NCBI GenBank assembly: GCA_902522865.1
Contig: CABYXC010000007.1
Location: 1-64,000 of the forward strand
Source of the DNA: an uncultured Alphaproteobacteria bacterium
GTDB lineage: Bacteria; Pseudomonadota; Alphaproteobacteria; HIMB59; GCA-002718135
DNA: 64,000 nucleotides
Direction: 5' to 3'
Of this stretch, positions 1-64,000 are shown one piece after another. The translations under genes were made by a program, and so were the position numbers. Each line of letters starts with the position of its first letter. The stretch's first letter is position 1. The notes under the pieces were generated by a model. The model was given only the letters and a program-made list of their open reading frames with translations. It was not told where the DNA came from and did not search any database.

Positions 1-632
1 AATCTAACTGAAAAAGCTCTTCTTCTATTATTTGAATTATTACCATATGCAGCATGAATTGTTGCATAGTTAAATGCTATGGCATCCCCTAGCTCACATT
101 CATAGGATAAAATTTCATAATCTTTATCTTTATGATCATAATCATAACCTTTAAATTTTGTAGGTAAAAATATTTTATTCCATTTATGTGAACCTAGTAT
201 GAATTCCATTGATGAATTAATATCAATTTTATCAAGTGGTATCCAAATACTTACATTATCTCTTCCTTGTACACAGTAATACCCCTGATCTTGATGCCAC
301 GGTGTTCTTTTTTTAGATCCTTTTTCTTTTATTAAAACATGCTCATGAAATAAATTTACTTTTTTAGATTTCATTAATGAGCCAGCAATTTTCGCAATAT
401 TAGAATTAAAAATAAAATTTTTATACTCTTTTATTCTTTGCCAATTACAATAATCATCATAAAATACCTCTTGATTATTTACTTCTTCATAAACACATTT
501 ATATTTACTTGGGTTTTGAAAATTATGCTCAACACCCTTTCTTAGTTCTTCAATCCATTTTTGATCAATAATTCTTTTTAGTAATACAACTCCATTATTC
601 TGAAATTCATTACTAATATTTTTTTCAATCAT
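1..632 (-). CDS. Phytanoyl-CoA dioxygenase (PhyH) family protein, partial
   Basis: This is a non-haem Fe(II)/2-oxoglutarate oxygenase of the PhyH family, substrate unknown. I read it by translating the minus strand from an ATG at 632; it stays open for 210 codons to the window edge, so the C-terminus is missing. The metal-binding HxD is visible as WHQD (H113, D115), and a candidate distal histidine sits in IHAAYG close to the edge, followed by an arginine-rich stretch typical of the 2-oxoglutarate site. The start lies directly next to the stop of the upstream ABC-2 permease fragment, so it probably closes the operon of photolyase-like protein, ABC exporter and oxygenase. A second PhyH protein is at 23756-24556, but they look like family members rather than a recent duplication. 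Confidence 0.85.
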   Translation of the reverse strand, partial: MIEKNISNEFQNNGVVLLKRIIDQKWIEELRKGVEHNFQNPSKYKCVYEEVNNQEVFYDDYCNWQRIKEYKNFIFNSNIAKIAGSLMKSKKVNLFHEHVLIKEKGSKKRTPWHQDQGYYCVQGRDNVSIWIPLDKIDINSSMEFILGSHKWNKIFLPTKFKGYDYDHKDKDYEILSYECELGDAIAFNYATIHAAYGNNSNNRRRAFSVR

Positions 633-1395
633 TTAATCTTTAATTCTATATCCTTTTGAAAATGTATATGTGATAAATATTATGCATCCAATTAAAATTG
701 TTAGGATAGTTAATGTACTTGTAAGTAATGAAACATCAGAAACTTCATAAAAACTATATCTGAAACCACTTATTAAATATAAAACAGGATTAAGTAATGA
801 TATTTTCTGCCAAAATTCTGGAAGCATATTAATAGAGTAAAAACTTCCTCCTAAAAAAAACTAACGGTGTAATTATTAGAATTGGAATAATCTGTAGTCC
901 TTCAAAACCCTCTGCATACATTCCAATTATAAAACCAAATAAAGCAAAAGTAATGGATGTTAGAATTAAAAAAAACATCATTAGAAGAGGGTGATCTATT
1001 CTTACATCTACAAAAAAATTAGCAGTTAATATAATCACACATCCAATTATTAATGATTTGGATGCTGCCGCTCCTACAAAACCAAGCACTATCTCAAACG
1101 AAGATAATGGTGCTGCAAGTATTTCATATATGGTATTTGTAAATCTTGGAAAATAAAAAGCAAAAGAAGCATTAGAAATTGATTGAGTTAAGATTGTTAA
1201 CATAATCATTCCCGGTACAATATAAGAGCCATAATTAATTCCATCTATTTCTGTAATTCTTGAACCAATTGCAGATCCAAAAACTACAAAGTAAAGAGAA
1301 GTTGTAATTATTGGTGAGGCAAGACTTTGAAATAAGGTTCTTCTAAACCTTTCCATTTCATGAATATATATTGCTTTAATTCCGTACCAATTCAT
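633..1395 (-). pseudogene. ABC-2 type transporter permease, split by a +1 frameshift in a T8 run
   Basis: Two adjacent reading frames together make one ABC-2 membrane subunit (YadH/NodJ-like) of about 250 residues with six predicted helices. The first part (829-1395, 188 aa) reads correctly to a PLVF motif and then runs into FRRKFLLY and a stop. The second part (633-827) resumes with the conserved ABC-2 ending LPEFWQKISLLNPVLYLISG. Removing one T from the T8 run on the coding strand (A8 on the plus strand near 854-861) restores PLVFLGGSFYSINMLPEF, which matches the family signature. The start overlaps the upstream ATPase gene by 20 bases, so they are translationally linked. It may be a sequencing or assembly error, a real inactivating mutation, or a site of transcriptional slippage; the sequence alone cannot decide. 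Confidence 0.85.
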
Positions 1396-2320
1396 TATTA
1401 TTTTCCTGTATAAGTTTAATAAAAATCTCTTCCAGTGAACTTTGTTCAGTATTAATGTCTTTTATTTTATAACCATCTTTTTTTACATCATTTAATAGCT
1501 CAGCAATATCAGTTGTGTTTGAGTTTAAATTATAGGTATGTGAGATAATTTTATTTGTTTGATCTAAAGTAAAATTATATTTTGATAAATTACCATTTAT
1601 TTTTTTTACAGATTCAAATAATTCAATTTTAATTGTTTTTTCTCCAAGTTTTTTAATTAATTTATCTTTCTCATCCACTAAAATTATTTTACCATCATTT
1701 ATAACTGCTACTCTATCACTTAACTCTTCCGCTTCTTCAATATAATGTGTTGTTAAAATAATTGTTACTCCATCTTTATTTAATTGTTTAACAACATCCC
1801 ACATGTCTTTGCGTAATTCCACATCCACACTAGCTGTTGGTTCATCTAAAAATAATAATTTAGGTTGGTGAGATAAAGCTTTAGCTATTAGAACCCTTCT
1901 TTTCATTCCACCCGATAGTTCTTTAATTTTATTATCTTTTTTATCCCATAAGGATAGTTGTTTTAAAAGCTTTTCTATATAATTGTGATCAGGCTTCTTA
2001 CCAAAAAGACCTCTAGAATAATTAACATTGTTCCAGACAGTTTCAAAAGATTCAAGATTTAATTCTTGAGGAACAATACCCGTTATTTTTCTAGTAGTTC
2101 GATAATTTTTTACAATATCCATATTATTAATTTTTATTGTTCCAGTATTGAAATTTACTATTCCACAAATTGAGTTTATCAGTGTTGATTTTCCTGCACC
2201 ATTTGGTCCAAGTAGAGCAAATATTTCTCCTTCTTTAATATTGAGATTTACATTTTCTAATGCTTTAACTGAATTTTTATAAAATTTAGTTACATTATTT
2301 ATCTCAAGTATATTCTTCAT
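1376..2320 (-). CDS. ABC-2 exporter ATP-binding protein
   Basis: This is the cytoplasmic ATPase of an ABC-2 type exporter (YadG/DrrA-like), 314 aa. Walker A (GPNGAGKS, residues 38-45), the signature LSGGMKRR, Walker B with LLFLDEPTASVD and the switch histidine in LTTHYIEEAEE are all present, so it should hydrolyse ATP. About 90 residues after the nucleotide-binding domain form the C-terminal regulatory extension common in this group. It overlaps the start of the permease gene by 20 bases. The cargo is unknown; the frameshift in its only neighbouring permease raises doubt about whether the exporter still works. It follows the photolyase-like gene after only 3 bases. Confidence 0.92.
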   Translation of the reverse strand: MKNILEINNVTKFYKNSVKALENVNLNIKEGEIFALLGPNGAGKSTLINSICGIVNFNTGTIKINNMDIVKNYRTTRKITGIVPQELNLESFETVWNNVNYSRGLFGKKPDHNYIEKLLKQLSLWDKKDNKIKELSGGMKRRVLIAKALSHQPKLLFLDEPTASVDVELRKDMWDVVKQLNKDGVTIILTTHYIEEAEELSDRVAVINDGKIILVDEKDKLIKKLGEKTIKIELFESVKKINGNLSKYNFTLDQTNKIISHTYNLNSNTTDIAELLNDVKKDGYKIKDINTEQSSLEEIFIKLIQENNNELVRN

Positions 2321-2323
2321 AAT

Positions 2324-3502
2324 TTAAATTTTTGTTATCAGATTTGGAATATTTTGTTTAAATTTGAAATAACCTTTTTTTGAAAAAATCCAACTATTAA
2401 CATCATATTTTCTATTAAAAATTATAAAATTAACTGATGGATATTTTGTAATTATTTTTTTATAAATTTTTTTCCAATTTCCTTTAGTAACATAGGGTAA
2501 ATATATTTCTTGAATTTGAAATTTCTTTATCCATTTATCTAAATCTTCATAATAATTTTCAAATTCAATATCAATTTTAATATTTTTATAAAAATCATCA
2601 TCATTAAAACATGAAATACAAATACCTCTTATATGTTTAATTATTTTTTCAGAGAAATTATGATCATTATAATCTTCTAGTGGTAAACCTGTAAAAACAT
2701 TTACTTTTTTATGATTTAAATCTTTTAGAATATTTAATTCATCAGTTGGTATTAAAATATATTTTATTTCCTCTAAATTATAATCAGAATTTAAGTGTAG
2801 TTCATTTACATTATAAATTTTTTCTTCAATTAAAGGATAAGCATTTTCATTTAAAATTTCATTACTTGATATTTTAATATTACTATATTTTTCTATATTA
2901 CTTTTTCTTGCCAAATAATTTTTACCCTTAGTCTGTATACCCGCAACCCATCTCCAAGATAATGTATTTGAAGCTGGATCGCCATCCAATAAATGCTGCA
3001 TAAAAAAATCTGCACCAAGTTGCCAAGGTAAATTAAGAGTAAAAATCCAAATTGAGGCAAACCACATTCTTACATGATTATGCAAGTACCCATTTTCTTT
3101 TAGATTATTTATCCAATTATTAAAAAAAGAGAGATTTGTATTTCCAGAAATTGCATTTAAATAAAATTTTTTATTAGAAAATTGTTCAATCAATTTATTT
3201 CTATCTTCTAAATAATCAGTATAGACCGATGGTCTATGTTCAAGCCAACCTTTCCAATAAGTTCTCCAATAAATTTCTTGGATAAATTTTTCACATTCTC
3301 TAAGTTCATATTTTTTTAATACTTTTTCCAGGACTTGTTCTTCAGAAATTAGCCTGTATCTTATGAAGGGAGATAATAGAGACGTAGTGTTATTATTTGA
3401 ACTGTCTTCACTGTAATTTCTATTTGCTTCATAATATTTTCCTGTTTTAGGCAAATAAGACAGTAATTGCTCTTCAGCAAAGCTGATATTTGATTTAAAC
3501 AT
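2324..3502 (-). CDS. Photolyase/cryptochrome-type FAD-binding protein without the N-terminal antenna domain
   Basis: This 392-residue protein begins directly with the photolyase FAD-binding domain (about residues 40-215). Visible marks are TSLLSPFIRYRLIS, the WRTYWKGWL helix, HNHVRMWFAS, and HLLDGDPASNTLSWRWVAG, all typical of photolyase FAD pockets. The usual N-terminal Rossmann antenna domain of about 130 residues is absent. Instead a C-terminal region of about 150 residues follows, with alternating strand-like segments and an ending (SKKGYFKFKQNIP) that I recall from a bacterial subgroup of FAD-domain-first proteins. It is probably a flavin photoreceptor or DNA-repair enzyme of unknown lesion. 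It sits upstream of the ABC-2 exporter and downstream of psiE. Confidence is high for the fold and low for repair activity. Confidence 0.85.
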   Translation of the reverse strand: MFKSNISFAEEQLLSYLPKTGKYYEANRNYSEDSSNNNTTSLLSPFIRYRLISEEQVLEKVLKKYELRECEKFIQEIYWRTYWKGWLEHRPSVYTDYLEDRNKLIEQFSNKKFYLNAISGNTNLSFFNNWINNLKENGYLHNHVRMWFASIWIFTLNLPWQLGADFFMQHLLDGDPASNTLSWRWVAGIQTKGKNYLARKSNIEKYSNIKISSNEILNENAYPLIEEKIYNVNELHLNSDYNLEEIKYILIPTDELNILKDLNHKKVNVFTGLPLEDYNDHNFSEKIIKHIRGICISCFNDDDFYKNIKIDIEFENYYEDLDKWIKKFQIQEIYLPYVTKGNWKKIYKKIITKYPSVNFIIFNRKYDVNSWIFSKKGYFKFKQNIPNLITKI

Positions 3503-3513
3503 TTTAGTATTAA

Positions 3514-3900
3514 TTAATCGTCAGGTAATTTTTTAGAGCGTCTATTAAGTATTTCCATATGACGCACTCTTAATACCACAATTGCAATTGCTAATATTAA
3601 TATTGCTACAGACTCATAAACATAAGCGGATGGATCTACATCTTTTCTTTGCATAATTATCATTCTGGCTAGAGCTGTCATTGCAATGAAAAGCGGGTAA
3701 CTCATTCTTATCATTTTAGAGACCCAGTATTCTTTAATCATTCCAATAATTTCAATGTAAATAAACAGCAAAAGAATGTCTGCAAGTGTGACTTTGTAAA
3801 CTGCAATCATACCTTGTATTTCCATTCCAATCGCTATGATTGTACAAATAATAAGTACAGACAGTACTATTTTCTCTAATAGCTCAAAATAATTATTCAT
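3514..3900 (-). CDS. psiE: PsiE family membrane protein
   Basis: A 128-residue inner-membrane protein with four predicted helices matching the PsiE (phosphate-starvation-inducible E) family. The family-typical parts are the second-helix region rich in acidic residues (YIEIIGMIKEYWVS), the RMSYPLFIAMTALARMII segment and the RHMEILNRR tail. The biochemical function of PsiE is not known; in enterobacteria its gene responds to phosphate limitation and cAMP-CRP. The gene begins immediately after the stop of the DCC-family gene, and the photolyase-like gene follows after 11 bases, so all three are likely co-transcribed. No Pho-box-like site could be assigned by eye. Confidence 0.8.
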   Translation of the reverse strand: MNNYFELLEKIVLSVLIICTIIAIGMEIQGMIAVYKVTLADILLLFIYIEIIGMIKEYWVSKMIRMSYPLFIAMTALARMIIMQRKDVDPSAYVYESVAILILAIAIVVLRVRHMEILNRRSKKLPDD

Positions 3901-4263
3901 TTAAATTCTTTCTATTTTATTTAGTTGATTCTTGTTTTTGTAAAATAGAATTAGGGCAAAAACTTCATATAAAAACCAAGAAACTTGATAAATTAGAGGT
4001 TTTCTTATTATTTTAGCCAAAAAACTATATCGTGGTATTTCTGACCACATTTCAATAAATGCATCGACCCCACTATAAACCTTGTTATTTTTTACAGTGT
4101 GTAAACGTCTTAATAATTCTTTAGCATTTTTGGCGGTATCTTCTTTTGATTTTTTCTCAGTACTTATATCAATCCATTCAAGATTATTTTCTAGTTTTTT
4201 GTAATGATTTATTTCAAATCTACAAATACTGCATGAATTATTAAAATAAACTTTAGTAGTCAT
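3901..4263 (-). CDS. DCC-family (DUF393) thiol-disulfide oxidoreductase-like protein
   Basis: A 120-residue protein of the DCC/YuxK family. The N-terminal strand VYFNNSCSIC carries the CxxC pair (C11, C14), although the usual DGxCxxC reads NNSCSIC here. The family core continues through the SGVDAFIEMWSEIPRY region, which corresponds to the G.dA......iP pattern of the family, and ends in a hydrophobic helix. Members are often annotated as thiol-disulfide oxidoreductases, but function is mostly untested. It abuts psiE with no gap and lies 14 bases below the hydratase gene. Linkage with a photolyase-like gene is a recurring arrangement in marine bacteria, as I recall. Confidence 0.75.
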   Translation of the reverse strand: MTTKVYFNNSCSICRFEINHYKKLENNLEWIDISTEKKSKEDTAKNAKELLRRLHTVKNNKVYSGVDAFIEMWSEIPRYSFLAKIIRKPLIYQVSWFLYEVFALILFYKNKNQLNKIERI

Positions 4264-4277
4264 AAAAGAAAAATAAT

Positions 4278-5072
4278 TTAAATAAATTGAAATTCAATAT
4301 CCTCTAATTGCTCAAATTGAGCTTTTATATGGTTGCCAGAGTAAATTTTTGATGGTTTTGTACATGAGCCAGATGAAATAAATTGACCTTTAAGTAATGT
4401 TTCACCTTTTTTTGTAAGATTATTGATTAACCATAAAGCGGCATTTAAAGGATTATTTAAAACATTTTTTGTGTTTCCTGAGTCCATTATTTTGTTATCT
4501 ATAATTAAAGTAACTTTAAGGTCATTGAGATTGACATCATTAATGTTAAATATTTTTTTATTACGTAACCAATATTCAGATGCTCCATTTGTTGAGATAA
4601 CATTTCTTGCACCAATTTCGGGTAATGGTTTTGCAAATCTAAAATCGTTTATTTCAATTGAGCATACTAATCCGTCTAATAATAAATCTATGTCGTCTAT
4701 AGTGTAGGGTGCTTTTGAGATATCAATGTCTTCTTTAACTCTAAAACTTATTTCTGGTTCTGCATATGGTTCAAAAAAATTTTTAGAATGTAATTTTTTT
4801 GCATTAACTAAACTGTATCTGCTGTATAAATTTCCATAAAAAGGTTCGTTCATATTTAAAACTTCTTGTGCTGTTAGAGATGTGGCTCCAATTTTTTTTC
4901 CAATACAAATATTATCTTTTAGTTCTAAGTATCTAAGTTTTAAATTATCTTGAATTGCATAAGCTTCATCAATTGTTTGAGGTTCTAGATTTTTTAAAGA
5001 ACTTAAGCCAGTTTTATTCAATCTATGTTCAAATAAAATTTTTGATGCTTCTTGAATATCTTCTTTATTCAT
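4278..5072 (-). CDS. 2-keto-4-pentenoate hydratase / fumarylacetoacetate hydrolase-superfamily protein
   Basis: A 264-residue protein resembling MhpD/2-oxopent-4-enoate hydratase and related decarboxylases of the FAH superfamily. Visible family blocks are IGKKIGATS near residue 60, the metal-binding AEPEISFRV (ExE pattern), the EIND segment, and the C-terminal GQFISSGSCTKP, which matches the usual G..v.tGt.t. motif. It should bind a divalent metal and act on a 2-keto-enoic acid. The start overlaps the end of the sulfotransferase-like gene by 4 bases (ATGA), and that gene abuts an aminotransferase, giving a three-gene operon whose pathway I cannot name. An amino acid converted to a keto acid and then processed by this enzyme is a reasonable inference. 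Confidence 0.75.
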   Translation of the reverse strand: MNKEDIQEASKILFEHRLNKTGLSSLKNLEPQTIDEAYAIQDNLKLRYLELKDNICIGKKIGATSLTAQEVLNMNEPFYGNLYSRYSLVNAKKLHSKNFFEPYAEPEISFRVKEDIDISKAPYTIDDIDLLLDGLVCSIEINDFRFAKPLPEIGARNVISTNGASEYWLRNKKIFNINDVNLNDLKVTLIIDNKIMDSGNTKNVLNNPLNAALWLINNLTKKGETLLKGQFISSGSCTKPSKIYSGNHIKAQFEQLEDIEFQFI

Positions 5073-5782
5073 ACTTGAATTGCGTACTTATTAATTTCTT
5101 CATATATGTCTAAACATTCTTTATAAATATTTTCATAAGTTTTAGGTACAATATATTCTTTAGAATTTTTGGTATTAAAAGTAGTAGAGGAAATTACATC
5201 TTGATACCAAACTTTAGACCAAATACCATCAGTATCTCTATAGCCTTTTGGCCAATTCAGCATGTTTTGATCAAAATCTAAATTTAATTTTTGACACAAA
5301 ATTTTTAAATACTTTTCAGGATTTGCTAATAAATAATCTGAGTTTATTATTATAGGTTCTTTTGAATTTAATAATTTAAAAATTTCATATAGTTTTTTAA
5401 AGCCTACATCTTGAATTGATTGTAAAGTATTTTTTTTTAAATATGAGACAATTACTTTAGCAGGATCACGGATTAAAAAACAATTTATACCTCTATTGAT
5501 CCAATCTAAGCGTGTTTCATCTAAAATATGGTGAGTCATATGTTTCTGGTAAAATATTTTATAACTTCTATCATCTGTAGTAATTAATTTAATTATCTCA
5601 TCTTCATCAGTCTGATAGTGATTTATAATTTCATCTTTCATTGGATGATTTAAGTTAGTTTTTTTTAAATAATATGCATAAAAAGGTTCATCATAAACCT
5701 TTGTGTCCTTTCTATTTTCAAAAGATCGCATCAATGCAGTACTAATATTTCTAGGCCCAGACCAAACAAATAAATTAATCAT
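5069..5782 (-). CDS. Sulfotransferase-like P-loop protein
   Basis: A 237-residue protein of the sulfotransferase superfamily, in the subgroup often found next to or fused with branched-chain aminotransferases. The N-terminal SGPRNISTALMRSF (residues 8-21) is the 5'-phosphosulfate/P-loop-like motif, and DEPFYAYYL and FLIRDPAKVIVSYLKK correspond to the second and third conserved blocks, the latter with the 3'-phosphate-binding R..P...S pattern. PAPS-dependent sulfation is the family expectation but not proven for this subgroup. It lies directly after the aminotransferase stop and overlaps the hydratase gene by 4 bases. The acceptor is unknown. Confidence 0.75.
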   Translation of the reverse strand: MINLFVWSGPRNISTALMRSFENRKDTKVYDEPFYAYYLKKTNLNHPMKDEIINHYQTDEDEIIKLITTDDRSYKIFYQKHMTHHILDETRLDWINRGINCFLIRDPAKVIVSYLKKNTLQSIQDVGFKKLYEIFKLLNSKEPIIINSDYLLANPEKYLKILCQKLNLDFDQNMLNWPKGYRDTDGIWSKVWYQDVISSTTFNTKNSKEYIVPKTYENIYKECLDIYEEINKYAIQV

Positions 5783-6673
5783 TTAAAATAAGTTATTATA
5801 AAAATTAGTTAATTCTTGAGTAATAGGATTCTTCTTTAATGAGTATTTTTTTTTATTTATTTGATTTACTGGGACAATTCCTGCGAAAGATCCGGTACAA
5901 AATGCTTCATCAGCATTTAATACTTCATTTAATTTAAAATTTTTTTCTTTTACTTTTATTTTATTTTTTTTACATAGATCTATAATTTTTTGTCTTGTAA
6001 TTCCTGTAACACAATATTTCCCCGTTGAAGTAAAGACTGTCTTATTTTTAACAAAGAAGAAATGCGTACTATTATTTGTAGCAACATTTCCATTAATATC
6101 AAACATTAGTGCTTCATCAGCATTTTTTTTATTAGCTTCAATACATGCTAGTATACAATTTAATTTACTAAGTGAATTTATTTGTGGATTTTGAACATTG
6201 ATTGGTCCTCTAATAGTTTTTACTGTAACTAATTTTAATCCTTTCTTGTATGCTTTAATATCTGGTTTTTTATATTCAGGGATTATGATTATAGTTGGTT
6301 TAGATATTGTAACTTTAGGTGATTGATAGGGTGTTGATTTAATGCCCCTAGAAACAATTATTCTTAAATGAACATCTGTTTTCATTTTATTTATTTTGAT
6401 AGTCTTTATTAGTGCTTCTGAAAGTTTTTTACGTGTCAAATGTATTTTTAAGTCAATAAGCTTTGCATCTTTATATAATCTATCTAGATGTTCTTTTAGA
6501 AAAATGAAATTATTATTATGATATCTTAACGAATCCCAGATACCATCACCAAGCATTGTGGACGAATCAAAAACTGATATTTTGGCATCTTTTCTTTTAT
6601 AAAATTTTCCGTTGATATAAATTTTAATATTTTTATTTCTTTTATCATTTACAAAATCATGACTTGAAACCAT
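5783..6673 (-). CDS. Class IV PLP-dependent aminotransferase
   Basis: A 296-residue fold-type IV aminotransferase (branched-chain or D-amino-acid type). The N-terminal domain shows DSSTMLGDGIWDSLR, followed by the phosphate-contact region; the catalytic lysine is K170 in SLSKLNCILACIEA, and the conserved ADEAFCTGSFAGIVPV block gives the PLP-contacting glutamate and cofactor loop. It is the first gene of the aminotransferase, sulfotransferase-like and hydratase operon. An MFS exporter or importer gene diverges from it across a 118-bp gap. Substrate preference cannot be read from the sequence; branched-chain amino acids are the default guess. Confidence 0.85.
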   Translation of the reverse strand: MVSSHDFVNDKRNKNIKIYINGKFYKRKDAKISVFDSSTMLGDGIWDSLRYHNNNFIFLKEHLDRLYKDAKLIDLKIHLTRKKLSEALIKTIKINKMKTDVHLRIIVSRGIKSTPYQSPKVTISKPTIIIIPEYKKPDIKAYKKGLKLVTVKTIRGPINVQNPQINSLSKLNCILACIEANKKNADEALMFDINGNVATNNSTHFFFVKNKTVFTSTGKYCVTGITRQKIIDLCKKNKIKVKEKNFKLNEVLNADEAFCTGSFAGIVPVNQINKKKYSLKKNPITQELTNFYNNLF

Positions 6674-6791
6674 TATTATTTTTATCTTAATAGCAAATAT
6701 TGTCTACTTAATAATCTTATTAACTTTTATTGCAAATCAAAGAGTGACATGTGATCAAATTAATATAACCAATTAGTAATTATCTTTTGTA
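6674..6791. promoter_or_regulatory. Divergent intergenic region between aminotransferase and MFS genes
   Basis: This 118-bp gap separates the minus-strand aminotransferase operon from the plus-strand MFS gene, so it must contain at least two promoters. It is very AT-rich, and I see no clear -35/-10 pair or long inverted repeat. A short GTGACATGTGATC patch near 6743-6758 is the only GC-richer part and could be a regulator site, but nothing supports a named factor. Confidence 0.4.
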
Positions 6792-7952
6792 ATGTTTAAT
6801 AAAAATTTTATTGTTATTTGTATTTCTTCTACAATTGCGGCTTTCCCACCTATGGCTGTAGTTTTATTAGGTGGAATTATAACATCCCAGATAATGATGA
6901 AAGATTCATTAGCAACAGTGCCGATGACATTAATGATTATAGGTATAGCAATAAGTGCACCTTTAGCTTCTAGGTTTATGAGTATTTGGGGAAGACAGAA
7001 AGGATTTTTATTCTCATCATTACTAAGTTGTTTAGCATTAATTCTTTGTTCATTTGCAATTTACTTAGAAAATTTTTTTATTTTTGCTCTTGGTAATTTT
7101 TTAATTGGTTCTTCACAAGCTTTTATTCATCAGTATCGTTTTGCTGCATCTGAGTCAGTTACAAAAGAATTTATTCCAAGATCTATTTCAATTATTTTAT
7201 TATTAGGTATAGTATCAGCATTACTTTCATCTAATTTTGCTGAATATTTTAAAGATTTTTTTCCAAATAATTTATTTCTTGGTAGTTATATTTTCTTATC
7301 GTTTACAGCAATCATTCCTTTCTTTGTTCTTCTCTTCTACAAGGAAACAAAAACGTCTGATAATAAAAGTAAATTTGAAATTGAAACTATTTTTAAACTT
7401 TTAAAAAATATTAAAATTATACAATCAATTGTTAGCGCTGGTCTTGGTTATTTTACAATGGCAATAATTATGACTGCCACCCCTTTACATATGCATCTTG
7501 TTAATAAATTTACTTTATTTGAAACAAGTATAGTAATTCAACTTCACGTTATTGGTATGTTTTTACCCTCTCTATTTTCTGGAGATTTAATAAAAAGGTT
7601 TGGAAATACGAATATTATATATGCAGGAGTAGGTATTTTGTTTTTAAGTATATTCACTAATACATTCTTTGATTTTTATTATTCTTATATATTAGGCTTA
7701 ATACTTCTTGGTATTGGATGGAATTTTTTATTTGTTTCAGGTTCAAGTTTGTTGGTTGTTTCTTATGAAGAAAAGGATAAATTTACAGCACAAGGTTTAA
7801 ATGATTTTATTGTTTTTTCTACTCAAGGTATAGGATCATTATCTGCTGGTTTTCTTTTATATTTTTCAAATTGGGCCGTTATAAATCTATTATGTGTTCC
7901 ACTTTTAATAATTGTTTTAATTGTCTCCATGTTTGCAGCTAGACATAATTAA
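6792..7952 (+). CDS. MFS transporter
   Basis: A 386-residue major facilitator superfamily protein with about twelve hydrophobic helices. The loop between helices 2 and 3 reads SRFMSIWGRQKGFLF, fitting the MFS motif A pattern (G..aDr.GRr), and the second half carries a matching SGDLIKRFGNTNI loop. A cytoplasmic linker with ETKTSDNK joins the two halves. It looks like the YajR/drug-efflux-type MFS shape, but substrate cannot be inferred. It is divergent from the aminotransferase operon and 49 bases upstream of a dehydrogenase gene, so a metabolic substrate handled by those enzymes is possible. No good Shine-Dalgarno precedes the ATG. Confidence 0.85.
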   Translation: MFNKNFIVICISSTIAAFPPMAVVLLGGIITSQIMMKDSLATVPMTLMIIGIAISAPLASRFMSIWGRQKGFLFSSLLSCLALILCSFAIYLENFFIFALGNFLIGSSQAFIHQYRFAASESVTKEFIPRSISIILLLGIVSALLSSNFAEYFKDFFPNNLFLGSYIFLSFTAIIPFFVLLFYKETKTSDNKSKFEIETIFKLLKNIKIIQSIVSAGLGYFTMAIIMTATPLHMHLVNKFTLFETSIVIQLHVIGMFLPSLFSGDLIKRFGNTNIIYAGVGILFLSIFTNTFFDFYYSYILGLILLGIGWNFLFVSGSSLLVVSYEEKDKFTAQGLNDFIVFSTQGIGSLSAGFLLYFSNWAVINLLCVPLLIIVLIVSMFAARHN

Positions 7953-8001
7953 ATTTGATAATTCACTTTTAAATATTAATATTTTCACTATAGTTATTTT
8001 A

Positions 8002-8823
8002 ATGAGCAATGTAGGATTTATAGGTGTAGGCTATATGGGCTATGGTATGGCTAAAAATTTACTAAAAAAACATAATGTATATATATTTGCTCATAAAAAT
8101 AGAAAACCCATAAATAAATTAAAAAAGATTGGTGCCAAAGAGTTAAAATCATACAATGAAATAAAAAAACATAAACTTGATTGTTTAATGATATGTGTAA
8201 CAAATACACCTGTTGCATTAAGTGTTGCGAAAAAAATTAAACAACAACTCGATAGTAAAACTCTTGTAATAGATTTAACAACGCATAACAAAAATGGCGC
8301 TTTAAAAATGGATAAAATTTTTAAATTAAAAAATATAAGTTATAATTTTTGTGGAGTAATGGGGGGTCCTGTTCAAAGTGATCAAGGTATATTAGGCGGT
8401 ATTTATGGTGGTAAAAAAAGTAATTTTTTAAAATGTAAAAAGTACCTTAATTCATTTTGTAAGTCTGTTTTTAATTTTGGTGATGTGTCAAAGGCATCTT
8501 CAGCAAAATTATTATCTAACTTTTTATCATTAATGACTACCACTAGTGTCATTGAATTTTTTAAATCTGCAAAAAAACTAGATATTAATATTAAGCTCCT
8601 ATGTGATGTTGCTAGATTGGGTTCTGGAAATTCTGGAGCTTTAGATAGAATTGCAGATAAAGCCATAAAAGGTGATTACAAAGGATATGTTTTTTCTGTA
8701 GATAATACATATAAAGATTTAAATTATATTAATGATCTAGTTACAGATTTACCTAATGCTAATAAACTTTCAAAAATAGCAAAATCATTTTATAAACAAG
8801 CATCAAAAAAAAGGATATGGTAA
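8002..8823 (+). CDS. 3-hydroxyisobutyrate dehydrogenase-like NAD(P)-dependent beta-hydroxyacid dehydrogenase
   Basis: A 273-residue beta-hydroxyacid dehydrogenase. The start is the ATG at 8002, because GFIGVGYMGYGMAKNLL, the N-terminal dinucleotide-binding strand-turn-helix, follows within five residues; the open frame runs further upstream but adds only unrelated sequence overlapping the MFS gene. Other family marks are the substrate-binding GVMGGPVQSDQG (usual dAPVSGG region) and the catalytic lysine block AKLLSNFLSL. The C-terminal all-helical domain is present but a little short. It may oxidise 3-hydroxyisobutyrate, tartronate semialdehyde or a related acid. A tiny membrane-protein gene follows 43 bases downstream. 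Confidence 0.85.
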   Translation: MSNVGFIGVGYMGYGMAKNLLKKHNVYIFAHKNRKPINKLKKIGAKELKSYNEIKKHKLDCLMICVTNTPVALSVAKKIKQQLDSKTLVIDLTTHNKNGALKMDKIFKLKNISYNFCGVMGGPVQSDQGILGGIYGGKKSNFLKCKKYLNSFCKSVFNFGDVSKASSAKLLSNFLSLMTTTSVIEFFKSAKKLDINIKLLCDVARLGSGNSGALDRIADKAIKGDYKGYVFSVDNTYKDLNYINDLVTDLPNANKLSKIAKSFYKQASKKRIW

Positions 8824-8866
8824 TTTACTTGTTAGTGAATTAATTAATAAGGAAAAATATTAATAG

Positions 8867-9037
8867 ATGGATAAGCTAGTTCCAATTATTTACATGATTG
8901 GGGTACTATTATTAGTTCTACCTTCATTCTTAAGCTCTAACAGTAATTTTAAAATTTTTTTTACTAACTTATCTATTTGGGTAGCTATTGTATTAGTTGT
9001 TTTATCTTTTTACTTTGCCTACAATTATTTTCTTTGA
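8867..9037 (+). CDS. Small membrane protein, 56 residues
   Basis: An ATG at 8867 opens a 56-codon frame ending in TGA at 9035-9037. The protein has two hydrophobic segments (about residues 6-22 and 34-55) with a short polar SSNSNFK stretch between, so it should span the membrane twice. An AAGGA at 8849-8853 lies about 13 bases upstream, a little far for a ribosome-binding site. I recall similar short proteins in other alphaproteobacteria beside metabolic genes, but no function is known. It fills most of the gap between the dehydrogenase and the DmdA-like gene. Confidence 0.6.
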   Translation: MDKLVPIIYMIGVLLLVLPSFLSSNSNFKIFFTNLSIWVAIVLVVLSFYFAYNYFL

Positions 9038-9104
9038 TTCATTAAAGGAATTTAATTTATTTAAATGTAGACTAACTTAATCTAAATATTTATACGAGCA
9101 ATTC

Positions 9105-10214
9105 ATGCCCAATCATTTTGTAGCTAAATCAAGAAGATTAAGAAGTACTATTTATTCTTCAAGAATTGAAAAGCAGGGGGTTACTTCTTATACTATTTAC
9201 AATCATATGTTACTTCCGGCAGGTTTTGAAGGAAGTCTTGAAGAAACATATAACCATTTAAAAAATCATGTTCAAATATGGGATGTAGCTGCAGAGAGAC
9301 AAATAGAAATAAAAGGCAAGGATGCGTATCAATTAGTTCAATTAATGACATGCAGAAATTTAAGTAAGGCAAAAGAAGGAAAATGTTATTATTGTCCAAT
9401 TATTGATGAAACTGGAGGCATGATTAATGATCCTGTTGTACTTAAATTCAATAATGAAAAATGGTGGATTTCAATTGCTGACTCAGATGTTATGTTATTT
9501 GCCAAAGGTCTTGCAATAGGAAAAAAATTAGAAGTTTCTATTTCTGAACCTGATGTTAATATTATGGCAATACAAGGTCCTAAGGCTTTTAATTTACTAG
9601 AAAAAGTTTTTGGAAAAGAAATTTTAGATTTAAAATTTTATAATTTTAAATATTTTAATTTTAAAAATTCTAAACATTTAATTGCTAGATCTGGTTGGTC
9701 AAAACAGGGCGGTGTAGAAATTTATGTTGAAGATACCAAATCTGGACTAGAGTTATATGACTTATTGTTTCAAAAAGGTAAAGAGTTTAACGTAAAACCA
9801 GGCTGTCCTCATTTAATTGAAAGAATTGAAGGTGCTTTACTCTCTTATGGAAATGATATGGACATAAATGATAATCCCTTTGAATGTGGATTAGAAAAAT
9901 TTGTAAATCTAGAAAATGATATTGAATTTCTTGGAAAAGAAAAATTAATAAAAATTAAGGAAAATGGAATTAATAAAAAATTAATGGGTGTTAAAATTAA
10001 TATAGATAGTATTAATTTAAGATCAGCAATTCATTTAACTATAGATGGTAAAATAATTGGTGAAATAAGATCTGCAGTTTATTCGCCTACATTCAAAATG
10101 GTTATTGGAATTGCAATGATAAATAAGCCTTACTTTATATCTAAAGATAAATTTGATATCATTATTGATAACAAAAATTACAAGGGAGAAATTTGCGATA
10201 TTCCATTCGTATAA
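9105..10214 (+). CDS. dmdA: Dimethylsulfoniopropionate demethylase DmdA-like protein (GcvT superfamily)
   Basis: A 369-residue member of the aminomethyltransferase (GcvT) superfamily that closely resembles DmdA, the tetrahydrofolate-dependent DMSP demethylase of marine bacteria. Features I recognise from DmdA are SRRLRST and YNHMLLP near the N-terminus, [37 protein letters not shown], the long [19 protein letters not shown] block and [22 protein letters not shown]. Length matches the family. It should be cytoplasmic, taking a methyl group from DMSP to give methylmercaptopropionate. Two EamA transporter genes follow after 4 bases; dmdB-D are not in the window. A related GcvT-type demethylase with another substrate remains possible. 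Confidence 0.75.
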
Positions 10215-10217
10215 TTT

Positions 10218-11105
10218 ATGAATAATAATTTAAAAGCTATTATTTTAGCTTTAGTTGCTTCTGTATCAGGAGTAACAATGAATGTTCTTATAAAATTTTC
10301 GCTTCAAGATATAAATGTATTTACTGCTGGATTTTTAAGATTTCTTTTTGGTTTTATTTTAATTCTTCCTTTTATATTTTATAATAAATTTCAAAATTAC
10401 AAGACACCAAATCTAAAAATTCATTTAACAAGAGGTATTTTAAATATTCCAATGATGTTACTTGGATTTTCTGCACTTCAATTTATACCTTTAGAACAGA
10501 TTAAAGCAATTTCCTTTGTTACTCCTATTATTGTGGTAGTTTTAAGTGTAATTTTTTTGAAAGAAAAAATTTATTTAATTCGTATTGGTGCTTTGCTTAT
10601 TGGTCTAATTGGGATCTTTGTTATTTTGAGACCGGGTATCGTGCCAATAAATGTAGGGGCTTATTTAGTTTTATGTTCTTGTTCTATCTGGTCAGTAGTT
10701 GTTATTATTACAAAATTTGCTGCAAGGTTTGATAGTGCTTTTACGATTTTATCTTATCAGTATACTCTTGTTACTTTTTTATCTTTTCCTATTGCTTTAT
10801 ATTTTTGGCAATCGCCATCATCAGAAACTTTAATATATTTAGTCTTTGCAGGAATAGCAGGAACAATTGTTCACCTATGTATCAACACTGCTTATAAATT
10901 GACTGATTTATCAGTATTACAACCAGTCAATTTTTCACGATTATTAATTGCATCTTTATTTGGTTTTTTAATCTTCGATGAAGTGCCTGATATTTGGACA
11001 ATAATTGGTGGTTTAATAATATTCTCTTCAATACTTATTATTACATATAGAGAAAATTATCTTAAAAAGGATATAGCAAAGCAATCAATACCAGTTAAAC
11101 TTTAA
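10218..11105 (+). CDS. EamA/DMT-family permease (first of a tandem pair)
   Basis: A 295-residue inner-membrane protein with ten hydrophobic helices in two EamA repeats (about residues 5-135 and 145-280). Family marks include FLRFLFGFILILPF in helix 2 and the repeated F..P....l...fl.E pattern, as in SFVTPIIVVVLSVIFLKEKI and the matching FDEVPD near the end. The gene begins 4 bases after the DmdA-like gene and is followed after 6 bases by a close paralogue. These proteins usually export amino acids, nucleosides or metabolites; the position beside DmdA suggests a metabolite linked to methylated sulfur compounds, which is only inference. Confidence 0.85.
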   Translation: MNNNLKAIILALVASVSGVTMNVLIKFSLQDINVFTAGFLRFLFGFILILPFIFYNKFQNYKTPNLKIHLTRGILNIPMMLLGFSALQFIPLEQIKAISFVTPIIVVVLSVIFLKEKIYLIRIGALLIGLIGIFVILRPGIVPINVGAYLVLCSCSIWSVVVIITKFAARFDSAFTILSYQYTLVTFLSFPIALYFWQSPSSETLIYLVFAGIAGTIVHLCINTAYKLTDLSVLQPVNFSRLLIASLFGFLIFDEVPDIWTIIGGLIIFSSILIITYRENYLKKDIAKQSIPVKL

Positions 11106-11111
11106 TATCAT

Positions 11112-12002
11112 ATGAACAATAACGTCAGAGCAATTTTATTAACTATTTCTGGATCTTTTTTTGCTGTGTTAATGGAAGCTTTAGTTCGTGCAGCTCAATA
11201 TGATTCAAATGTTTATACCATTGGCTTCTTGAGATTTTTTTTTGGTTTAGTGATTATTTTTCCCTATTTAATAAAAAATAATTTTACTACTTATAAGACA
11301 AAGAATTTAAAATTCTACTTAGTACGAGGCGCTTGCAATATCCCAGTGATGATTTTAGGTTTTGGCGCTTTAGTTTATGTACCTTTTGAGCAATTCAAAG
11401 CTATGCATTTCTTAAGTCCAATAATTGTAGTTTTACTAAGCTTTATAATTTTTAGAGAGAAAATTTATATGTTTCGTATTCTAGCATTAATAGTTGGTTT
11501 TGTTGGAATGCTTATTATTGTAAGACCAGGATTTGTAGATTTTAATATTGGAACAATTATGATTCTTGTTTCATTAACTTTTTGGTCTTTCATAATTATT
11601 TTATCAAAATTTGTTTCAAAAGATGATTCACCTATAACAATGGTTACATACCAATATACTTTAATGACTATATTTGCTTTACCATTAGCAATTTATTTTT
11701 GGCAAATGCCATCAATAAATTCAATAATTTATGTTTTTTGTGCTGCGATTTCAGGGACAATTTTGCATTTATCACTAAACTTAGCTTATAAGTATGCTGA
11801 TCTATCTGTTACCCAACCAATATGGTTTAGTGGCTTAATTTTTGGATCCGCATTTGGTTATTTTATATTTAATGAAATTCCAGATTTATGGACATGGATT
11901 GGTGGAATTGTTGTTTTTTCTTCAGTACTAATAATAACTTATAAGGAAAAAGACAAAAAAGATAATAAAGAAAATAATAAAATTAATTCAATCAATAGTT
12001 AA
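11112..12002 (+). CDS. EamA/DMT-family permease (second of a tandem pair)
   Basis: A 296-residue ten-helix EamA permease, clearly paralogous to the preceding gene. Both share the start NNN.(K/R)AI, FLRFFFGLVIIFPYL, RG(A/I)..IP.M.LGF.AL.(F/Y)(I/V)P.EQ.KA, and LSPIIVVLLSFIIFREKI. The pair therefore comes from a local duplication, and the two could form a heterodimer or differ in substrate. The C-terminal tail is lysine- and asparagine-rich. The sugar operon begins 80 bases further on with its own promoter region, so this gene probably ends the DmdA-like transcript. Confidence 0.85.
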   Translation: MNNNVRAILLTISGSFFAVLMEALVRAAQYDSNVYTIGFLRFFFGLVIIFPYLIKNNFTTYKTKNLKFYLVRGACNIPVMILGFGALVYVPFEQFKAMHFLSPIIVVLLSFIIFREKIYMFRILALIVGFVGMLIIVRPGFVDFNIGTIMILVSLTFWSFIIILSKFVSKDDSPITMVTYQYTLMTIFALPLAIYFWQMPSINSIIYVFCAAISGTILHLSLNLAYKYADLSVTQPIWFSGLIFGSAFGYFIFNEIPDLWTWIGGIVVFSSVLIITYKEKDKKDNKENNKINSINS

Positions 12003-12037
12003 TAAAGTTCCTAGTAACTATTGAAATCCGATAATAA

Positions 12038-12059
12038 TTTTAGTAAAAATTAACTAAAA
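12038..12059. promoter_or_regulatory. Inverted repeat upstream of the first sugar-binding-protein gene
   Basis: A perfect 7-bp inverted repeat, TTTTAGT at 12038-12044 and ACTAAAA at 12053-12059 with an 8-base spacer, lies 22 bases before the start of the sugar-binding-protein gene. A palindrome here could be an operator for the LacI-type regulator at 22752. In such AT-rich DNA a repeat of this size can arise by chance, so the assignment is tentative. Confidence 0.35.
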
Positions 12060-12081
12060 TATTATATTATTGGGAGGTAAT

Positions 12082-13290
12082 ATGAAATTACTAGTAAAAT
12101 TATTTTTAATTTCTTTAACTATACTTCCATTCGCTAAAACAACTTCTGCTGAAGAATTAATTATTTGGAGTAGGGGTGGATGGTCAGACTGGATGGTTGA
12201 AGGGTTTAATAAAAAAATGGCTGACGAAGGAAAAGATATAGTTGCTATTAACAACCTTATTGGTCATGCTGACTTTCAGGTAAAATTTACTGCCGCACTA
12301 GCTGCAGGTGAAAGAGTTGATGTTGCAAACATAGACTTAATTAACGTTCCTTACTATGCTGCAATAGGTGCATTAGAAGATATGACTGACTTTTTAAAAT
12401 CACAGCCATATTATGATCAATTAAATGCTCCAATGCTTGCTTTAGGAACTTATGATGGAACACACTTTGCAGCACCAAATGCTGCTGATGTGTCTGGTTA
12501 TGTTTATAATAAAAAACTTATGCCAACTCCTCCAAAAGATTGGGCAGAAATGACAAGTATGTGTGAAGACTTTGCTGCTAAAGGACAACTAATGATGGCT
12601 TGGCCTTCAAAAAGTTATGGTGGTATGATCTTTACAGGTATGCCAGTTGCTTGGGCAAATGGTGGTTCTTGGGTAAGTAAAGATGGTAAAACAGCTGAGT
12701 TAAATCATCCAAAAACAGTTGAATGGTTTAAGCATTACCAAAATTTAATTAACATTGGTTGTGTGCCAGAAAACGTTGATGTTTGGGATTGGCCAGATAA
12801 ACAAGATGGTTTCCTAGCAGGTGATATTGCGATGATTGGTACAGGAAACTTCATGATTAATGTTGTTAAAGATCACACAGAAAAAGTAGATGCTGGATTT
12901 ACAGCATTTATGGGTAGTGACGGTTCAAGTAATTCAGCATTTATCGGAGGTGACTTAATTGCAATCCCAGTTACTACTGGTGCTAAAGAAGCAGCTCTTG
13001 AATACATTGAATATGTGTTATCTGAGGCAGGTCAAATCGAAGTATATACTAAAAATGGTGGTATACCAATTCGAGCAGATCTATTTGAAGGCAATCCATA
13101 CTTAACTGATGATCATATGGTATTTGCTAATGCATCTACTGTTGGAGATGTTCCTTATACAACTGTTTATCAGGAGTTAATGGATCCATGGCAAGTAGCA
13201 AATCAACGAATTTTTGCTGGTGAAGATGTGCAGACAGTTCTTGATGAACAAAATGCAATCATGCAAAAAATCATTGATGCTGGTCATTAA
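12082..13290 (+). CDS. ABC sugar transporter periplasmic substrate-binding protein (family 1)
   Basis: A 402-residue extracellular solute-binding protein of family 1 (maltose/oligosaccharide type). I chose the ATG at 12082 because a strong GGGAGG ribosome-binding site sits at 12072-12077; a TTG four codons earlier would place that site inside the gene. A Sec signal peptide covers about residues 1-23, ending at TSA before EELIIWSRGG. The mature protein shows the usual WSRGGWSDWM, DVANIDLINVPYY and AGDIAMIGTGNFM blocks. It is the first gene of an operon with MalF and MalG permeases, a MalK ATPase and a GH127 hydrolase, so the likely ligand is a short arabinose-containing glycan. Confidence 0.92.
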   Translation: MKLLVKLFLISLTILPFAKTTSAEELIIWSRGGWSDWMVEGFNKKMADEGKDIVAINNLIGHADFQVKFTAALAAGERVDVANIDLINVPYYAAIGALEDMTDFLKSQPYYDQLNAPMLALGTYDGTHFAAPNAADVSGYVYNKKLMPTPPKDWAEMTSMCEDFAAKGQLMMAWPSKSYGGMIFTGMPVAWANGGSWVSKDGKTAELNHPKTVEWFKHYQNLINIGCVPENVDVWDWPDKQDGFLAGDIAMIGTGNFMINVVKDHTEKVDAGFTAFMGSDGSSNSAFIGGDLIAIPVTTGAKEAALEYIEYVLSEAGQIEVYTKNGGIPIRADLFEGNPYLTDDHMVFANASTVGDVPYTTVYQELMDPWQVANQRIFAGEDVQTVLDEQNAIMQKIIDAGH

Positions 13291-13316
13291 TAGATAAAAC
13301 ATTGTAGGCGAAACTT

Positions 13317-14195
13317 ATGAGTAGATTACGAAAAGAACAACTCGTTGGTCTTTTAATGGTTTCGCCTGCATTAATTTTACTTGCAGTCTTTTTTCTTTAT
13401 CCTCTTGTAAATTCTTTTTATATGTCATTCCACAAATGGCCACTTTTTGGAAAACCTAAGTGGGTAGGTCTTGATAATTATATTTTTATGTTCCAGGATG
13501 AACGTTTCTGGGAATCTTTGAAATTTACTTTTGTTTATACTTTAACTGTTACACCAATGCTATTTGTTGTTGCTATTGGAACTGCACTATTATGTAATGC
13601 AAAAGCTTGGGGAACGACTTTTTTTAGAAGTATTTATTTTTTACCTGTAGTTATGTCTTTTGCCACGGCTAGTTATGTCTGGTTATGGCTCTACAGTGAA
13701 ATGTATGGGGTTATCGTTTATGCATTAGAATTTTTTGGTTTTGGTGGAGAAAATAAAAATCTTAATGTTTGGAAAACAGGAACATCTTCAATGTGGGCCG
13801 TTAATGCTATGGTCACATGGAAGTTTTCTGGTATCCAAATGATTATTTTAATAGCCGGATTACAAGCTATAAGAGATGATTATTATGAAGCATCTAAATT
13901 AATGGGAGCTTCACGATGGCAAACAATTTGGAATGTAACACTTCCTCTTCTTCGACCTTCAATTGCCCTTGCTTTAATTTTATCTATAGCAGGTTCAATC
14001 CAAGCATATGAACAATTTGTAATCATGACAAGAGGAGGTCCTTCAAATTCTACTAAAACACTTGTTATGCATACTGTTGATATGGGATTTGATTATTTCA
14101 AATTAGGTCCCGCAGCCTCTCTTGGCGTAATTATAATGATAATACTTTTTGTACTTACTGTAATTCAATTACGTTTATTTAGAAAGAATTACTAA
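13317..14195 (+). CDS. ABC sugar transporter permease, MalF/UgpA type
   Basis: A 292-residue inner-membrane permease with six helices. The EAA loop that contacts the ATPase is DDYYEASKLMGASRWQTIWNVTLPLL, with the invariant glycine present. The periplasmic loop after helix 1 starts with NSFYMSFHKWPLFGKPKWVGLDNY, typical of this family. It is the only MalF-type partner in the first cluster, whereas four MalG-type genes follow, so it may pair with several of them. It starts 27 bases after the binding-protein gene and abuts the next gene, whose GTG start follows its TAA directly. Confidence 0.93.
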   Translation: MSRLRKEQLVGLLMVSPALILLAVFFLYPLVNSFYMSFHKWPLFGKPKWVGLDNYIFMFQDERFWESLKFTFVYTLTVTPMLFVVAIGTALLCNAKAWGTTFFRSIYFLPVVMSFATASYVWLWLYSEMYGVIVYALEFFGFGGENKNLNVWKTGTSSMWAVNAMVTWKFSGIQMIILIAGLQAIRDDYYEASKLMGASRWQTIWNVTLPLLRPSIALALILSIAGSIQAYEQFVIMTRGGPSNSTKTLVMHTVDMGFDYFKLGPAASLGVIIMIILFVLTVIQLRLFRKNY

Positions 14196-15122
14196 GTGAG
14201 ACGTTACTCATCGGATTGGTATTGGTATTATGCAATTAATTATACACTAGTTATTATTATTATTTTTCCAATTTATTGGACACTTATTTCATCATTTAAA
14301 AAGCCTAGTGAACTAATTACTAGCGAGCCTACTTTTTACCCTCATGATTTAACTTTGCAGTATTATGATCAAATTTGGAATTTTGATAGACTTAAAAGAC
14401 TTCAAGATACTGAGTCAGAAGATTCAGAATCATCTGGTGTTGAAATTGAGAGTAAATTTCGACTTGATGGTGAAGGAGTTAAAAGACCTTTTATGAATAG
14501 TGCAATAGTTTCAGCTGGAACAATTATACTAACTATTATTGTTTGTACCTTAGGTGGATATGCACTTACTGTTTTAAATACTCCTTTAAAAAATTTTTTT
14601 TTCTTATTAGTAATATTACCAATTTTAATTCCAGGTATTTCTCTAATAATTCCTCTCTATAAATTATTAAAAGACCTCGGACTTACTAATACTCATTTAG
14701 GTTTAATCTTAATTCATACTTGTGGAATGTTACCTTTAGGAATCTTTATGATGAGAAATGCGTTTAATAGCATTCCTTCCTCATTAAGAGAGGTAGCAAT
14801 GCTTGAAGGCTCAAGTGAATTAAAAATTATTACTTCTGTTATGCTACCGCTAGCAATTCCCGGTCTTTTAACAGTAATGGTTTTCGCGATGTATGTTTCT
14901 TGGAATGATTACATTTATGCTTTTATATTTATAAATTCACCAGAAAATACAATGTTAAATATATCATTAATGAAAATTGCATTAGGTGGATCTCAATTTG
15001 AAATGAAATGGGGAAGTCTAACAGCAGGTTCAATTGTTAGTTTTCTTCCAATAATAATTTTTTATACTTTTCTTCAGCAATATTTTGTTAGAGGAGTTAC
15101 AGGTAGTGCAGTTAAAGAATAG
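14196..15122 (+). CDS. ABC sugar transporter permease, MalG type, paralogue 1
   Basis: A 308-residue permease with six helices, started by GTG immediately after the stop of the MalF-type gene. The N-terminus reads RRYSSDWYWYYAINY and the C-terminus ends VRGVTGSAVKE, both repeated in paralogues at 18149 and 19008. The EAA loop is LREVAMLEGSSELKIITSVMLPLAIPG, intact. The loop between helices 1 and 2 carries an acidic serine-rich insertion (DTESEDSESSG), longer than in the other copies. As it sits between MalF and MalK it is the presumed main partner in the importer. Confidence 0.93.
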   Translation: MRRYSSDWYWYYAINYTLVIIIIFPIYWTLISSFKKPSELITSEPTFYPHDLTLQYYDQIWNFDRLKRLQDTESEDSESSGVEIESKFRLDGEGVKRPFMNSAIVSAGTIILTIIVCTLGGYALTVLNTPLKNFFFLLVILPILIPGISLIIPLYKLLKDLGLTNTHLGLILIHTCGMLPLGIFMMRNAFNSIPSSLREVAMLEGSSELKIITSVMLPLAIPGLLTVMVFAMYVSWNDYIYAFIFINSPENTMLNISLMKIALGGSQFEMKWGSLTAGSIVSFLPIIIFYTFLQQYFVRGVTGSAVKE

Positions 15123-15131
15123 GGGGATTAT

Positions 15132-16187
15132 ATGTATTCTGTAGATTTAAAAAATGTAACAAAAAGATGGGGAGATGTTACTGCTGTCGATGAAGTAAAT
15201 CTTCATATTAATGAAGGTGAATTCGTTGTACTTTTAGGGCCATCAGGATGTGGTAAAACAACTACAATGCGTCTTGTTGCTGGATTAGAAGATATAACTG
15301 ATGGTGAGATCAAAATTGGTGATGAAGTTGTAAATGATGTTGACCCAAGAAAAAGAGATGTATCAATGGTATTTCAAAATTATAGTCTTTTCCCCCACAT
15401 GACTGTTAGGAATAATATCGCTTATCCTCTAAAAATGAAAAAAATTCCAAGTTCAGAACACGATAAACTCATTAAAGAAGTTTCTACTCTTGTTGAATTG
15501 CAAGATTTATTACACCGTAAACCAGCCGAACTATCAGGTGGTCAAAGGCAACGTGTTGCTTTAGCAAGAGCAATAGTACGTCAACCACGTGTTTTTTTAA
15601 TGGATGAACCTCTTTCAAATCTTGATGCTATATTAAGAGTTACAACGAGAGCAGAATTAAAAAATCTTCATCACCGACTTGGTGTAACGACAATATATGT
15701 AACTCATGATCAAGTAGAAGCGATGACACTTGCAAATAGAATTGCTGTCATGAACCATGGTAAACTTTTGCAATTTGATAAACCCCAAGTAATATTTGAT
15801 GATCCATCTTCTAAATTTGTTGCTGGCTTTATTGGTTCACCTGCAATGAATTTAATTGATGGTCGTGTTGAAAATAAAAAATTTATTTCTGATAGTCTAA
15901 CAACATCTTTTGATATTGATTATGAAGGTGATATTATTCTTGGAGTTAGACCTGATAAAATTCAAATAGTCAGTGATACTGATACAAATAATGGATCTGC
16001 TAAAGTTTATTCTGTTGAATTAACTGGTGAAGCAAATCTAGTAACATTTAAATCAAATAATCAAAATCTAATTGTTAAAACTGATAAAAATACACATTAT
16101 GATATTGATTCTGTTTTAAAATTAAACTTCAATAAGGAAGACTGTTACTTTTTTGATATTAATAGTGAAGAAAGGTTAAGAATATGA
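15132..16187 (+). CDS. ABC sugar transporter ATP-binding protein, MalK/UgpC type
   Basis: A 351-residue ATPase of the CUT1 sugar importer class. It has Walker A (GPSGCGKT, residues 36-43), the Q-loop MVFQNYSLFPHMTV, signature LSGGQRQR, Walker B VFLMDEPLSNLDA and the switch histidine in YVTHDQVEAM. After residue 235 comes the OB/TOBE-type regulatory region that starts FIGSPAMNLIDG and includes LGVRPDKI. It is the only MalK in the window, although two binding proteins and seven sugar permeases are encoded here, so it probably serves both importers. Its stop overlaps the GH127 start by 4 bases. Confidence 0.93.
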   Translation: MYSVDLKNVTKRWGDVTAVDEVNLHINEGEFVVLLGPSGCGKTTTMRLVAGLEDITDGEIKIGDEVVNDVDPRKRDVSMVFQNYSLFPHMTVRNNIAYPLKMKKIPSSEHDKLIKEVSTLVELQDLLHRKPAELSGGQRQRVALARAIVRQPRVFLMDEPLSNLDAILRVTTRAELKNLHHRLGVTTIYVTHDQVEAMTLANRIAVMNHGKLLQFDKPQVIFDDPSSKFVAGFIGSPAMNLIDGRVENKKFISDSLTTSFDIDYEGDIILGVRPDKIQIVSDTDTNNGSAKVYSVELTGEANLVTFKSNNQNLIVKTDKNTHYDIDSVLKLNFNKEDCYFFDINSEERLRI

Positions 16188-18130
16188 ATATCATAGATAC
16201 AAAAATAAATGGCGGTTTTTGGAAAAAAAGAAAAGAATTAAATAAAAATACTTCATTATTTGCAGTTATGAAATCCTTTGAAGATACTGGAAGAGTTAAA
16301 GCAATGACTGGCGATAATGATCCTGTGAAACAAAGATCACACATTTTTTGGGAATCAGATTTAGCTAAATTAATGGAAGGTGCTTTTTTCTCCATGCAAC
16401 AAGAAAAAGATGAAGATTTAGAAAAAAAAATGGATTCTATAATTGATAAAATTATCGCTAACCAGGAAGAGGATGGATATTTAAATTATTTTTTTTCACG
16501 ACATGAACCAGATAATAAATTTACTAATTTAAGAGATAGGCATGAATTATATTGTGCTGGCCATTTGCTTGAGTCTGCAATTGAACATCACAAAGCTACA
16601 GGTAATTCTAAATTTTTTGATGCAATGGAAAGATATGTAGATCATATAATTACTAAATTTGGAAGAGAAGAGGGTAAGATGAGGGGCTATCCAGGTCATC
16701 AAGAAATAGAACTTGCTCTCGTTAAGGCATACGAACACACAAATGATAAAAAATTTCTCGATTTAGCCACTTATTTTATCGATGAACGTGGAACACACTC
16801 TAAAGCTGAGGATCATTATTTTGTAAAAGAAAAAAAGAAATTGATGGAAAAAGAAGGAGACATAGACGTGTCAAAACTACCATCTAATATGAGAGATTTC
16901 ATGGCGTTTGATGCTGATTTCATGGGTAAAACTTTTAGAGATCTTCATTATTGGCAGGCTCATGAAAGACCTGTTGATCAAAAAACAGCAGAAGGACATT
17001 CTGTGAGGGCACTTTATATGTTTACGGCTATGGCTGATTTAGCAAGATTAAATAACGATAGTAAATTGTTAAATGCATGTAAGACCCTATGGAGAAACAT
17101 CGTTGACAAGAGAATGTATGTTCATAGCGGAGTTGGCAGCGCACACATTGGAGAAAGATTTACATATGATTATGATTTACCCAATGATATGGCATATGCT
17201 GAAACATGTGCAACTATAGCTCTTATTTATTTTGCAAACAGAATGTCAAAGATGGAATTAAATAGTGAGTACGGTGATATTATTGAAAATAGTTTATATA
17301 ATTTACTTTTAGCAAGCACTTCTTTAGATGGTGAAGGCTTCTTTTATGATAATTATTTAGAATGTGTTCCTGGATATCTTCATTCACAAGGTAGACGTCA
17401 TGGTGTTAGAGATAAATATCATATCTGTTCCTGTTGCCCACCAAATATAACTCGCCTGTTTGCAAGTATGGATATGTATATTTATAATTTACATCAAGAT
17501 TCATTAATTGTTGATCAATATATTTCTTCTGAAATTGATTTAATGAATAAAATTCAAGGTATCAAAATTAATCAAACAAGTGATTTTCCTCATAAAGGAT
17601 ACTCTAAAATTGAAGTAATAGAATCAAAAAATAACGAAACTACAATTTGTTTTAGGATTCCTTCATGGGATAAAAATATGAAGATTAAACTTAATGGATC
17701 AGAAATTGATTATGAAGTTGAAAATGGTTATGCCAAAATTAAAAAAAATTGGCAAAAAGGAGATGTAATTGATTTATCTTTTGATTTTTCACCAAGATAT
17801 GTTCGAACCAATCCAAATGTTCGATACAACGTAAGAAGAGCATGCTTATTTAGAGGCCCACTTCTTTATTGTTTAGAAGAAAAAGATAATGGCAAAGATC
17901 TTAATAAATTAATTTTAAATACAAATAATAATTTTGATGAAAAAGATGAAAAAATAAGTTCAGAAAATATTATTTCTTTAACAGCAAATGGATTTAAATT
18001 TAAAGATTCTAAAGATCTATATCTAAAGGATAAACCAGACATAACGGAAACATCTCTTAAATTTATTCCATATTATTGTTGGTCTAACAGAGGTGAAAAT
18101 GAAATGTTAGTTTGGGTTAATGAAAATTAA
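16184..18130 (+). CDS. Glycoside hydrolase family 127, beta-L-arabinofuranosidase-like
   Basis: A 648-residue GH127 (former DUF1680) enzyme. Zinc and catalytic residues known from the bifidobacterial HypBA1 structure are at matching places: E340 and C342 in AETCATI, and C417 with C418 in ICSCCPPN, one of these cysteines being the nucleophile in that family. An alpha/alpha-barrel domain comes first, followed by beta-sandwich domains. There is no signal peptide, so it acts in the cytoplasm on imported oligosaccharides, releasing L-arabinose from beta-L-arabinofuranosides. The start overlaps the MalK stop (ATGA), which makes co-translation with the importer likely. Other GH127 members act on different beta-linked sugars, so the exact substrate is inferred. 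Confidence 0.88.
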   Translation: MNIIDTKINGGFWKKRKELNKNTSLFAVMKSFEDTGRVKAMTGDNDPVKQRSHIFWESDLAKLMEGAFFSMQQEKDEDLEKKMDSIIDKIIANQEEDGYLNYFFSRHEPDNKFTNLRDRHELYCAGHLLESAIEHHKATGNSKFFDAMERYVDHIITKFGREEGKMRGYPGHQEIELALVKAYEHTNDKKFLDLATYFIDERGTHSKAEDHYFVKEKKKLMEKEGDIDVSKLPSNMRDFMAFDADFMGKTFRDLHYWQAHERPVDQKTAEGHSVRALYMFTAMADLARLNNDSKLLNACKTLWRNIVDKRMYVHSGVGSAHIGERFTYDYDLPNDMAYAETCATIALIYFANRMSKMELNSEYGDIIENSLYNLLLASTSLDGEGFFYDNYLECVPGYLHSQGRRHGVRDKYHICSCCPPNITRLFASMDMYIYNLHQDSLIVDQYISSEIDLMNKIQGIKINQTSDFPHKGYSKIEVIESKNNETTICFRIPSWDKNMKIKLNGSEIDYEVENGYAKIKKNWQKGDVIDLSFDFSPRYVRTNPNVRYNVRRACLFRGPLLYCLEEKDNGKDLNKLILNTNNNFDEKDEKISSENIISLTANGFKFKDSKDLYLKDKPDITETSLKFIPYYCWSNRGENEMLVWVNEN

Positions 18131-18148
18131 TTTATTCTAATTACATTT

Positions 18149-19006
18149 ATGAAGAAATATAAATCAGATTGGTATTTATATTATCTTATAAATATTACTT
18201 TAATAATTCTTGTTTCTTTTCCTATTTATTGGGCATTTGTTTCTTCAATAAAACCACCCAATGAACTAATAACGAGTACTCCAACATTCTTTCCAATAAA
18301 TCCAACATTTGAAAGTTATGAAAGAATTTGGAACTTAAAACCTACTAGCTCTATGGGTAATGTAAGATCTGCATTTACAAATAGTGCAATTGTATCAATT
18401 GGAACTGTAGTGCTGTCATCAATTGTTTCTACCTTGGCTGCATATGCTCTTACTATTTTAAGAACTCCATTTAGATATTTTATTTTTTTACTTATAATTA
18501 TGCCAATTTTAATACCTGGAATTTCTCTCTTAATACCTCTTTATAAATTAGTAAAAGAGCTTGGATTAATGAACTCATATTTAGGCTTAATCCTTATACA
18601 CTCCACAGGTATGCTGACATTAGGAGTTTTTTTAATGAGAAATGCTTTTATGAGTATACCAACATCTTTACGTGAAGTAGCTTTGTTAGAAGGTTCTAAT
18701 GAGTTACGTATTATGTTTACTGTTATGTTGCCATTAGCCATACCAGGTCTTTTAACGCTTATGGTTTTTGCTCTTTATGGTTCATGGAATGATTTTATTT
18801 TAGCTTTTCTCTTTGTAAATACTATCGATATGGAAATGTTGAATGTCTTCCTAATGAAATTAACATTTGCAGGATCTCAATTTGATACTTTTTGGGGGCT
18901 TTTAAATGCTGGAGCAATAATAAGTTTTGTACCAATTATAATATTCTATATTTTTCTTCAGCAATACTTTGTTAGAGGAGTAACTGGGAGTGCTGTAAAA
19001 GAGTAA
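18149..19006 (+). CDS. ABC sugar transporter permease, MalG type, paralogue 2
   Basis: A 285-residue six-helix permease very similar to the gene at 14196. It shares the KKYKSDWYLYYLIN start, the FPIYWAFVSSIKPPNELITS loop and the VRGVTGSAVKE end. The EAA loop LREVALLEGSNELRIMFTVMLPLAIPG is complete. The first periplasmic loop is shorter (LKPTSSMGNVRSA) than in paralogue 1. No MalF-type partner accompanies it. DNA similarity to paralogue 1 is obvious at the 3' end, suggesting fairly recent duplication across the GH127 gene. It probably forms alternative heterodimers with the MalF at 13317. Confidence 0.92.
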   Translation: MKKYKSDWYLYYLINITLIILVSFPIYWAFVSSIKPPNELITSTPTFFPINPTFESYERIWNLKPTSSMGNVRSAFTNSAIVSIGTVVLSSIVSTLAAYALTILRTPFRYFIFLLIIMPILIPGISLLIPLYKLVKELGLMNSYLGLILIHSTGMLTLGVFLMRNAFMSIPTSLREVALLEGSNELRIMFTVMLPLAIPGLLTLMVFALYGSWNDFILAFLFVNTIDMEMLNVFLMKLTFAGSQFDTFWGLLNAGAIISFVPIIIFYIFLQQYFVRGVTGSAVKE

Positions 19007-19007
19007 C

Positions 19008-19904
19008 ATGAAAAGGTATTCATCTGATTGGTATTGGTATTATGTTATTAACTATGCTTTAGTAGTTATAATATTATTCCCTATTTACTGGACTTTTATT
19101 TCTTCTGTTAAGGTTCCGGATGAATTAATTACAAGTAATCCAACTTTCTATCCTCATAATTGGACATGGGAGTATTATGATACCACATGGAACTTTGATG
19201 ATGAAATGCGTACTAAGTTACAAAAAAAAATATCCGGAAGTACAACAATAACAGCAGGTATTGAAAGAGCTTTTTTCAATAGTGGTATAGTCACATTAGG
19301 AACTATTGTTCTATCTTTAATTGTTTCAACACTGGCAGGTTATTCTTTAACCTTTTTTAGGATACCATTTAAAGAAGCAATATTTATTGCATTAATTTTA
19401 CCTATATTAATTCCTGCAGTTTCATTGATTATACCAATTTATAAATTATTAAAGTCTGTTGGTTTAACCGATACTCATATTGGATTAATATTTTTACACG
19501 CAACAGGTATGCTTCCTATTGGTGTTTTTATGATGAGAAATGCTTTTAGTAGTATTCCTTCATCATTGAGAGAAGTTGCTTTGTTGGAGGGAACTTCAGA
19601 ATTAAGAATCATGACTACAATAATGATACCTCTGGCAGTGCCAGGATTATTAACCGTAATGGTTTTTGCCTTATATATTTCATGGAATGATTACATCTTG
19701 GCTTTCATTTATATAAATAGTCCTGAAAATATTATGCTTAATACTACACTTGCAAAAATAGCACTTGGAGGTGCTAAATTTGAAATGAAATGGGGTAATT
19801 TAACAGCAGGTTCTATTATAAGTTTTATACCAATTATTATTATTTATTCAATTTTACAAAGGTACTTTATTAGAGGTATTACAGGAAGTGCTGTTAAAGA
19901 ATAA
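19008..19904 (+). CDS. ABC sugar transporter permease, MalG type, paralogue 3
   Basis: A 298-residue permease starting one base after the previous stop. The start KRYSSDWYWYYVINY is closest to paralogue 1, and the ending is IRGITGSAVKE. The EAA loop LREVALLEGTSELRIMTTIMIPLAVPG is intact. The helix 1-2 loop is again different (DDEMRTKLQKKISGSTT), so the four copies vary mostly in the segment facing the binding protein. It is transcribed with paralogues 2 and 4 without promoters between them, as spacings are 1 and 5 bases. Confidence 0.92.
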   Translation: MKRYSSDWYWYYVINYALVVIILFPIYWTFISSVKVPDELITSNPTFYPHNWTWEYYDTTWNFDDEMRTKLQKKISGSTTITAGIERAFFNSGIVTLGTIVLSLIVSTLAGYSLTFFRIPFKEAIFIALILPILIPAVSLIIPIYKLLKSVGLTDTHIGLIFLHATGMLPIGVFMMRNAFSSIPSSLREVALLEGTSELRIMTTIMIPLAVPGLLTVMVFALYISWNDYILAFIYINSPENIMLNTTLAKIALGGAKFEMKWGNLTAGSIISFIPIIIIYSILQRYFIRGITGSAVKE

Positions 19905-19909
19905 AAGTA

Positions 19910-20728
19910 ATGTCTTTTATTTATAGAGATAAGTTTTGGTACTACACGATTAATACTGTTTTATCTATTTTAATATTATTTCCTATTCTAATAATATTAA
20001 TACTTTCTTTTAAAACTACAACTGAAATTAGGTTTGAGAATTTTTTTAGTCAATTTACTTTTAATAATTTTTTTTCTATTTGGGATTTAGAAATAAGAAC
20101 TAATAAAAATACTTTCAAACAATCTTTGTTTAATAGTCTAGTTGTAACAAGTGGTACTGTAGTATTATCATTAATTATTAATGTTTTAGCTGGTTATGCC
20201 ATTTCATTACTAAAAATACCTTATAAAAATTTTATATTTATTTTATTAATTTTACCATTTTTAATTCCAGTTTATTCAATTATTATTCCTTTATATATTT
20301 TGCTCTATAAACTTAATCTAAATGATAATTATTTAGGTTTAATTATTATTTATACTATTTATGTTCTTCCAATTGGATTTTTTTTAATGTTCAATTCTTT
20401 TAATAGTATTCCAAAATCTTTACGTGAAGTGGCAATATTAAATGATAGTTCAGAAATTAAAATTCTTTTTTTAATTATGATTCCATTAGCTATCCCTGGC
20501 TTAATTACGCTAATTATATTTGCTATTTATGTTTCTTGGACAGATTATTTACTTGCATTTATAATTATGAACTCTGCTGATATGCAAATGTTAAATGTTA
20601 CTCTTTCCAAAATAGGTTTTAGGTCAATTTATCCATATGCCGGATATGTAATTTCTTACTTACCTTTCATGATTATTTTCATTTTACTTCAAAAATTTTA
20701 TTTTAAGAGTATAATTTCATCAACTTAA
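19910..20728 (+). CDS. ABC sugar transporter permease, MalG type, paralogue 4 (divergent)
   Basis: A 272-residue permease, the most divergent and shortest of the four MalG-type copies. It keeps the DKFWYYTINTVLSILILFP start and six helices. In the EAA loop (LREVAILNDSSEIKILFLIMIPLAIPG) the conserved LEG is replaced by LND, losing the invariant glycine at the ATPase contact. The GSAVKE tail of its paralogues is also missing. It is either a specialised subunit or a copy drifting towards loss of function. An alcohol dehydrogenase gene begins one base after its stop. Confidence 0.88.
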   Translation: MSFIYRDKFWYYTINTVLSILILFPILIILILSFKTTTEIRFENFFSQFTFNNFFSIWDLEIRTNKNTFKQSLFNSLVVTSGTVVLSLIINVLAGYAISLLKIPYKNFIFILLILPFLIPVYSIIIPLYILLYKLNLNDNYLGLIIIYTIYVLPIGFFLMFNSFNSIPKSLREVAILNDSSEIKILFLIMIPLAIPGLITLIIFAIYVSWTDYLLAFIIMNSADMQMLNVTLSKIGFRSIYPYAGYVISYLPFMIIFILLQKFYFKSIISST

Positions 20729-20729
20729 T

Positions 20730-21764
20730 ATGAAAAATGAATTTATGAATGTTCCAATCTTTACTGGAGAAGGTAAAGTACATTTTGAAGAAAGAAAAAT
20801 ACCTACACCAGGTGACAATCAGCTTTTAATTCAGGCAAAAGCAAATTTATTATGTGGATCTGATAGAAATCAATTTTACAATGGAAGCCCTCAATGTATT
20901 CCAGGTCATGAAGGAGCTGGAGTAATTGTAGATAAAGGAAAAAAAGCTAAATTTGATATTGGTATGAAAGGCGCTGTATACTTATATGATTATTGCCATA
21001 AATGTCGAAGTTGCCAATTAGGATTAACTAATCAATGTTTGCATAAAAACTGCGATTATGGCTTTAATGTTGATGGTGCTTTTTGTGAATATTACCTTGT
21101 AAATGATTATGTTTTTTTTCCTGTTGATGAAAGTGTTGATGTAATCAATGCAACATTGCTTTTAGACGTGATGGGTACTGGTGGTCATGCTACAAAAAGA
21201 GCACAATTAATTCATAAAGATATTCAATCAGTACTAATAAACGGCGCAGGACCTATCGGTCTTGGACTTTTAGCAATGAGTAAATTAACTTTTGCAAAAG
21301 ATTTACCTGTTTTAATAAATGATGTTAAATCATCTAGATTGCCATTAGCAGAAAAGATGGGTGGGTTACCTATAGACTTATCAAAACAATCTTTAGAAGA
21401 GGGTATGGAGCAACACGGAATTAAAAATCCTGATGTTGCTATTGATGCAACAGGTAAAGCTGTGGCTAGAAAAAATGCTCTTCAAGCTTTAGCTAAAAGG
21501 GGTGTGTTAGTTATGGTTGGTAATGGTGAAGGTTTGGAATTTGAACAATATCCAGATATGGGAGGTCCTGAAAGAAGCATTCTTGGTAGTGAATATTTTT
21601 CTTACAATGAGATGGAAGCAAATCATGAATTACTTAAAAATAATCAACAATATTTATCTCAAATAATTACACATCAATACAATATTGAAGATGTTCAAAA
21701 ATCTTACGAACATTTTTTCTCTACTGAATCTGATGCAGGTAAAATAGCAGTTGTTCATAATTAA
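20730..21764 (+). CDS. Zinc-dependent medium-chain dehydrogenase, candidate sugar dehydrogenase
   Basis: A 344-residue MDR-family dehydrogenase. Catalytic-zinc ligands are C42, H60 and E61 (GHEGAGVI), and the structural zinc uses C89, C92, C95 and C103. The nucleotide-binding turn is GAGPIG (172-177). Sorbitol/threonine dehydrogenase-type enzymes are the nearest relatives by shape. Placed in an arabinoside operon next to a Gfo/Idh enzyme, oxidation of the released pentose or a derived polyol is the best guess. It is transcribed directly after the fourth MalG gene. Confidence 0.88.
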   Translation: MKNEFMNVPIFTGEGKVHFEERKIPTPGDNQLLIQAKANLLCGSDRNQFYNGSPQCIPGHEGAGVIVDKGKKAKFDIGMKGAVYLYDYCHKCRSCQLGLTNQCLHKNCDYGFNVDGAFCEYYLVNDYVFFPVDESVDVINATLLLDVMGTGGHATKRAQLIHKDIQSVLINGAGPIGLGLLAMSKLTFAKDLPVLINDVKSSRLPLAEKMGGLPIDLSKQSLEEGMEQHGIKNPDVAIDATGKAVARKNALQALAKRGVLVMVGNGEGLEFEQYPDMGGPERSILGSEYFSYNEMEANHELLKNNQQYLSQIITHQYNIEDVQKSYEHFFSTESDAGKIAVVHN

Positions 21765-21767
21765 TTT

Positions 21768-22748
21768 ATGAAAAAAATTAAAGTTGCACTTATTGGAACA
21801 GGTAATTGGTGTTTACAACATTGTCGTATTCTTTCACAAAGCCCTCAAGTAGAATTCTGTGGTATTTTAGGAAGAAATAAAGAAAGAACAAAAAAAAGAG
21901 CCAAACTTTATGATGTTCCATATTATATTGATTTTAACGAACTAATAAAAAATCAAAAACCTGATTTAATAAATATAAGCCTTCCAAATGAACATCATTA
22001 CGACATGACAATGAAAGTGATTAAATCTAATACTCCTTTATTTGTTGAGAAGCCTCTTGTTTTTAAAATGAGTGAGGCAAATAAATTGTTATCCGAAGCT
22101 AAAAAAAGAAATCTCTTTTTTGGAATTAATTTTAATTGGCATTATTCTACACCAGTAAAAAAAGCAATTAAAGCAATTAAAAATAATCAGTTAGGAGAAA
22201 TTAATTTTATTACATGGAGATTTGGTGGGGGAGGAGGTGGAAAGAATTTAGATCCTAATGGAAACTTAATTGAAACTCAATGCCATGGATTTGATATGCT
22301 TGAATATTTAAATGGACCAATAAAATCAGTTCATTCATTTATGACAGATAAAACAAAAAAAGGCTTTAGTACGATGGTTGTATCAATGAATTTCAAAAAT
22401 AAGTCAATTGGAAGCTTGCTTGGATCATATGATACATCCTATCAATATCCTAATTCTCATTATGTTGAAATAAACGGTTCGAAGGGAAGAATTTTAATAG
22501 AAGATCAAGTACAAAAATATACATTTAATAAAAAGAATAGTGAAACCGCTGAAGTGTGGAAAGCTGGTTTTTTTAATGACTATGAGAGAGAGTTTTTACG
22601 AACTTTTGATGAGCATTATAAATTAGTAATTAAAAATTTTTCAAATGGTAAAGAGCCTCCCATTCATGCATATAAAGGAAAACGTGCATTGCAATTAGCT
22701 TTAGCGTGTATAAAGTCCTTTAAATTAAAGAAAAGCATTGAAGTATAA
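21768..22748 (+). CDS. Gfo/Idh/MocA-family oxidoreductase
   Basis: A 326-residue NAD(P)-dependent oxidoreductase. The N-terminal Rossmann fold starts KVALIGTGNWCLQH, followed by INISLPNEHHYD and the conserved lysine motif FVEKPLVF. The C-terminal beta-sheet domain contains the TQCHGFDMLEYL block, where the catalytic histidine usually sits. Members oxidise or epimerise sugars and inositols. With the preceding dehydrogenase it fits an oxidative pentose route, for instance arabinose to arabonolactone. The gene follows after 3 bases and is followed 3 bases later by the LacI regulator. Confidence 0.88.
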   Translation: MKKIKVALIGTGNWCLQHCRILSQSPQVEFCGILGRNKERTKKRAKLYDVPYYIDFNELIKNQKPDLINISLPNEHHYDMTMKVIKSNTPLFVEKPLVFKMSEANKLLSEAKKRNLFFGINFNWHYSTPVKKAIKAIKNNQLGEINFITWRFGGGGGGKNLDPNGNLIETQCHGFDMLEYLNGPIKSVHSFMTDKTKKGFSTMVVSMNFKNKSIGSLLGSYDTSYQYPNSHYVEINGSKGRILIEDQVQKYTFNKKNSETAEVWKAGFFNDYEREFLRTFDEHYKLVIKNFSNGKEPPIHAYKGKRALQLALACIKSFKLKKSIEV

Positions 22749-22751
22749 ATT

Positions 22752-23750
22752 TTGAAAAAAAAAATTACATTAAAAGAAATTGCTAAAAAATGTAAAGTTA
22801 GCACATCAACTGTTTCTTTTGTTATTAATAATAAAAATCGAAAAGGTATTTCCGAAACTACATGGTTTAAAATTGAAAATATTCTAAAAAAATATGGTTA
22901 TAAAAAAAATAAATCATCAAAACAACTAAAGAGAATAGTATTTTGTTTAGAAAGTAGCACACATTTAGCTACAACTAGATTTCTTCAAGGCATTGATAAT
23001 GATACTTTGTATAAAAATGAGTTTATTTTTTTATTTAATGCAATTTCTGAAAATTTAGATAATTTGAATAAAATTTATGAAAAATATAACCCTGATGGTA
23101 TTATCATATCTACAGGAAGAACCAGAAAAATTGAATTTGATATCTTAAAGTATAAAACTTCTAAGGTAGTTCTATTAAATTGTTATGCAGACAAATTCAA
23201 CGGTATATCAATTTTACCATCTGATTATAATAGTACAAAAAAAGTTATTAAATCTTTATTAGATGCCAACAAAAAAAATATAGCAATAATACTCGCAGAA
23301 AATTATTTTTGGCAAGGTTATGAAGATAGATTGTCAGGTTGGAGAGATGCTCATTTTGAAAAAAATGTTAAAATCAATTCTAAATTAATATGCCGTCCTA
23401 TTAAAAATAAAAAATATAAATCTGATTCTGAAATTGGATATGAATCTTTAAATAGATTAATAAAAAATAAAGTAAAAATAAATGCAATATTTGCAATGAA
23501 TGATTTTTTAGCAATGGGTTGTTATCAGGCAGCGAAAGAGAATAAATTAAATATACCTAAAAATTTTTCAATAATAGGTTATGATAATAGTACAACAGCA
23601 ATTAATCTTAAACCATCACTATCTTCAATTATGTTACCTATTCCAGAAATGACTTCAAAGGCTATTTATCATATATTAGATGATAAAAATTATGATGAAA
23701 ATTTCAAAATATTTGTTGATTGTGATTTAATAGAAAGAAATTCTTCATAA
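22752..23750 (+). CDS. LacI-family transcriptional regulator
   Basis: A 332-residue regulator with a LacI helix-turn-helix at residues 5-24 (TLKEIAKKCKVSTSTVSFVI), a hinge-like KKYGYKKN segment and a periplasmic-binding-protein-like effector domain. The start codon is TTG at 22752, the only one that includes the whole helix-turn-helix. It ends the first sugar operon, so it most likely senses a sugar released inside the cell and controls the two importers. Inverted repeats at 12038-12059 and 24610-24634 are candidate operators. The downstream PhyH gene is convergent after 5 bases. Confidence 0.9.
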   Translation: MKKKITLKEIAKKCKVSTSTVSFVINNKNRKGISETTWFKIENILKKYGYKKNKSSKQLKRIVFCLESSTHLATTRFLQGIDNDTLYKNEFIFLFNAISENLDNLNKIYEKYNPDGIIISTGRTRKIEFDILKYKTSKVVLLNCYADKFNGISILPSDYNSTKKVIKSLLDANKKNIAIILAENYFWQGYEDRLSGWRDAHFEKNVKINSKLICRPIKNKKYKSDSEIGYESLNRLIKNKVKINAIFAMNDFLAMGCYQAAKENKLNIPKNFSIIGYDNSTTAINLKPSLSSIMLPIPEMTSKAIYHILDDKNYDENFKIFVDCDLIERNSS

Positions 23751-23755
23751 AAATA

Positions 23756-24556
23756 TTATGATTTATATACAATTGTATTCATAGGATGATCAGCAATTTC
23801 TCCAGCCTTTCTTCCACCAAGAAATAATTCAGCATCACCTTTTCTATCTTTTGTATCAAGTTTACCGACACGAGATCCATCTGCATAGTAAGTAACAACC
23901 ATTGCTTCACGAATTTTATTTGATTTATTTAATCCAGCTCCGTGAATAGTCCATCCAAAATGAAAAGTACAATCACCAGCATCTATTGAATTTAATTCGA
24001 CAACTTCTAATTTTTTTTCTTCAATTATTTTATCATAATGATCTTCTGATTTTTCAGTTATTGATATACCCATTAAATCACCCATGTTGTGTGACTGTTT
24101 TACAAATCGCATAATACCCATGTCTTTATTACAATCAATTAAAGGCATCCATAATCCAATATGAAGATTTGTATCGAGTGGCCAAAAAAATTGATCCTGA
24201 TGCCAGTAGGATTTTGTATCTCCTGGATGTTTAAAAATTGCTTGTTCATGAAAAATTCGAACAGCATTAACCTTCATTAAATCAGCAGCAATTTTCCCTA
24301 AACGTTTTGATAAACAAAATTTTTCAACGCCTTTTGAATCATAGCGAATATTAAGTGCTTGATAAAAAGCACCACCAAATTCTTTATCTTTATTTTTATT
24401 TCTTTTTTCTGCTACTTTTTTTATTTCATCTCTATATTTAGAAATTTCATTCTTTGATAAAACATTTTTTAAAACTACAAACCCATTTTGCCAAAAAAAA
24501 TCAATTTTTTCTTTTTCTAAGTTATAATAACTATCGATATCAGGTAATTTTGTCAT
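23756..24556 (-). CDS. Phytanoyl-CoA dioxygenase (PhyH) family protein
   Basis: A 266-residue Fe(II)/2-oxoglutarate oxygenase. The iron site is H119 and D121 (WHQD) with distal H205 in GWTIHGAG, and R216 in KIREAMVV fits the 2-oxoglutarate contact. It is the only minus-strand gene within the arabinoside region, lying between two plus-strand operons and diverging from the second binding-protein gene. Substrate is unknown; carbohydrate or lipid hydroxylation are both possible, and its location suggests co-regulation with glycan use. Confidence 0.88.
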   Translation of the reverse strand: MTKLPDIDSYYNLEKEKIDFFWQNGFVVLKNVLSKNEISKYRDEIKKVAEKRNKNKDKEFGGAFYQALNIRYDSKGVEKFCLSKRLGKIAADLMKVNAVRIFHEQAIFKHPGDTKSYWHQDQFFWPLDTNLHIGLWMPLIDCNKDMGIMRFVKQSHNMGDLMGISITEKSEDHYDKIIEEKKLEVVELNSIDAGDCTFHFGWTIHGAGLNKSNKIREAMVVTYYADGSRVGKLDTKDRKGDAELFLGGRKAGEIADHPMNTIVYKS

Positions 24557-24609
24557 ATTTTATAAAAATTATAGTAAAAATTATTATAAAAAAATAAAAC
24601 AATTAACTT

Positions 24610-24634
24610 ATTGAAAAATAATAAATTTTTCAAT
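24610..24634. promoter_or_regulatory. Perfect 10-bp inverted repeat in the divergent PhyH / sugar-operon gap
   Basis: ATTGAAAAAT at 24610-24619 and ATTTTTCAAT at 24625-24634 are exact reverse complements with a 5-base spacer. The site lies in the 146-bp gap between the minus-strand PhyH gene and the second sugar-binding-protein gene, about 70 bases before the latter. It is the best palindrome in the region and a plausible operator for the LacI protein at 22752, or a short hairpin. It does not resemble the repeat at 12038 in sequence. Confidence 0.45.
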
Positions 24635-24702
24635 CTGATTACACTTGAAAAAGATAATTAAATGGTATTAAATTTTATTATTAAATAATTTTGGGAGGTA
24701 TT

Positions 24703-25965
24703 ATGAAAAATAAAATTATTTCTTTCTTCGCTGGAATAGTAATTTCCATTTACTCATTTGGTGCTTCTGCAGTTACTGAAGTTGTTTGGTGGGATTTTCT
24801 AGGTGGTGGAGATGGTGTTAGAATGAAACAAATGATTGATAATTTCAATGAAGCTCATCCTGATATCCAAATTAATGCTACAACTTTAGAATGGGGTGTT
24901 CCATTTTATACTAAAGTTCAAACATCTGCAGCTGTTGGAGAGCAACCTGATATTATGACTTATCATTTATCAAGATTCCCTCTAGCAGTACCTACTGGAG
25001 TGTTGAGACCAATAAGTGCTGAAGAACTAGCAAGTGTTGGAATTACAGCTGATAGATTTTTTCCTGCTAACTGGGAAGCAGCTAACTTTGGAGGTGCAAC
25101 GCATGGTGTTCCACTAGATATTCATGCTAACGTTATGTATTTTAATGCAGAAGTATTAGGTGAAGCTGGTTTACTTGATGAAAATGGTCATCCAACATTA
25201 TTAGACGGTGTAGACAATTTTATGAATGGTCTAGCTAAACTAGATGAAATGATGGAATTTCCAATTGGTTTCGCTTCTGATAATGGAGGTATGATTTGGA
25301 GATGGTGGTATTCGATCCTTAACATGATGGAAGGAGATTTTGTAGACGGAAGTAGTATTTGTCCTGGAGATAAATGTGAAAAATCTTTACAAATTTTAAT
25401 CGATCTTGTTGAAAAAGGATATATGCCAAGTAACGTCGATTACCAATCTGCAAAAGGTATGTTTATAAGTGGTGAGTCGGCAATTCACATCAACGGCGTA
25501 TGGGAAGTTCCTACTATGGTTGATTTAATGCGAAATAATGAATTAGGTTTCAAATTTGGTGTTGTAGATATGCCTCAAGTTGGTCCTAAAATGGCTACGT
25601 GGTCTGATTCGCATGCATTTGCTATTCCTCACAGTGATAAAAATCCAATATCCGATGAGAAACTGGAAGCAGTTTTAAAAGTTATGGGTTGGATGAGTGA
25701 TAATAGTCTCTTCTGGGGAACAGCTGGTCATATACCTGCGAATACAGAAGTTGTAGATAGTGTATTCTATAAAAATATGCAGCCAAATAGCACTTATGCT
25801 AATATTGGTGAAAATATGGTTGTAGATCCATTCTTACCTATCGCAGGTGTTGCTTCACCAACTTATGATGCTTTTAGTAACTATATTGCTCCGGCAGTTA
25901 ATGGTGAATTAAGTGCTGAAGAAGCAATTCAAATGATGAGAGATGATCTTGAAGCTCTAATGTAG
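24703..25965 (+). CDS. ABC sugar transporter periplasmic substrate-binding protein (second system)
   Basis: A 420-residue family 1 solute-binding protein. The ATG at 24703 follows a strong GGGAGG at 24693-24698; an upstream TTG would swallow that site. The signal peptide covers about residues 1-24, ending GASA before VTEVVWWDF. The mature part shows typical blocks such as TYHLSRFPLAVPTG and SGESAIHINGVWE. Two cysteines in SSICPGDKCEKS may form a disulfide. It opens the second sugar operon, followed by MalF, MalG, GH51, GH2 and a dihydrodipicolinate-synthase-like gene, with no ATPase of its own. Confidence 0.92.
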   Translation: MKNKIISFFAGIVISIYSFGASAVTEVVWWDFLGGGDGVRMKQMIDNFNEAHPDIQINATTLEWGVPFYTKVQTSAAVGEQPDIMTYHLSRFPLAVPTGVLRPISAEELASVGITADRFFPANWEAANFGGATHGVPLDIHANVMYFNAEVLGEAGLLDENGHPTLLDGVDNFMNGLAKLDEMMEFPIGFASDNGGMIWRWWYSILNMMEGDFVDGSSICPGDKCEKSLQILIDLVEKGYMPSNVDYQSAKGMFISGESAIHINGVWEVPTMVDLMRNNELGFKFGVVDMPQVGPKMATWSDSHAFAIPHSDKNPISDEKLEAVLKVMGWMSDNSLFWGTAGHIPANTEVVDSVFYKNMQPNSTYANIGENMVVDPFLPIAGVASPTYDAFSNYIAPAVNGELSAEEAIQMMRDDLEALM

Positions 25966-25987
25966 AGTTAAGATCTTTTTATAAAAC

Positions 25988-26014
25988 TAAGCTGCAGTAC
26001 TTTACTGCAGCTTA
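25988..26014 (+). terminator. Intra-operon stem-loop between binding-protein and permease genes
   Basis: A perfect 12-bp stem (25988-25999 with 26003-26014) and a 3-base loop CTT lies 22 bases after the binding-protein stop and 11 bases before the permease start. No U-run follows, so it is more likely an RNA-stabilising or partial-termination structure than a full terminator. Such hairpins usually let the binding protein be made in excess over the permeases. Confidence 0.8.
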
Positions 26015-26024
26015 AATTTAAAAT

Positions 26025-26906
26025 ATGAAAAAATATAGTAATTCAAATTTTTGGGGCCTCTTGCTTGCTTTCCCTTTTATATTTTTTTATGTTCTATTTT
26101 TACTTTATCCTACAATTTATACTTTATTATTCAGTTTCACTGACTCTCCTTTAATTGGATGGGGTAAGTGGGTAGGTTTAGAAAATTATATTAAGCTTTT
26201 TAATGATAAACTTTTTCTTAAATCATTAAAAAATACATTTGTTTTTGTTTTTTGGACAGTTGTGCCAAATACTTTAATTGGTCTGATGTGTGCAATGATG
26301 ATCAATAGACTTAAAAATCCTTATATTGCAGCATTTCTTTTAGCTTGTTTCTTTATACCACACATTTTACCTGTTACGGTAGTAACTCAAGTTTGGTCTT
26401 GGATGTTATCTAAACAATACGGAATTATTCAAGAATTCTTAGAATTTTTGGGTTATGCAAAAATTGCTTTTTTCAAGAAAAAACAATTTGCAATGCCAGC
26501 TGTAGCAATTGTAACAATTTGGTGGACCGTAGGTTTTAATATTTTATTATTTATTGCTGGTCTAAAATCGATTAATCCAGAAATTTACGAAGCATCCGAT
26601 TTGGATGGAGCAAATTCTTGGGCTAAGTTCAGATATATAACTTGGCCTTTAATTTGGCCTATCACAGCTCTTGTTTTAACATTGCAATTAATTTTTCAAC
26701 TTAAAATTTTTGATCAAATGTATTTATTAACTGCAGGCGGTCCATTTAATTCAACATTAGTTGTTTTACAATTAGTTTACAAACAAGGTTTTCAAATGAA
26801 TAGAGGAGGTTATGCTTCCGCTATAGCTATGGTACTTTTCTTAATAATTATAGTTGTGTCTATAATGCAATATTATGTTTTGAGAGATAAGGAAAAAGAT
26901 AAATAA
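26025..26906 (+). CDS. ABC sugar transporter permease, MalF type (second system)
   Basis: A 293-residue six-helix permease. It starts KKYSNSNFWGLLLAFPFIFFYVLFLLYP, and the periplasmic GWGKWVGLENYIKLF is typical of MalF/UgpA. The EAA loop is PEIYEASDLDGANSWAKFRYITWPLI with the glycine kept. The stop and the next start share one base (TAATG), indicating coupled translation with the MalG-type partner. The ATPase is presumably the MalK-type protein at 15132. Confidence 0.92.
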   Translation: MKKYSNSNFWGLLLAFPFIFFYVLFLLYPTIYTLLFSFTDSPLIGWGKWVGLENYIKLFNDKLFLKSLKNTFVFVFWTVVPNTLIGLMCAMMINRLKNPYIAAFLLACFFIPHILPVTVVTQVWSWMLSKQYGIIQEFLEFLGYAKIAFFKKKQFAMPAVAIVTIWWTVGFNILLFIAGLKSINPEIYEASDLDGANSWAKFRYITWPLIWPITALVLTLQLIFQLKIFDQMYLLTAGGPFNSTLVVLQLVYKQGFQMNRGGYASAIAMVLFLIIIVVSIMQYYVLRDKEKDK

Positions 26907-27736
26907 TGACAAAAAAAATTACAATATCTTGGACAGTCTTAACAATTCTTTCTTTGATAGTTGCATTAATTTTTATGTTTCCATTATATTGGGCTGCAGT
27001 TACTTCACTAAAACAAGAAACAGAAGTTATAGATCCTAACTGGTCTATCTTTCCAAGAATTTTATCATTAGCAGCATATCTTGATGTATTAACAAAATCT
27101 GCAATTGGTACTTGGTATATAAATTCCATTGCAACTTCAGTAGGAATTACACTTTTAGTTATTTTGATTAGTATGCCATGTGGTTATGCTTTATCTCAAA
27201 TAGATTTTGTAGGAAGAAAAATTATTCTTTTAGCAGTAGTAGTAAGCATAATGGTTCCTGGAACAGCATTAGTTATTGCTCTATTTGTTCTCATTTCAGA
27301 TTTTAATATGATCAATACTTGGTCTGGAGTTATACTACCTCAAGTTCTCTCACCAGTTTGTGTCATAGTTTACAAACAATTTTTTGATCAAGTTCCTAAA
27401 GAATTGAGAGAGGCAAGTATAATTGATGGAGCGACTGAATTTCAAATTTTAATTAAAGTGTATATGCCCTTAAACTGGGGCATCACAACTGCTTTAGCAT
27501 TAGTCACATTTATTGGAGCATGGAATAATTTCTTTTGGCCGTTTATAATGACAACTAAAGCTGAAATGTTCACTGTTCCTGTAGCAATAACATCTGTTAG
27601 TGATGCTTACGGAATATTTTTAGCGAGAGATATGGCAGTTGCCATTCTTGCCGCTCTACCCGTTACGGCATTTTTCTTAATTTTCCAAAAACGCGTTACT
27701 CAAGCAATAATGTTAACTTCTGGAATTAAAGGTTAG
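26906..27736 (+). CDS. ABC sugar transporter permease, MalG type (second system)
   Basis: A 276-residue permease that belongs to a different MalG lineage from the four copies at 14196-20728: it lacks the DWYWYY start and the GSAVKE tail. The first periplasmic loop is LKQETEVIDPNWSIFP and the EAA loop is LREASIIDGATEFQILIKVYMPLNWG. It overlaps the MalF stop by one base, and the GH51 gene starts 2 bases after its stop, so importer and hydrolase form one transcription unit. Confidence 0.92.
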   Translation: MTKKITISWTVLTILSLIVALIFMFPLYWAAVTSLKQETEVIDPNWSIFPRILSLAAYLDVLTKSAIGTWYINSIATSVGITLLVILISMPCGYALSQIDFVGRKIILLAVVVSIMVPGTALVIALFVLISDFNMINTWSGVILPQVLSPVCVIVYKQFFDQVPKELREASIIDGATEFQILIKVYMPLNWGITTALALVTFIGAWNNFFWPFIMTTKAEMFTVPVAITSVSDAYGIFLARDMAVAILAALPVTAFFLIFQKRVTQAIMLTSGIKG

Positions 27737-27738
27737 TA

Positions 27739-29259
27739 ATGAAAGCAAATATTACAGCTCTAAAAGATTTTACTATTTCTACTATAGATAAAAGAATTTA
27801 TGGCTCCTTTTTGGAGCATTTAGGAAGAGCAATATACCAGGGTATTTATGAACCTGATCATCCAGAAGCTGATGAAAATGGTTTTAGAAAAGATGTAATG
27901 AAATTAATCACAGATTTAAATATGCCAACTGTACGATATCCTGGTGGAAATTATATATCATCATTTAACTGGGAAGATTCAATTGGTCCAATAGAAGAAA
28001 GACCTACAAGACTTGATCTTGCGTGGAAGACTAGAGAAACAAATGAGTTTGGGTTAAATGAATTTATTACTTGGTGCAGAAAAACAAATATTGAACCAAT
28101 GTATACTATCAATCTTGGTACGCGTGGTATTGATGCTGCTAGGAACATATTAGAATATTGTAATCATCCAAGTGGTTCTTATTGGAGTGATTTAAGAATT
28201 AAGCATGGATACAAGGACCCGCATGATATTAAAATGTGGTGTTTAGGAAATGAAATGGATGGTGAGTGGCAAGTTGGTCACAAAACTGCTACTGAATATG
28301 GCAGATTGGTCCATGAAGTTGCTAAATCTATGAGAAAATTTGATTCTTCTTTAGAGTTAATTATTGCTGGGAGTTCAAATGAGGCAATGCCTACTTACCC
28401 GGACTGGGAAAGAGAAATATTAGAACATAGTTATGATTCAATTGATTATATAGCGCTTCATAAATATTGGACTAATTATGAAAAAAATACTAATTCATAT
28501 TTATCAAGTAGTGTTCCTTTACAAGAATATATATCAACTGTTGAAGGTACAATTAATTACGTAAAAGCAAAAAAAAGGTCAAAAAAACAAATTAACATAA
28601 GTTTTGATGAGTGGAATCCTTGGTATCACACTAGAGACATGCAAACTCAAAATTATTTAGATAAAAACTTATCTGATTGGCCTAAGGCACCACCTTTGTA
28701 TGAAGATATGTATAATATATTAGATACATTGTTAGTTGGAACAGTTTTAAATACATTCATTAATAATTCTCACATAGTAAAAATTGGTTGTATGGCTCAA
28801 TTAGTCAACGTAATACCTGCTATTTCAACTGTAAAACAAGGTATTAGCTGGCCCCAAAGTATTTATTATCCATTATATTTTGCATCATTGTATGGAAGAG
28901 GAGATTCTTTACAACTCAAAGTAGATTGCCCTAAATATTCTTCAGAAATAGCAGATGATGTTAAGTATATTGATGCTTCTGCTGTTTTGAATAAAGAAAA
29001 AAATGAAGTATCTTTTTTTATCGTTAATAGATCAGAAAATGATAATTGTAACATTGATTTTGATTTAAAAGATTTCAATGTGGATAGTATTATTGATCAA
29101 CAGATAATTAATAATGAAGATATGTATGCAGCTAACACTAAAGACAATCCTCATGTAATTAAACCTAAAGAGACATCTATAGTTAAACTTAAAGATAATA
29201 AGTTATCAACTGATATACCTAAATTATCATATTTGTTTATTAGATTAAAACTTAATTAA
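27739..29259 (+). CDS. abfA: Alpha-L-arabinofuranosidase, glycoside hydrolase family 51
   Basis: A 506-residue GH51 enzyme of full family length. The acid/base is E172 in GNEMDG and the nucleophile E291 in FDEWNPWYH; the N-terminal YGSFLEHLGRAIYQGIYEP and VRYPGGN blocks form the arabinose pocket. A C-terminal beta-sandwich follows the barrel. There is no signal peptide, so the enzyme is cytoplasmic and cleaves terminal alpha-L-arabinofuranosyl residues from imported oligosaccharides. Together with GH127 it covers both anomers of arabinofuranose. It lies 2 bases after the permease and 4 bases before the GH2 gene. Confidence 0.95.
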   Translation: MKANITALKDFTISTIDKRIYGSFLEHLGRAIYQGIYEPDHPEADENGFRKDVMKLITDLNMPTVRYPGGNYISSFNWEDSIGPIEERPTRLDLAWKTRETNEFGLNEFITWCRKTNIEPMYTINLGTRGIDAARNILEYCNHPSGSYWSDLRIKHGYKDPHDIKMWCLGNEMDGEWQVGHKTATEYGRLVHEVAKSMRKFDSSLELIIAGSSNEAMPTYPDWEREILEHSYDSIDYIALHKYWTNYEKNTNSYLSSSVPLQEYISTVEGTINYVKAKKRSKKQINISFDEWNPWYHTRDMQTQNYLDKNLSDWPKAPPLYEDMYNILDTLLVGTVLNTFINNSHIVKIGCMAQLVNVIPAISTVKQGISWPQSIYYPLYFASLYGRGDSLQLKVDCPKYSSEIADDVKYIDASAVLNKEKNEVSFFIVNRSENDNCNIDFDLKDFNVDSIIDQQIINNEDMYAANTKDNPHVIKPKETSIVKLKDNKLSTDIPKLSYLFIRLKLN

Positions 29260-29263
29260 TTTT

Positions 29264-31093
29264 ATGCGAAAAGAACACCCAAGACCTATATTCTACCGTA
29301 AAGACTGGTTGAATTTAAATGGTAAGTGGTCTTGTGAATTTTCAAAAGATATTAAAGGTTTCTCAAAAACAAAATTAAATAAAAAACAATTTTCAAAAAA
29401 AATTAATGTACCTTTTTGTCCTGAAAGTAAATTATCAGGAATTGGGCATACTGATTTTATTCAAGAGATGTATTATCAAAAATCTTTTGTTATTCCTAAA
29501 TCATGGAAAAATAAAAAAATACTTCTACATTTTGGCGGAGTCGACTATCAGACTTCAGTTTTTGTTAATAAAAAGAAAGTTGGGTCAAATATAGGCGGTT
29601 CTACACCGTTTAGTTTTGATATTACTAATGCAATTGTGGAAAATAAATCTAATGATTTAAAATTACATGTTATAGATAAAAGATGTCAAGGTAGCTTAGG
29701 ACCTACACCATGGTATTTTGGTGACGGTACTTTTGATAATGCTAAATTAATTAAAAAGTGGGTTCTTAATAAAAAAAGAATACAACCAAGAGGGAAGCAG
29801 TCACCTCATCAACATTCTTGGGGATGTTATTATACCAGAACTACAGGAATATGGCAGACCGTTTGGTTGGAAGCTGTAAATAAAGACAATATTAAGAATA
29901 TAACAATTCAGTCAAATTTTAAATCATCAAGTTTTATTTTTATTCCGGAATACTCAAGAAATTTATCTTGTAATTTAAAAATTGATGTTACTTTTAATAA
30001 TAAAAAAATAATTTCAACAATTCAACCAACTTCTAGTAAAAAATTTTCTATCAAAATTTCTAAACCTAAGTTGTGGTCTATTGGTAAACCAAATCTTTAT
30101 AATTTCACATTTACATTATTAAATAAAGATAAAAAAATTCTTGATGTCGTTGAAAGTTATGGAGGGATGCGATCTATAGAAGTTAAAAAAAATAAAATTT
30201 ATTTAAATGGAAAACCTCTTTATCAAAGACTTGTTTTAGATCAAGGCTTCTATCCAAAGGGGATCTGGACTGCACCATCAGATAAAGATTTAAAAAATGA
30301 TATTGTATTATCAATGAAAGCTGGATTTAATGGTGCCAGATTACATGAAAAAGTATTTGAAGATCGTTTTCATTATTGGGCTGATAAACTTGGTTATTTA
30401 ACATGGGCGGAGTTTCCTAACTGGGGATTAAATGAAAATGCTAAAGGTTCAGAGATATCTTTTATGAAAGAGTGGCCTCGTATAGTAAATTATTTAAAAA
30501 ATCATCCTTCAATTATTACTTGGACACCTTTTAATGAAACAAATACATTAGAATGTAATTCTCAACATAAAAGTTTAATGAGAAAGGCTTATAGTATAAC
30601 AAAAAAACTAGACCCAACAAGGCCTGTAAATGAAACCAGTGGTTATCAACATCAAAAAACAGATATCTGGACAGTTCATCACTATGAACCAGTTCCTGAA
30701 ATTCTAAATAAAGCTCTTAATCCAAAAAAAGGTGTTTACAGAAATTTTCCACAATTTGAAACAAGTTATAAAAATGAGCCTTATATTATTGATGAATATG
30801 GAGGTGTTTGGTGGTTACCAATAAATTTAAGAAAAAAAATTAAATCTTGGGGACATGGTGACAAAGTAAGGCCCAAAACTATTCAAGAAGTTTACGAAAG
30901 AATGGAAAAACTTACCGAGGTAGTTTTAAAAACAAAACACATACAAGGTTTCTGCTACACTCAACTAACTGATGTTGAACAAGAAACAAATGGTGTTTAT
31001 CTATATGATAGAACTAATAAATTTAATGTTAAAAAACTAAGCAATATTTTTAAAGATATGTCTTTAAAACTTAAAAAAGGTTATATTCAATAA
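29264..31093 (+). CDS. Glycoside hydrolase family 2 protein
   Basis: A 609-residue GH2 enzyme with the sugar-binding jelly-roll (about residues 10-215), immunoglobulin-like (215-310) and TIM-barrel (315-600) domains in order. The acid/base is E425 in WTPFNETN and the nucleophile E511 in IIDEYGG. It lacks a signal peptide and acts in the cytoplasm. GH2 includes beta-galactosidases, beta-glucuronidases and arabinosidases; next to GH51 and GH127 it probably trims a galactose, uronic acid or arabinopyranose side unit, as in arabinogalactan-type glycans. Specificity cannot be fixed from motifs. Confidence 0.9.
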   Translation: MRKEHPRPIFYRKDWLNLNGKWSCEFSKDIKGFSKTKLNKKQFSKKINVPFCPESKLSGIGHTDFIQEMYYQKSFVIPKSWKNKKILLHFGGVDYQTSVFVNKKKVGSNIGGSTPFSFDITNAIVENKSNDLKLHVIDKRCQGSLGPTPWYFGDGTFDNAKLIKKWVLNKKRIQPRGKQSPHQHSWGCYYTRTTGIWQTVWLEAVNKDNIKNITIQSNFKSSSFIFIPEYSRNLSCNLKIDVTFNNKKIISTIQPTSSKKFSIKISKPKLWSIGKPNLYNFTFTLLNKDKKILDVVESYGGMRSIEVKKNKIYLNGKPLYQRLVLDQGFYPKGIWTAPSDKDLKNDIVLSMKAGFNGARLHEKVFEDRFHYWADKLGYLTWAEFPNWGLNENAKGSEISFMKEWPRIVNYLKNHPSIITWTPFNETNTLECNSQHKSLMRKAYSITKKLDPTRPVNETSGYQHQKTDIWTVHHYEPVPEILNKALNPKKGVYRNFPQFETSYKNEPYIIDEYGGVWWLPINLRKKIKSWGHGDKVRPKTIQEVYERMEKLTEVVLKTKHIQGFCYTQLTDVEQETNGVYLYDRTNKFNVKKLSNIFKDMSLKLKKGYIQ

Positions 31094-31136
31094 AATAACA
31101 CTTTAATTAACTATAATTTTTTTCTAAAATATAAAT

Positions 31137-32060
31137 ATGAATAACAAAAAATACAAATTTTATGGAATGTGGCCAGTGGCTCCAACGCCTTTTCACGATA
31201 ATGGTGAAGTTGACTATGATGGGATGGAAAGAGTTATAGATTGCATGGTTGATCAAAAAGTTCAAGGTATATGTATTCTTGCTAATTATTCCGAACAATT
31301 TTTACTTTCTGATGATGAAAGAGAAAAATTAACAAAACTCTGTATGAAAAAAATTGATGGTAGAGTTAAAACAATCGTAACAGTTAGTCATTTTGCTACT
31401 GATATTGTTAGACCAAGAGCAGAATTAGCAAAATCACTTGATGCTGATATTATAATGATGATGCCTCCTTATCATGGGGCTTTATTAAAGGGAAGTTCAG
31501 ATCAAATTTATGAACAATTTAATGAAATTTCAAACGTGGGTATTCCTATTATGATTCAAGATGCGCCTTTATCCGGTATTGAACTTTCAGTTCCCTTACT
31601 GACAAAGATGATAAATGAGATTGAGAATTTAACCTGTTTTAAAATTGAAAGTGCTAACGCTGCTTTAAAAATAAGAGCGCTTATTAAAAATTGTAGTGAA
31701 AGACTAGATGCACCATTTGATGGTGAGGAAAGTATTACTTTATATGCGGACTTAGAAGCTGGAATTTCTGGAAGTATGAGTTCAGCCTTGCTTCCCGAAA
31801 AAATAGCTCCAGTAATCGATCATTTTTGGAATAATGAAAAAGATAAAGCTGAAGAAATATATAATAATATTTTGCCTTTAATAAATTTTGAAAATAGACA
31901 ATGTGGTTTCAGAGCAACTAAAACAGTAATGAAAGAAGGTGGGGTAATAAAATCAGATTTTTGTAGAGATCCTATTAAGCCGTTAGATTTGGATACAAAA
32001 AATTTATTACTCAATTTTGCAAAAAGATATGATTTACTTAGCTATAAATGGGGTAAATAA
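31137..32060 (+). CDS. Dihydrodipicolinate-synthase-superfamily protein, candidate 2-keto-3-deoxy-L-arabonate dehydratase
   Basis: A 307-residue DHDPS/NAL-type aldolase. The Schiff-base lysine is K169 in CFKIESAN, and MWPVAPTPFHDNGEVDYD is the usual N-terminal strand. The expected G-T/S-T-G-E of true DapA reads ANYSEQFLLSDDER, a form seen in sugar-acid dehydratases such as 2-keto-3-deoxyarabonate dehydratase. That would place it in the non-phosphorylating L-arabinose pathway, giving 2-oxoglutarate semialdehyde. It is the last gene of the second sugar operon. The lactonase, arabonate dehydratase and semialdehyde dehydrogenase are not in the window. Confidence 0.8.
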   Translation: MNNKKYKFYGMWPVAPTPFHDNGEVDYDGMERVIDCMVDQKVQGICILANYSEQFLLSDDEREKLTKLCMKKIDGRVKTIVTVSHFATDIVRPRAELAKSLDADIIMMMPPYHGALLKGSSDQIYEQFNEISNVGIPIMIQDAPLSGIELSVPLLTKMINEIENLTCFKIESANAALKIRALIKNCSERLDAPFDGEESITLYADLEAGISGSMSSALLPEKIAPVIDHFWNNEKDKAEEIYNNILPLINFENRQCGFRATKTVMKEGGVIKSDFCRDPIKPLDLDTKNLLLNFAKRYDLLSYKWGK

Positions 32061-32070
32061 TAAAATTTAA

Positions 32071-32102
32071 TTGACAAATATTATTTAAAAATTAGTTATA
32101 AT
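32071..32102 (+). promoter_or_regulatory. Possible sigma70-type promoter before the UPF0114 gene
   Basis: A consensus TTGACA at 32071-32076 and TATAAT at 32097-32102 lie in the short gap before the UPF0114 gene. The 20-base spacer is longer than the usual 16-18, and the -10 box ends only 2 bases before the GTG start. If the promoter is real the message would be leaderless or the gene would start further downstream. Confidence 0.35.
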
Positions 32103-32104
32103 TT

Positions 32105-32623
32105 GTGCGTAATTTTTTTGAAGGTCTTCTTGAAAGAGCAATGTTTTCAAGCAGATGGGCTTTAGCTCCTGTTTATGTTGCTCTATGTCTTACTCTACTA
32201 GTTATTACATACAAAGTTATTGCGTTATTCATTTATGAAATCACACACTTAAGTGAATTAACGTTAAACGAACTTCTTGTATTTGTATTACATATTGTTG
32301 ACTTAGCTCTTGTAGGAAATTTAGTTTTAATGGTAATTTTTGCCGGATACGAGAATTTCGTGTCTAAAATAGATATCGCAAATCAGTCTGAAGATAAACC
32401 AGAGTGGATGGGTAAACTAGATTTTTCAGGTTTAAAATTAAAACTTATTGCCTCAATCGTTGCTATCTCAAGTATCGGTTTGCTAGAAGCTTTTATTGAT
32501 GTTGGATCAAAAACATCAGAAGAAATTTACTTAATGATATTTATTCATGCTGTATTTATTTTATCAGGATTAGTTATAGCAATAATGGATTATATTAGCG
32601 GAATTACTAAACATCACCCATAA
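32105..32623 (+). CDS. yqhA: UPF0114 (YqhA) family inner-membrane protein
   Basis: A 172-residue membrane protein of the UPF0114/YqhA family with four predicted helices. The family signature LLERAMFSSRWALAPVYVALCL is near the N-terminus, followed by LVGNLVLMVIFAGYENFVSK and the FIDVG segment. The start is GTG at 32105; it gives a normal family N-terminus. Function of the family is unknown. It sits 44 bases after the sugar operon and 11 bases before a nucleotide cyclase gene, so it may belong to the following signalling group. Confidence 0.85.
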   Translation: MRNFFEGLLERAMFSSRWALAPVYVALCLTLLVITYKVIALFIYEITHLSELTLNELLVFVLHIVDLALVGNLVLMVIFAGYENFVSKIDIANQSEDKPEWMGKLDFSGLKLKLIASIVAISSIGLLEAFIDVGSKTSEEIYLMIFIHAVFILSGLVIAIMDYISGITKHHP

Positions 32624-32634
32624 TAAAATTATAA

Positions 32635-33921
32635 ATGAAACTTGATAAGTTTTTTGATGAAAAAACTGTCATAGATTTAAGTTTTTTTAATTTCTCTAAT
32701 GCTGTCACAGCAGCTTATTTTGCCAACCGTAACTTAGAAGTTTTGCGAGTAAATAAAAATTTTAAAAAATTTTTTCCAATACTTAAAACTGTCAATAATA
32801 TTCCCTTTACTAGTATTTTAGAACAGCTTGGAGTTGGTGATGAATATATTAAAAATTTTAAACAAAATTTAGAAAAAAATGGTTTTGTTATTATTCCTAA
32901 AATAGAAATCAAAATTGGTGATGAAATTAAAGTATATTCTTTACTTTCTGCTTATACTGAAAACAAAGATTTCCCTTTTTTAAATGGTATTCAAGGACAA
33001 TTTGTTGATCGAACAGATGAATATAATCTTCGAAGGGAGAAGGAAGAATTACTTGATCAAAAATTAAAAGATAGAGAATTGATTGAAGAAAAAACGAGAA
33101 GATTAGAAAATATTGCTAATAGGTTATCAAAATATCTTTCACCTCAAGTATATAAGTCTATTTTTGATGAAGAAGAGTCAGGTAAAAAAACAAAAGAAAG
33201 CTACGTAAGAAAAAATTTAACAATTTTTTTCTCTGATATTGTAAATTTTACTGATTTATCTGATGCGTTAGAAGCAGAAAAACTTGCTCTAATATTAAAT
33301 AATTATCTAAGTGAAATGAGTTTAATTGCAATAAATTCAAATGCTACAATTGATAAATTTATTGGAGATGCAATTCTTTCCTTTCATGGAGCTCCTGAAA
33401 CACTAGGAGATGAGAATGATGCTATTAATTGTATAAGCATGGCTTTAGAAATGAAAGAACGAGTTAAAGAGCTGCAATCTTTCTGGATCAGACAGGGTGT
33501 TAAAGGTGGATTAAAGGTAAGATATGGAATCTCTTCAGGTTTTGCAAATGTTGGTGATTTTGGATCTAGCGTAATGAGTGATTATACAGCAATAGGTTCT
33601 TCTGTAAATTTAGCTTCTAGATTGCAATCTATTGCTCCTGAAAATGAAATTATTATTTCTGATACAACATATAATTTAGTTAAAAATCAAATAAACTGCG
33701 AAGAGTATGAAGAAATAACTCCTAAAGGTTTTGTAAGACCTGTTAAAACTTACAAGGTAATTGATTTTAAAAATAAGAAAAATAGCAAAACAAAAAAATC
33801 ATATTCGAAAAAAGGTAACCACGTGGATATTCAAATATTTGATAGTTCTGATATGAAAGCTGCAATGAAAGAATTGAAAAAATTACAAGAAGATTTTAGT
33901 AAAGAAATTGACGAAGAGTAG
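32635..33921 (+). CDS. Class III adenylate/guanylate cyclase with N-terminal PAS-like region
   Basis: A 428-residue soluble nucleotide cyclase. Residues 20-128 look like a PAS-type sensor, a coiled coil spans about 130-165, and the cyclase domain covers about 190-370. Metal-binding aspartates are D201 (FFSDIVNFTD) and D245 (KFIGDAILSF), and the NLASRLQ transition-state region is intact, so it should be active. The C-terminus is a charged lysine-rich tail. Whether it makes cAMP or cGMP cannot be read. It is convergent to a cyclic-nucleotide-binding channel gene 10 bases away, its likely effector. Confidence 0.88.
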   Translation: MKLDKFFDEKTVIDLSFFNFSNAVTAAYFANRNLEVLRVNKNFKKFFPILKTVNNIPFTSILEQLGVGDEYIKNFKQNLEKNGFVIIPKIEIKIGDEIKVYSLLSAYTENKDFPFLNGIQGQFVDRTDEYNLRREKEELLDQKLKDRELIEEKTRRLENIANRLSKYLSPQVYKSIFDEEESGKKTKESYVRKNLTIFFSDIVNFTDLSDALEAEKLALILNNYLSEMSLIAINSNATIDKFIGDAILSFHGAPETLGDENDAINCISMALEMKERVKELQSFWIRQGVKGGLKVRYGISSGFANVGDFGSSVMSDYTAIGSSVNLASRLQSIAPENEIIISDTTYNLVKNQINCEEYEEITPKGFVRPVKTYKVIDFKNKKNSKTKKSYSKKGNHVDIQIFDSSDMKAAMKELKKLQEDFSKEIDEE

Positions 33922-33931
33922 GGGATTTATT

Positions 33932-35602
33932 CTATTTTAAAAAATTTATTATTGCATTCTTAATATCATTAACAAGATTTTTATTTTCATCTTTAGTTAA
34001 TTGACTTTCATTTTTTTTCTTATCAAGTTTTAACTTTCTTTGTGCTAAAATATTTGCAACATAATCATACACATTAGGATTTTTAGAAAATATATCTTTT
34101 ATTATATCCTTGCTTACTTTTATAACTATGCAAGGAGTTTCAGCTATAACATTAGCAGATCTTGGTTCACCAGTTAGAAGACTTCCTTCACCAACAAAGT
34201 CCCCAACACCAAGTTTAGCTAAAAATACTTTATCTTTATTTTCATTATCTAAGTAAACAGATACTACCCCGTCATTTATAACGTATAGAGAATCACCAGA
34301 ATCATTTTGTTTAATAATGTAATCGTCTTTTTCAAAATGGAGTCTTTCTGCATTTTCAGCAATCTCATCTAAATCTTCAGAATTTAATGACATAAAAATA
34401 GGAATTTTTTGGAGTAGGACCCTATTTTTTACTGACTCATTATAAGGATTAAATTCACTAACCTGTCTTTTTTCAAAATCCTCTCGACTTCTGTGCGTGT
34501 CAAGAGCATGTAGCCCTGTATCTTCTTCAAGTTTTCCATAAAGTTTTCCAGCAGACATTTGAACACCTGCATGTCTTAAAGTTTTATGTATTTCCATCAT
34601 CACACTATCTTGCATCGAATTTTTTAAAATCCTTTTTGTGCAATCAAAAGCAACTACAAATTCTAATCCAAACTCATTAGCACCTATAAAACGAACCCAC
34701 TGTAAATTTAATTGCTCTCTACCATCAACCGGTTTCGCTTTTTTAAGAGCATTATAGAGTAACTTAGAGATATTTTCTGGGTCATGAGATGGATGAAAAT
34801 ATAATTTATTAAAAATATGAAATCCTTCACTCATTTTTTCTTTATCTTGTTTGCTCCAATTAGTTAAAATTGAATCTGCAACGATTTCATTTGGAATGAT
34901 TACTTCGGTATTTTGAAATGTCCTTATTCTTGTACTTCTCCAGGTAATGTTTTCTACATAACCTGTTTTATCATCAACCGTAATCCAGTCATTTATTGCA
35001 AATGGTCTTTCAATATTTACAAAAATTCCTTTAATTAAATCTGATAAACTTGACTGCAGGGAAAGAGCAATGGCAGCAAAAACTATACCACCTGCAGCAA
35101 GAATACTTGTAAGTTCTAAATTAAAAACAAAGGATAAAACTAAAAATGCAGGTATCGCAAATAATAAAAACTGAAAAAGAAATGTTATTATCTCAGGTAT
35201 TGTTGTTCCTGATTTATCATTTAGTGATAATACTTCGTATTTATAAAACATCATTATGAATATTGATGGAATAAAATATAAAGTTATCAGTAAGATTTTA
35301 TCTGTAACGTTACTTATAGTTTCATTAATAAACAAAAATTCTTTTTGAATAACTATATCATAGGAAAAATTTACCATTAGATATGATAAAATGGGAAGAA
35401 TAATGATAGTAAATAGTACTCGTGTAAATTTCTTTAATTTGTTAAGCTGTATTACGGAGCCAATAATAAATACAGAAATGAGTATATATAAAGAATTTAA
35501 AGTAACCGCATTATTATAAATTAATAGAATAGATAAAATACATAACAAGCTTATTAAAATTATACTAATCTTAGACAGTAGGTAAAAAATGTTAATTTTC
35601 AT
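33932..35602 (-). CDS. MscS-family channel with C-terminal cyclic-nucleotide-binding domain
   Basis: A 556-residue membrane channel. The first 185 residues hold six or so helices; the pore helix and MscS beta domain follow (GGIVFAAIALSLQSSLSDLIKG, then RPFAINDWI and the WRSTRIRTF block). Residues about 395-510 form a cNMP-binding domain whose phosphate-binding cassette, 467-488, keeps FVGEGSLL and PRSANV. This architecture matches bacterial cyclic-nucleotide-gated (bCNG) channels, which respond to cAMP rather than tension. It lies between two cyclase genes, convergent to one and divergent from a K+ channel gene across only 34 bases. Confidence 0.92.
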   Translation of the reverse strand: MKINIFYLLSKISIILISLLCILSILLIYNNAVTLNSLYILISVFIIGSVIQLNKLKKFTRVLFTIIILPILSYLMVNFSYDIVIQKEFLFINETISNVTDKILLITLYFIPSIFIMMFYKYEVLSLNDKSGTTIPEIITFLFQFLLFAIPAFLVLSFVFNLELTSILAAGGIVFAAIALSLQSSLSDLIKGIFVNIERPFAINDWITVDDKTGYVENITWRSTRIRTFQNTEVIIPNEIVADSILTNWSKQDKEKMSEGFHIFNKLYFHPSHDPENISKLLYNALKKAKPVDGREQLNLQWVRFIGANEFGLEFVVAFDCTKRILKNSMQDSVMMEIHKTLRHAGVQMSAGKLYGKLEEDTGLHALDTHRSREDFEKRQVSEFNPYNESVKNRVLLQKIPIFMSLNSEDLDEIAENAERLHFEKDDYIIKQNDSGDSLYVINDGVVSVYLDNENKDKVFLAKLGVGDFVGEGSLLTGEPRSANVIAETPCIVIKVSKDIIKDIFSKNPNVYDYVANILAQRKLKLDKKKNESQLTKDENKNLVNDIKNAIINFLK

Positions 35603-35636
35603 TTTGTAATTTTTGCTATAAAGAATTTATATAAAA

Positions 35637-36377
35637 ATGAATTCATTTTCAAAGTATTTATTCGAACACTTACATTTTGGTTTAGAAGAGAAGGATTTTA
35701 CATTAATTGAAAAAATTATATTCTTTCTTATTGTATTGAACTGTGTTTTTGTTGTTATTGAGTCAGAAAAATTGATTTATGAGCAATATTATCAACTCTT
35801 TGACTCAGCAAAATTTTTTTTTGGTATAGTATTTCTAATTGAGTATATTTGTAGATTAATTGCAGTAGATCAAATTGACAAATTTAAAGGTTTTAAAGGT
35901 AAGTTTAAGTATATTTTTACATTACCTGCTCTAATTGATGCAATTGCACTTATCCCATTATTTTTAATAGGTATAAATGAAGGTTTTTTAGTAAGATTAT
36001 TAAGAGCTATAAGAATATTTAGTATTTTAAGATTTGGACGTTTTAGTGAGTCAGTAGATTTTATACTTCATGCAATATATGACAGGAGACACGAATTAAT
36101 TTTTTCATTACTACTTACTCTAAGTTTGATGTTATTGTCTGCTACTTTACTTTATGTTGTAGAGGGAGATTTGCAACCTGAAGCTTTTGGATCAATCCCA
36201 AGAGCTTTATGGGTAAGTTCTGCAGCCTTACTATCAACAGGTTATGGTGATTATACACCTATTACATTTTTAGGTAGATTTGCAGCAGTATGCACTGCAT
36301 TGTTTGGAATTGGAGCAGTTGCTTTACCAGCTGGTATATTAGCAAGTGCTTTTACAGATAGAAAAAATAAAGATTAA
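35637..36377 (+). CDS. Voltage-gated-type potassium channel
   Basis: A 246-residue six-helix ion channel. The S4 segment (residues about 120-136, RLLRAIRIFSILRFGRF) has regularly spaced arginines, and the pore loop ends in the filter STGYGD (200-205), where the usual TVGYGD has become S-T. The final helix keeps the AVALPAGILASAF gate. A K+-selective channel is expected, although the changed filter residues may affect selectivity. It diverges from the bCNG channel and its last 4 bases overlap the convergent end of the second cyclase gene. Confidence 0.9.
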   Translation: MNSFSKYLFEHLHFGLEEKDFTLIEKIIFFLIVLNCVFVVIESEKLIYEQYYQLFDSAKFFFGIVFLIEYICRLIAVDQIDKFKGFKGKFKYIFTLPALIDAIALIPLFLIGINEGFLVRLLRAIRIFSILRFGRFSESVDFILHAIYDRRHELIFSLLLTLSLMLLSATLLYVVEGDLQPEAFGSIPRALWVSSAALLSTGYGDYTPITFLGRFAAVCTALFGIGAVALPAGILASAFTDRKNKD

Positions 36378-38188
36378 TTAATAACCTGATTTGTAAAATT
36401 TTCTAAATTTTTATTCATTTCTTCATCTGGTAGATGAAAACTTTTAATTGTCTCTTTCCAATCTAGTTTTGAATAGTCATCATATTTGTTAACAAAATAT
36501 TCATTTTCTTTTAAATTAATTTCATTATCTTTTTCTTTCAATGAAAATAAGAGAAATACCCAAGATCGTGGTTCCAACTCTTTAATTTTTTGAGCTTGAG
36601 TTATACAAACATCATAATCCTTTTTACAAAAATAACCTAAGACAAGATCTCTATATCTGTTATCTGATGTTTTTTGACCGGCAGGTATAGGATCTAATTC
36701 AAGTGCTTTATGAAGTAATTCTAATCCTTGATCAATTTTTTTATTTCTTACTAATATTTCACCGTAAACTGCAAGTACTCTTGGATCATTTGGATTCATA
36801 GAGTAGGCAATCTTTCCGTGTTCTTCTGATTCCTCATATTTTTTTTGCATTAAGGAAATAGCTGAGCTAATTCTTCTTACTTCATAATCGTTCTCATCAT
36901 GCTCTAAACTTTTCTCAATATGATGAAAAATCATTTTCATCATTTTATCATTATCTTCATAATATTGTTTACCTAGGCCACCACCAATTGTACAAGCTTT
37001 AAGGGAGTGTGCTCTTGCATTTGTTTCATCTTGTTCGATAGCTTTATCAAAGTGAAATAAAGCCTTATCATTATGTTCTTTTGCTGATGATTGTCTAAGC
37101 CAATGATATCTTCCAATAACTAAATTTTCATATGAATTTAAATTATCAGTAGGTTTTCTTTTTATATTTTGTAAATTTGTAAGTTCTATATTACCTAATA
37201 ATTCTTTTGATATCTTTTGTACAATTTCATCTTGAATATCAAAAATGTCTTCAAGAACTCTATCATATCGATCTCCCCATATAATGGAACCATCTTTTGC
37301 ATTAGTTAAATCTACTGCTACTCTTAATCTATTACCAGCTGATCTAATATTTCCACCAACTAAAAAGTCTATTTTATGTTTTTTTGCAAATGTAAGTGCG
37401 TCTTCATTACTTTTATCATGATCGTCACATGTTTTTTTTGATACAACATCAAATTCTTTCATTCTGGAAAACTCTATAATTAAATCACCTGTAATAGCCT
37501 CTACCAAAAATTCACTATCATCATTTTTACTCACATTCTTAAATGTAAGTATTGCTATTTTTGGTTGTGAAGAATTTCGTGAAATAGTTACATTATCATC
37601 TTTTTTATTATTTTCATCTTCATTCTTTTCCTCATTAACTTCTTCAGAGAAAAAATCATCTTCATCAATTTTTAAACCTTTTACTTTGAAAACTTCGAAC
37701 TCATCGCTTATATTTTTTAGTTTTCTTGTACCATCAGCTTCTATTGAATAATCAATTCTTTTATCAACTTGATCTTTGACAATTTTTGAAACAAGAATTT
37801 TACCTGGCTCACTTTGACTTTCTAGTCTTGCAGCAATATTGACTCCTGAGCCCATAATATTATTATTTTCTACAATCACATCATCAACATGAATACCAAC
37901 TCTCCAGTTTAATTGTAACTTAGTTAAAGAATGTTCATTTCTTTCATATAATTTATCCTGGAATTCAATAGCAGCTTTTACGCACTGTACAGGACTTGGG
38001 AATTCAGCAACAACAGAGTCACCAGCAGTTGAAAAAATTTTACCACCAAATTTAGCTATAACTTCATCAATTATTTTTCTGCATTCGTTAAGGTTGGTGA
38101 GTGTAAGCTCTTCGCTCTCCTCCATGTGTTTACTAAAATTTACACAGTCGGTAGCAAGAATGGTTGCTAATTTTCTTTCAGAATTCAT
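36374..38188 (-). CDS. Class III nucleotide cyclase with TolB-like and TPR regions
   Basis: A 604-residue protein. The N-terminal cyclase domain (about 5-175) has metal aspartates D14 (ATDCVNFS) and D57 (TAGDSVVAEF), so activity is likely. An acidic linker (about 180-205) leads to a TolB-N/FlgO-like alpha-beta domain (QPKIAILTFKNVS onward) and then TPR-like helices to the C-terminus. This layout is common in alphaproteobacterial cyclases. Residue patterns suggest it is soluble. It probably supplies the ligand for the channel at 33932. Its stop overlaps the K+ channel stop by 4 bases. Confidence 0.88.
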   Translation of the reverse strand: MNSERKLATILATDCVNFSKHMEESEELTLTNLNECRKIIDEVIAKFGGKIFSTAGDSVVAEFPSPVQCVKAAIEFQDKLYERNEHSLTKLQLNWRVGIHVDDVIVENNNIMGSGVNIAARLESQSEPGKILVSKIVKDQVDKRIDYSIEADGTRKLKNISDEFEVFKVKGLKIDEDDFFSEEVNEEKNEDENNKKDDNVTISRNSSQPKIAILTFKNVSKNDDSEFLVEAITGDLIIEFSRMKEFDVVSKKTCDDHDKSNEDALTFAKKHKIDFLVGGNIRSAGNRLRVAVDLTNAKDGSIIWGDRYDRVLEDIFDIQDEIVQKISKELLGNIELTNLQNIKRKPTDNLNSYENLVIGRYHWLRQSSAKEHNDKALFHFDKAIEQDETNARAHSLKACTIGGGLGKQYYEDNDKMMKMIFHHIEKSLEHDENDYEVRRISSAISLMQKKYEESEEHGKIAYSMNPNDPRVLAVYGEILVRNKKIDQGLELLHKALELDPIPAGQKTSDNRYRDLVLGYFCKKDYDVCITQAQKIKELEPRSWVFLLFSLKEKDNEINLKENEYFVNKYDDYSKLDWKETIKSFHLPDEEMNKNLENFTNQVIN

Positions 38189-38224
38189 ATGTTTTTTTTA
38201 ACTAAATTTTTTTTAAAATACCAG

Positions 38225-38234
38225 CCAAATTTGG
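38225..38234. promoter_or_regulatory. Palindrome in the gap between cyclase and membrane-protein pair
   Basis: CCAAATTTGG is a perfect 10-bp palindrome, flanked by TACC and TAAC, in the 112-bp divergent gap between the cyclase at 38188 and the membrane-protein gene at 38301. It could be an operator for either side. No regulator in the window can be tied to it. Confidence 0.3.
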
Positions 38235-38300
38235 TAACTATTGTCACAGAATCTTAAAAAACAAATATATATATTTAAACAATTTTTATAGGAGGCTTTT

Positions 38301-38717
38301 ATGGTTGAGAGTTTTAATGGAATTTTTTATTTAATTTTATACATAATTAACATTGCGTTAGCTGGTTATTACTCATTTACATTTTTATTTAATAAAGAAA
38401 AAGAATTTGCAAAATATAACACTGACTCAAGTGCTGCACCTGCAGCGAATTTTGGAATTTTTTGGGTTACTGCCTTTTTCTTTGTTGGTCTTTATATTTT
38501 ATTTACTGGACCTGAAGGTACTTGGCCTTTCTTTATAATTAACGTTATTGTCTTTGCAATGGCAACTGTCTACAATTTTTGTTTTCATTTTAAAATAGCT
38601 TTCCTATTCGGAAGAGATAAGGTTAATTCGACAATAGAACAGCCAATTGTATCAGCAGTAGTTCTAGTATTAAACTTAATTATAATTTATGGTTTATCTG
38701 ATAAAATTTATCTATAA
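38301..38717 (+). CDS. Four-helix membrane protein of unknown function, copy 1
   Basis: A 138-residue protein with four hydrophobic helices and short loops. It begins VESFNGIFYLILYIINIALAGYYSF and is paralogous to the next gene, which starts VENFGGTLNLVLFLLNLLGISYYGF. I do not recognise the family. A strong AGGAGG lies at about 38291-38296, unusual for this genome where many genes lack one, suggesting high expression. The next gene follows after 20 bases with AAAAGGAG before it, and a terminator closes the pair. Confidence 0.75.
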   Translation: MVESFNGIFYLILYIINIALAGYYSFTFLFNKEKEFAKYNTDSSAAPAANFGIFWVTAFFFVGLYILFTGPEGTWPFFIINVIVFAMATVYNFCFHFKIAFLFGRDKVNSTIEQPIVSAVVLVLNLIIIYGLSDKIYL

Positions 38718-38737
38718 TAATTTTAAAAGGAGTAATT

Positions 38738-39148
38738 ATGGTTGAAAATTTTGGAGGTACTTTAAATCTAGTTTTATTTTTACTTAATTTATTAGGTATA
38801 TCTTACTATGGTTTCCTAACTGTATTTTCACCAAATTCACTTGTTACAAGATATGATTTAGGAGAAAAAGCTTTGCCAATTGTAAGAATCATAGGGACAT
38901 TTATTGTGCCAATAGTAATAATTGGAATTTGGATATTATTTAGAGAAAATGGACCTCAATCTTGCTGGATATTTTTTGTAAACGGATTTTTACTTTCTTT
39001 TGCTCAAGTGATTTTAAGTTGGGCCCAAAGATTAAAATTTATAGACCCGGATGCAAAAAGTGATTTCGCTGATGAAGTAATAGGGCATGTATTTTTATTT
39101 GTATCAATATATCTTATTTATAATATGTCAGATATAATTTATATGTAA
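38738..39148 (+). CDS. Four-helix membrane protein of unknown function, copy 2
   Basis: A 136-residue four-helix membrane protein related to the preceding gene: both have an N-terminal helix ending in YY, a polar stretch with a conserved tyrosine (KYNTD versus RYDLG), a second and third helix around WPFFIINVIVF or CWIFFVNGFLL, and a final helix ending SD.IY. They may form a heteromer. It has the ribosome-binding site AAAAGGAG. A hairpin with a U-run follows directly. Confidence 0.75.
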   Translation: MVENFGGTLNLVLFLLNLLGISYYGFLTVFSPNSLVTRYDLGEKALPIVRIIGTFIVPIVIIGIWILFRENGPQSCWIFFVNGFLLSFAQVILSWAQRLKFIDPDAKSDFADEVIGHVFLFVSIYLIYNMSDIIYM

Positions 39149-39150
39149 CT

Positions 39151-39178
39151 AAAAGCTGGGATTCAATTCCCAGCTTTT
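39151..39178. terminator. Bidirectional rho-independent terminator
   Basis: An 11-bp stem (39151-39161 with 39168-39178) encloses a 6-base loop. The stem has four A at one end and four T at the other, so it gives a U-tract in either direction. It sits 2 bases after the plus-strand membrane-protein gene and 1 base before the end of the minus-strand peroxiredoxin-like gene, so it serves both. Confidence 0.9.
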
Positions 39179-39179
39179 A

Positions 39180-39719
39180 TCAATTTAAAGAAAATTCTTT
39201 TACTTTATTAAATGCAAAATGATCCGCAGCATGTTTTTTTGCATATAAAACTTCTTCCACAATACCTTCTTCATTAATCATTATATCAGTAACTCCAGTA
39301 TTAAAATAACCTCCAAGAGGAATAGGCATAAATCCTCTAATTAATGCAGGAAGAATTGCAAAAGTCTTATATAAAACTGCTAACAATAATTTACTCCAGG
39401 ATCTTTCAATTTCATATCTTTCGAAATATTTAAAATTTTCATCAGCTAATACAGTGAATGGAGTAGGGCCATGCTTTTTCATATTTGATTTTAATAAACT
39501 CACACTAGAATGAAAAATTCCTACGTGAGTAAAATTTGGTCCAAATTCATTATATCTTTTGTTGAATTCTAATAATCTTAAATTACAAAATGTACACCCA
39601 GCAACTCTGTAAAAAGTAAGTAAAACTTTCTTACCCTTTGTTTCTGAAAAATTAAATACTGAACCATCTTGTGTTGGCAGAGTAATTTCATCAATTTTAT
39701 CACCTTTTTTTATCTTCAT
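39180..39719 (-). CDS. Peroxiredoxin-like (AhpC/TSA, Redoxin) protein
   Basis: A 179-residue thioredoxin-fold protein. It has the LPTQDGSVFNFSETKGKKVLLTFYR start of the AhpC/TSA family and a C42-T-F-C45 pair in AGCTFC where peroxiredoxins usually have a single peroxidatic cysteine. A hydrophobic patch around residues 110-135 (LLLAVLYKTFAILPALIRG) is longer than in typical peroxiredoxins. Activity as a thiol peroxidase or disulfide reductase is plausible. It stands alone, ending at the shared terminator. Confidence 0.8.
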   Translation of the reverse strand: MKIKKGDKIDEITLPTQDGSVFNFSETKGKKVLLTFYRVAGCTFCNLRLLEFNKRYNEFGPNFTHVGIFHSSVSLLKSNMKKHGPTPFTVLADENFKYFERYEIERSWSKLLLAVLYKTFAILPALIRGFMPIPLGGYFNTGVTDIMINEEGIVEEVLYAKKHAADHFAFNKVKEFSLN

Positions 39720-39806
39720 TATTTACTTTTTAATTTATGTTAACTTATACGCAATTAATTACATAAATATTAAATTTTTATTGTAATTTAAGATTGAGAA
39801 AGATGT

Positions 39807-40511
39807 TTATCTTGTGTCATATTGATATTTTTTAATCATTATATCGATATTTATCTTATCCTCTTTCAACTCAAGAATTCCTAATCGCCCAATTAACTTT
39901 ATTTTATAGAGATTTTTTAAAACTTGATAATGTCTTCTAAATTTAAAATCATCAAGAATAATTTTCGGACGAATATCATGAATTTTGCAAAATTTAAAAA
40001 TATATAAGCAGCATAAAACTCTATAGCGAGAGTCAACAAGTATAGTATCGGGAAAAATATTCTTATTAAATATTTTAAATATACTATTAGCAAATTTTTT
40101 TGCTCTACCATTTAAATAATATTTTCTAATGAAAGAAAAAACTGGTGTCGAAAAAAAATAAACAACACCCAAATTATTTAAATAATAATTTTTTATCTTA
40201 TGAGTTTTCATATATCGATAAAATGATAAATCTGTTTCAACTGAATAACTTTGAATATTTAATTTCTTCGCTAATAGAGTAGACGATCCAGATCCATATT
40301 CAAAAAATATGTTTGATACTTTAAGCTTTTTAGTGATGTAATCATTAGCATCTTTGCTGCCAAAATTAATATTACTAGTGATTTTATAATCTTTAATTTT
40401 TTTAGATTTATATCTAAGTAAATGGTAAGGGGTATAGAAAACTCGTACCAAATAAAATGGAATAAGAATTGCGTCAACCGAATAACTTCTCAACAAGTCC
40501 ATATTTCTCAT
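39807..40511 (-). CDS. Class I SAM-methyltransferase-like protein
   Basis: A 234-residue protein. FFEYGSGSSTLLAKKL (about residues 69-84) resembles motif I of Rossmann methyltransferases, followed by SVETDLSFY for motif II, and TILVDSRYRVLCCLYIFKF for a later strand. The segment ending RPKIILDDF completes the sheet. This pattern is seen in an uncharacterised methyltransferase-like family in alphaproteobacteria, sometimes near glycosyltransferases. Lysine and tyrosine content is high. No neighbours hint at the substrate. Confidence 0.6.
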   Translation of the reverse strand: MRNMDLLRSYSVDAILIPFYLVRVFYTPYHLLRYKSKKIKDYKITSNINFGSKDANDYITKKLKVSNIFFEYGSGSSTLLAKKLNIQSYSVETDLSFYRYMKTHKIKNYYLNNLGVVYFFSTPVFSFIRKYYLNGRAKKFANSIFKIFNKNIFPDTILVDSRYRVLCCLYIFKFCKIHDIRPKIILDDFKFRRHYQVLKNLYKIKLIGRLGILELKEDKINIDIMIKKYQYDTR

Positions 40512-40579
40512 ATTTTTTTTTATAATATTTAATTGTTAAATATCTATAAATTTTTCTTAAGTTTGCTATAAGTTTTTGT

Positions 40580-41002
40580 ATGACTCTTGTTTTTGTTAAG
40601 TTTGTTCATTACCTAGCTATAGTCTTCTCTGGTGGAGTGCTAGTAGGTGGTGGTGTAATTCAATCTGTTTATACAAAAGCTAATCAAGTTCCTGATTCAA
40701 TTACAGCAAAAATATTAAAATTACTTGGCTATATAGGACTAATATCTCTGGTTATATTATGGATATCAGGAATTATATTATCAATTAATCTATATGGAGG
40801 CTTTATTATTAATAGCGCATTTACAATAAAAATTGTTGCGGCAGGCTTACTTTTAGGGCTATCTGCTTTTATTAATTTTCATGTTTTTAATTCCTCTAAA
40901 AATAATATACCACCTAATAAAACCATAATGAAAATAGCTACAATGAGTGGAAGAGGGCTGTTACTAATAATTTTAATTACAGCAGCAATTGCTTTTAGTT
41001 AA
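40580..41002 (+). CDS. Four-helix membrane protein, unknown function
   Basis: A 140-residue membrane protein with four helices. The N-terminal KFVHYLAIVFSGGVLVGGG, with a histidine in the first helix, and the later FHVFNSSKNN resemble small CopD/DUF2269-like haem or metal membrane proteins, but the match is weak and I would not name it. It is transcribed alone, convergent to the recombinase gene one base away. Confidence 0.65.
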   Translation: MTLVFVKFVHYLAIVFSGGVLVGGGVIQSVYTKANQVPDSITAKILKLLGYIGLISLVILWISGIILSINLYGGFIINSAFTIKIVAAGLLLGLSAFINFHVFNSSKNNIPPNKTIMKIATMSGRGLLLIILITAAIAFS

Positions 41003-41003
41003 T

Positions 41004-42062
41004 TTATAATTTTTTTGCAGCACTTGTTTCTTTTATATTTGTTAATTTTGTATACCTGTCTATCATTTGTGTAGTTTTATGACCACTTTGCGCCATGATT
41101 TCATGAGTGGGTACACCATTCATTCTAGCTTGTGTTATTGATCCTATTCTTAGGCTATGCCCGGATATTTCATTGCAATTTTCAATACCAGCTTTCTCAG
41201 CTCTCTTCTTTAAAATCAAAACAAAACTTGTGTCAGTCAAACTTACTTTTTGATTTTTATTATTAAGAATATATTTCTCAATATTATTAGCTTTATTTAT
41301 TTTATAGAACAGGGGGCCTTGATCAATTAAAGCAACTTCTAACCAATCCTTTAAAGCTTTTACTGGACAGTAATCATTTTCAGTTTTCGGAAGATATATC
41401 ATTCTCCCTTCACCTTTTTGATCAGTTTTAGAAAAAGGTATTAGTACTTGAACGCCATCTTCTTCAAAATTTAGATGTTCATATTTCATGCCTAGAAGCT
41501 CAGATCTTCTGCAAAAACTATAAAAACCAATCAATATAAGCGCTCTATCTCTTATGTTTCTATAATCTTCATTATCATTTGGAATTTTATCAATAATTTT
41601 TTCAATATCTGCTTTTAATAACTCTCTTGCTTGACCAGATTTACTATTTTTTTCATCTCTAACAATTGCACTAATTGTTTCAGAAATATTTGGGTTTTTT
41701 CTATCAAATTGAAATCCGTTAACTCTATATTTATAAGTAATAGATGCTAAAATTCTTTGTATAGTGGAAGCTTTGTAAGCAGTAGAAGAGTAGGGGTTAT
41801 TATTTACATTTTCTCTACCCGGCATGTTACTCGATCCTTTGAGTATTTTTGCCTCTGGATCTTCGTGAAGCCAATCCATATAATTTGCTGTTAATGCATA
41901 AGCACTATCTAGATCATCAACATCTAAAGGACTGCAATTATATTTATTTTTGCAATAATCGATGAATTTTAACCAATCTCCTTGATATTTATCTTGAGTG
42001 TTTTTGGCCTTAGATTTTTCCCTTAGTTTATGTACTTTATCATTAATTGTAATTTTGACCAT
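41004..42062 (-). CDS. Tyrosine-type site-specific recombinase
   Basis: A 352-residue tyrosine recombinase. The SAM-like core-binding domain is at about 20-135 and the catalytic domain at 150-345. The catalytic set is complete: R185 in CRRSELLG, K212, H302 and R305 in GHSLRIG, H328 in SGHKTTQ and Y337 in DRYTK. It is somewhat longer than XerC or XerD (about 300). A perfect inverted repeat with dif-like geometry lies 10 bases upstream of its start. No phage structural genes are nearby; Sir2 and a small helix-turn-helix gene follow on the other strand. It could be an element integrase or a dedicated Xer-like resolvase. Confidence 0.92.
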   Translation of the reverse strand: MVKITINDKVHKLREKSKAKNTQDKYQGDWLKFIDYCKNKYNCSPLDVDDLDSAYALTANYMDWLHEDPEAKILKGSSNMPGRENVNNNPYSSTAYKASTIQRILASITYKYRVNGFQFDRKNPNISETISAIVRDEKNSKSGQARELLKADIEKIIDKIPNDNEDYRNIRDRALILIGFYSFCRRSELLGMKYEHLNFEEDGVQVLIPFSKTDQKGEGRMIYLPKTENDYCPVKALKDWLEVALIDQGPLFYKINKANNIEKYILNNKNQKVSLTDTSFVLILKKRAEKAGIENCNEISGHSLRIGSITQARMNGVPTHEIMAQSGHKTTQMIDRYTKLTNIKETSAAKKL

Positions 42063-42069
42063 AATATTA

Positions 42070-42097
42070 TATTACGATAATTACAGTTATCGTAAAT
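42070..42097. other. dif-like recombination core site
   Basis: TTACGATAA (42072-42080) and TTATCGTAA (42087-42095) are exact reverse complements around a 6-base spacer (42081-42086). Extending to 11-bp arms gives the 11-6-11 layout of Xer dif sites, and the right arm TTATCGTAAAT matches the E. coli XerD arm TTATGTTAAAT at 9 of 11 positions. It begins 10 bases upstream of the recombinase start codon. It may be its recombination core or an autoregulatory operator. Confidence 0.55.
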
Positions 42098-42224
42098 AAT
42101 AGTCAAGTAATAAATATTATAACTATAAATCAGTATTTTATATATATTATTTAAATCTATTTCTAATATTACAAACTAGATATAGATTTTCACGTGTAAT
42201 AAAATACTGTATATAGTGTATCAA

Positions 42225-42950
42225 ATGGAACAATTACCGCAGATTTCAGCTGATTCCCAGATCTTTGTATTAACGGGTGCTGGTATAAGTAAAGAGTCTG
42301 GGATTGAAACATTTAGAGACTCTGATGGACTATGGAATAATCATAGAATTGAGGATGTTGCGAGTCCGGAAGGATTCCATAGAAACCCTACTCTTGTCTA
42401 TGATTTTTATAATAAACGTCGAAAAGAACTAAATTCAGGAATTAAGCCAAATAGGGCCCATATACTTCTTCATGAATTAGAAAAAACATATAAAATTCAT
42501 ATAGTTACACAAAATATCGATAATTTGCATGAGATCGGAGGATCATCATCAATAATTCACATGCACGGTGAGCTAAATAAAGCTAGATGTATTATGAATG
42601 ATAATCACGTATTTGAATGGCTAAAAGACTTAAATGAGACCCATAAATGCCCTAAATGCGGCTCTCAAATGAGACCTCACATTGTATGGTTTGGTGAAAT
42701 GCCTATGCAAATGGATGAAATTCATGATTTAGCTGAACGATCTAGTCTATTTGTTTCTATAGGCACTTCAGGACAAGTCTACCCTGCTGCCGGTTTCGTT
42801 TCGATGTTTAAAGATATGCGCAAACCAACAATTGAATTAAATCTTGAGCCATCAAGTAATCAAGATCAATTTGATTTTGCCATTCATAAACCTGCTACAG
42901 TTGCTGTTGAGGAATTTAAAAATTTACTTTTAAAAAATTTAAAAAACTAA
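42225..42950 (+). CDS. cobB: Sir2-family NAD-dependent protein deacylase (CobB type)
   Basis: A 241-residue sirtuin. It has GAGISKESGIETFRDSDGLW for NAD binding, TQNIDNLHE, the catalytic histidine in HMHGEL and the WFGEMP substrate loop. The zinc region keeps one cysteine in the first half and CPKC in the second, the same reduced pattern as I recall for E. coli CobB. The ATG at 42225 is preferred over a GTG three codons earlier, though both are possible. It removes acyl groups from lysines and links protein acylation to NAD. It diverges from the recombinase gene across about 160 bases. Confidence 0.92.
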   Translation: MEQLPQISADSQIFVLTGAGISKESGIETFRDSDGLWNNHRIEDVASPEGFHRNPTLVYDFYNKRRKELNSGIKPNRAHILLHELEKTYKIHIVTQNIDNLHEIGGSSSIIHMHGELNKARCIMNDNHVFEWLKDLNETHKCPKCGSQMRPHIVWFGEMPMQMDEIHDLAERSSLFVSIGTSGQVYPAAGFVSMFKDMRKPTIELNLEPSSNQDQFDFAIHKPATVAVEEFKNLLLKNLKN

Positions 42951-42999
42951 TTTATTCACATTATTATATTTTTTTAAACAATAAATTTTTTCTAGAACT

Positions 43000-43013
43000 T
43001 TCTTTATAAAGAA
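43000..43013. promoter_or_regulatory. 14-bp perfect palindrome upstream of the small helix-turn-helix gene
   Basis: TTCTTTATAAAGAA is a perfect 14-bp palindrome 20 bases before the ATG at 43034. Its location fits an operator, possibly for autoregulation by the helix-turn-helix protein encoded directly downstream. Confidence 0.45.
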
Positions 43014-43033
43014 TCATTCGCATTAATGTTTTT

Positions 43034-43489
43034 ATGACAAGAAAACGTCCTGATTACACTGAAGCGCGTAATTATTACATAAAAGGAGAGAGAAATGAGT
43101 ACCCTACTCTTCAAGATATCGCTACAGAATTCAATTATTCTTTATCAACACTAAGAAAACAAGCAGCAAACGAAGGGTGGCTGACAAAAAGAAAAGAAAG
43201 AATTGATCTAAAAGAAACAATAAAGATGAGAAAGGAATTTATGGGAAAAGCATCTAAGCTCACTAATGTTTCCTTCAATGCAATCAGTGCTGCAGAATAT
43301 ATAATCAATAAAATTCAAGAAGATCAAAAGCAAATTGATTTAGGAAATAAAATTTTTGATGTACACATAGCTACAAAGCAAATTTGGGCCTTAAATAATG
43401 CTATGAAACTTGTGGAAAGAAGTCAACAAACACTTGATGAGATTGAAAATGGACACATGTCCCCTCTTGATGATTTTTCGTTTTTATAA
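43034..43489 (+). CDS. Small helix-turn-helix protein, resembles phage terminase small-subunit N-termini
   Basis: A 151-residue basic protein. Residues about 8-50 (ARNYYIKGERNEYPTLQDIATEF, then NYSLSTLRKQAANEGW) form a helix-turn-helix like those in phage small terminase subunits and in some transposon regulators. The rest is helical with a long charged stretch. It lies 84 bases after the Sir2 gene, behind a palindrome, and close to a tyrosine recombinase, which hints at a remnant mobile element, but similar solitary proteins occur in streamlined marine genomes. Function unknown. Confidence 0.6.
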   Translation: MTRKRPDYTEARNYYIKGERNEYPTLQDIATEFNYSLSTLRKQAANEGWLTKRKERIDLKETIKMRKEFMGKASKLTNVSFNAISAAEYIINKIQEDQKQIDLGNKIFDVHIATKQIWALNNAMKLVERSQQTLDEIENGHMSPLDDFSFL

Positions 43490-43541
43490 TTTTTAACGAT
43501 TTAAAAAATTCTTCTACGAAACACAATTAATTTGAGTGAAC

Positions 43542-44078
43542 CTATTTTTTTAATATATGTAAGATGGCATATTTTCCAGATAAGACTGAAGAACTGAGTA
43601 TTGCATCATTATATTTTTTTTCAAATTCAATTTGTGGCAATGCTCCAAAGCTTTCTTTTATTTCTATATTTAGAGCATAAGCTTTAATATTATATACATG
43701 CATTCCGTGCGGTGGACATGGTCCATCATAATTTTCTTTATAATTACTGTTTTGGCCACTCTTGCCAATACCAATTTTACCATCTTTCATTGCAGGCAAT
43801 TCGTTCACGTCAGTTGGGATATCAAATAATACCCAATGAACCCAAATTTTACCTGCCAGGCTCATTGCATCTGGATCATCCATTATTAATACAATTGATT
43901 TAGCATTTTCAGGAACATTAGAGATATTTATTGGAATAGATGTATTCTCACCACCTCTTTTCTCACATGCATACTTTTTTGGAATACTCTCTCCATCTCC
44001 AAATGCTGGTGACGTTATTTCTATAGCATTACAACTAAAAGATAATAATAAAAGTGTTGATAAAAAATATTTAATCAT
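43542..44078 (-). CDS. YbhB/YbcL-family (PEBP-like) periplasmic protein
   Basis: A 178-residue phosphatidylethanolamine-binding-protein-like protein. I chose the ATG at 44078 since it begins directly with a signal peptide (MIKYFLSTLLLLSFSCNA); an upstream ATG adds six residues. Family marks are SPAFGDGESIPKKYAC, VLIMDDPDA, WVHWVLFDIP and GPCPPHGMHVYNIKAYAL, with the ligand-site DPDA and HW residues kept. The bacterial ligand is unknown. It is convergent to the helix-turn-helix gene. Confidence 0.9.
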   Translation of the reverse strand: MIKYFLSTLLLLSFSCNAIEITSPAFGDGESIPKKYACEKRGGENTSIPINISNVPENAKSIVLIMDDPDAMSLAGKIWVHWVLFDIPTDVNELPAMKDGKIGIGKSGQNSNYKENYDGPCPPHGMHVYNIKAYALNIEIKESFGALPQIEFEKKYNDAILSSSVLSGKYAILHILKK

Positions 44079-44269
44079 AATTTTACAATAAAACATTTTA
44101 TTAAATTAATATTAAACAAATATTAATAATAATTTTTAATAAAATTTAGATTCTTATCTGATTCTCATAAAATAGAATTTTTTGGACTTTAAAAAAAGTA
44201 TTATTATATAATTAATTAACACAAAAAATATATTTACCAATTAAAATTCATTAATAAAAAACATATTCT

Positions 44270-44878
44270 ATGAAAGAAACTTACTATAAGCCCTTTGGAC
44301 CAACAATAGGTAAATATAATTTATCACATACAATGATTGGTAAAGTTAATTCATTTGCAAATAAAATAATTGAAAATAAACACAAAAGTAAAGTATTGGA
44401 TCACTCACATAGATTAGTTGGAAATGTTCAACAACAATTTCGCTTAACAAAAGATTTTCTTTTTACTAGCGGTTTAGAAAAACAACTTAACCGCATTATT
44501 GAATCTTATTACAAAAACGTCATTCAAGTTAAGCCCTCCTCCATTAAAATTGATCGCGCGTGGATTGTTAGACAATTTGCTGGTGATTTTAACCCACCAC
44601 ATATTCATAGAGGGAATGTTAGTGGAGTTTGTTATCTTGAAGTTCCAAATTCTATTAAATATAACAAAGAGATTGCTTTTGCTGGAAGACTTTCTTTTTT
44701 TGATGGTCGTGTCTCCATGCCACGCAATAGTCCTCCTTTGGTAAAGCATCGTATTACCTTTAAACCTCGTGTCGGTGATATGTATATATTCCCTGCTTTT
44801 TTAATGCATGATGTTCATCCTTTTCGTAAAGATGGCGAGCGAAGATGTTTTTCTTTTAATGCATTTGTAAAAACTTAA
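44270..44878 (+). CDS. 2-oxoglutarate/Fe(II) oxygenase-like protein (TIGR02466 type)
   Basis: A 202-residue protein of the putative 2OG-Fe(II) oxygenase family TIGR02466. Candidate metal ligands are H111 and H113 in PPHIHRGN and H180 in LMHDVHPF, with R191/R192 as the 2-oxoglutarate contact in GERRCFSFNAF. VSGVCYLEVP is the central strand. Target unknown; these are common in marine alphaproteobacteria. It stands alone behind a 191-bp AT-rich gap with no clear signals and faces a convergent MFS gene. Confidence 0.75.
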   Translation: MKETYYKPFGPTIGKYNLSHTMIGKVNSFANKIIENKHKSKVLDHSHRLVGNVQQQFRLTKDFLFTSGLEKQLNRIIESYYKNVIQVKPSSIKIDRAWIVRQFAGDFNPPHIHRGNVSGVCYLEVPNSIKYNKEIAFAGRLSFFDGRVSMPRNSPPLVKHRITFKPRVGDMYIFPAFLMHDVHPFRKDGERRCFSFNAFVKT

Positions 44879-44901
44879 AATTTATATTGTATTTATTTAG
44901 A

Positions 44902-46080
44902 TTATTTAGCCTTTTTCACTGATCCTTCTGCTTTTTTCTGATTCATAAGAAATGTCATTAGAATTGATATTGAAATAAAAACGAAACACAAAACATACAT
45001 GTTAAACGTAAGTCCAAATCTTTCAGCAGAAAAACCAACTATTGCAGGACCAAAAATAAAACCAGACATACCAATACTAGATACATGAGACATAGTTTTA
45101 GGGATTGAATCTTTAGAATACTTAATTGCTTGTCTAAAAACAATTGGTCCTAAATTAGACGATGAAAAACCAAATATTGTAATACCAATTAAAATTAAGT
45201 AAATATTTTGAGTAACTATTGTAAAAATTAATATTAATGATCCAATGATAGTCATATAAGGACCTACAAATTTTTCATTAAAAATTTTAATAAGCTTTGA
45301 AGCTATGATGTTAGCAGATATTTCACCAATATTAAAAAATACTAAAATAAAACCAGCTAAATATATTGGTCCCATTAAATCGTTTATAAACCATAGAGAA
45401 GACCAATTGAGAATTATACCGAATGCAGCAAAACCTATCATATTAATTAAACCGAACAAAAAAATAGTTTTAGATGGTAAAGAAAAACGTGGAGATTTAT
45501 CTACATAATCAAGTTTTTTTGGTAATCCAAAAAAATACATAGAAATAGAAGATAGAAAAATGAAAACGCCAATAAAAGCAAATAATAATTTCGAATCAAC
45601 TTCAAGACCTAAACAAAAACTTGCTAGTAATGCTCCGAATATAGCTCCTGTTGAAAAACAAGATTTAAATATTGGATTTAATATTTTTTTTGTTTTTGAT
45701 TCTAATATAGCAATTTGTGTAAAAATACTTGGGCCTTGAAGACCATGCGCCACCCCCCAAAAAATATGCAAAAGAATATATATTTCATATTTAGGTATAT
45801 AAAAAATTAGAAATGGAATAAGTGCATACACTAATCTTGCAATTATCAAACAATTGCTTGTTCCTATCTTAGGAAGTAAAAATCTTGTAGCTATTTGATT
45901 AATAGTTATATTTGTGAATGCAAATATAGTTATACCTAAAGCAAATTCAGTTTCAGTGATTTTTAAACTATCTAAAACTATTGGTGTATAAACAAAATAG
46001 GCACTTACTAAAAACATGCTTATAGCACCATGAGTATAAGCGGCGAGAAAAAATTTGTTATAATTTATCTCTTGAGCCAT
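44902..46080 (-). CDS. MFS transporter
   Basis: A 392-residue twelve-helix MFS protein. The ATG at 46080 (MAQEINYNKFFLAAYTHGA) is a better start than a TTG nine codons upstream. The halves are linked by FGLPKKLDYVDKSPR. The GINQIATRF-like loop after helix 2 is a weak motif A. Substrate cannot be inferred. It lies at the edge of the small-protein island; upstream is a 250-bp gap holding a repeated element and a terminator-like hairpin. Confidence 0.85.
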   Translation of the reverse strand: MAQEINYNKFFLAAYTHGAISMFLVSAYFVYTPIVLDSLKITETEFALGITIFAFTNITINQIATRFLLPKIGTSNCLIIARLVYALIPFLIFYIPKYEIYILLHIFWGVAHGLQGPSIFTQIAILESKTKKILNPIFKSCFSTGAIFGALLASFCLGLEVDSKLLFAFIGVFIFLSSISMYFFGLPKKLDYVDKSPRFSLPSKTIFLFGLINMIGFAAFGIILNWSSLWFINDLMGPIYLAGFILVFFNIGEISANIIASKLIKIFNEKFVGPYMTIIGSLILIFTIVTQNIYLILIGITIFGFSSSNLGPIVFRQAIKYSKDSIPKTMSHVSSIGMSGFIFGPAIVGFSAERFGLTFNMYVLCFVFISISILMTFLMNQKKAEGSVKKAK

Positions 46081-46268
46081 TTTATTAGTATCGATAATTA
46101 ATATCAAAGTAATTAATTACAAATTTATTATGAATTAAATATTAAATATTAATAGTTACATGGATTAATCAATGTTTTAGGATTTTATTACTTTATTTTT
46201 TATAATTACTGTCATTCTCAAGTAGAGAAATCAAATATAACAATCATAATCGTCTTAATAATATCCAT

Positions 46269-46302
46269 ACCAACTAAGGTGATTGTTAAGGACTCTCCTA
46301 TA
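46269..46302 (+). repeat. 35-bp repeated element, copy 1
   Basis: The sequence has the blocks CCAACTAAG, GATTGTTAA, GACTCT and CTATA in the same order and nearly the same spacing as at 48421-48456, with one single-base indel and about four substitutions. It ends in a TATAAT-like stretch (46301-46306), so it may be a promoter with an upstream activator site. Terminator at 46324 follows closely. Confidence 0.6.
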
Positions 46303-46309
46303 TAATTAG

Positions 46310-46357
46310 CGTATAGGTCAACTGGGTGAGTGGTAAGGCCTATCGCTTACCCTTTTT
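46310..46357 (+). ncRNA. Candidate small RNA ending in a rho-independent terminator
   Basis: A 9-bp stem GGGTGAGTG (46324-46332) with CGCTTACCC (46344-46352), two G-U pairs, an 11-base loop and then five T (46353-46357) make a terminator on the plus strand. ATAGGTC (46313-46319) can pair with GGCCTAT (46337-46343) inside the loop, giving pseudoknot geometry or an alternative fold. The start is a guess from the TATAAT-like site at 46301. It may instead be only the 3' structure of the minus-strand rhodanese transcript, though that direction lacks a U-run. Confidence 0.4.
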
Positions 46358-46774
46358 CTAATTTGTTTGAGGCTCAACAGTTATGAATTTTTTACTAATC
46401 CAAGAGTTTATTCCACTTTGTGCATTGTAAATAATAGTATTAAATTTCTCATCTATCATATTAGCGACTACCTTAGATCTTTTTCCTGATCTACAAATTA
46501 AGATTATTGGATCGGTTACATTTATTTCTAGTTGTAATTTTGCGTACCATTCATCAAAATTATAATTCCCCTCTTCATCGAAAAAAGTTAGTAAAATACT
46601 ATTTGGAATAACGCCGGTTTGATCCCACTCAGAACTACTTCTTACATCTACAATTGGAATATTATCGTTTGATAATTTTATCATTTCTTGATCATCGACA
46701 TCTATAACTTCTGCAAAAGCAAATTTAACAATCAATAAACAAACTATAATCTTTATATAAAATCTAATATTCAT
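46358..46774 (-). CDS. Periplasmic rhodanese-like domain protein
   Basis: A 138-residue single-domain rhodanese. A signal peptide covers about residues 1-21 (cleavage after AFA). The active-site loop is CRSGKRS with C94 as the persulfide cysteine, and IVDVRSSSEWDQTGVIPNS is the usual CH2A block. It should handle sulfane sulfur in the periplasm. The gene follows the ABM-family gene after 100 bases and ends next to the terminator-like hairpin. Confidence 0.88.
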   Translation of the reverse strand: MNIRFYIKIIVCLLIVKFAFAEVIDVDDQEMIKLSNDNIPIVDVRSSSEWDQTGVIPNSILLTFFDEEGNYNFDEWYAKLQLEINVTDPIILICRSGKRSKVVANMIDEKFNTIIYNAQSGINSWISKKFITVEPQTN

Positions 46775-46874
46775 TAATTTTCTTCACGATAAGTTTGGTA
46801 GTTATTTAAAAGAATTAGTCGTGTTCTCCACCAGGGTCATTTTTTGGCAGTTTAACTTTATAGGGATTGCCATT

Positions 46875-47186
46875 TTATTTAGTTATTTCTGAAAAAGTGA
46901 TTTCGAGACCTTTGTCGGTAAGAAGATTTTCTATCTTCTTTAAAAAATTATCGTCTTCTTCACCACTTTCTCTTTTAGCTATATATTTATCCCAATCATC
47001 CATACTACTCCATTCCTCGGTTAAAAGTAAAACATTTTTATTTTCTGTATCTATGGATCTAATAATACTTTTGCACCCTTCTTGCGATAAAGTGTAAGCT
47101 CTTCCATTTGGTAAGTTATGTAAATTTATATATTCATCCATTTTACCTTCTTTAATATGAACTTTGATCCAAACCATTAATGACAT
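46875..47186 (-). CDS. ABM-like dimeric alpha/beta-barrel protein
   Basis: A 103-residue protein with the ferredoxin-like pattern of antibiotic biosynthesis monooxygenases: strand MVWIKVHIKEGKMDEY, a helix, strand SIIRSIDTENKNVLLLTEEW, then SMDDWDKYIAKRES. A strong AAAGGAG precedes the start. These small proteins act on quinones, haem or polyketides or have no catalysis. It is one of several such folds clustered at 46.8-52.3 kb. After its TAA the same frame stays open for 19 codons (to 46815) with a coding-like end, LPKNDPGGEHD. Confidence 0.75.
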   Translation of the reverse strand: MSLMVWIKVHIKEGKMDEYINLHNLPNGRAYTLSQEGCKSIIRSIDTENKNVLLLTEEWSSMDDWDKYIAKRESGEEDDNFLKKIENLLTDKGLEITFSEITK

Positions 47187-47220
47187 TTTATAACTCCTTT
47201 ATAATTTTTTATTTAAAGTT

Positions 47221-47523
47221 TTAGTAATTTTCAACTATACTGTAGCTGTTTTCTTGAACTATTTCACCTAGCTTACTTCCATCATTAATCATAAGTTTTA
47301 AGTCTGAATGACTTCTAACTAAGTCTCTCGTTTTGCCTAAATGTTCAAAATTATCAAAATTACAATTAAAAGAAATATGACCCCACATATTTCCAGACAT
47401 AATTGCTATTGTGCATTTGTTAGCACCTTGATCTTTCCATAACTTTGCAAATTTTTTAACATTTTCCATTGCCAGATCGTTTTGACCAGGGAAAGGTTTC
47501 ATAATCCATTGTATTCTAACCAT
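47221..47523 (-). CDS. Small alpha/beta protein, unknown
   Basis: A 100-residue protein with alternating strands and helices (VRIQWIMKPFPGQNDLAMENV, then TIAIMSGNMWGHISFNCNF) compatible with a dimeric alpha/beta-barrel. I do not recognise a named family. It has a strong ribosome-binding site (AAAGGAG) and is in line with its ABM-like neighbour 34 bases downstream and a secreted protein 20 bases upstream, so it belongs to one operon of small proteins. Confidence 0.7.
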   Translation of the reverse strand: MVRIQWIMKPFPGQNDLAMENVKKFAKLWKDQGANKCTIAIMSGNMWGHISFNCNFDNFEHLGKTRDLVRSHSDLKLMINDGSKLGEIVQENSYSIVENY

Positions 47524-47543
47524 ATTTCTCCTTTCTAAATAAT

Positions 47544-48026
47544 TTAGTTTGGCATTTCTATTGACGTAACAAAGTTTAAGGTATCACCACCCATAAATTG
47601 AACACCATTTAAATAGCTACCTCCACCAGTCACTCCTTCAAACTTACCTGTTCCTGAAATAAATGTCCAATCTCCTCCACCTTTAGCAGGCTCCCAATTT
47701 CCACTTGTTAGAAAAAGATCTCCATCAGTATCATGAACTGTACACATAAAAAATCCTGCTAGAGGTATGCCATCTTTATTTGCAATACCTTTACCCTTAC
47801 AGTCTGCCATAACTTCTTTAGGCCATCCTTCTGGAGCATCATCATAAATCCAAAAAGAATCATTGCTCCAGTTCCAAATTTGAGCTTCACTAGCTGTTAC
47901 TATCGGTGCTTCAAAGCCACTTGTATTATATGCGGTTCCAGTAAATTCATATTTTTCAACAGCAAATGCAGAGCCAAACATTAAAAAAATGGAAGACATC
48001 AAGATTAGTAATAATTTATTTTTCAT
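47544..48026 (-). CDS. Secreted beta-barrel-like protein, unknown function
   Basis: A 160-residue exported protein; the signal peptide ends at about residue 22 (SAFA). The mature part is beta-rich, with two cysteines (ADCKGKG and FFMCTVHD) that may pair, and a SGTGKFEGVTGGGSY block similar to allene-oxide-cyclase-like and DUF3224-type barrels. No enzymatic residues are obvious. AGAGGA precedes the start. It lies between DUF3303-like and small alpha/beta genes in the island. Confidence 0.7.
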   Translation of the reverse strand: MKNKLLLILMSSIFLMFGSAFAVEKYEFTGTAYNTSGFEAPIVTASEAQIWNWSNDSFWIYDDAPEGWPKEVMADCKGKGIANKDGIPLAGFFMCTVHDTDGDLFLTSGNWEPAKGGGDWTFISGTGKFEGVTGGGSYLNGVQFMGGDTLNFVTSIEMPN

Positions 48027-48102
48027 ATTATTCCTCTTTTGTTTTTATAGTTTAATGAATTTTTATTTAGATATAAAAATTTCATAATCCATAATAATTT
48101 CA

Positions 48103-48381
48103 TTACAGAACTTTTAATAAATCCTCATCATCAATCATTGCTTCAACTTGAGGAAAAGTACACATTGGCGCCCAACTCATCATGAAACCGTGAAGTTTTT
48201 CATGGCTTTCTGCATCTACGATTACATAACCATAGCCACTTGCTGAATTATGAACTCTAGCAATTTTAGTTACTCCTTCAGGAAATTCAGCATCTCTTTC
48301 TTCTTGAGTCATATTTTTAAATAACTCTTGTGCTGCTAATTTCTTATCTTCATATACAACATACTTTAAGTGATATAACAT
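48103..48381 (-). CDS. DUF3303-like small protein
   Basis: A 92-residue protein of ferredoxin-like type: strand MLYHLKYVVYEDKK, then EGVTKIARVHNSASGYGYVIVDAES, and the end WAPMCTFPQVEAMID, resembling DUF3303. The start is the ATG at 48381 with AAAGGA upstream; a TTG five codons earlier would include that site. It diverges from the NTF2-like gene across 175 bases that hold copy 2 of the repeated element. Function unknown. Confidence 0.72.
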   Translation of the reverse strand: MLYHLKYVVYEDKKLAAQELFKNMTQEERDAEFPEGVTKIARVHNSASGYGYVIVDAESHEKLHGFMMSWAPMCTFPQVEAMIDDEDLLKVL

Positions 48382-48420
48382 TTTGTATCCTTTCAATTTA
48401 ATTATTATGGATTAACTTAA

Positions 48421-48456
48421 CACCAACTAAGAAGATTGTTAATAGACTCTGCTATA
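48421..48456 (+). repeat. 35-bp repeated element, copy 2
   Basis: This copy carries CCAACTAAG, GATTGTTAA, GACTCT and CTATA, matching 46269-46302. Here an added half-site makes TTAACA (48417-48422) and TGTTAA (48437-48442) exact inverted repeats 14 bases apart. It is in the divergent gap between genes starting at 48381 and 48557, where a regulator site is expected. Confidence 0.6.
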
Positions 48457-48556
48457 GAAATATATCATGTCTATATTGCTTCCAAAGCATTTATCTAAGA
48501 GTAAAAAATATGTAACAAAAAGGTGTTAAAGTTATTGCAAAAGAAAGGAAAAAATT

Positions 48557-48925
48557 ATGGACTCAAAAGCATTAGTAGAACAATGTTACGATCTCTTTGG
48601 AAAAGGTGACATGGAAGGTTTTATGAATATAGTACATGATGATTTTATTTGGGTATATCCAGGTGATAAGCATCCATTTTCTGGAACTCATAATAAAGAG
48701 GGTTTTCAACAACAATTAATGAAAACTCCTGAACTCTGGACCAATTTTAAAGTTACAATAGAATCAATGATCAGCGAAGGTGATAAAGTTTTTGTAAATG
48801 CAAAAGCAACTGCTGAAGGCATGGATACAATTTTTGGACACTATATGGAAGTAAAAGATGATAAGTTGTCAAAGTTTATCGCTTATGATGATACTTTAAG
48901 TATGTTTAATGCAATGAAAAAATAG
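48557..48925 (+). CDS. SnoaL/NTF2-like protein
   Basis: A 122-residue NTF2-fold protein. The N-terminus ALVEQCYDLFGKGDMEGFMNIVHDDFIWVYPG is the standard SnoaL-like start, followed by HNKEGFQQQLMKTP and the VFVNAKATAEG strand. Such proteins are isomerases, cyclases or binding proteins; the role is unknown. AAAGGA precedes the start. A hairpin (48946-48964) follows before the next gene. Confidence 0.82.
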   Translation: MDSKALVEQCYDLFGKGDMEGFMNIVHDDFIWVYPGDKHPFSGTHNKEGFQQQLMKTPELWTNFKVTIESMISEGDKVFVNAKATAEGMDTIFGHYMEVKDDKLSKFIAYDDTLSMFNAMKK

Positions 48926-48945
48926 ATTTTATAAAAATTTCATTA

Positions 48946-48964
48946 GAGGGGATTAACTCCCCTC
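48946..48964 (+). terminator. Stem-loop after the NTF2-like gene
   Basis: A 7-bp stem GAGGGGA with TCCCCTC and a 5-base loop lies 21 bases past the stop and is followed by AAATGTTTTT. It looks like a moderate rho-independent terminator, but may be partial since the next gene is only 50 bases away in the same direction. Confidence 0.7.
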
Positions 48965-49014
48965 AAATGTTTTTAAAAGAATACATATTTCAATTTTAAG
49001 AAAGGAGTTTAATT

Positions 49015-49290
49015 ATGAAAATCATATCACACGCAAAAATAACTAAAGGTTATGAGCATTGGAAACAAGCGTTTGATGAAAATGATAGTTTAAGACAAGA
49101 ATATGGGGTTACTGTATTAGCTTATGGACATCCCAAAGATAATAAAGATGAAATTTATACAGTTCTTCAGGTTGAATCTATGGAGCGAATGCAAGAAATG
49201 CTCAATTTACCTTCAATGGTAAAATTAAGAACAGAAGCAGGAGTAGATCTTGAAACTCAAACATTCATTATGTTAGAAGGTGGAAATTAA
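49015..49290 (+). CDS. Small alpha/beta-barrel protein (DUF3764-like)
   Basis: A 91-residue protein with the pattern of small ferredoxin-like folds: MKIISHAKITKGYEHWKQAFD, then VLAYGHPKDNKDEIYTVLQVE and a helix with ERMQEMLNLPSMV. It resembles DUF3764. A strong AAAGGAG is present. The ABM-like gene at 49300 follows after 9 bases. Function unknown. Confidence 0.7.
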   Translation: MKIISHAKITKGYEHWKQAFDENDSLRQEYGVTVLAYGHPKDNKDEIYTVLQVESMERMQEMLNLPSMVKLRTEAGVDLETQTFIMLEGGN

Positions 49291-49299
49291 TATTATAAT

Positions 49300-49689
49300 A
49301 TGTCTAATCCTTTTATTTTAATAGCTAGAATACGCGTAAAAGAAGGTAAGGTTGATGAGTATCTTAAGATAGCAAAAGAAGCTGATGACGCCGTTAATGA
49401 TTCAGAACCAGATATGCTAATCCATACTTTTGATCAAGATCCAACAGATCCATTAGAATTTACCTGGAGTGAAGTCTACCGCACCAGTGAAGCAATGGTT
49501 CATCACATTAATAACCCTCCTGTTGTATCTTATGTAGAAAAACATCAAGAAATAGCCAATAAATTTGAAATAGAAGTTTACGGAAATATTACTGATGAGA
49601 CTATTAAAGCCATTGAAGCTCTAAATGTACCCTTCAAGCACTTTAAAACAACAGAAGTTGGCTACATAAGAAAAGAAAAATTTATTTAA
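49300..49689 (+). CDS. Antibiotic biosynthesis monooxygenase (ABM)-like protein
   Basis: A 129-residue ABM-domain protein: FILIARIRVKEGKVDEYLKIAKEA, then MLIHTFDQDPTDPLEFTWSEVYRTSEAMVHHIN, a textbook ABM pattern. A C-terminal extension of about 35 residues follows the domain. It is the second gene of a two-gene unit with the 49015 protein. Substrate unknown. Confidence 0.82.
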   Translation: MSNPFILIARIRVKEGKVDEYLKIAKEADDAVNDSEPDMLIHTFDQDPTDPLEFTWSEVYRTSEAMVHHINNPPVVSYVEKHQEIANKFEIEVYGNITDETIKAIEALNVPFKHFKTTEVGYIRKEKFI

Positions 49690-49713
49690 AATACGATTAA
49701 ATAAAATATTGTT

Positions 49714-51906
49714 TTATATATTATTTTCTAAGTAATATTGAATTGGTTTTGCAGATTTTGAAATTATTGAAAAGATTATTTGCGTTTCTTCATCTTCTTT
49801 CAAATATAATTTTCTTGTACACTTTTGCTGATTAATGATTTTTTTATTATCCCTATTCGTTTTTGTTAAAATGACTAACCATTTCTCTGATTTGAATAAT
49901 CTTCCACATTTTTCAACAATAGATTTATTTGTTTCCAATAAAAATTGATCAAAAGGAGGATCAGCTATGAAAAACCCAACAGCTTCCGTTTCTCCATCTT
50001 TTAAAACAGCTGTTTTAAAATCGAGATTATCAAAATGATACAGAATATTCGTTTTATCCCTATTCATATTTTTTAAATTTTGATTATCGTACAGCAATTC
50101 CCCTCTTATTCTTGCTGATTTAAATTCAAATTCTCTATTTTCATTAATAATTGGGTTTTGCGTAGAGATAAAGTCTAGTTTATTGTGAGGAATGACTAAG
50201 AATGTATCTTCCTTTTTATATTTAGAGAGTAAAATTAATTCATTAAATTGTTTTATTTGCTCTTCCAGTTCTTGTTGTTTTTTTAATTTTAATCTTTTAG
50301 CATTATCTTTTAATCTTTTTTGATTAAGTGCAACAAGTTGTTTTTCTTTTTCTATTCTTTCCTCTTCTTGTTTTTTTAGTGCTAATTGTTTTTTCTTTTC
50401 ATCATCATTCTTTTTTTGATCTCTTAATTTTTCAAATTCATTAAAAAATTTTTTATTATTTAAAAGAAGTGCTATTTCATAATTTGCCCCACTTTGATGT
50501 GTGTAGTGGCCATAATTTTGTCGATCATAATTTAAAAGTTCATCTACCATTTGATTTTTATGAAAAAAATAAGGTGCAAAACTTATTCTCGGATAATAAT
50601 TTTCTTCCTTTTGTCTTTTGGATGCTTCTTGAGTTTTATCCTCCTTATACTCAAGGCAATTTTCCCATTCTTTTTCATTTGTATAAATATTAATTTTTTC
50701 AAAATTTTCAAAAAGGGATAAGCTGTATTCTATTGCATCGGATGGAGTACCAGAATTGTTGACACTTAAATCCCATTGAGAATCTCCTATTCTGTCCCAG
50801 TGAAATAAAAAATCACTCATAAACTGACTTGCCCAAATATTATAATCTGCTGCAGTACATCCTCTTGATGAGTCTCCAATATTACTACCATCTTCTCTTA
50901 TACCACTCATGTAACGGTGAAAGGCAAGATAAGCCATATCAATGTATAATTCTTCTTTAGTCCAAATCCCTATTCTTAAAAGTGTTTGTGCTCTTAAAAT
51001 TCCTCCATTTTTACAAGCCTCTCTTTTATCTTTGTAAGAAAGAATTTTTGTAGGACAATATGTTCTTATGCCTTTACCCGTTCTATCTGCTGGAAATAAT
51101 TCGAGAGCTCTATTTTTCATCCATGAATTAAGCTCATTATATTCGTCTTCAGTCCAATTAAATGAAGAATGAAGTAATTCGATTGCAATTAAAATTTTAT
51201 TTAGATCAATTATATAGGTAAATAAATTTCTATCTTCTTTTTGGAATATAATATCTCTTTTAGGTGAATCATTTTTTATCCAATTTTTAATCATACTCTT
51301 AATTTGTTCACGCATTTCTTCTTCATATAGCGCTCTTAAATAAATTATATTAAATCCACTAGAACATATAACAAAGCCATCTCTTTGACTGCCCTTAGAC
51401 CAACTTTGAGTACCATCTAAATTTTTAGATTGATTTTCAGCTATATAATTTACTTGCCCATACCAGTCTAAACAAAAATTTACTCTTTCATTATGTCTAT
51501 TTTTAAAAATTTGTTCGCGAAAATCTTCATTTAAATATTCATATATTTTTTGTGTATCATCGATTGAGGTGAATAAAAAAGAAGCTTTATTTAAATCGTA
51601 TTTTGGGATTTGTACTTTGTATCTTTTTTGATACTTTTTTAAGAATGTGAAAGCTTTTTTTTCAGAAGGTAAAAACCACCCTTTTTGAGGTTTAGTAATT
51701 CCTAAACAATTTAAATTTCTTTTGTTATGTTCATTAAAAGTACTTATTAAATCTAAATGTTGAAGAGACTCACATAATTGATCATCTGTTAGTTGCTCAG
51801 CTTTAATATTATTCGTCACTAAATCAGTAAGTAATTTATTTACTTCATTTGATTTAGCATGAATTAAAGAAGGAAATATTAAAAGAAAAAATAAAAAAAG
51901 TTTCAT
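49714..51906 (-). CDS. Secreted alginate-lyase-like protein with coiled coil
   Basis: A 730-residue exported protein; the signal peptide ends around residue 17 (IHA). Residues about 100-470 look like the alpha/alpha-toroid alginate lyase domain, with LRAQTLLRIGIWTKEELYIDMAYLAFHRYM and DGSNIGDSSRGCTAADYNIWASQF as the main block. A lysine- and glutamate-rich coiled coil (about 485-560) leads to a beta-rich C-terminal domain unlike anything I know. The mixed layout suggests a periplasmic polysaccharide-modifying or binding protein; lyase residues cannot be confirmed by eye. Confidence 0.65.
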   Translation of the reverse strand: MKLFLFFLLIFPSLIHAKSNEVNKLLTDLVTNNIKAEQLTDDQLCESLQHLDLISTFNEHNKRNLNCLGITKPQKGWFLPSEKKAFTFLKKYQKRYKVQIPKYDLNKASFLFTSIDDTQKIYEYLNEDFREQIFKNRHNERVNFCLDWYGQVNYIAENQSKNLDGTQSWSKGSQRDGFVICSSGFNIIYLRALYEEEMREQIKSMIKNWIKNDSPKRDIIFQKEDRNLFTYIIDLNKILIAIELLHSSFNWTEDEYNELNSWMKNRALELFPADRTGKGIRTYCPTKILSYKDKREACKNGGILRAQTLLRIGIWTKEELYIDMAYLAFHRYMSGIREDGSNIGDSSRGCTAADYNIWASQFMSDFLFHWDRIGDSQWDLSVNNSGTPSDAIEYSLSLFENFEKINIYTNEKEWENCLEYKEDKTQEASKRQKEENYYPRISFAPYFFHKNQMVDELLNYDRQNYGHYTHQSGANYEIALLLNNKKFFNEFEKLRDQKKNDDEKKKQLALKKQEEERIEKEKQLVALNQKRLKDNAKRLKLKKQQELEEQIKQFNELILLSKYKKEDTFLVIPHNKLDFISTQNPIINENREFEFKSARIRGELLYDNQNLKNMNRDKTNILYHFDNLDFKTAVLKDGETEAVGFFIADPPFDQFLLETNKSIVEKCGRLFKSEKWLVILTKTNRDNKKIINQQKCTRKLYLKEDEETQIIFSIISKSAKPIQYYLENNI

Positions 51907-51961
51907 TTAAATTGATCTTTTATACTAAGTTATTTAATTTATTAATACGCTTCTTAATTAA

Positions 51962-51982
51962 AAGCACCCTAATAGAGTGCTT
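51962..51982 (-). terminator. Terminator after the GYD-domain gene
   Basis: On the minus strand AAGCAC and GTGCTT form a 6-bp stem with a 9-base loop, followed by TTAATT. It is 7 bases past the GYD-gene stop. The stem is short and the U-run weak, so it is a modest terminator. Confidence 0.55.
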
Positions 51983-51988
51983 CATGAA

Positions 51989-52306
51989 TTATGCAGTAGG
52001 AGGAGAAAAATCAACTTTATTTCCCATTTCTCTAACTTTGTTTAAATCAACAGACTCTAAAGTAACTGCCTCGGTAAGAGTTCCTGCTGCTTTTGCTTTT
52101 AATGCACATGCAGCCATACTTTCAAATGAGTCTGCTTCAGTAATCATGACAAAATCATACTGCCCTCTTGTTATATGATAATCAATTAATTTGCCTCCAA
52201 CACTGCTAACCATTTTTTCCATAGCTGCTTTTCTGTCTGAGTCTCCATTAATGATACCATCTGCACCTTTTTGGGAATAAATACCTAATGATATAAAAAT
52301 TGACAT
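51989..52306 (-). CDS. GYD-domain protein
   Basis: A 105-residue protein of the GYD family: IFISLGIYSQKGADGIING, GGKLIDYHITRGQYDFVMITEADS and AACALKAKAAGTLTEAVTLES. The named GYD motif reads GQYD. It has the same small dimeric alpha/beta fold as its neighbours and a strong AAAGGAG. The family function is not known. A TIM-barrel isomerase-like gene lies 34 bases upstream on the same strand. Confidence 0.88.
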   Translation of the reverse strand: MSIFISLGIYSQKGADGIINGDSDRKAAMEKMVSSVGGKLIDYHITRGQYDFVMITEADSFESMAACALKAKAAGTLTEAVTLESVDLNKVREMGNKVDFSPPTA

Positions 52307-52340
52307 TTAATAATCTCCTTTCAATTTAATAATTATAAAT

Positions 52341-53249
52341 TTAAGCACTAATTTTATTAATTAATTCTTTTGCTATTTTAATATTTTCTTCAAAATAAGG
52401 GTAATGTTTAGGTAATAATTCAAAATTAAAATTAGTATTTTTAGGAAATTGCAATTCATCAAATATTTCATCAAAGGGGATATTACCCCATCCTAATGGC
52501 AAATGAATATCACCCAAACCATAACTAACTGCTTCAGATTTATAAAACGTTGGCATTTTTTGCAATAATCCAAAAGAGTCGTGCATGTGGAGATGCTCAC
52601 TTAATGGAGCCATTGTTTTTATTTCACTTATATAATCAGCATTATTATAATTACAGTTAATATAAGCGTGAGAAAAATCTAAACATGCTTTAATTCTATT
52701 ATGATTGATTTGATTTAAATTATGCGCAATTTCACTTGGCAAAGGAGCGTAAGCCTCCATATTAAATGGAAATAAGCACTCAATAGCTAGAGTAACGTTA
52801 CAAGAATCAGCTAAACTCGATAATTCTTCATAACACTCGTTTTGCTTTTGTAATAAATCACTGTAATGATTTTTATCTTCAAATATTTTTTTGTTTGTAT
52901 ATCCAAAATGGGTCACTAAATGCGAAGCACCTAATTCACCTGATACTTCAATATTTTTTTTTAAAACCTCTTTATGATCACTAAAAAATTCTTCATCCAT
53001 TAAGTTTACTGAAAGTTCTCCGTGAACAGTATAATTAAAGTCAAAAGTAGAAATAATTTTTTTTAGTTTATCTATTTCGGGTTTAAAAATTTTTTTCCCC
53101 ACAATTATATCTAAAGCATAAATTGGTAATTCTATTGAATCTACTTCTAATAATTTAAATTGAGTAAGTTCTTCTTCTAGAATTTCTAAATTACTACTAC
53201 TATTATTGTTTACAGATGTTCCAGTAATTGAAAATCCAACCTTATTCAT
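52341..53249 (-). CDS. Sugar phosphate isomerase/epimerase (AP endonuclease 2-like TIM barrel)
   Basis: A 302-residue xylose-isomerase-like TIM barrel. Metal ligands are visible as the E in LAIECLFPF, D in KACLDFSHAY, H in HLHMHDSF and E in NFELLP. These enzymes epimerise sugars, isomerise hydroxypyruvate or nick DNA; here a sugar or myo-inositol-type substrate is likely. It precedes the GYD gene and diverges from an MFS gene across 84 bases, so the MFS may carry its substrate. Confidence 0.85.
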   Translation of the reverse strand: MNKVGFSITGTSVNNNSSSNLEILEEELTQFKLLEVDSIELPIYALDIIVGKKIFKPEIDKLKKIISTFDFNYTVHGELSVNLMDEEFFSDHKEVLKKNIEVSGELGASHLVTHFGYTNKKIFEDKNHYSDLLQKQNECYEELSSLADSCNVTLAIECLFPFNMEAYAPLPSEIAHNLNQINHNRIKACLDFSHAYINCNYNNADYISEIKTMAPLSEHLHMHDSFGLLQKMPTFYKSEAVSYGLGDIHLPLGWGNIPFDEIFDELQFPKNTNFNFELLPKHYPYFEENIKIAKELINKISA

Positions 53250-53333
53250 AAATTTTCAAGTAGGTTATATTTATTAAAATAATGTTAAGAAAAAAAACTT
53301 TTTTAATTTTATATTCTTAGTAAAGTAGTCATA

Positions 53334-54551
53334 ATGTTACATAAAGTTCCTGTTCATAAACTTGGTATAGGCTCGATTTTTTCTTATGGTTTTCTTTTTT
53401 ATTTATTTGCACCAGTAAAACCTTATTTGTCTAATTTTTTAGAAACTTCAGAGACTTCCATCCTTTTAATTTTAACTATCAATTTACTAATTCAAGCAGC
53501 AATAATGCCTATCATTGGTAAATATATTGACAAATTTGGTGGATTAAAGGTGATGAGGATAGGTTTTATTATTGGCAGTATAGGTATTTGTTGTTTGGGT
53601 TTAATTGAATTGAATTATATATATTTTCAAAATTTTTTTTGGTTATCGTTATGTCTTATTTTAATATCAACGAGTCTTTCTATGTGTGGTTATGAATGTT
53701 CATTTAGTACAGTCATACAATTAGATGAAAAAAATTCTAGGAAAAATATTTCTATAATTACTTTTTATGGAGGAATTGCAAGTACTATAACCTGGTTATG
53801 TATTTTCCCACTAATAGATATTTATAATCTATTAATTTCTTGTCTCATAATAAGTAGTTTATTATTAATTTATTCATTGATTATTAATTATGAAATTAAA
53901 AATCATACGCATTTAAATATACAAAAAAATAAATTTAAAAAATTCAATTTCCTTAAATTGGATATAAAACAAAGATTAATTTTTCTAATATTAAGTATAT
54001 CAAATTTCTTAAATGTCTTGGTATTTGCATCACTAACACTTTTTTGGATAAATTGGTTTTCAGAAATTTATGAAAACCCAAGCTTAGCAATAATATTAGC
54101 AAGCATTTATGGCCCCTTCCAAACTATTGGAAGATTAATCGAGATGTTTTTTGGATCAAAATTTGACGCAAGAATAACGGGAACGATTGGATGCATTATT
54201 ACTGCAATTAGTCTTATTTTAGTTCAATTTGATAATATATACTTTTCAATTTTATCAATGATCTTATTTGGGATGGGTCACGGTGTCATAACTGTTACAT
54301 TTGGATTTGTTACTAATCTTTACTTTGATGCAAAGATTTATGGTCAGGCAAAAAGTTTAATTGCATCTACAAGCAATATAGCAATGGCTATTGGCCCAAG
54401 TCTTGGTTCATTTTTATATTTTTATAGTGGGTATTTGATGTTTACATCTATGCTTGTAATTAAAATAATAATGACTTTGATGTTTGCTTTATTAATAATT
54501 TTCGAACCAACGAATGCTGTTCATAAAAACATCAAATTTCACAGAAAATAA
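53334..54551 (+). CDS. MFS transporter
   Basis: A 405-residue twelve-helix MFS protein with motif A-like GKYIDKFGGLKVMRIG in the first half and GRLIEMFFGSKFD in the second. It resembles the oxalate/formate or aromatic-acid antiporter shape, but the substrate is unknown. It diverges from the isomerase-like gene and precedes a small secreted protein by 56 bases. Confidence 0.85.
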   Translation: MLHKVPVHKLGIGSIFSYGFLFYLFAPVKPYLSNFLETSETSILLILTINLLIQAAIMPIIGKYIDKFGGLKVMRIGFIIGSIGICCLGLIELNYIYFQNFFWLSLCLILISTSLSMCGYECSFSTVIQLDEKNSRKNISIITFYGGIASTITWLCIFPLIDIYNLLISCLIISSLLLIYSLIINYEIKNHTHLNIQKNKFKKFNFLKLDIKQRLIFLILSISNFLNVLVFASLTLFWINWFSEIYENPSLAIILASIYGPFQTIGRLIEMFFGSKFDARITGTIGCIITAISLILVQFDNIYFSILSMILFGMGHGVITVTFGFVTNLYFDAKIYGQAKSLIASTSNIAMAIGPSLGSFLYFYSGYLMFTSMLVIKIIMTLMFALLIIFEPTNAVHKNIKFHRK

Positions 54552-54607
54552 TAATTAAAAGAAAATTTTAATAAAAAATTCATCAAAAAAGTATATTTTT
54601 CGAAATT

Positions 54608-55042
54608 ATGAATAAATCAGTTTTTATAGGTTTATTAGCAATATCTTTTTACGTTCAAGCTGATAATCATAAAGTCTATATTCCCATTGAAAGTGGTGCA
54701 GGTAAAATTGAGGATCCAGAAGCGTATTTTAAAGAATACTTTTATAATTGTAATGATCCTGAAATTTTAAATCTCAATGCTAGATTAGAAAATGCTCTAG
54801 GAAGAATAGCTGAAGAAAAGAAAAAAGAAATAAATGATATCAGAAATGAAGGTGTCAACCTATGTAATGAAGGTAAAACTTTTTTTGCAAAAAATAAACT
54901 CACTGAAGGCTTTACCAAAGCAGAAGCTGCCGGTGAAGAGTATCTAAAGGACAGTGATAGTTTTTTTACCGGATCAGAACTTCAAGATTCAAAAAAAGAT
55001 GAGACTAATCAGGATAAAAAACCTTGGTGGAAGTTCTGGTAA
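54608..55042 (+). CDS. Small secreted protein, unknown function
   Basis: A 144-residue exported protein with a signal peptide ending near residue 18 (VQA). Two cysteines (YNCND and LCNEG) may form a disulfide; the middle is a charged helix with repeated lysine and glutamate. It ends in the tail KPWWKFW, a short aromatic ending seen in several small alphaproteobacterial proteins. It is convergent to phnE2. Confidence 0.65.
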   Translation: MNKSVFIGLLAISFYVQADNHKVYIPIESGAGKIEDPEAYFKEYFYNCNDPEILNLNARLENALGRIAEEKKKEINDIRNEGVNLCNEGKTFFAKNKLTEGFTKAEAAGEEYLKDSDSFFTGSELQDSKKDETNQDKKPWWKFW

Positions 55043-55070
55043 ATTTTTAATTATCTCTTAAAAAAAAAAT

Positions 55071-56450
55071 TTACTTCACTATAGCAACAAATACGTTACC
55101 AATTAATTTCCTTCTCAACCATTGTGAAAATGTATCCATCAAAAAAACAACAATTAAAATTAAAATTGACATATAAGCAACGTTTTCAAAATTAGCACCT
55201 GTCATTATCGAGTCAAGAAATAACAAACCAATACCTCCCGCACCCATTGCACCTAAAATGACAGCACTTCTTGTGTTGGACTCAAAATAGTAAAGTGATT
55301 GAGAAACAAAAACTGGAAGAATTTGCGGTATTATTCCAAACCTGTGTTGTTGATTTCTTGTTGCGCCTGTTGATTCAACTCCTTCATTTTGATTTTTTTC
55401 AATATTCTCAATTGCTTCAGACATTATTTTTCCTAAGGTACCTGTATCTGTGAATGCAATTGCTAGAATACCCGTATAAAGACCAGGTCCAAAAGCTCTT
55501 AAAAAAATCAAACTCCAAATTAAAAAATCAATTCCTCTTAAGGAGTCAAAAAATCTTCTTATAAAAAACCTAACAAAATTAAAAGGAGTTATGTTTATTG
55601 CTGCTAAAAATGCTAAGAGAAGACCAAATATAGTAGCAAATAATGTTCCTATCACAGCCATAAAAATGGTATCCCTTAATGAAGAAAAAACCAATCCATG
55701 AAACCACTGCTCATTAGACAGAAATTCATTAAACATAAAGCGAGCATTTGATATTTCTGGATCTAATCTATTTGACGAAAAAAATAATAAAAATAATTCT
55801 GATGATGAATACTTATTAAAAGGGCTTGCAAAATCAAAAAAGAAATATTTCCAACCAAATTGGAATCTATGTATTTCAATTTTTTCCGAATAAACTTGCA
55901 ATCTTTCAAATAAACTTGGCCTAACCTCAACTTTGTTTTCAGTAACCCTAATCCATTTAGGTAATTTTGGATCATCAAATGTATACCCTTCAACTGTAGG
56001 TTTTCCATTTAAAAGTTTAAAAGTTAGCAGGAGTTTTTTTTCTTCCTCATCGCCAAATCCTTTCATTTCAATTCTGTCTTTAAAAATATCGATTATTCCT
56101 TGATTATTAAATATTACTGAATGTTTATTAGTATCTGAAAGGAACCATTCTGGGAAATCTTTAGGATCATATTTAGTAAATGCCCCTCCTTCATAGCTTA
56201 TAGTAACATCGCTTGTATCACTCCATTTTGTATTGATATGATCTTTGTAAGAGTATGAATCTTGAATCAATTTAGCTGCAAAATCAGGCTTAAATTGATC
56301 TGTTAGCTTGTTAAAACCAAGAGAGTAAAATGCAAAAATAGAGTATGAAATAATTAAGAATAAATAAAAAAAGCTTCTTAAGTATTTAGAAAATTTAATA
56401 TTTATGACATCACTGTGTTTTTCTAAAAATTCTTTACTAACCTTATCCAT
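55071..56450 (-). CDS. phnE2: Phosphonate ABC transporter permease PhnE2, with large periplasmic insertion
   Basis: A 459-residue permease. Helix 1 (about 24-46) is followed by roughly 200 residues of soluble, beta-rich sequence, then five helices with the PhnE core: DSLRGIDFLIWSLIFLRAFGPG, GTLGKIMSEAIENI and GAGGIGLLF. Single PhnE proteins are about 260-290 residues, so the insertion between helix 1 and 2 is substantial; a longer second PhnE is known in rhizobia. It pairs with the short PhnE1 whose stop overlaps this start by one base. Confidence 0.9.
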   Translation of the reverse strand: MDKVSKEFLEKHSDVINIKFSKYLRSFFYLFLIISYSIFAFYSLGFNKLTDQFKPDFAAKLIQDSYSYKDHINTKWSDTSDVTISYEGGAFTKYDPKDFPEWFLSDTNKHSVIFNNQGIIDIFKDRIEMKGFGDEEEKKLLLTFKLLNGKPTVEGYTFDDPKLPKWIRVTENKVEVRPSLFERLQVYSEKIEIHRFQFGWKYFFFDFASPFNKYSSSELFLLFFSSNRLDPEISNARFMFNEFLSNEQWFHGLVFSSLRDTIFMAVIGTLFATIFGLLLAFLAAINITPFNFVRFFIRRFFDSLRGIDFLIWSLIFLRAFGPGLYTGILAIAFTDTGTLGKIMSEAIENIEKNQNEGVESTGATRNQQHRFGIIPQILPVFVSQSLYYFESNTRSAVILGAMGAGGIGLLFLDSIMTGANFENVAYMSILILIVVFLMDTFSQWLRRKLIGNVFVAIVK

Positions 56451-57325
56451 TATTTATCTTTCGGAATAATAAAGCTTCCACCAATTAATTTCTGCCGGGT
56501 AAAAGTTGAAAAATAATCAAGTAACGTAATAGTCAAAATTAGTAAAAACATTACAGCAGTGATTTTGGCTCCAAAATTCCATTGAATTAAAGTGTTAAGC
56601 TGTTCACCAATTCCTCCGGCTCCAACAAACCCGAGTATTGTTGATGCTCGAACATTTATTTCTGCTCTTAATAAACCATAACTTAGTAAAATAGGCATTA
56701 CTTGTGGCAAAACACCAAATCTTATTCTAGACAACCAGGATGACCCAACAGACTCTAATCCTTCAATCTGTTTATTATCTGCATTTTCAATAGCTTCAGA
56801 AAATAACTTTCCCAAAGCACCCGCTGTATGAATAATTATTGCTATAACGGCTGGTATCGGAGATCGACCTAGTAAATAAAGTAAGGTTATAGCAAGAACC
56901 AATTCAGGAAAAGCACGACAAATATCCATAATCCTTCTTGCAGTCCAAACAATAGTTTTATTTTTAATTAAATTTCCACTTGCAAATACACTAAGAATTA
57001 AGGCTAATATTGCACCAACAATTGTAGAAAATAAAGCCATATTAAAAGTATAAAGAAGATCAGGAACGTAATCTAAGACGTATCCAAACCAACTAAAACC
57101 AGCATCAAAAGTTTTAGCAAATAAAGCAATGGGATAATCAAAAAAATTATCTATTCCTCTTACAAAACTTCCAGCATTAGATTCTTCTGCAACATATGTT
57201 CCCGTTGCTAAAATTAAAATAATAGCTGCTATAGAGATTACAGAATAAAGCATTCTCGTTCTAGCCATCTTGTTAAGATTATCTTCAAGATATTTTAAGT
57301 GATTAGGTAGCTCTTTATTATTCAT
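56450..57325 (-). CDS. phnE1: Phosphonate ABC transporter permease PhnE1
   Basis: A 291-residue permease of usual PhnE size. The core block RRIMDICRAFPELVLAITLLYLLG, ATP-contact GALGKLFSEAIEN and GFVGAGGIGEQLN are present. It is the partner of PhnE2 and follows phnD with a stem-loop in the 57-base gap. Together with PhnC and PhnD it imports phosphonates for the C-P lyase. Confidence 0.93.
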   Translation of the reverse strand: MNNKELPNHLKYLEDNLNKMARTRMLYSVISIAAIILILATGTYVAEESNAGSFVRGIDNFFDYPIALFAKTFDAGFSWFGYVLDYVPDLLYTFNMALFSTIVGAILALILSVFASGNLIKNKTIVWTARRIMDICRAFPELVLAITLLYLLGRSPIPAVIAIIIHTAGALGKLFSEAIENADNKQIEGLESVGSSWLSRIRFGVLPQVMPILLSYGLLRAEINVRASTILGFVGAGGIGEQLNTLIQWNFGAKITAVMFLLILTITLLDYFSTFTRQKLIGGSFIIPKDK

Positions 57326-57343
57326 AATATAAAATAAAAGGAA

Positions 57344-57371
57344 ATCAAAGCGAGCTTATACTCGCTTTGAT
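57344..57371 (-). terminator. Stem-loop between phnD and phnE1
   Basis: A perfect 11-bp stem (57344-57354 with 57361-57371), 6-base loop, lies in the 57-base gap between phnD and phnE1. No long U-run follows. As with the hairpin at 25988, it probably stabilises the binding-protein message or allows partial termination. Confidence 0.8.
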
Positions 57372-57382
57372 ACTTTAGAAGA

Positions 57383-58312
57383 TTAACCTCCAATTTTAGC
57401 TAATCTTGCAGCAACGATACCTTCGTAGAATGAATGATCAACGTCAACATATTGCTTAATTTCACCATAAGCTATATTTTTAGAACATTCTTTATCATTT
57501 GCATGAATCCATTCTAATAAATTTCTCATATGTTCAATCATAGCGATTGGCAAATCAGTGCTTAATGATTGAGGGCCCTCAGGAATAAGTGAAGAAGACC
57601 ATAATTGAACTAGATCATCCATATTAAGAATACCTTTATCAACCATTCTTCTTAAATTTCCATTTGAGTAACCTTCTTCCCATTTACCTACACCAGATAC
57701 CCAAGTAAAAGATGCATCAACATCGCCATTTAAAACGCCTAAGACTCCTGGCTCATGTCCACCCATAAAGTTAACTGATTCAAAGAAATCTTCATTAATA
57801 CCCATACTTGCAAGTTCAGTAGATGGTATTAGAAAGCCAGATGTTGAATTCGGATCCGCATAACCTAATTTCTTTCCAGCCATATCTTCTAGGGATTTTA
57901 ATCCAGAATCTTTTCTAGCTACTAAGACAGAATAATAACCAGTAGCTCCGGCGGGATTCATCCAAGTTGATATTGGTACGATTGCAGTAGGATCTTCAAT
58001 ATATACACCAGCGTAAGAAGAAGCTCCAAATCCTGCCATATCTAAGTTTCTACCAATTATTGATTGCATGGTACCAGCGTAATCTTTGAATGTAAAAATT
58101 TTTGCAGGTACATTTAAAGATTCGGTTGCATAATCTGCAAAGCATTGTTGTAATCTAATTTGATCAGAGGCATTTTCACCTCCAAGTATTCCAATTCTAA
58201 AGTCTGGTCTAAATTTACTTAGGTCAAACTTCGGCATTTCATGACCTCCGGCAAAAGAATTTGAAGAGATAAATAAGCCAAGCAAGACTGTAAATATAAA
58301 TTTTCTAATCAT
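57383..58312 (-). CDS. phnD: Phosphonate-binding protein PhnD
   Basis: A 309-residue periplasmic binding protein with a signal peptide ending near residue 21 (SFA) and a strong AAAGGAG before the ATG. PhnD marks are RIGILGGENASDQI, GKKLGYADPNSTSGFLIPS and GDVDASFTWVSG, where the serine/threonine cluster binds the phosphonate. It feeds the PhnE1/PhnE2 channel. Ligand range (2-AEP, methylphosphonate, others) cannot be read off. Confidence 0.95.
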   Translation of the reverse strand: MIRKFIFTVLLGLFISSNSFAGGHEMPKFDLSKFRPDFRIGILGGENASDQIRLQQCFADYATESLNVPAKIFTFKDYAGTMQSIIGRNLDMAGFGASSYAGVYIEDPTAIVPISTWMNPAGATGYYSVLVARKDSGLKSLEDMAGKKLGYADPNSTSGFLIPSTELASMGINEDFFESVNFMGGHEPGVLGVLNGDVDASFTWVSGVGKWEEGYSNGNLRRMVDKGILNMDDLVQLWSSSLIPEGPQSLSTDLPIAMIEHMRNLLEWIHANDKECSKNIAYGEIKQYVDVDHSFYEGIVAARLAKIGG

Positions 58313-58353
58313 ACGTTCTCCTTTAAATATTAGTAAAATTTAAGTTTAATTTA

Positions 58354-59178
58354 TCAATCAAGACCTTCCCCCTTTTTGTTACCAATTAGCCTTTCTTGAT
58401 TATCACCCAAAGACGTAGAGGTAATAGCGGCTTCAAAAGCTTCTTCAGCTTCGGCGCCGTAAATATCTCTTGCAGTTTCATCTTTAAGTAATTCAGGTTG
58501 GTCATCGAAAACTATGTTTCCTGTTTTCATACCAATTATTCTGTCGCAATATTTTTTTGCTGTATCCAATGTATGTAAATTACATATAACCGTAATATTC
58601 TTTTCTTTATGTATTTTTTGCAATGACTCCATTACTAATCTTGCATTATAGGGATCTAATGATGCTATGGGCTCATCAGCCAGAATCATGGAAGGGTTTT
58701 GCATTAAGGCTCTGCAAATAGCTACTCTTTGTTGTTGACCGCCTGAAAGAGTTTCCGCTCTTTGTAAAGCAGTTTCTGCCATTCCTAATTTATCAAGATT
58801 AATAAGAGCCTCTGTTCTCTCTTCTTTAGTAAAAAGTTTTAAAGAACTTTTAAAAAAACTTTGTTCATTTAACGTGCCTAGAATTACATTTGTCAAAACA
58901 TCAAGTCTTGGAATAAGATTAAATTGCTGAAAAATCATTGCACAATTTTTTTGCCATGCTCTTTTTTTATTTTTTTTAAAATCTAAAATATTTTCATCTT
59001 TAACTATAATTTTTCCACTAGTTGCATCCGTTAATCTATTAATGATTCTTAACATTGTAGATTTACCAGCCCCTGATCTTCCAATAATACCTATCATTTG
59101 AGGTTTATTGATATTTAAGGAAATGTTATTTACCGCTTTGTTGTCACCAAAATGTTTCGAAAGATTTATTATTTGCAT
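58354..59178 (-). CDS. phnC: Phosphonate ABC transporter ATPase PhnC
   Basis: A 274-residue ATPase with Walker A GRSGAGKST, signature LSGGQQQR, Walker B MILADEPIASLDP and the PhnC-type LHTLDTAKKYCDRIIG. The last 40 residues (AEEAFEAAITSTSLGDNQERL) extend past the usual family end. It couples to PhnE1/PhnE2. The gene starts 54 bases after phnM and just below an AT-only hairpin. Confidence 0.95.
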   Translation of the reverse strand: MQIINLSKHFGDNKAVNNISLNINKPQMIGIIGRSGAGKSTMLRIINRLTDATSGKIIVKDENILDFKKNKKRAWQKNCAMIFQQFNLIPRLDVLTNVILGTLNEQSFFKSSLKLFTKEERTEALINLDKLGMAETALQRAETLSGGQQQRVAICRALMQNPSMILADEPIASLDPYNARLVMESLQKIHKEKNITVICNLHTLDTAKKYCDRIIGMKTGNIVFDDQPELLKDETARDIYGAEAEEAFEAAITSTSLGDNQERLIGNKKGEGLD

Positions 59179-59179
59179 A

Positions 59180-59203
59180 AAAAATAATTGGTAAATTATT
59201 TTT
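59180..59203. repeat. AT-only inverted repeat between phnM and phnC
   Basis: A 10-bp perfect inverted repeat (59180-59189 with 59194-59203) with loop GGTA lies directly before the phnC start. Its hairpin would be weak but would cover the ribosome entry region of phnC. It may mark the boundary between lyase and transporter parts of the operon. Confidence 0.5.
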
Positions 59204-59232
59204 ATTACAAAAAGGTTAATGTTATTTTACGA

Positions 59233-60369
59233 TTAGTTTACTCTTTTGCCTTTAATATAAACTTCTTTGATTAACGGTGTATTTTCTACAAAGGCAACTC
59301 TAAGAAAATCCGATCTTTTATTAATTTCAATGTGACCCCTGTCATCTAAACCAACTGAATTTGCTGGATTATAAGAAACTAATTTAGTAGATTCACTTAA
59401 ATTCACACCTTTATGTAATAATTTAAATACAGATTGTATTAGACTCAAAGGAACATAATCAGATGAAAATATATCAACTAAATCAAAGTTGTTATCCACT
59501 AAATCATTTACCGAAACATTATCCGAGTGTGATTTATTTCTTATAAAATTTGGAGCACCTAAAACTGTTTTCATTTTGAGTTTTTTTGCTTGTTTAACAG
59601 CTTCTAAGGTAGTTGGAAATTCACTAATATAAATTCCATTTTTGCTTGCTTCATTTACATGTTCTTCTGTCGTATCATCGTGAGAGGCCATAATAATTTT
59701 TTTCTCTCTCCATATTGTTGATACTTTTGGTCTATTCTTTTTTTCTGCTTCTTTTGCCGTTTCCTCTAGTCTTAACATTTTTTCATCAAAATCATATGCA
59801 CCATGGGATGTAAAATTACTTCCTTTACCGTAAAATTCTAGCATTTTTTCTTTATTTCTCCATTGTCTCTGTCCAGGAGTATGATCCATTAAAGAAGCTA
59901 ATGCTATATATTTGTTATCATAGTATTTTTCTAATGTTTCTAAGAGCTCAGGATCAGATAATTCACATCTATAGTGAAGATGGTGATCAGCTTTGAATAA
60001 ACCTAAATCCTTACCTCTGGTAATCGAAGTTATTATATCATCCAAAATACTTGTTCTAATTTTTGTATAGTTTCCAACTAATATTGCATCAAAAACCGTT
60101 GTTATACCAGAAGAAATAATTTCATTATCATTAGCTATTGCAGCTGCAATTTTATTAGGCCAAATTGCATTTGGTCTAGGAATAAAATGTTTTTCTAAGT
60201 TATCTGTATGAAGCTCTATAAATCCTGGTAATAAATAATCACCTTCAAAATCAATTGCATTAGAGTTATTTAAATTACCCTTATCAATGTTTAAAATTGT
60301 TTCATTAAAATTTATTGAGCCAATAAAAGTATCATTTAAAGTAACTATATTTGCATTTTTAATTATCAT
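59233..60369 (-). CDS. phnM: PhnM, alpha-D-ribose 1-methylphosphonate 5-triphosphate diphosphatase
   Basis: A 378-residue amidohydrolase-superfamily PhnM. Metal ligands sit in GFIELHTDNLEKH, DHHLHYRCELS and SHDDTTEEHV, and LMDHTPGQRQW is the PhnM signature. It removes pyrophosphate from the triphosphate intermediate in C-P lyase action. The start overlaps the phnL end by 11 bases. Confidence 0.95.
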   Translation of the reverse strand: MIIKNANIVTLNDTFIGSINFNETILNIDKGNLNNSNAIDFEGDYLLPGFIELHTDNLEKHFIPRPNAIWPNKIAAAIANDNEIISSGITTVFDAILVGNYTKIRTSILDDIITSITRGKDLGLFKADHHLHYRCELSDPELLETLEKYYDNKYIALASLMDHTPGQRQWRNKEKMLEFYGKGSNFTSHGAYDFDEKMLRLEETAKEAEKKNRPKVSTIWREKKIIMASHDDTTEEHVNEASKNGIYISEFPTTLEAVKQAKKLKMKTVLGAPNFIRNKSHSDNVSVNDLVDNNFDLVDIFSSDYVPLSLIQSVFKLLHKGVNLSESTKLVSYNPANSVGLDDRGHIEINKRSDFLRVAFVENTPLIKEVYIKGKRVN

Positions 60370-61054
60370 TTGGAATGTATTTTTCTAAATTAATTTCTCT
60401 TGTACATATTTCATTTCTAATTTTTTTATCATGAACTATAACTATTATTGTTACATCTTTTTTAAGTTTTGATTTAATCATATCAATGACGATGGATTTA
60501 TTAATATCATCGAGAGATGCTGTTGGCTCATCTAATAAAAGAATAGAATAATTCCCAATTAATGTTTTAGCTAAATTTACTCGTTGTTGTTCACCTCCAG
60601 AAAAAGTCAATGGTGATAAATTCCACATAGATTCTTGTATATTTAATTCAGATAAAAGTTTTTTTATTTTTATTAATGAGTGTTCATCAAATAAAGACTG
60701 TTGTTTTAGAGTATCAGATACTATTTCAATTGTTGGAACCCTAGGCAAAACTCTTAAAAACTGACTTACATATCCAATGAAATATTTACGAAGATTTATT
60801 ATTTGATGTTCTAATGAATTAGCAATATTGATTTTATTATTATTATAAATATTAATTTCACCTGAAGATGGTAAATAATTTCCATATAACATTTTTAAAA
60901 ATGTAGATTTACCAATTCCAGATTTTCCAACTAGCGCAATACATTCTCCTGTCTTTATTTCTAAATTAATATTTTTTAAAACATTTAATACGGTGCCCTT
61001 CTGATTATGCAGAATAAATTTCTTATTAACGTTTTTTAATTCGATAATTTTCAT
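60359..61054 (-). CDS. phnL: C-P lyase ABC-type subunit PhnL
   Basis: A 231-residue ABC ATPase-like subunit of the C-P lyase. Walker A GKSGIGKST, the PhnL-typical SQFLRVLPRVPTIEIV, signature FSGGEQQR and Walker B ILLLDEPTASLD are intact. It acts with PhnG-K rather than in transport. It overlaps phnM and follows phnK by 2 bases. Confidence 0.95.
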   Translation of the reverse strand: MKIIELKNVNKKFILHNQKGTVLNVLKNINLEIKTGECIALVGKSGIGKSTFLKMLYGNYLPSSGEINIYNNNKINIANSLEHQIINLRKYFIGYVSQFLRVLPRVPTIEIVSDTLKQQSLFDEHSLIKIKKLLSELNIQESMWNLSPLTFSGGEQQRVNLAKTLIGNYSILLLDEPTASLDDINKSIVIDMIKSKLKKDVTIIVIVHDKKIRNEICTREINLEKYIPNDN

Positions 61055-61056
61055 TA

Positions 61057-61833
61057 TTAAACTTGTAAAATAGATGAAGTTAAAAGCTGTGTGTAGGAAT
61101 GTTGAGGATCATCCAAAACTCTATCTGTTAATCCTGTTTCTACAACTATGCCATCTTTCATAACCAACAATTTATCAGTTAAAAATCGCACAACTGCTAA
61201 ATCGTGTGTTACTATAATCATAGTAACATTAATATCTCTTACAATACTCTTAATAGTATCTAGTATTTTAGCTTGTACAGACACATCCAACCCCCCTGTT
61301 GGCTCATCCATAAACACTATCTGCGGGTTTGATGATAATATTTTTGATATTTGAAGTCTTTGCTGCATTCCGCCTGAAAAACTTAAAGGAAATTCATCAA
61401 TTCTATCTGAATCCATCTCAGTTTTTTCCATCCAATATTTTCCAGTATTTCTTAAAAATGAATAGTTTTTTTCAGATACATTGAGAAGTCTCTCTGCAAT
61501 GTTACCTCCAGCACTAATTCTTAAATTTAAACCATCTCTTGGATTTTGATGAACTATTCCCCACATGGATCTCATCAATTGTCTTTTTTCTTGTTCAGGT
61601 AGAGAAAGAAAGTCTTTTACACCCCCTTGATCTAGCGATATGTTAATTTTTCCTGCAGATGGAGAAATTTCTCCTGACAAGCACTTCAACAGTGTACTTT
61701 TACCTGAACCAGATTCACCAACAATGCCTAAAATTTCACCTTTATACAAATCAAAATTTATACCTTTGCAACCAATTTGGTTTCCATAAAAATGTGTAAG
61801 GTTTTCCACATGCATTATTTTTTTAATATTCAT
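61057..61833 (-). CDS. phnK: C-P lyase ABC-type subunit PhnK
   Basis: A 258-residue ABC subunit. Walker A GESGSGKST, the PhnK-specific MWGIVHQNPRDGLNLRISAGGNIAERL, signature FSGGMQQR and Walker B VFMDEPTGGLD are all visible. It binds the PhnGHIJ core. Its start overlaps the phnJ stop by 4 bases. Confidence 0.95.
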   Translation of the reverse strand: MNIKKIMHVENLTHFYGNQIGCKGINFDLYKGEILGIVGESGSGKSTLLKCLSGEISPSAGKINISLDQGGVKDFLSLPEQEKRQLMRSMWGIVHQNPRDGLNLRISAGGNIAERLLNVSEKNYSFLRNTGKYWMEKTEMDSDRIDEFPLSFSGGMQQRLQISKILSSNPQIVFMDEPTGGLDVSVQAKILDTIKSIVRDINVTMIIVTHDLAVVRFLTDKLLVMKDGIVVETGLTDRVLDDPQHSYTQLLTSSILQV

Positions 61834-62666
61834 TTATTTTTCTCAAGATTGCTTTTACAAAAATCTGTATCTGAACATATAAAATTTTTCTTTCCCTCAT
61901 TATTGATAATTATTTCATCTAGGTAACTCTTCGTTGAACCACATATTGAACAACATTCATCCCATGTTTGTATTTCAAAGGGATGATCATCAAAATCAAG
62001 ACTTTTAACTTTAGTGTAAGGTGGAATTGCGTAAATTCTTTTTTCTCTTCCTGCGCCAAATAATTGCAACGCTTCCATATTATTCATTTTGGGATTATCA
62101 AATTTAGGTATTGGTGTTGGATCAGTAATATATCTGTTATTTGTTTCTACTGGATAAGCCCAAGTTTTTATTACTGAGCCAAATTGAGAAATTTCTTCGT
62201 ATAATTTTACATGCATTAATGCATATTCTTTATACGCATGGAGTTTTCTAGTTTCTTTTTCTTTAGGCTCTAATTTCCTTAGTGGTTCTGGTTGAGGAAC
62301 TTGATAAACAATGATTTGATCTTTATTTAATGTTGTTTCAGGAATTCGATGTCTAGTTTGTATCAAGGATGCTTCTGCAGTTCTATCTGTAGTCATGATA
62401 TTGCATACACGTTTAAAAAAATTTTTAATAGAAACAGCATTAGTAGTATCATCAGCACCCTGATCAATTACTTTTAGAATATCTTGCTTACCAATTATAG
62501 AAGCTGTAACCTGGATACCTCCTGTTCCCCATCCATATGCTAATGGCATTTCTCTTCCTCCAAATGGACATTGATAGCCTGGAATGCAAACAGCTTTTAG
62601 AATTTTTCTCCTTATCATTCTTTTAGTTGCTTCATCCAAATACGCAAAATTAAAACCAGTTTTCAT
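61830..62666 (-). CDS. phnJ: C-P lyase radical-SAM subunit PhnJ
   Basis: A 278-residue PhnJ, the enzyme that breaks the carbon-phosphorus bond. Cluster and catalytic cysteines keep the known spacing: C239, C242, C264 and C270 (E. coli 241, 244, 266, 272). Other marks are PGYQCPFGGREMPLAYGWGTGG and KSLDFDDHPFE. It overlaps phnI and phnK by 4 bases each, a tightly coupled set. Confidence 0.96.
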   Translation of the reverse strand: MKTGFNFAYLDEATKRMIRRKILKAVCIPGYQCPFGGREMPLAYGWGTGGIQVTASIIGKQDILKVIDQGADDTTNAVSIKNFFKRVCNIMTTDRTAEASLIQTRHRIPETTLNKDQIIVYQVPQPEPLRKLEPKEKETRKLHAYKEYALMHVKLYEEISQFGSVIKTWAYPVETNNRYITDPTPIPKFDNPKMNNMEALQLFGAGREKRIYAIPPYTKVKSLDFDDHPFEIQTWDECCSICGSTKSYLDEIIINNEGKKNFICSDTDFCKSNLEKNK

Positions 62667-63751
62667 AATTTTTTTCCCTGCAGAATTTCATTTCTAAGTT
62701 TTCGAATAAGGTTTAGTTCTCCTTGAAAGTCAACATAATGAGGAAGTTTTAGATGTGTTACAAATCCTTGTGCCTCAACATTGTCAGCATGATAGAGAAC
62801 AAATTCTTGATCTTGAATTGGGAATTTGATTTCTTCACCGTACCCTTCACTCTTTAATGCTCTATCCACAATAGAAATAGCCATGGATTTTCTTTCATTA
62901 TAGCCAAATGTTAAACCATAACCTCTCGTAAATTGGGGCGGGGTATTTTTATTTCCTGCAAATTGATCTATCATTTGACATTCAGAGATTTCAATTTCGC
63001 CAATACAAATTTCAAAACCTAATTCATCTGGTGAAATAAAAATATCAACAATACCGTATTTAATTTCTCCAACAAAAGGATGAGTTCCTTTACTTCCAAA
63101 TCCCCTAATAGCAGAATAAGATAAACCTAGAAGAAAACCCTCATCACCCCTAGCTAGTATTTGCATCCATTGATCTCTGGATGCAGGAAATTTCATAGGA
63201 TCTCTCGTAACATCAAATGGATTATCATTTAAATTGTTAATTTCCTGCTCTAATAAATTCTCATTATTAAGATAATCAATAACACTAGGAAATTCTTTAT
63301 TTTTAGGTTCTTGGTTATTGATGTTTTCATATGAATTTATCTCATCTTCTTTCATTAGAGAAAAATCTAATAATCTGTGAGAATAATCAAATGTTGGGCC
63401 AAGTATTTGTCCGCCCGGTATATCTTTAAAACTTGCAGATATTCTTCTTTTTATAATAATTTTGCTTGTATCTATAGCAGTTGAGTAAGCATATCTTTCT
63501 AATGTGGTTCTATAAGCTCTCAATAAAAAAATTGCCTCGACCAAATCTCCTTGAGATTGTTTTATTGCTAAAGCAGATAAATCTTTATCATATAATGAAC
63601 CTTCATTAATTACTCTATCAACTGCAAAACTTAGTTGTTCTTTAATTTGATTTATCTCAATACTTTTAGTGCCAGTTTCTTTTCTTTTTTTCTCTAAAAG
63701 TTTCAATGAGCTTTTGATTGCTTTTTCCCCTCCTTTTACTGCTACATACAT
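62663..63751 (-). CDS. phnI: C-P lyase core subunit PhnI
   Basis: A 362-residue PhnI of normal length. It begins MYVAVKGGEKAI, the usual PhnI start, and contains RISASFKDIPGGQILGPTFDYSHRLLDF and GFVTHLKLPHYVDFQGELNL at the end. With PhnG, H and L it transfers the phosphonate to ATP to give the 1-phosphonate nucleoside intermediate. Its ATG overlaps the phnH stop by one base. Confidence 0.96.
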   Translation of the reverse strand: MYVAVKGGEKAIKSSLKLLEKKRKETGTKSIEINQIKEQLSFAVDRVINEGSLYDKDLSALAIKQSQGDLVEAIFLLRAYRTTLERYAYSTAIDTSKIIIKRRISASFKDIPGGQILGPTFDYSHRLLDFSLMKEDEINSYENINNQEPKNKEFPSVIDYLNNENLLEQEINNLNDNPFDVTRDPMKFPASRDQWMQILARGDEGFLLGLSYSAIRGFGSKGTHPFVGEIKYGIVDIFISPDELGFEICIGEIEISECQMIDQFAGNKNTPPQFTRGYGLTFGYNERKSMAISIVDRALKSEGYGEEIKFPIQDQEFVLYHADNVEAQGFVTHLKLPHYVDFQGELNLIRKLRNEILQGKKL

Positions 63752-64000
63752 TATTTTAACACCTTTGATGTTCGTGGCAGACAGAAAAAATCATCTTTAC
63801 ACGTAAGAATTAAGTCGACACCTCTTGGAAAAATAAAATTATTATTTTGCCATTGAGATTGAAAATTTTTAGGTAAATTAGTTGGGGATATTGATTTTGT
63901 TTTTTCAATACCAGGACCTTCAATTATTAATTCTTCACCGTTAATCAGATCTTCAACTTCAATAATTATCGTGGATGAGTTGTCAGGATATTCATCTGAG
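63751..64000 (-). CDS. phnH: C-P lyase subunit PhnH, partial
   Basis: The minus strand from the window edge to a TAA at 63751-63753 encodes the C-terminal 82 residues of PhnH. The end FPRGVDLIL and LPRTSKVLK, and the block LIIEGPGIEKTKSIS, are PhnH signatures. The start lies beyond the window. The stop and the phnI start share one base (TAATG). Confidence 0.93.
   Translation of the reverse strand, partial: SDEYPDNSSTIIIEVEDLINGEELIIEGPGIEKTKSISPTNLPKNFQSQWQNNNFIFPRGVDLILTCKDDFFCLPRTSKVLK

Follow-up and report, generated by a model that had tools for sequence, protein, structure and literature searches.

Introduction

To our knowledge, nearly all bacteria whose chromosomes are circular have a means of resolving chromosome dimers. 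Phage P1 uses Cre for plasmid dimer resolution, and loxP is composed of 13-bp arms and an 8-bp spacer. In XerCD/dif there are two paralogous recombinases, and the E. coli XerD half-site reads TTATGTTAAAT. Single-recombinase systems have also been described, XerS/difSL in streptococci and lactococci and XerH/difH in Campylobacter and Helicobacter, in which one recombinase of about 350 aa is linked to a terminus dif (PMC5357621, PMC2731167); the central region of difSL is 11 bp. XerL/dif of the Legionellales likewise has a single recombinase with no detectable XerC/XerD, an intergenic site whose arms (10-12 bp) are perfectly symmetric and which lies close to the peak of cumulative GC skew, and an integrated element that leaves one altered copy of the site. 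In L. pneumophila, dif lies 35-43 kb from the skew inflection and more than 400 kb from xerL, and it is the element LME-1 that leaves one altered dif copy (PMC9765430). The Coxiella copy is carried on a virulence plasmid.

In this study, we analyzed a recombinase gene and the inverted repeat before its start codon in a 64,000-nucleotide stretch of alphaproteobacterial DNA (the window). The locus shares with XerL/dif the single recombinase without detectable XerC/XerD, the intergenic, perfectly symmetric site near the skew maximum (here with arms of 9 bp) and an integrated element with one altered site copy, and differs from the L. pneumophila arrangement in that gene and site adjoin. The linkage of a single recombinase of similar length to a terminus site is that of XerS and XerH, but the spacer is 6 bp rather than the 11 bp of difSL, and the modelled fold is nearer to Cre than to XerH. 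The terminus site, the 6-bp spacer, the inner ATAA-N6-TTAT and the presence of FtsK with a gamma domain in the genomes are as in XerCD/dif, whereas there is one recombinase instead of two and the arms are symmetric. Cre is the closest solved structure by profile and fold, with the same aligned catalytic residues, but identity to it is only about 15-17%, the gene here is a chromosomal core gene, and 9-bp arms around a 6-bp spacer do not qualify as loxP-like. We consider it very probable that this is a self-contained, single-recombinase chromosome dimer resolution module, consisting of a Cre-like enzyme and an adjoining dif-type site at the terminus; most economically, it is read as having the layout of XerS and XerH, symmetric arms like those of XerL and a Cre-like enzyme.

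Results

Recombinase Gene and Its Active Site

The features of the locus are as follows.

42062..41004 (stop codon included), minus strand: predicted Cre-like tyrosine recombinase, 352 aa, ATG start, from the open reading frame and PF00589
42072-42095: putative dif-type site, arms 42072-42080 and 42087-42095, spacer 42081-42086; perfect dyad, conserved, near the skew maximum
42077..42106, minus strand: promoter-like sequence of the recombinase, overlapping the site, 9/12 consensus positions
42216..42950, plus strand: divergent SIR2-like gene, the usual neighbor across the site, role in the module not shown
40580..41002, plus strand: 140-aa membrane-protein-like gene, a common neighbor downstream of the recombinase (context)

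The initial annotation of a tyrosine recombinase gene was confirmed, with PF00589 (phage integrase family) matched at 65 bits. Six catalytic positions, R185, K212, H302, R305, H328 and Y337, were invariant across 15 homologues and aligned onto the active-site positions of Cre, the tryptophan of Cre being replaced by histidine (H328). When the PDB was searched with the family profile, Cre was the top match by a clear margin (E 1e-11, against 4e-6 for an archaeal Xer and 7e-4 for XerD); XerH did not appear in this list, and absence from such a list is no evidence. An AlphaFold model (pLDDT 82, 15 sequences) also had Cre as its best Foldseek match (E 4e-10), and the VIA-align Z-scores of the model were 24.1 for Cre, 19.3 for XerA (with a large rmsd), 18.3 for XerH and 12.6 for XerD. 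By profile and modelled fold, the recombinase is nearest to phage P1 Cre and qualifies as Cre-like. The comparison with XerS and XerH made in the initial annotation thus held for a single recombinase with an adjoining site, but less so for the protein, which misses the XerS model by far and, by modelled fold, is nearer to Cre than to XerH.

Several named identities were tried and rejected: XerS (17.9 bits against a model cut-off of 267), XerC (TIGR02224, 35.9 against 335), XerD (TIGR02225, 48.8 against 330) and the archaeal XerA (NF040815, 53 against 220). As a caveat, the XerC/XerD proteins of the sister family (190-226 bits) also fall under the TIGR02224 and TIGR02225 cut-offs. At about 31% identity, relatives were frequent among plasmids (2167 records) and scarce among phages (7), and the viral contigs searched yielded no relative.

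The Repeat and the Promoter-Like Sequence

The perfect 9-6-9 repeat reported upstream of the gene was reproduced as TTACGATAA-TTACAG-TTATCGTAA, with 9 nt between it and the recombinase ATG; its asymmetric 6-bp spacer reads CTGTAA on the strand of the gene. On the plus strand, the right arm plus two bases reads TTATCGTAAAT, which agrees with the E. coli XerD half-site at 9/11 positions, as claimed. The 9-6-9 palindrome is by itself not significant, with seven perfect repeats of this layout in the window against 1.4 expected under a Markov model; evolutionary conservation is what puts the site far beyond chance, because its core is near-invariant in about 70 loci while the surroundings drift.

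To assess conservation, 74 relatives with 67-99% identity were taken from genome contigs, and others were added from whole genomes; one further match outside the 74 came from Spirosoma (30% identity). In the loci with the near-invariant core, TACGATAA-CTGTAA-TTATCGTA, recombinase identity fell as low as 75%, and the core was also kept at 58-67% protein identity, in further genera of the family. A single exact copy was counted in the window's own assembly (1.41 Mb, 73% complete) and one per genome, adjoining the gene, in the genomes listed; a further copy flanking an insert, which the initial annotation had proposed to look for, was not found in the own genome.

Two exceptions were informative. 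In G035, where the recombinase is a 45% identical relative, the two arms had changed in concert to GTATGATAA/TTATCATAC, which is what reading of both by a single protein would predict. At the site of G133 (L170 11181-11204), the arms were retained and the spacer was reversed relative to the gene. In G127 (91% complete), the sole homologue was 44% identical, and the 3 kb read there showed no site. In the G101 assembly (L075; L178), the recombinase frame appears broken into two overlapping pieces (84% and 96% identical in the best segments), through either sequencing error or real decay.

The promoter-like sequence consists of TTGACT (42106-42101), 18 nt and AATTAT (42082-42077) preceded by TG. 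Five such matches occurred in the region against 3.2 in shuffles, which is weak alone, and the TTGACT is kept in nearly all relatives. As this sequence overlaps the site, the recombinase may repress its own synthesis, an autoregulation that is likely but inferred. The SIR2-like gene adjoined the site in nearly all loci of the family that were examined and was not found adjoining the recombinase in G129 and G130; the 140-aa gene was near the recombinase in most, not all, of them.

Distribution of the Recombinase and of XerC/XerD

The window belongs to family f1 of order HIMB59, a group including record AG-337-I02 and several MarineAlpha5 bins; its sister family is f2. The own genome is only 73% complete, and the relatives are mostly partial, single-cell assemblies. 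Within the genus, the gene was found in 76/102 genomes, where completeness figures predict 75.6 +/- 4.3 for a universal single-copy gene; it therefore behaves as a single-copy core gene, and its absence from the data of the remaining 26 is expected from incompleteness, though unproven. Across the order, it was present in 6/7 genera, all within f1, and in no f2 genome.

The distribution of XerC/XerD was the reverse. Nearly every f2 genome gave XerC/XerD matches of about 190-226 bits, usually two, whereas nothing above 56 bits (TIGR02225) was obtained in any of the f1 genomes searched, the weak matches being the site-adjacent recombinase itself or other integrase-like genes. Three f1 genomes that are 90-93% complete (G130, G132 and G133) each had exactly one tyrosine recombinase gene (PF00589), the site-adjacent one. 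One tyrosine recombinase without canonical XerC/XerD is what marks single-recombinase systems such as XerS, XerH, XerL and XerA, and the f1 genomes fit this. FtsK with a gamma domain was present in both families. A search for the E. coli-type dif consensus across the order gave only two-mismatch matches, some of them recurring (TGTATAAAAAATATTATGTTAAAT in genus g1; CTCATAACCTGTCTTAAGTTAAAT in f2), and did not identify the XerCD dif of f2. The proposal of a self-contained system would have been refuted by a canonical dif and XerC/XerD elsewhere together with an unconserved repeat; this failed on each part that could be tested, and the proposal is supported: XerC/XerD were not found in f1, the repeat is conserved with one exact copy beside the gene in the genomes listed, and the location is near the terminus.

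Location of the Site Near the Replication Terminus

Along G083:C1, a 403-kb contig, cumulative GC skew climbs to a peak at 164.9 kb before declining; the peak of coding-strand bias coincides with it, and the site lies at 156.4 kb. In the window, skew peaks at 33.9 kb, with the site at 42.1 kb. The distance was 9.4 kb and 6.8 kb in other genera (G133 and G126) and 26 kb in G020, where the peak is double. Skew position, one of the checks suggested at the outset, thus gave 6.8-9.4 kb for four of the five contigs and 26 kb for the other, over three genera, as a conserved dif-type site near the replication terminus would require; maximum and site do not coincide exactly. Strand-polarized oligomers in G083, considered as FtsK-guiding motifs, were not decisive and probably track strand and coding bias.

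Sequence Exchange and Insertions at the Site

Pairwise comparisons revealed abrupt changes of identity at the site. Between the window and L023, 1.6 kb on the sirtuin side was 99-100% identical, with an immediate drop to 70-94% on the recombinase side; against L072, identity changed at the site from mostly 98-100% to 63-92%; against L006, it was the recombinase side that was 98-100% identical and the other side that was lower. Over 68 loci, the correlation of pairwise identity was 0.82-0.90 between adjacent segments on the same side and 0.42 between segments 170 bp apart across the site. The identity switches and the drop in correlation place a cluster of crossovers from about 110 bp upstream to 60 bp downstream of the site. 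Site-specific recombination is a natural cause of this clustering; homologous recombination ending at the site is not excluded.

The site also borders inserted DNA. Homology between G098 and G083 begins again no more than 4 bp from the site; across the site, G098 has a variable stretch, at the end of which are a defence-gene island and a second recombinase with 44% identity. The native site there has one change in its gene-distal arm, TTACGTTAA. By inspection, the island encodes a Z1-like ATPase, an AIPR-like protein, a Vsr-like nuclease and a DNA cytosine methylase. A similar island adjoins the replaced recombinase of G035 (L166 6224-14368 and L168 42-7416 in the G098 and G035 loci), and this recurrent island resembles one for phage defence that inserts at the terminus site. 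Both islands are accompanied by a divergent SIR2-like copy, about 50% identical (L166 15890-16612; L168 7413-8150).

A Counterpart in Family f89

A class-wide profile search returned homologues (E 1e-42 to 1e-59) in each of the four genomes sampled from family f89, which are single-contig assemblies of 1.20-1.32 Mb with 29-30% G+C. One 20-kb stretch of G345 has a coding density of 94% and, by inspection, argC-, hom- and glpX-like biosynthetic genes. Because of the G+C, the coding density and these biosynthetic genes of a free-living organism, f89 is taken to be Pelagibacteraceae (SAR11), an inferred identity. The homologue was present in 101/118 genomes of the family, covering all nine genera, and was the only tyrosine recombinase gene of G345 and G494; no match of XerC/XerD strength was found in the four sampled genomes.

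An inverted repeat of about 13-7-13 layout, for example TTACTAATGATAA-TTAATTG-TTATCAATAGTAA, lay directly before the start codon in 30/30 loci examined, between a TTGACA-like box and the start codon. With skew sampled at 60-66 kb spacing in three closed genomes, its maximum fell in the interval that holds the gene or in an adjoining one (G345, 674 kb; G425, 524 kb; G248, 774 kb). Carnoy and Roten reported Pelagibacter ubique to be without a dif/Xer system, which was explained by genome streamlining (PMC2731167), and our literature search found no description of such a system in SAR11. Among relatives from plasmids and other alphaproteobacteria, the f1 proteins and the SAR11 proteins each form a tight group; a joint clade was not rejected (p-AU 0.30), and one versus two recruitments remains unresolved.

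Discussion

The evidence for a dimer resolution module that was observed directly by computation comprises the gene-site pair and its conservation, the lack of detectable XerC/XerD and the terminus location, together with the paired arm changes, the exchange at the site and the Cre-like sequence and fold. The independent parallel in inferred SAR11, with a core homologue that has its own repeat near the skew maximum, counts for the same reading. The way in which the module would work is inferred. In a chromosome dimer, two copies of the palindromic site would meet at the division septum; four protomers would bind them, and strands would be exchanged across the asymmetric 6-bp spacer, returning the dimer to monomers. 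The Cre-like module would replace XerC/XerD in family f1, and the recombinase may repress its own synthesis through the site that overlaps its promoter-like sequence. Binding, cleavage, dimer resolution, FtsK involvement and autoregulation are all inferred, and no recombination was measured.

The main rival cause of the conservation is regulation, since a promoter-like sequence overlaps the site. The palindrome would then be only an operator, bound by the recombinase or some other regulator to control the recombinase promoter, with recombination occurring elsewhere or not at all; the conserved TTGACT is compatible with this, as is the inferred SAR11 repeat in the corresponding position. However, an operator leaves unexplained the terminus location in both f1 and inferred SAR11, the loss of XerC/XerD and the identity switch at the site, and we regard it as quite unlikely. 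The insertions bear on another explanation, in which the recombinase is the integrase of a mobile element or island-insertion system, the site its attachment site and the terminus a preferred landing zone. The defence island and the second recombinase of G098 abut the site, relatives of the enzyme are common on plasmids, and the integration-site alternative raised in the initial annotation could be separated only in part because the locus is also hit by insertion. Against it, the gene is single-copy core across the family and lies in a mostly conserved gene neighborhood, the own genome has just one exact site and no other copy flanking an insert, and in three near-complete genomes this is the only tyrosine recombinase; this explanation appears very unlikely to us.

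It might also be that XerC/XerD are present and were missed, the recombinase being merely accessory, since the own genome is incomplete and most relatives are partial single-cell assemblies. No match of XerC/XerD strength appeared in any family genome searched, however, and the same search recovers both proteins in the sister family; were XerD present in all 102 genus genomes, its absence everywhere would have a log10 probability of about -65. This possibility is hardly credible.

The dimer resolution module is a refinement of the earlier hypothesis, as a family trait with a counterpart in inferred SAR11. With more reserve, we lean toward a broader reading, in which plasmid-type Cre-like recombinases were recruited as chromosome dimer resolvases in f1 and SAR11 in place of XerCD, Pelagibacter has such a system, the enzyme is autoregulated by dif, and exchange at the site shuffles terminus flanks between lineages. 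If true, a Cre-like system would fill the dif/Xer gap in some of the most abundant bacteria of the ocean, and XerCD would have been replaced once or twice by plasmid-type enzymes. The genes and sites would be sufficiently specific to be tested directly in E. coli or yeast, and they would provide new recombinase-site pairs and a terminus marker for fragmentary marine genomes.

Palindromes of the form CGATAA-N6-TTATCG were seen within about 600 bp of homologue genes in other alphaproteobacteria with larger genomes (L243 1439-1462, L253 1102-1125 and L244 1113-1136). Only a few homologues show them, and they hint at a half-site common to the recombinase family; looser matches are mixed with chance and are not claimed. 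The only other tyrosine recombinase gene of the own genome is a 374-aa integrase-like open reading frame (L004 1474-2598, in G000:C1), the N-terminal reading of which, MPRLKSRVRIPSPAP, resembles a tRNA-end overlap typical of an integrated element.
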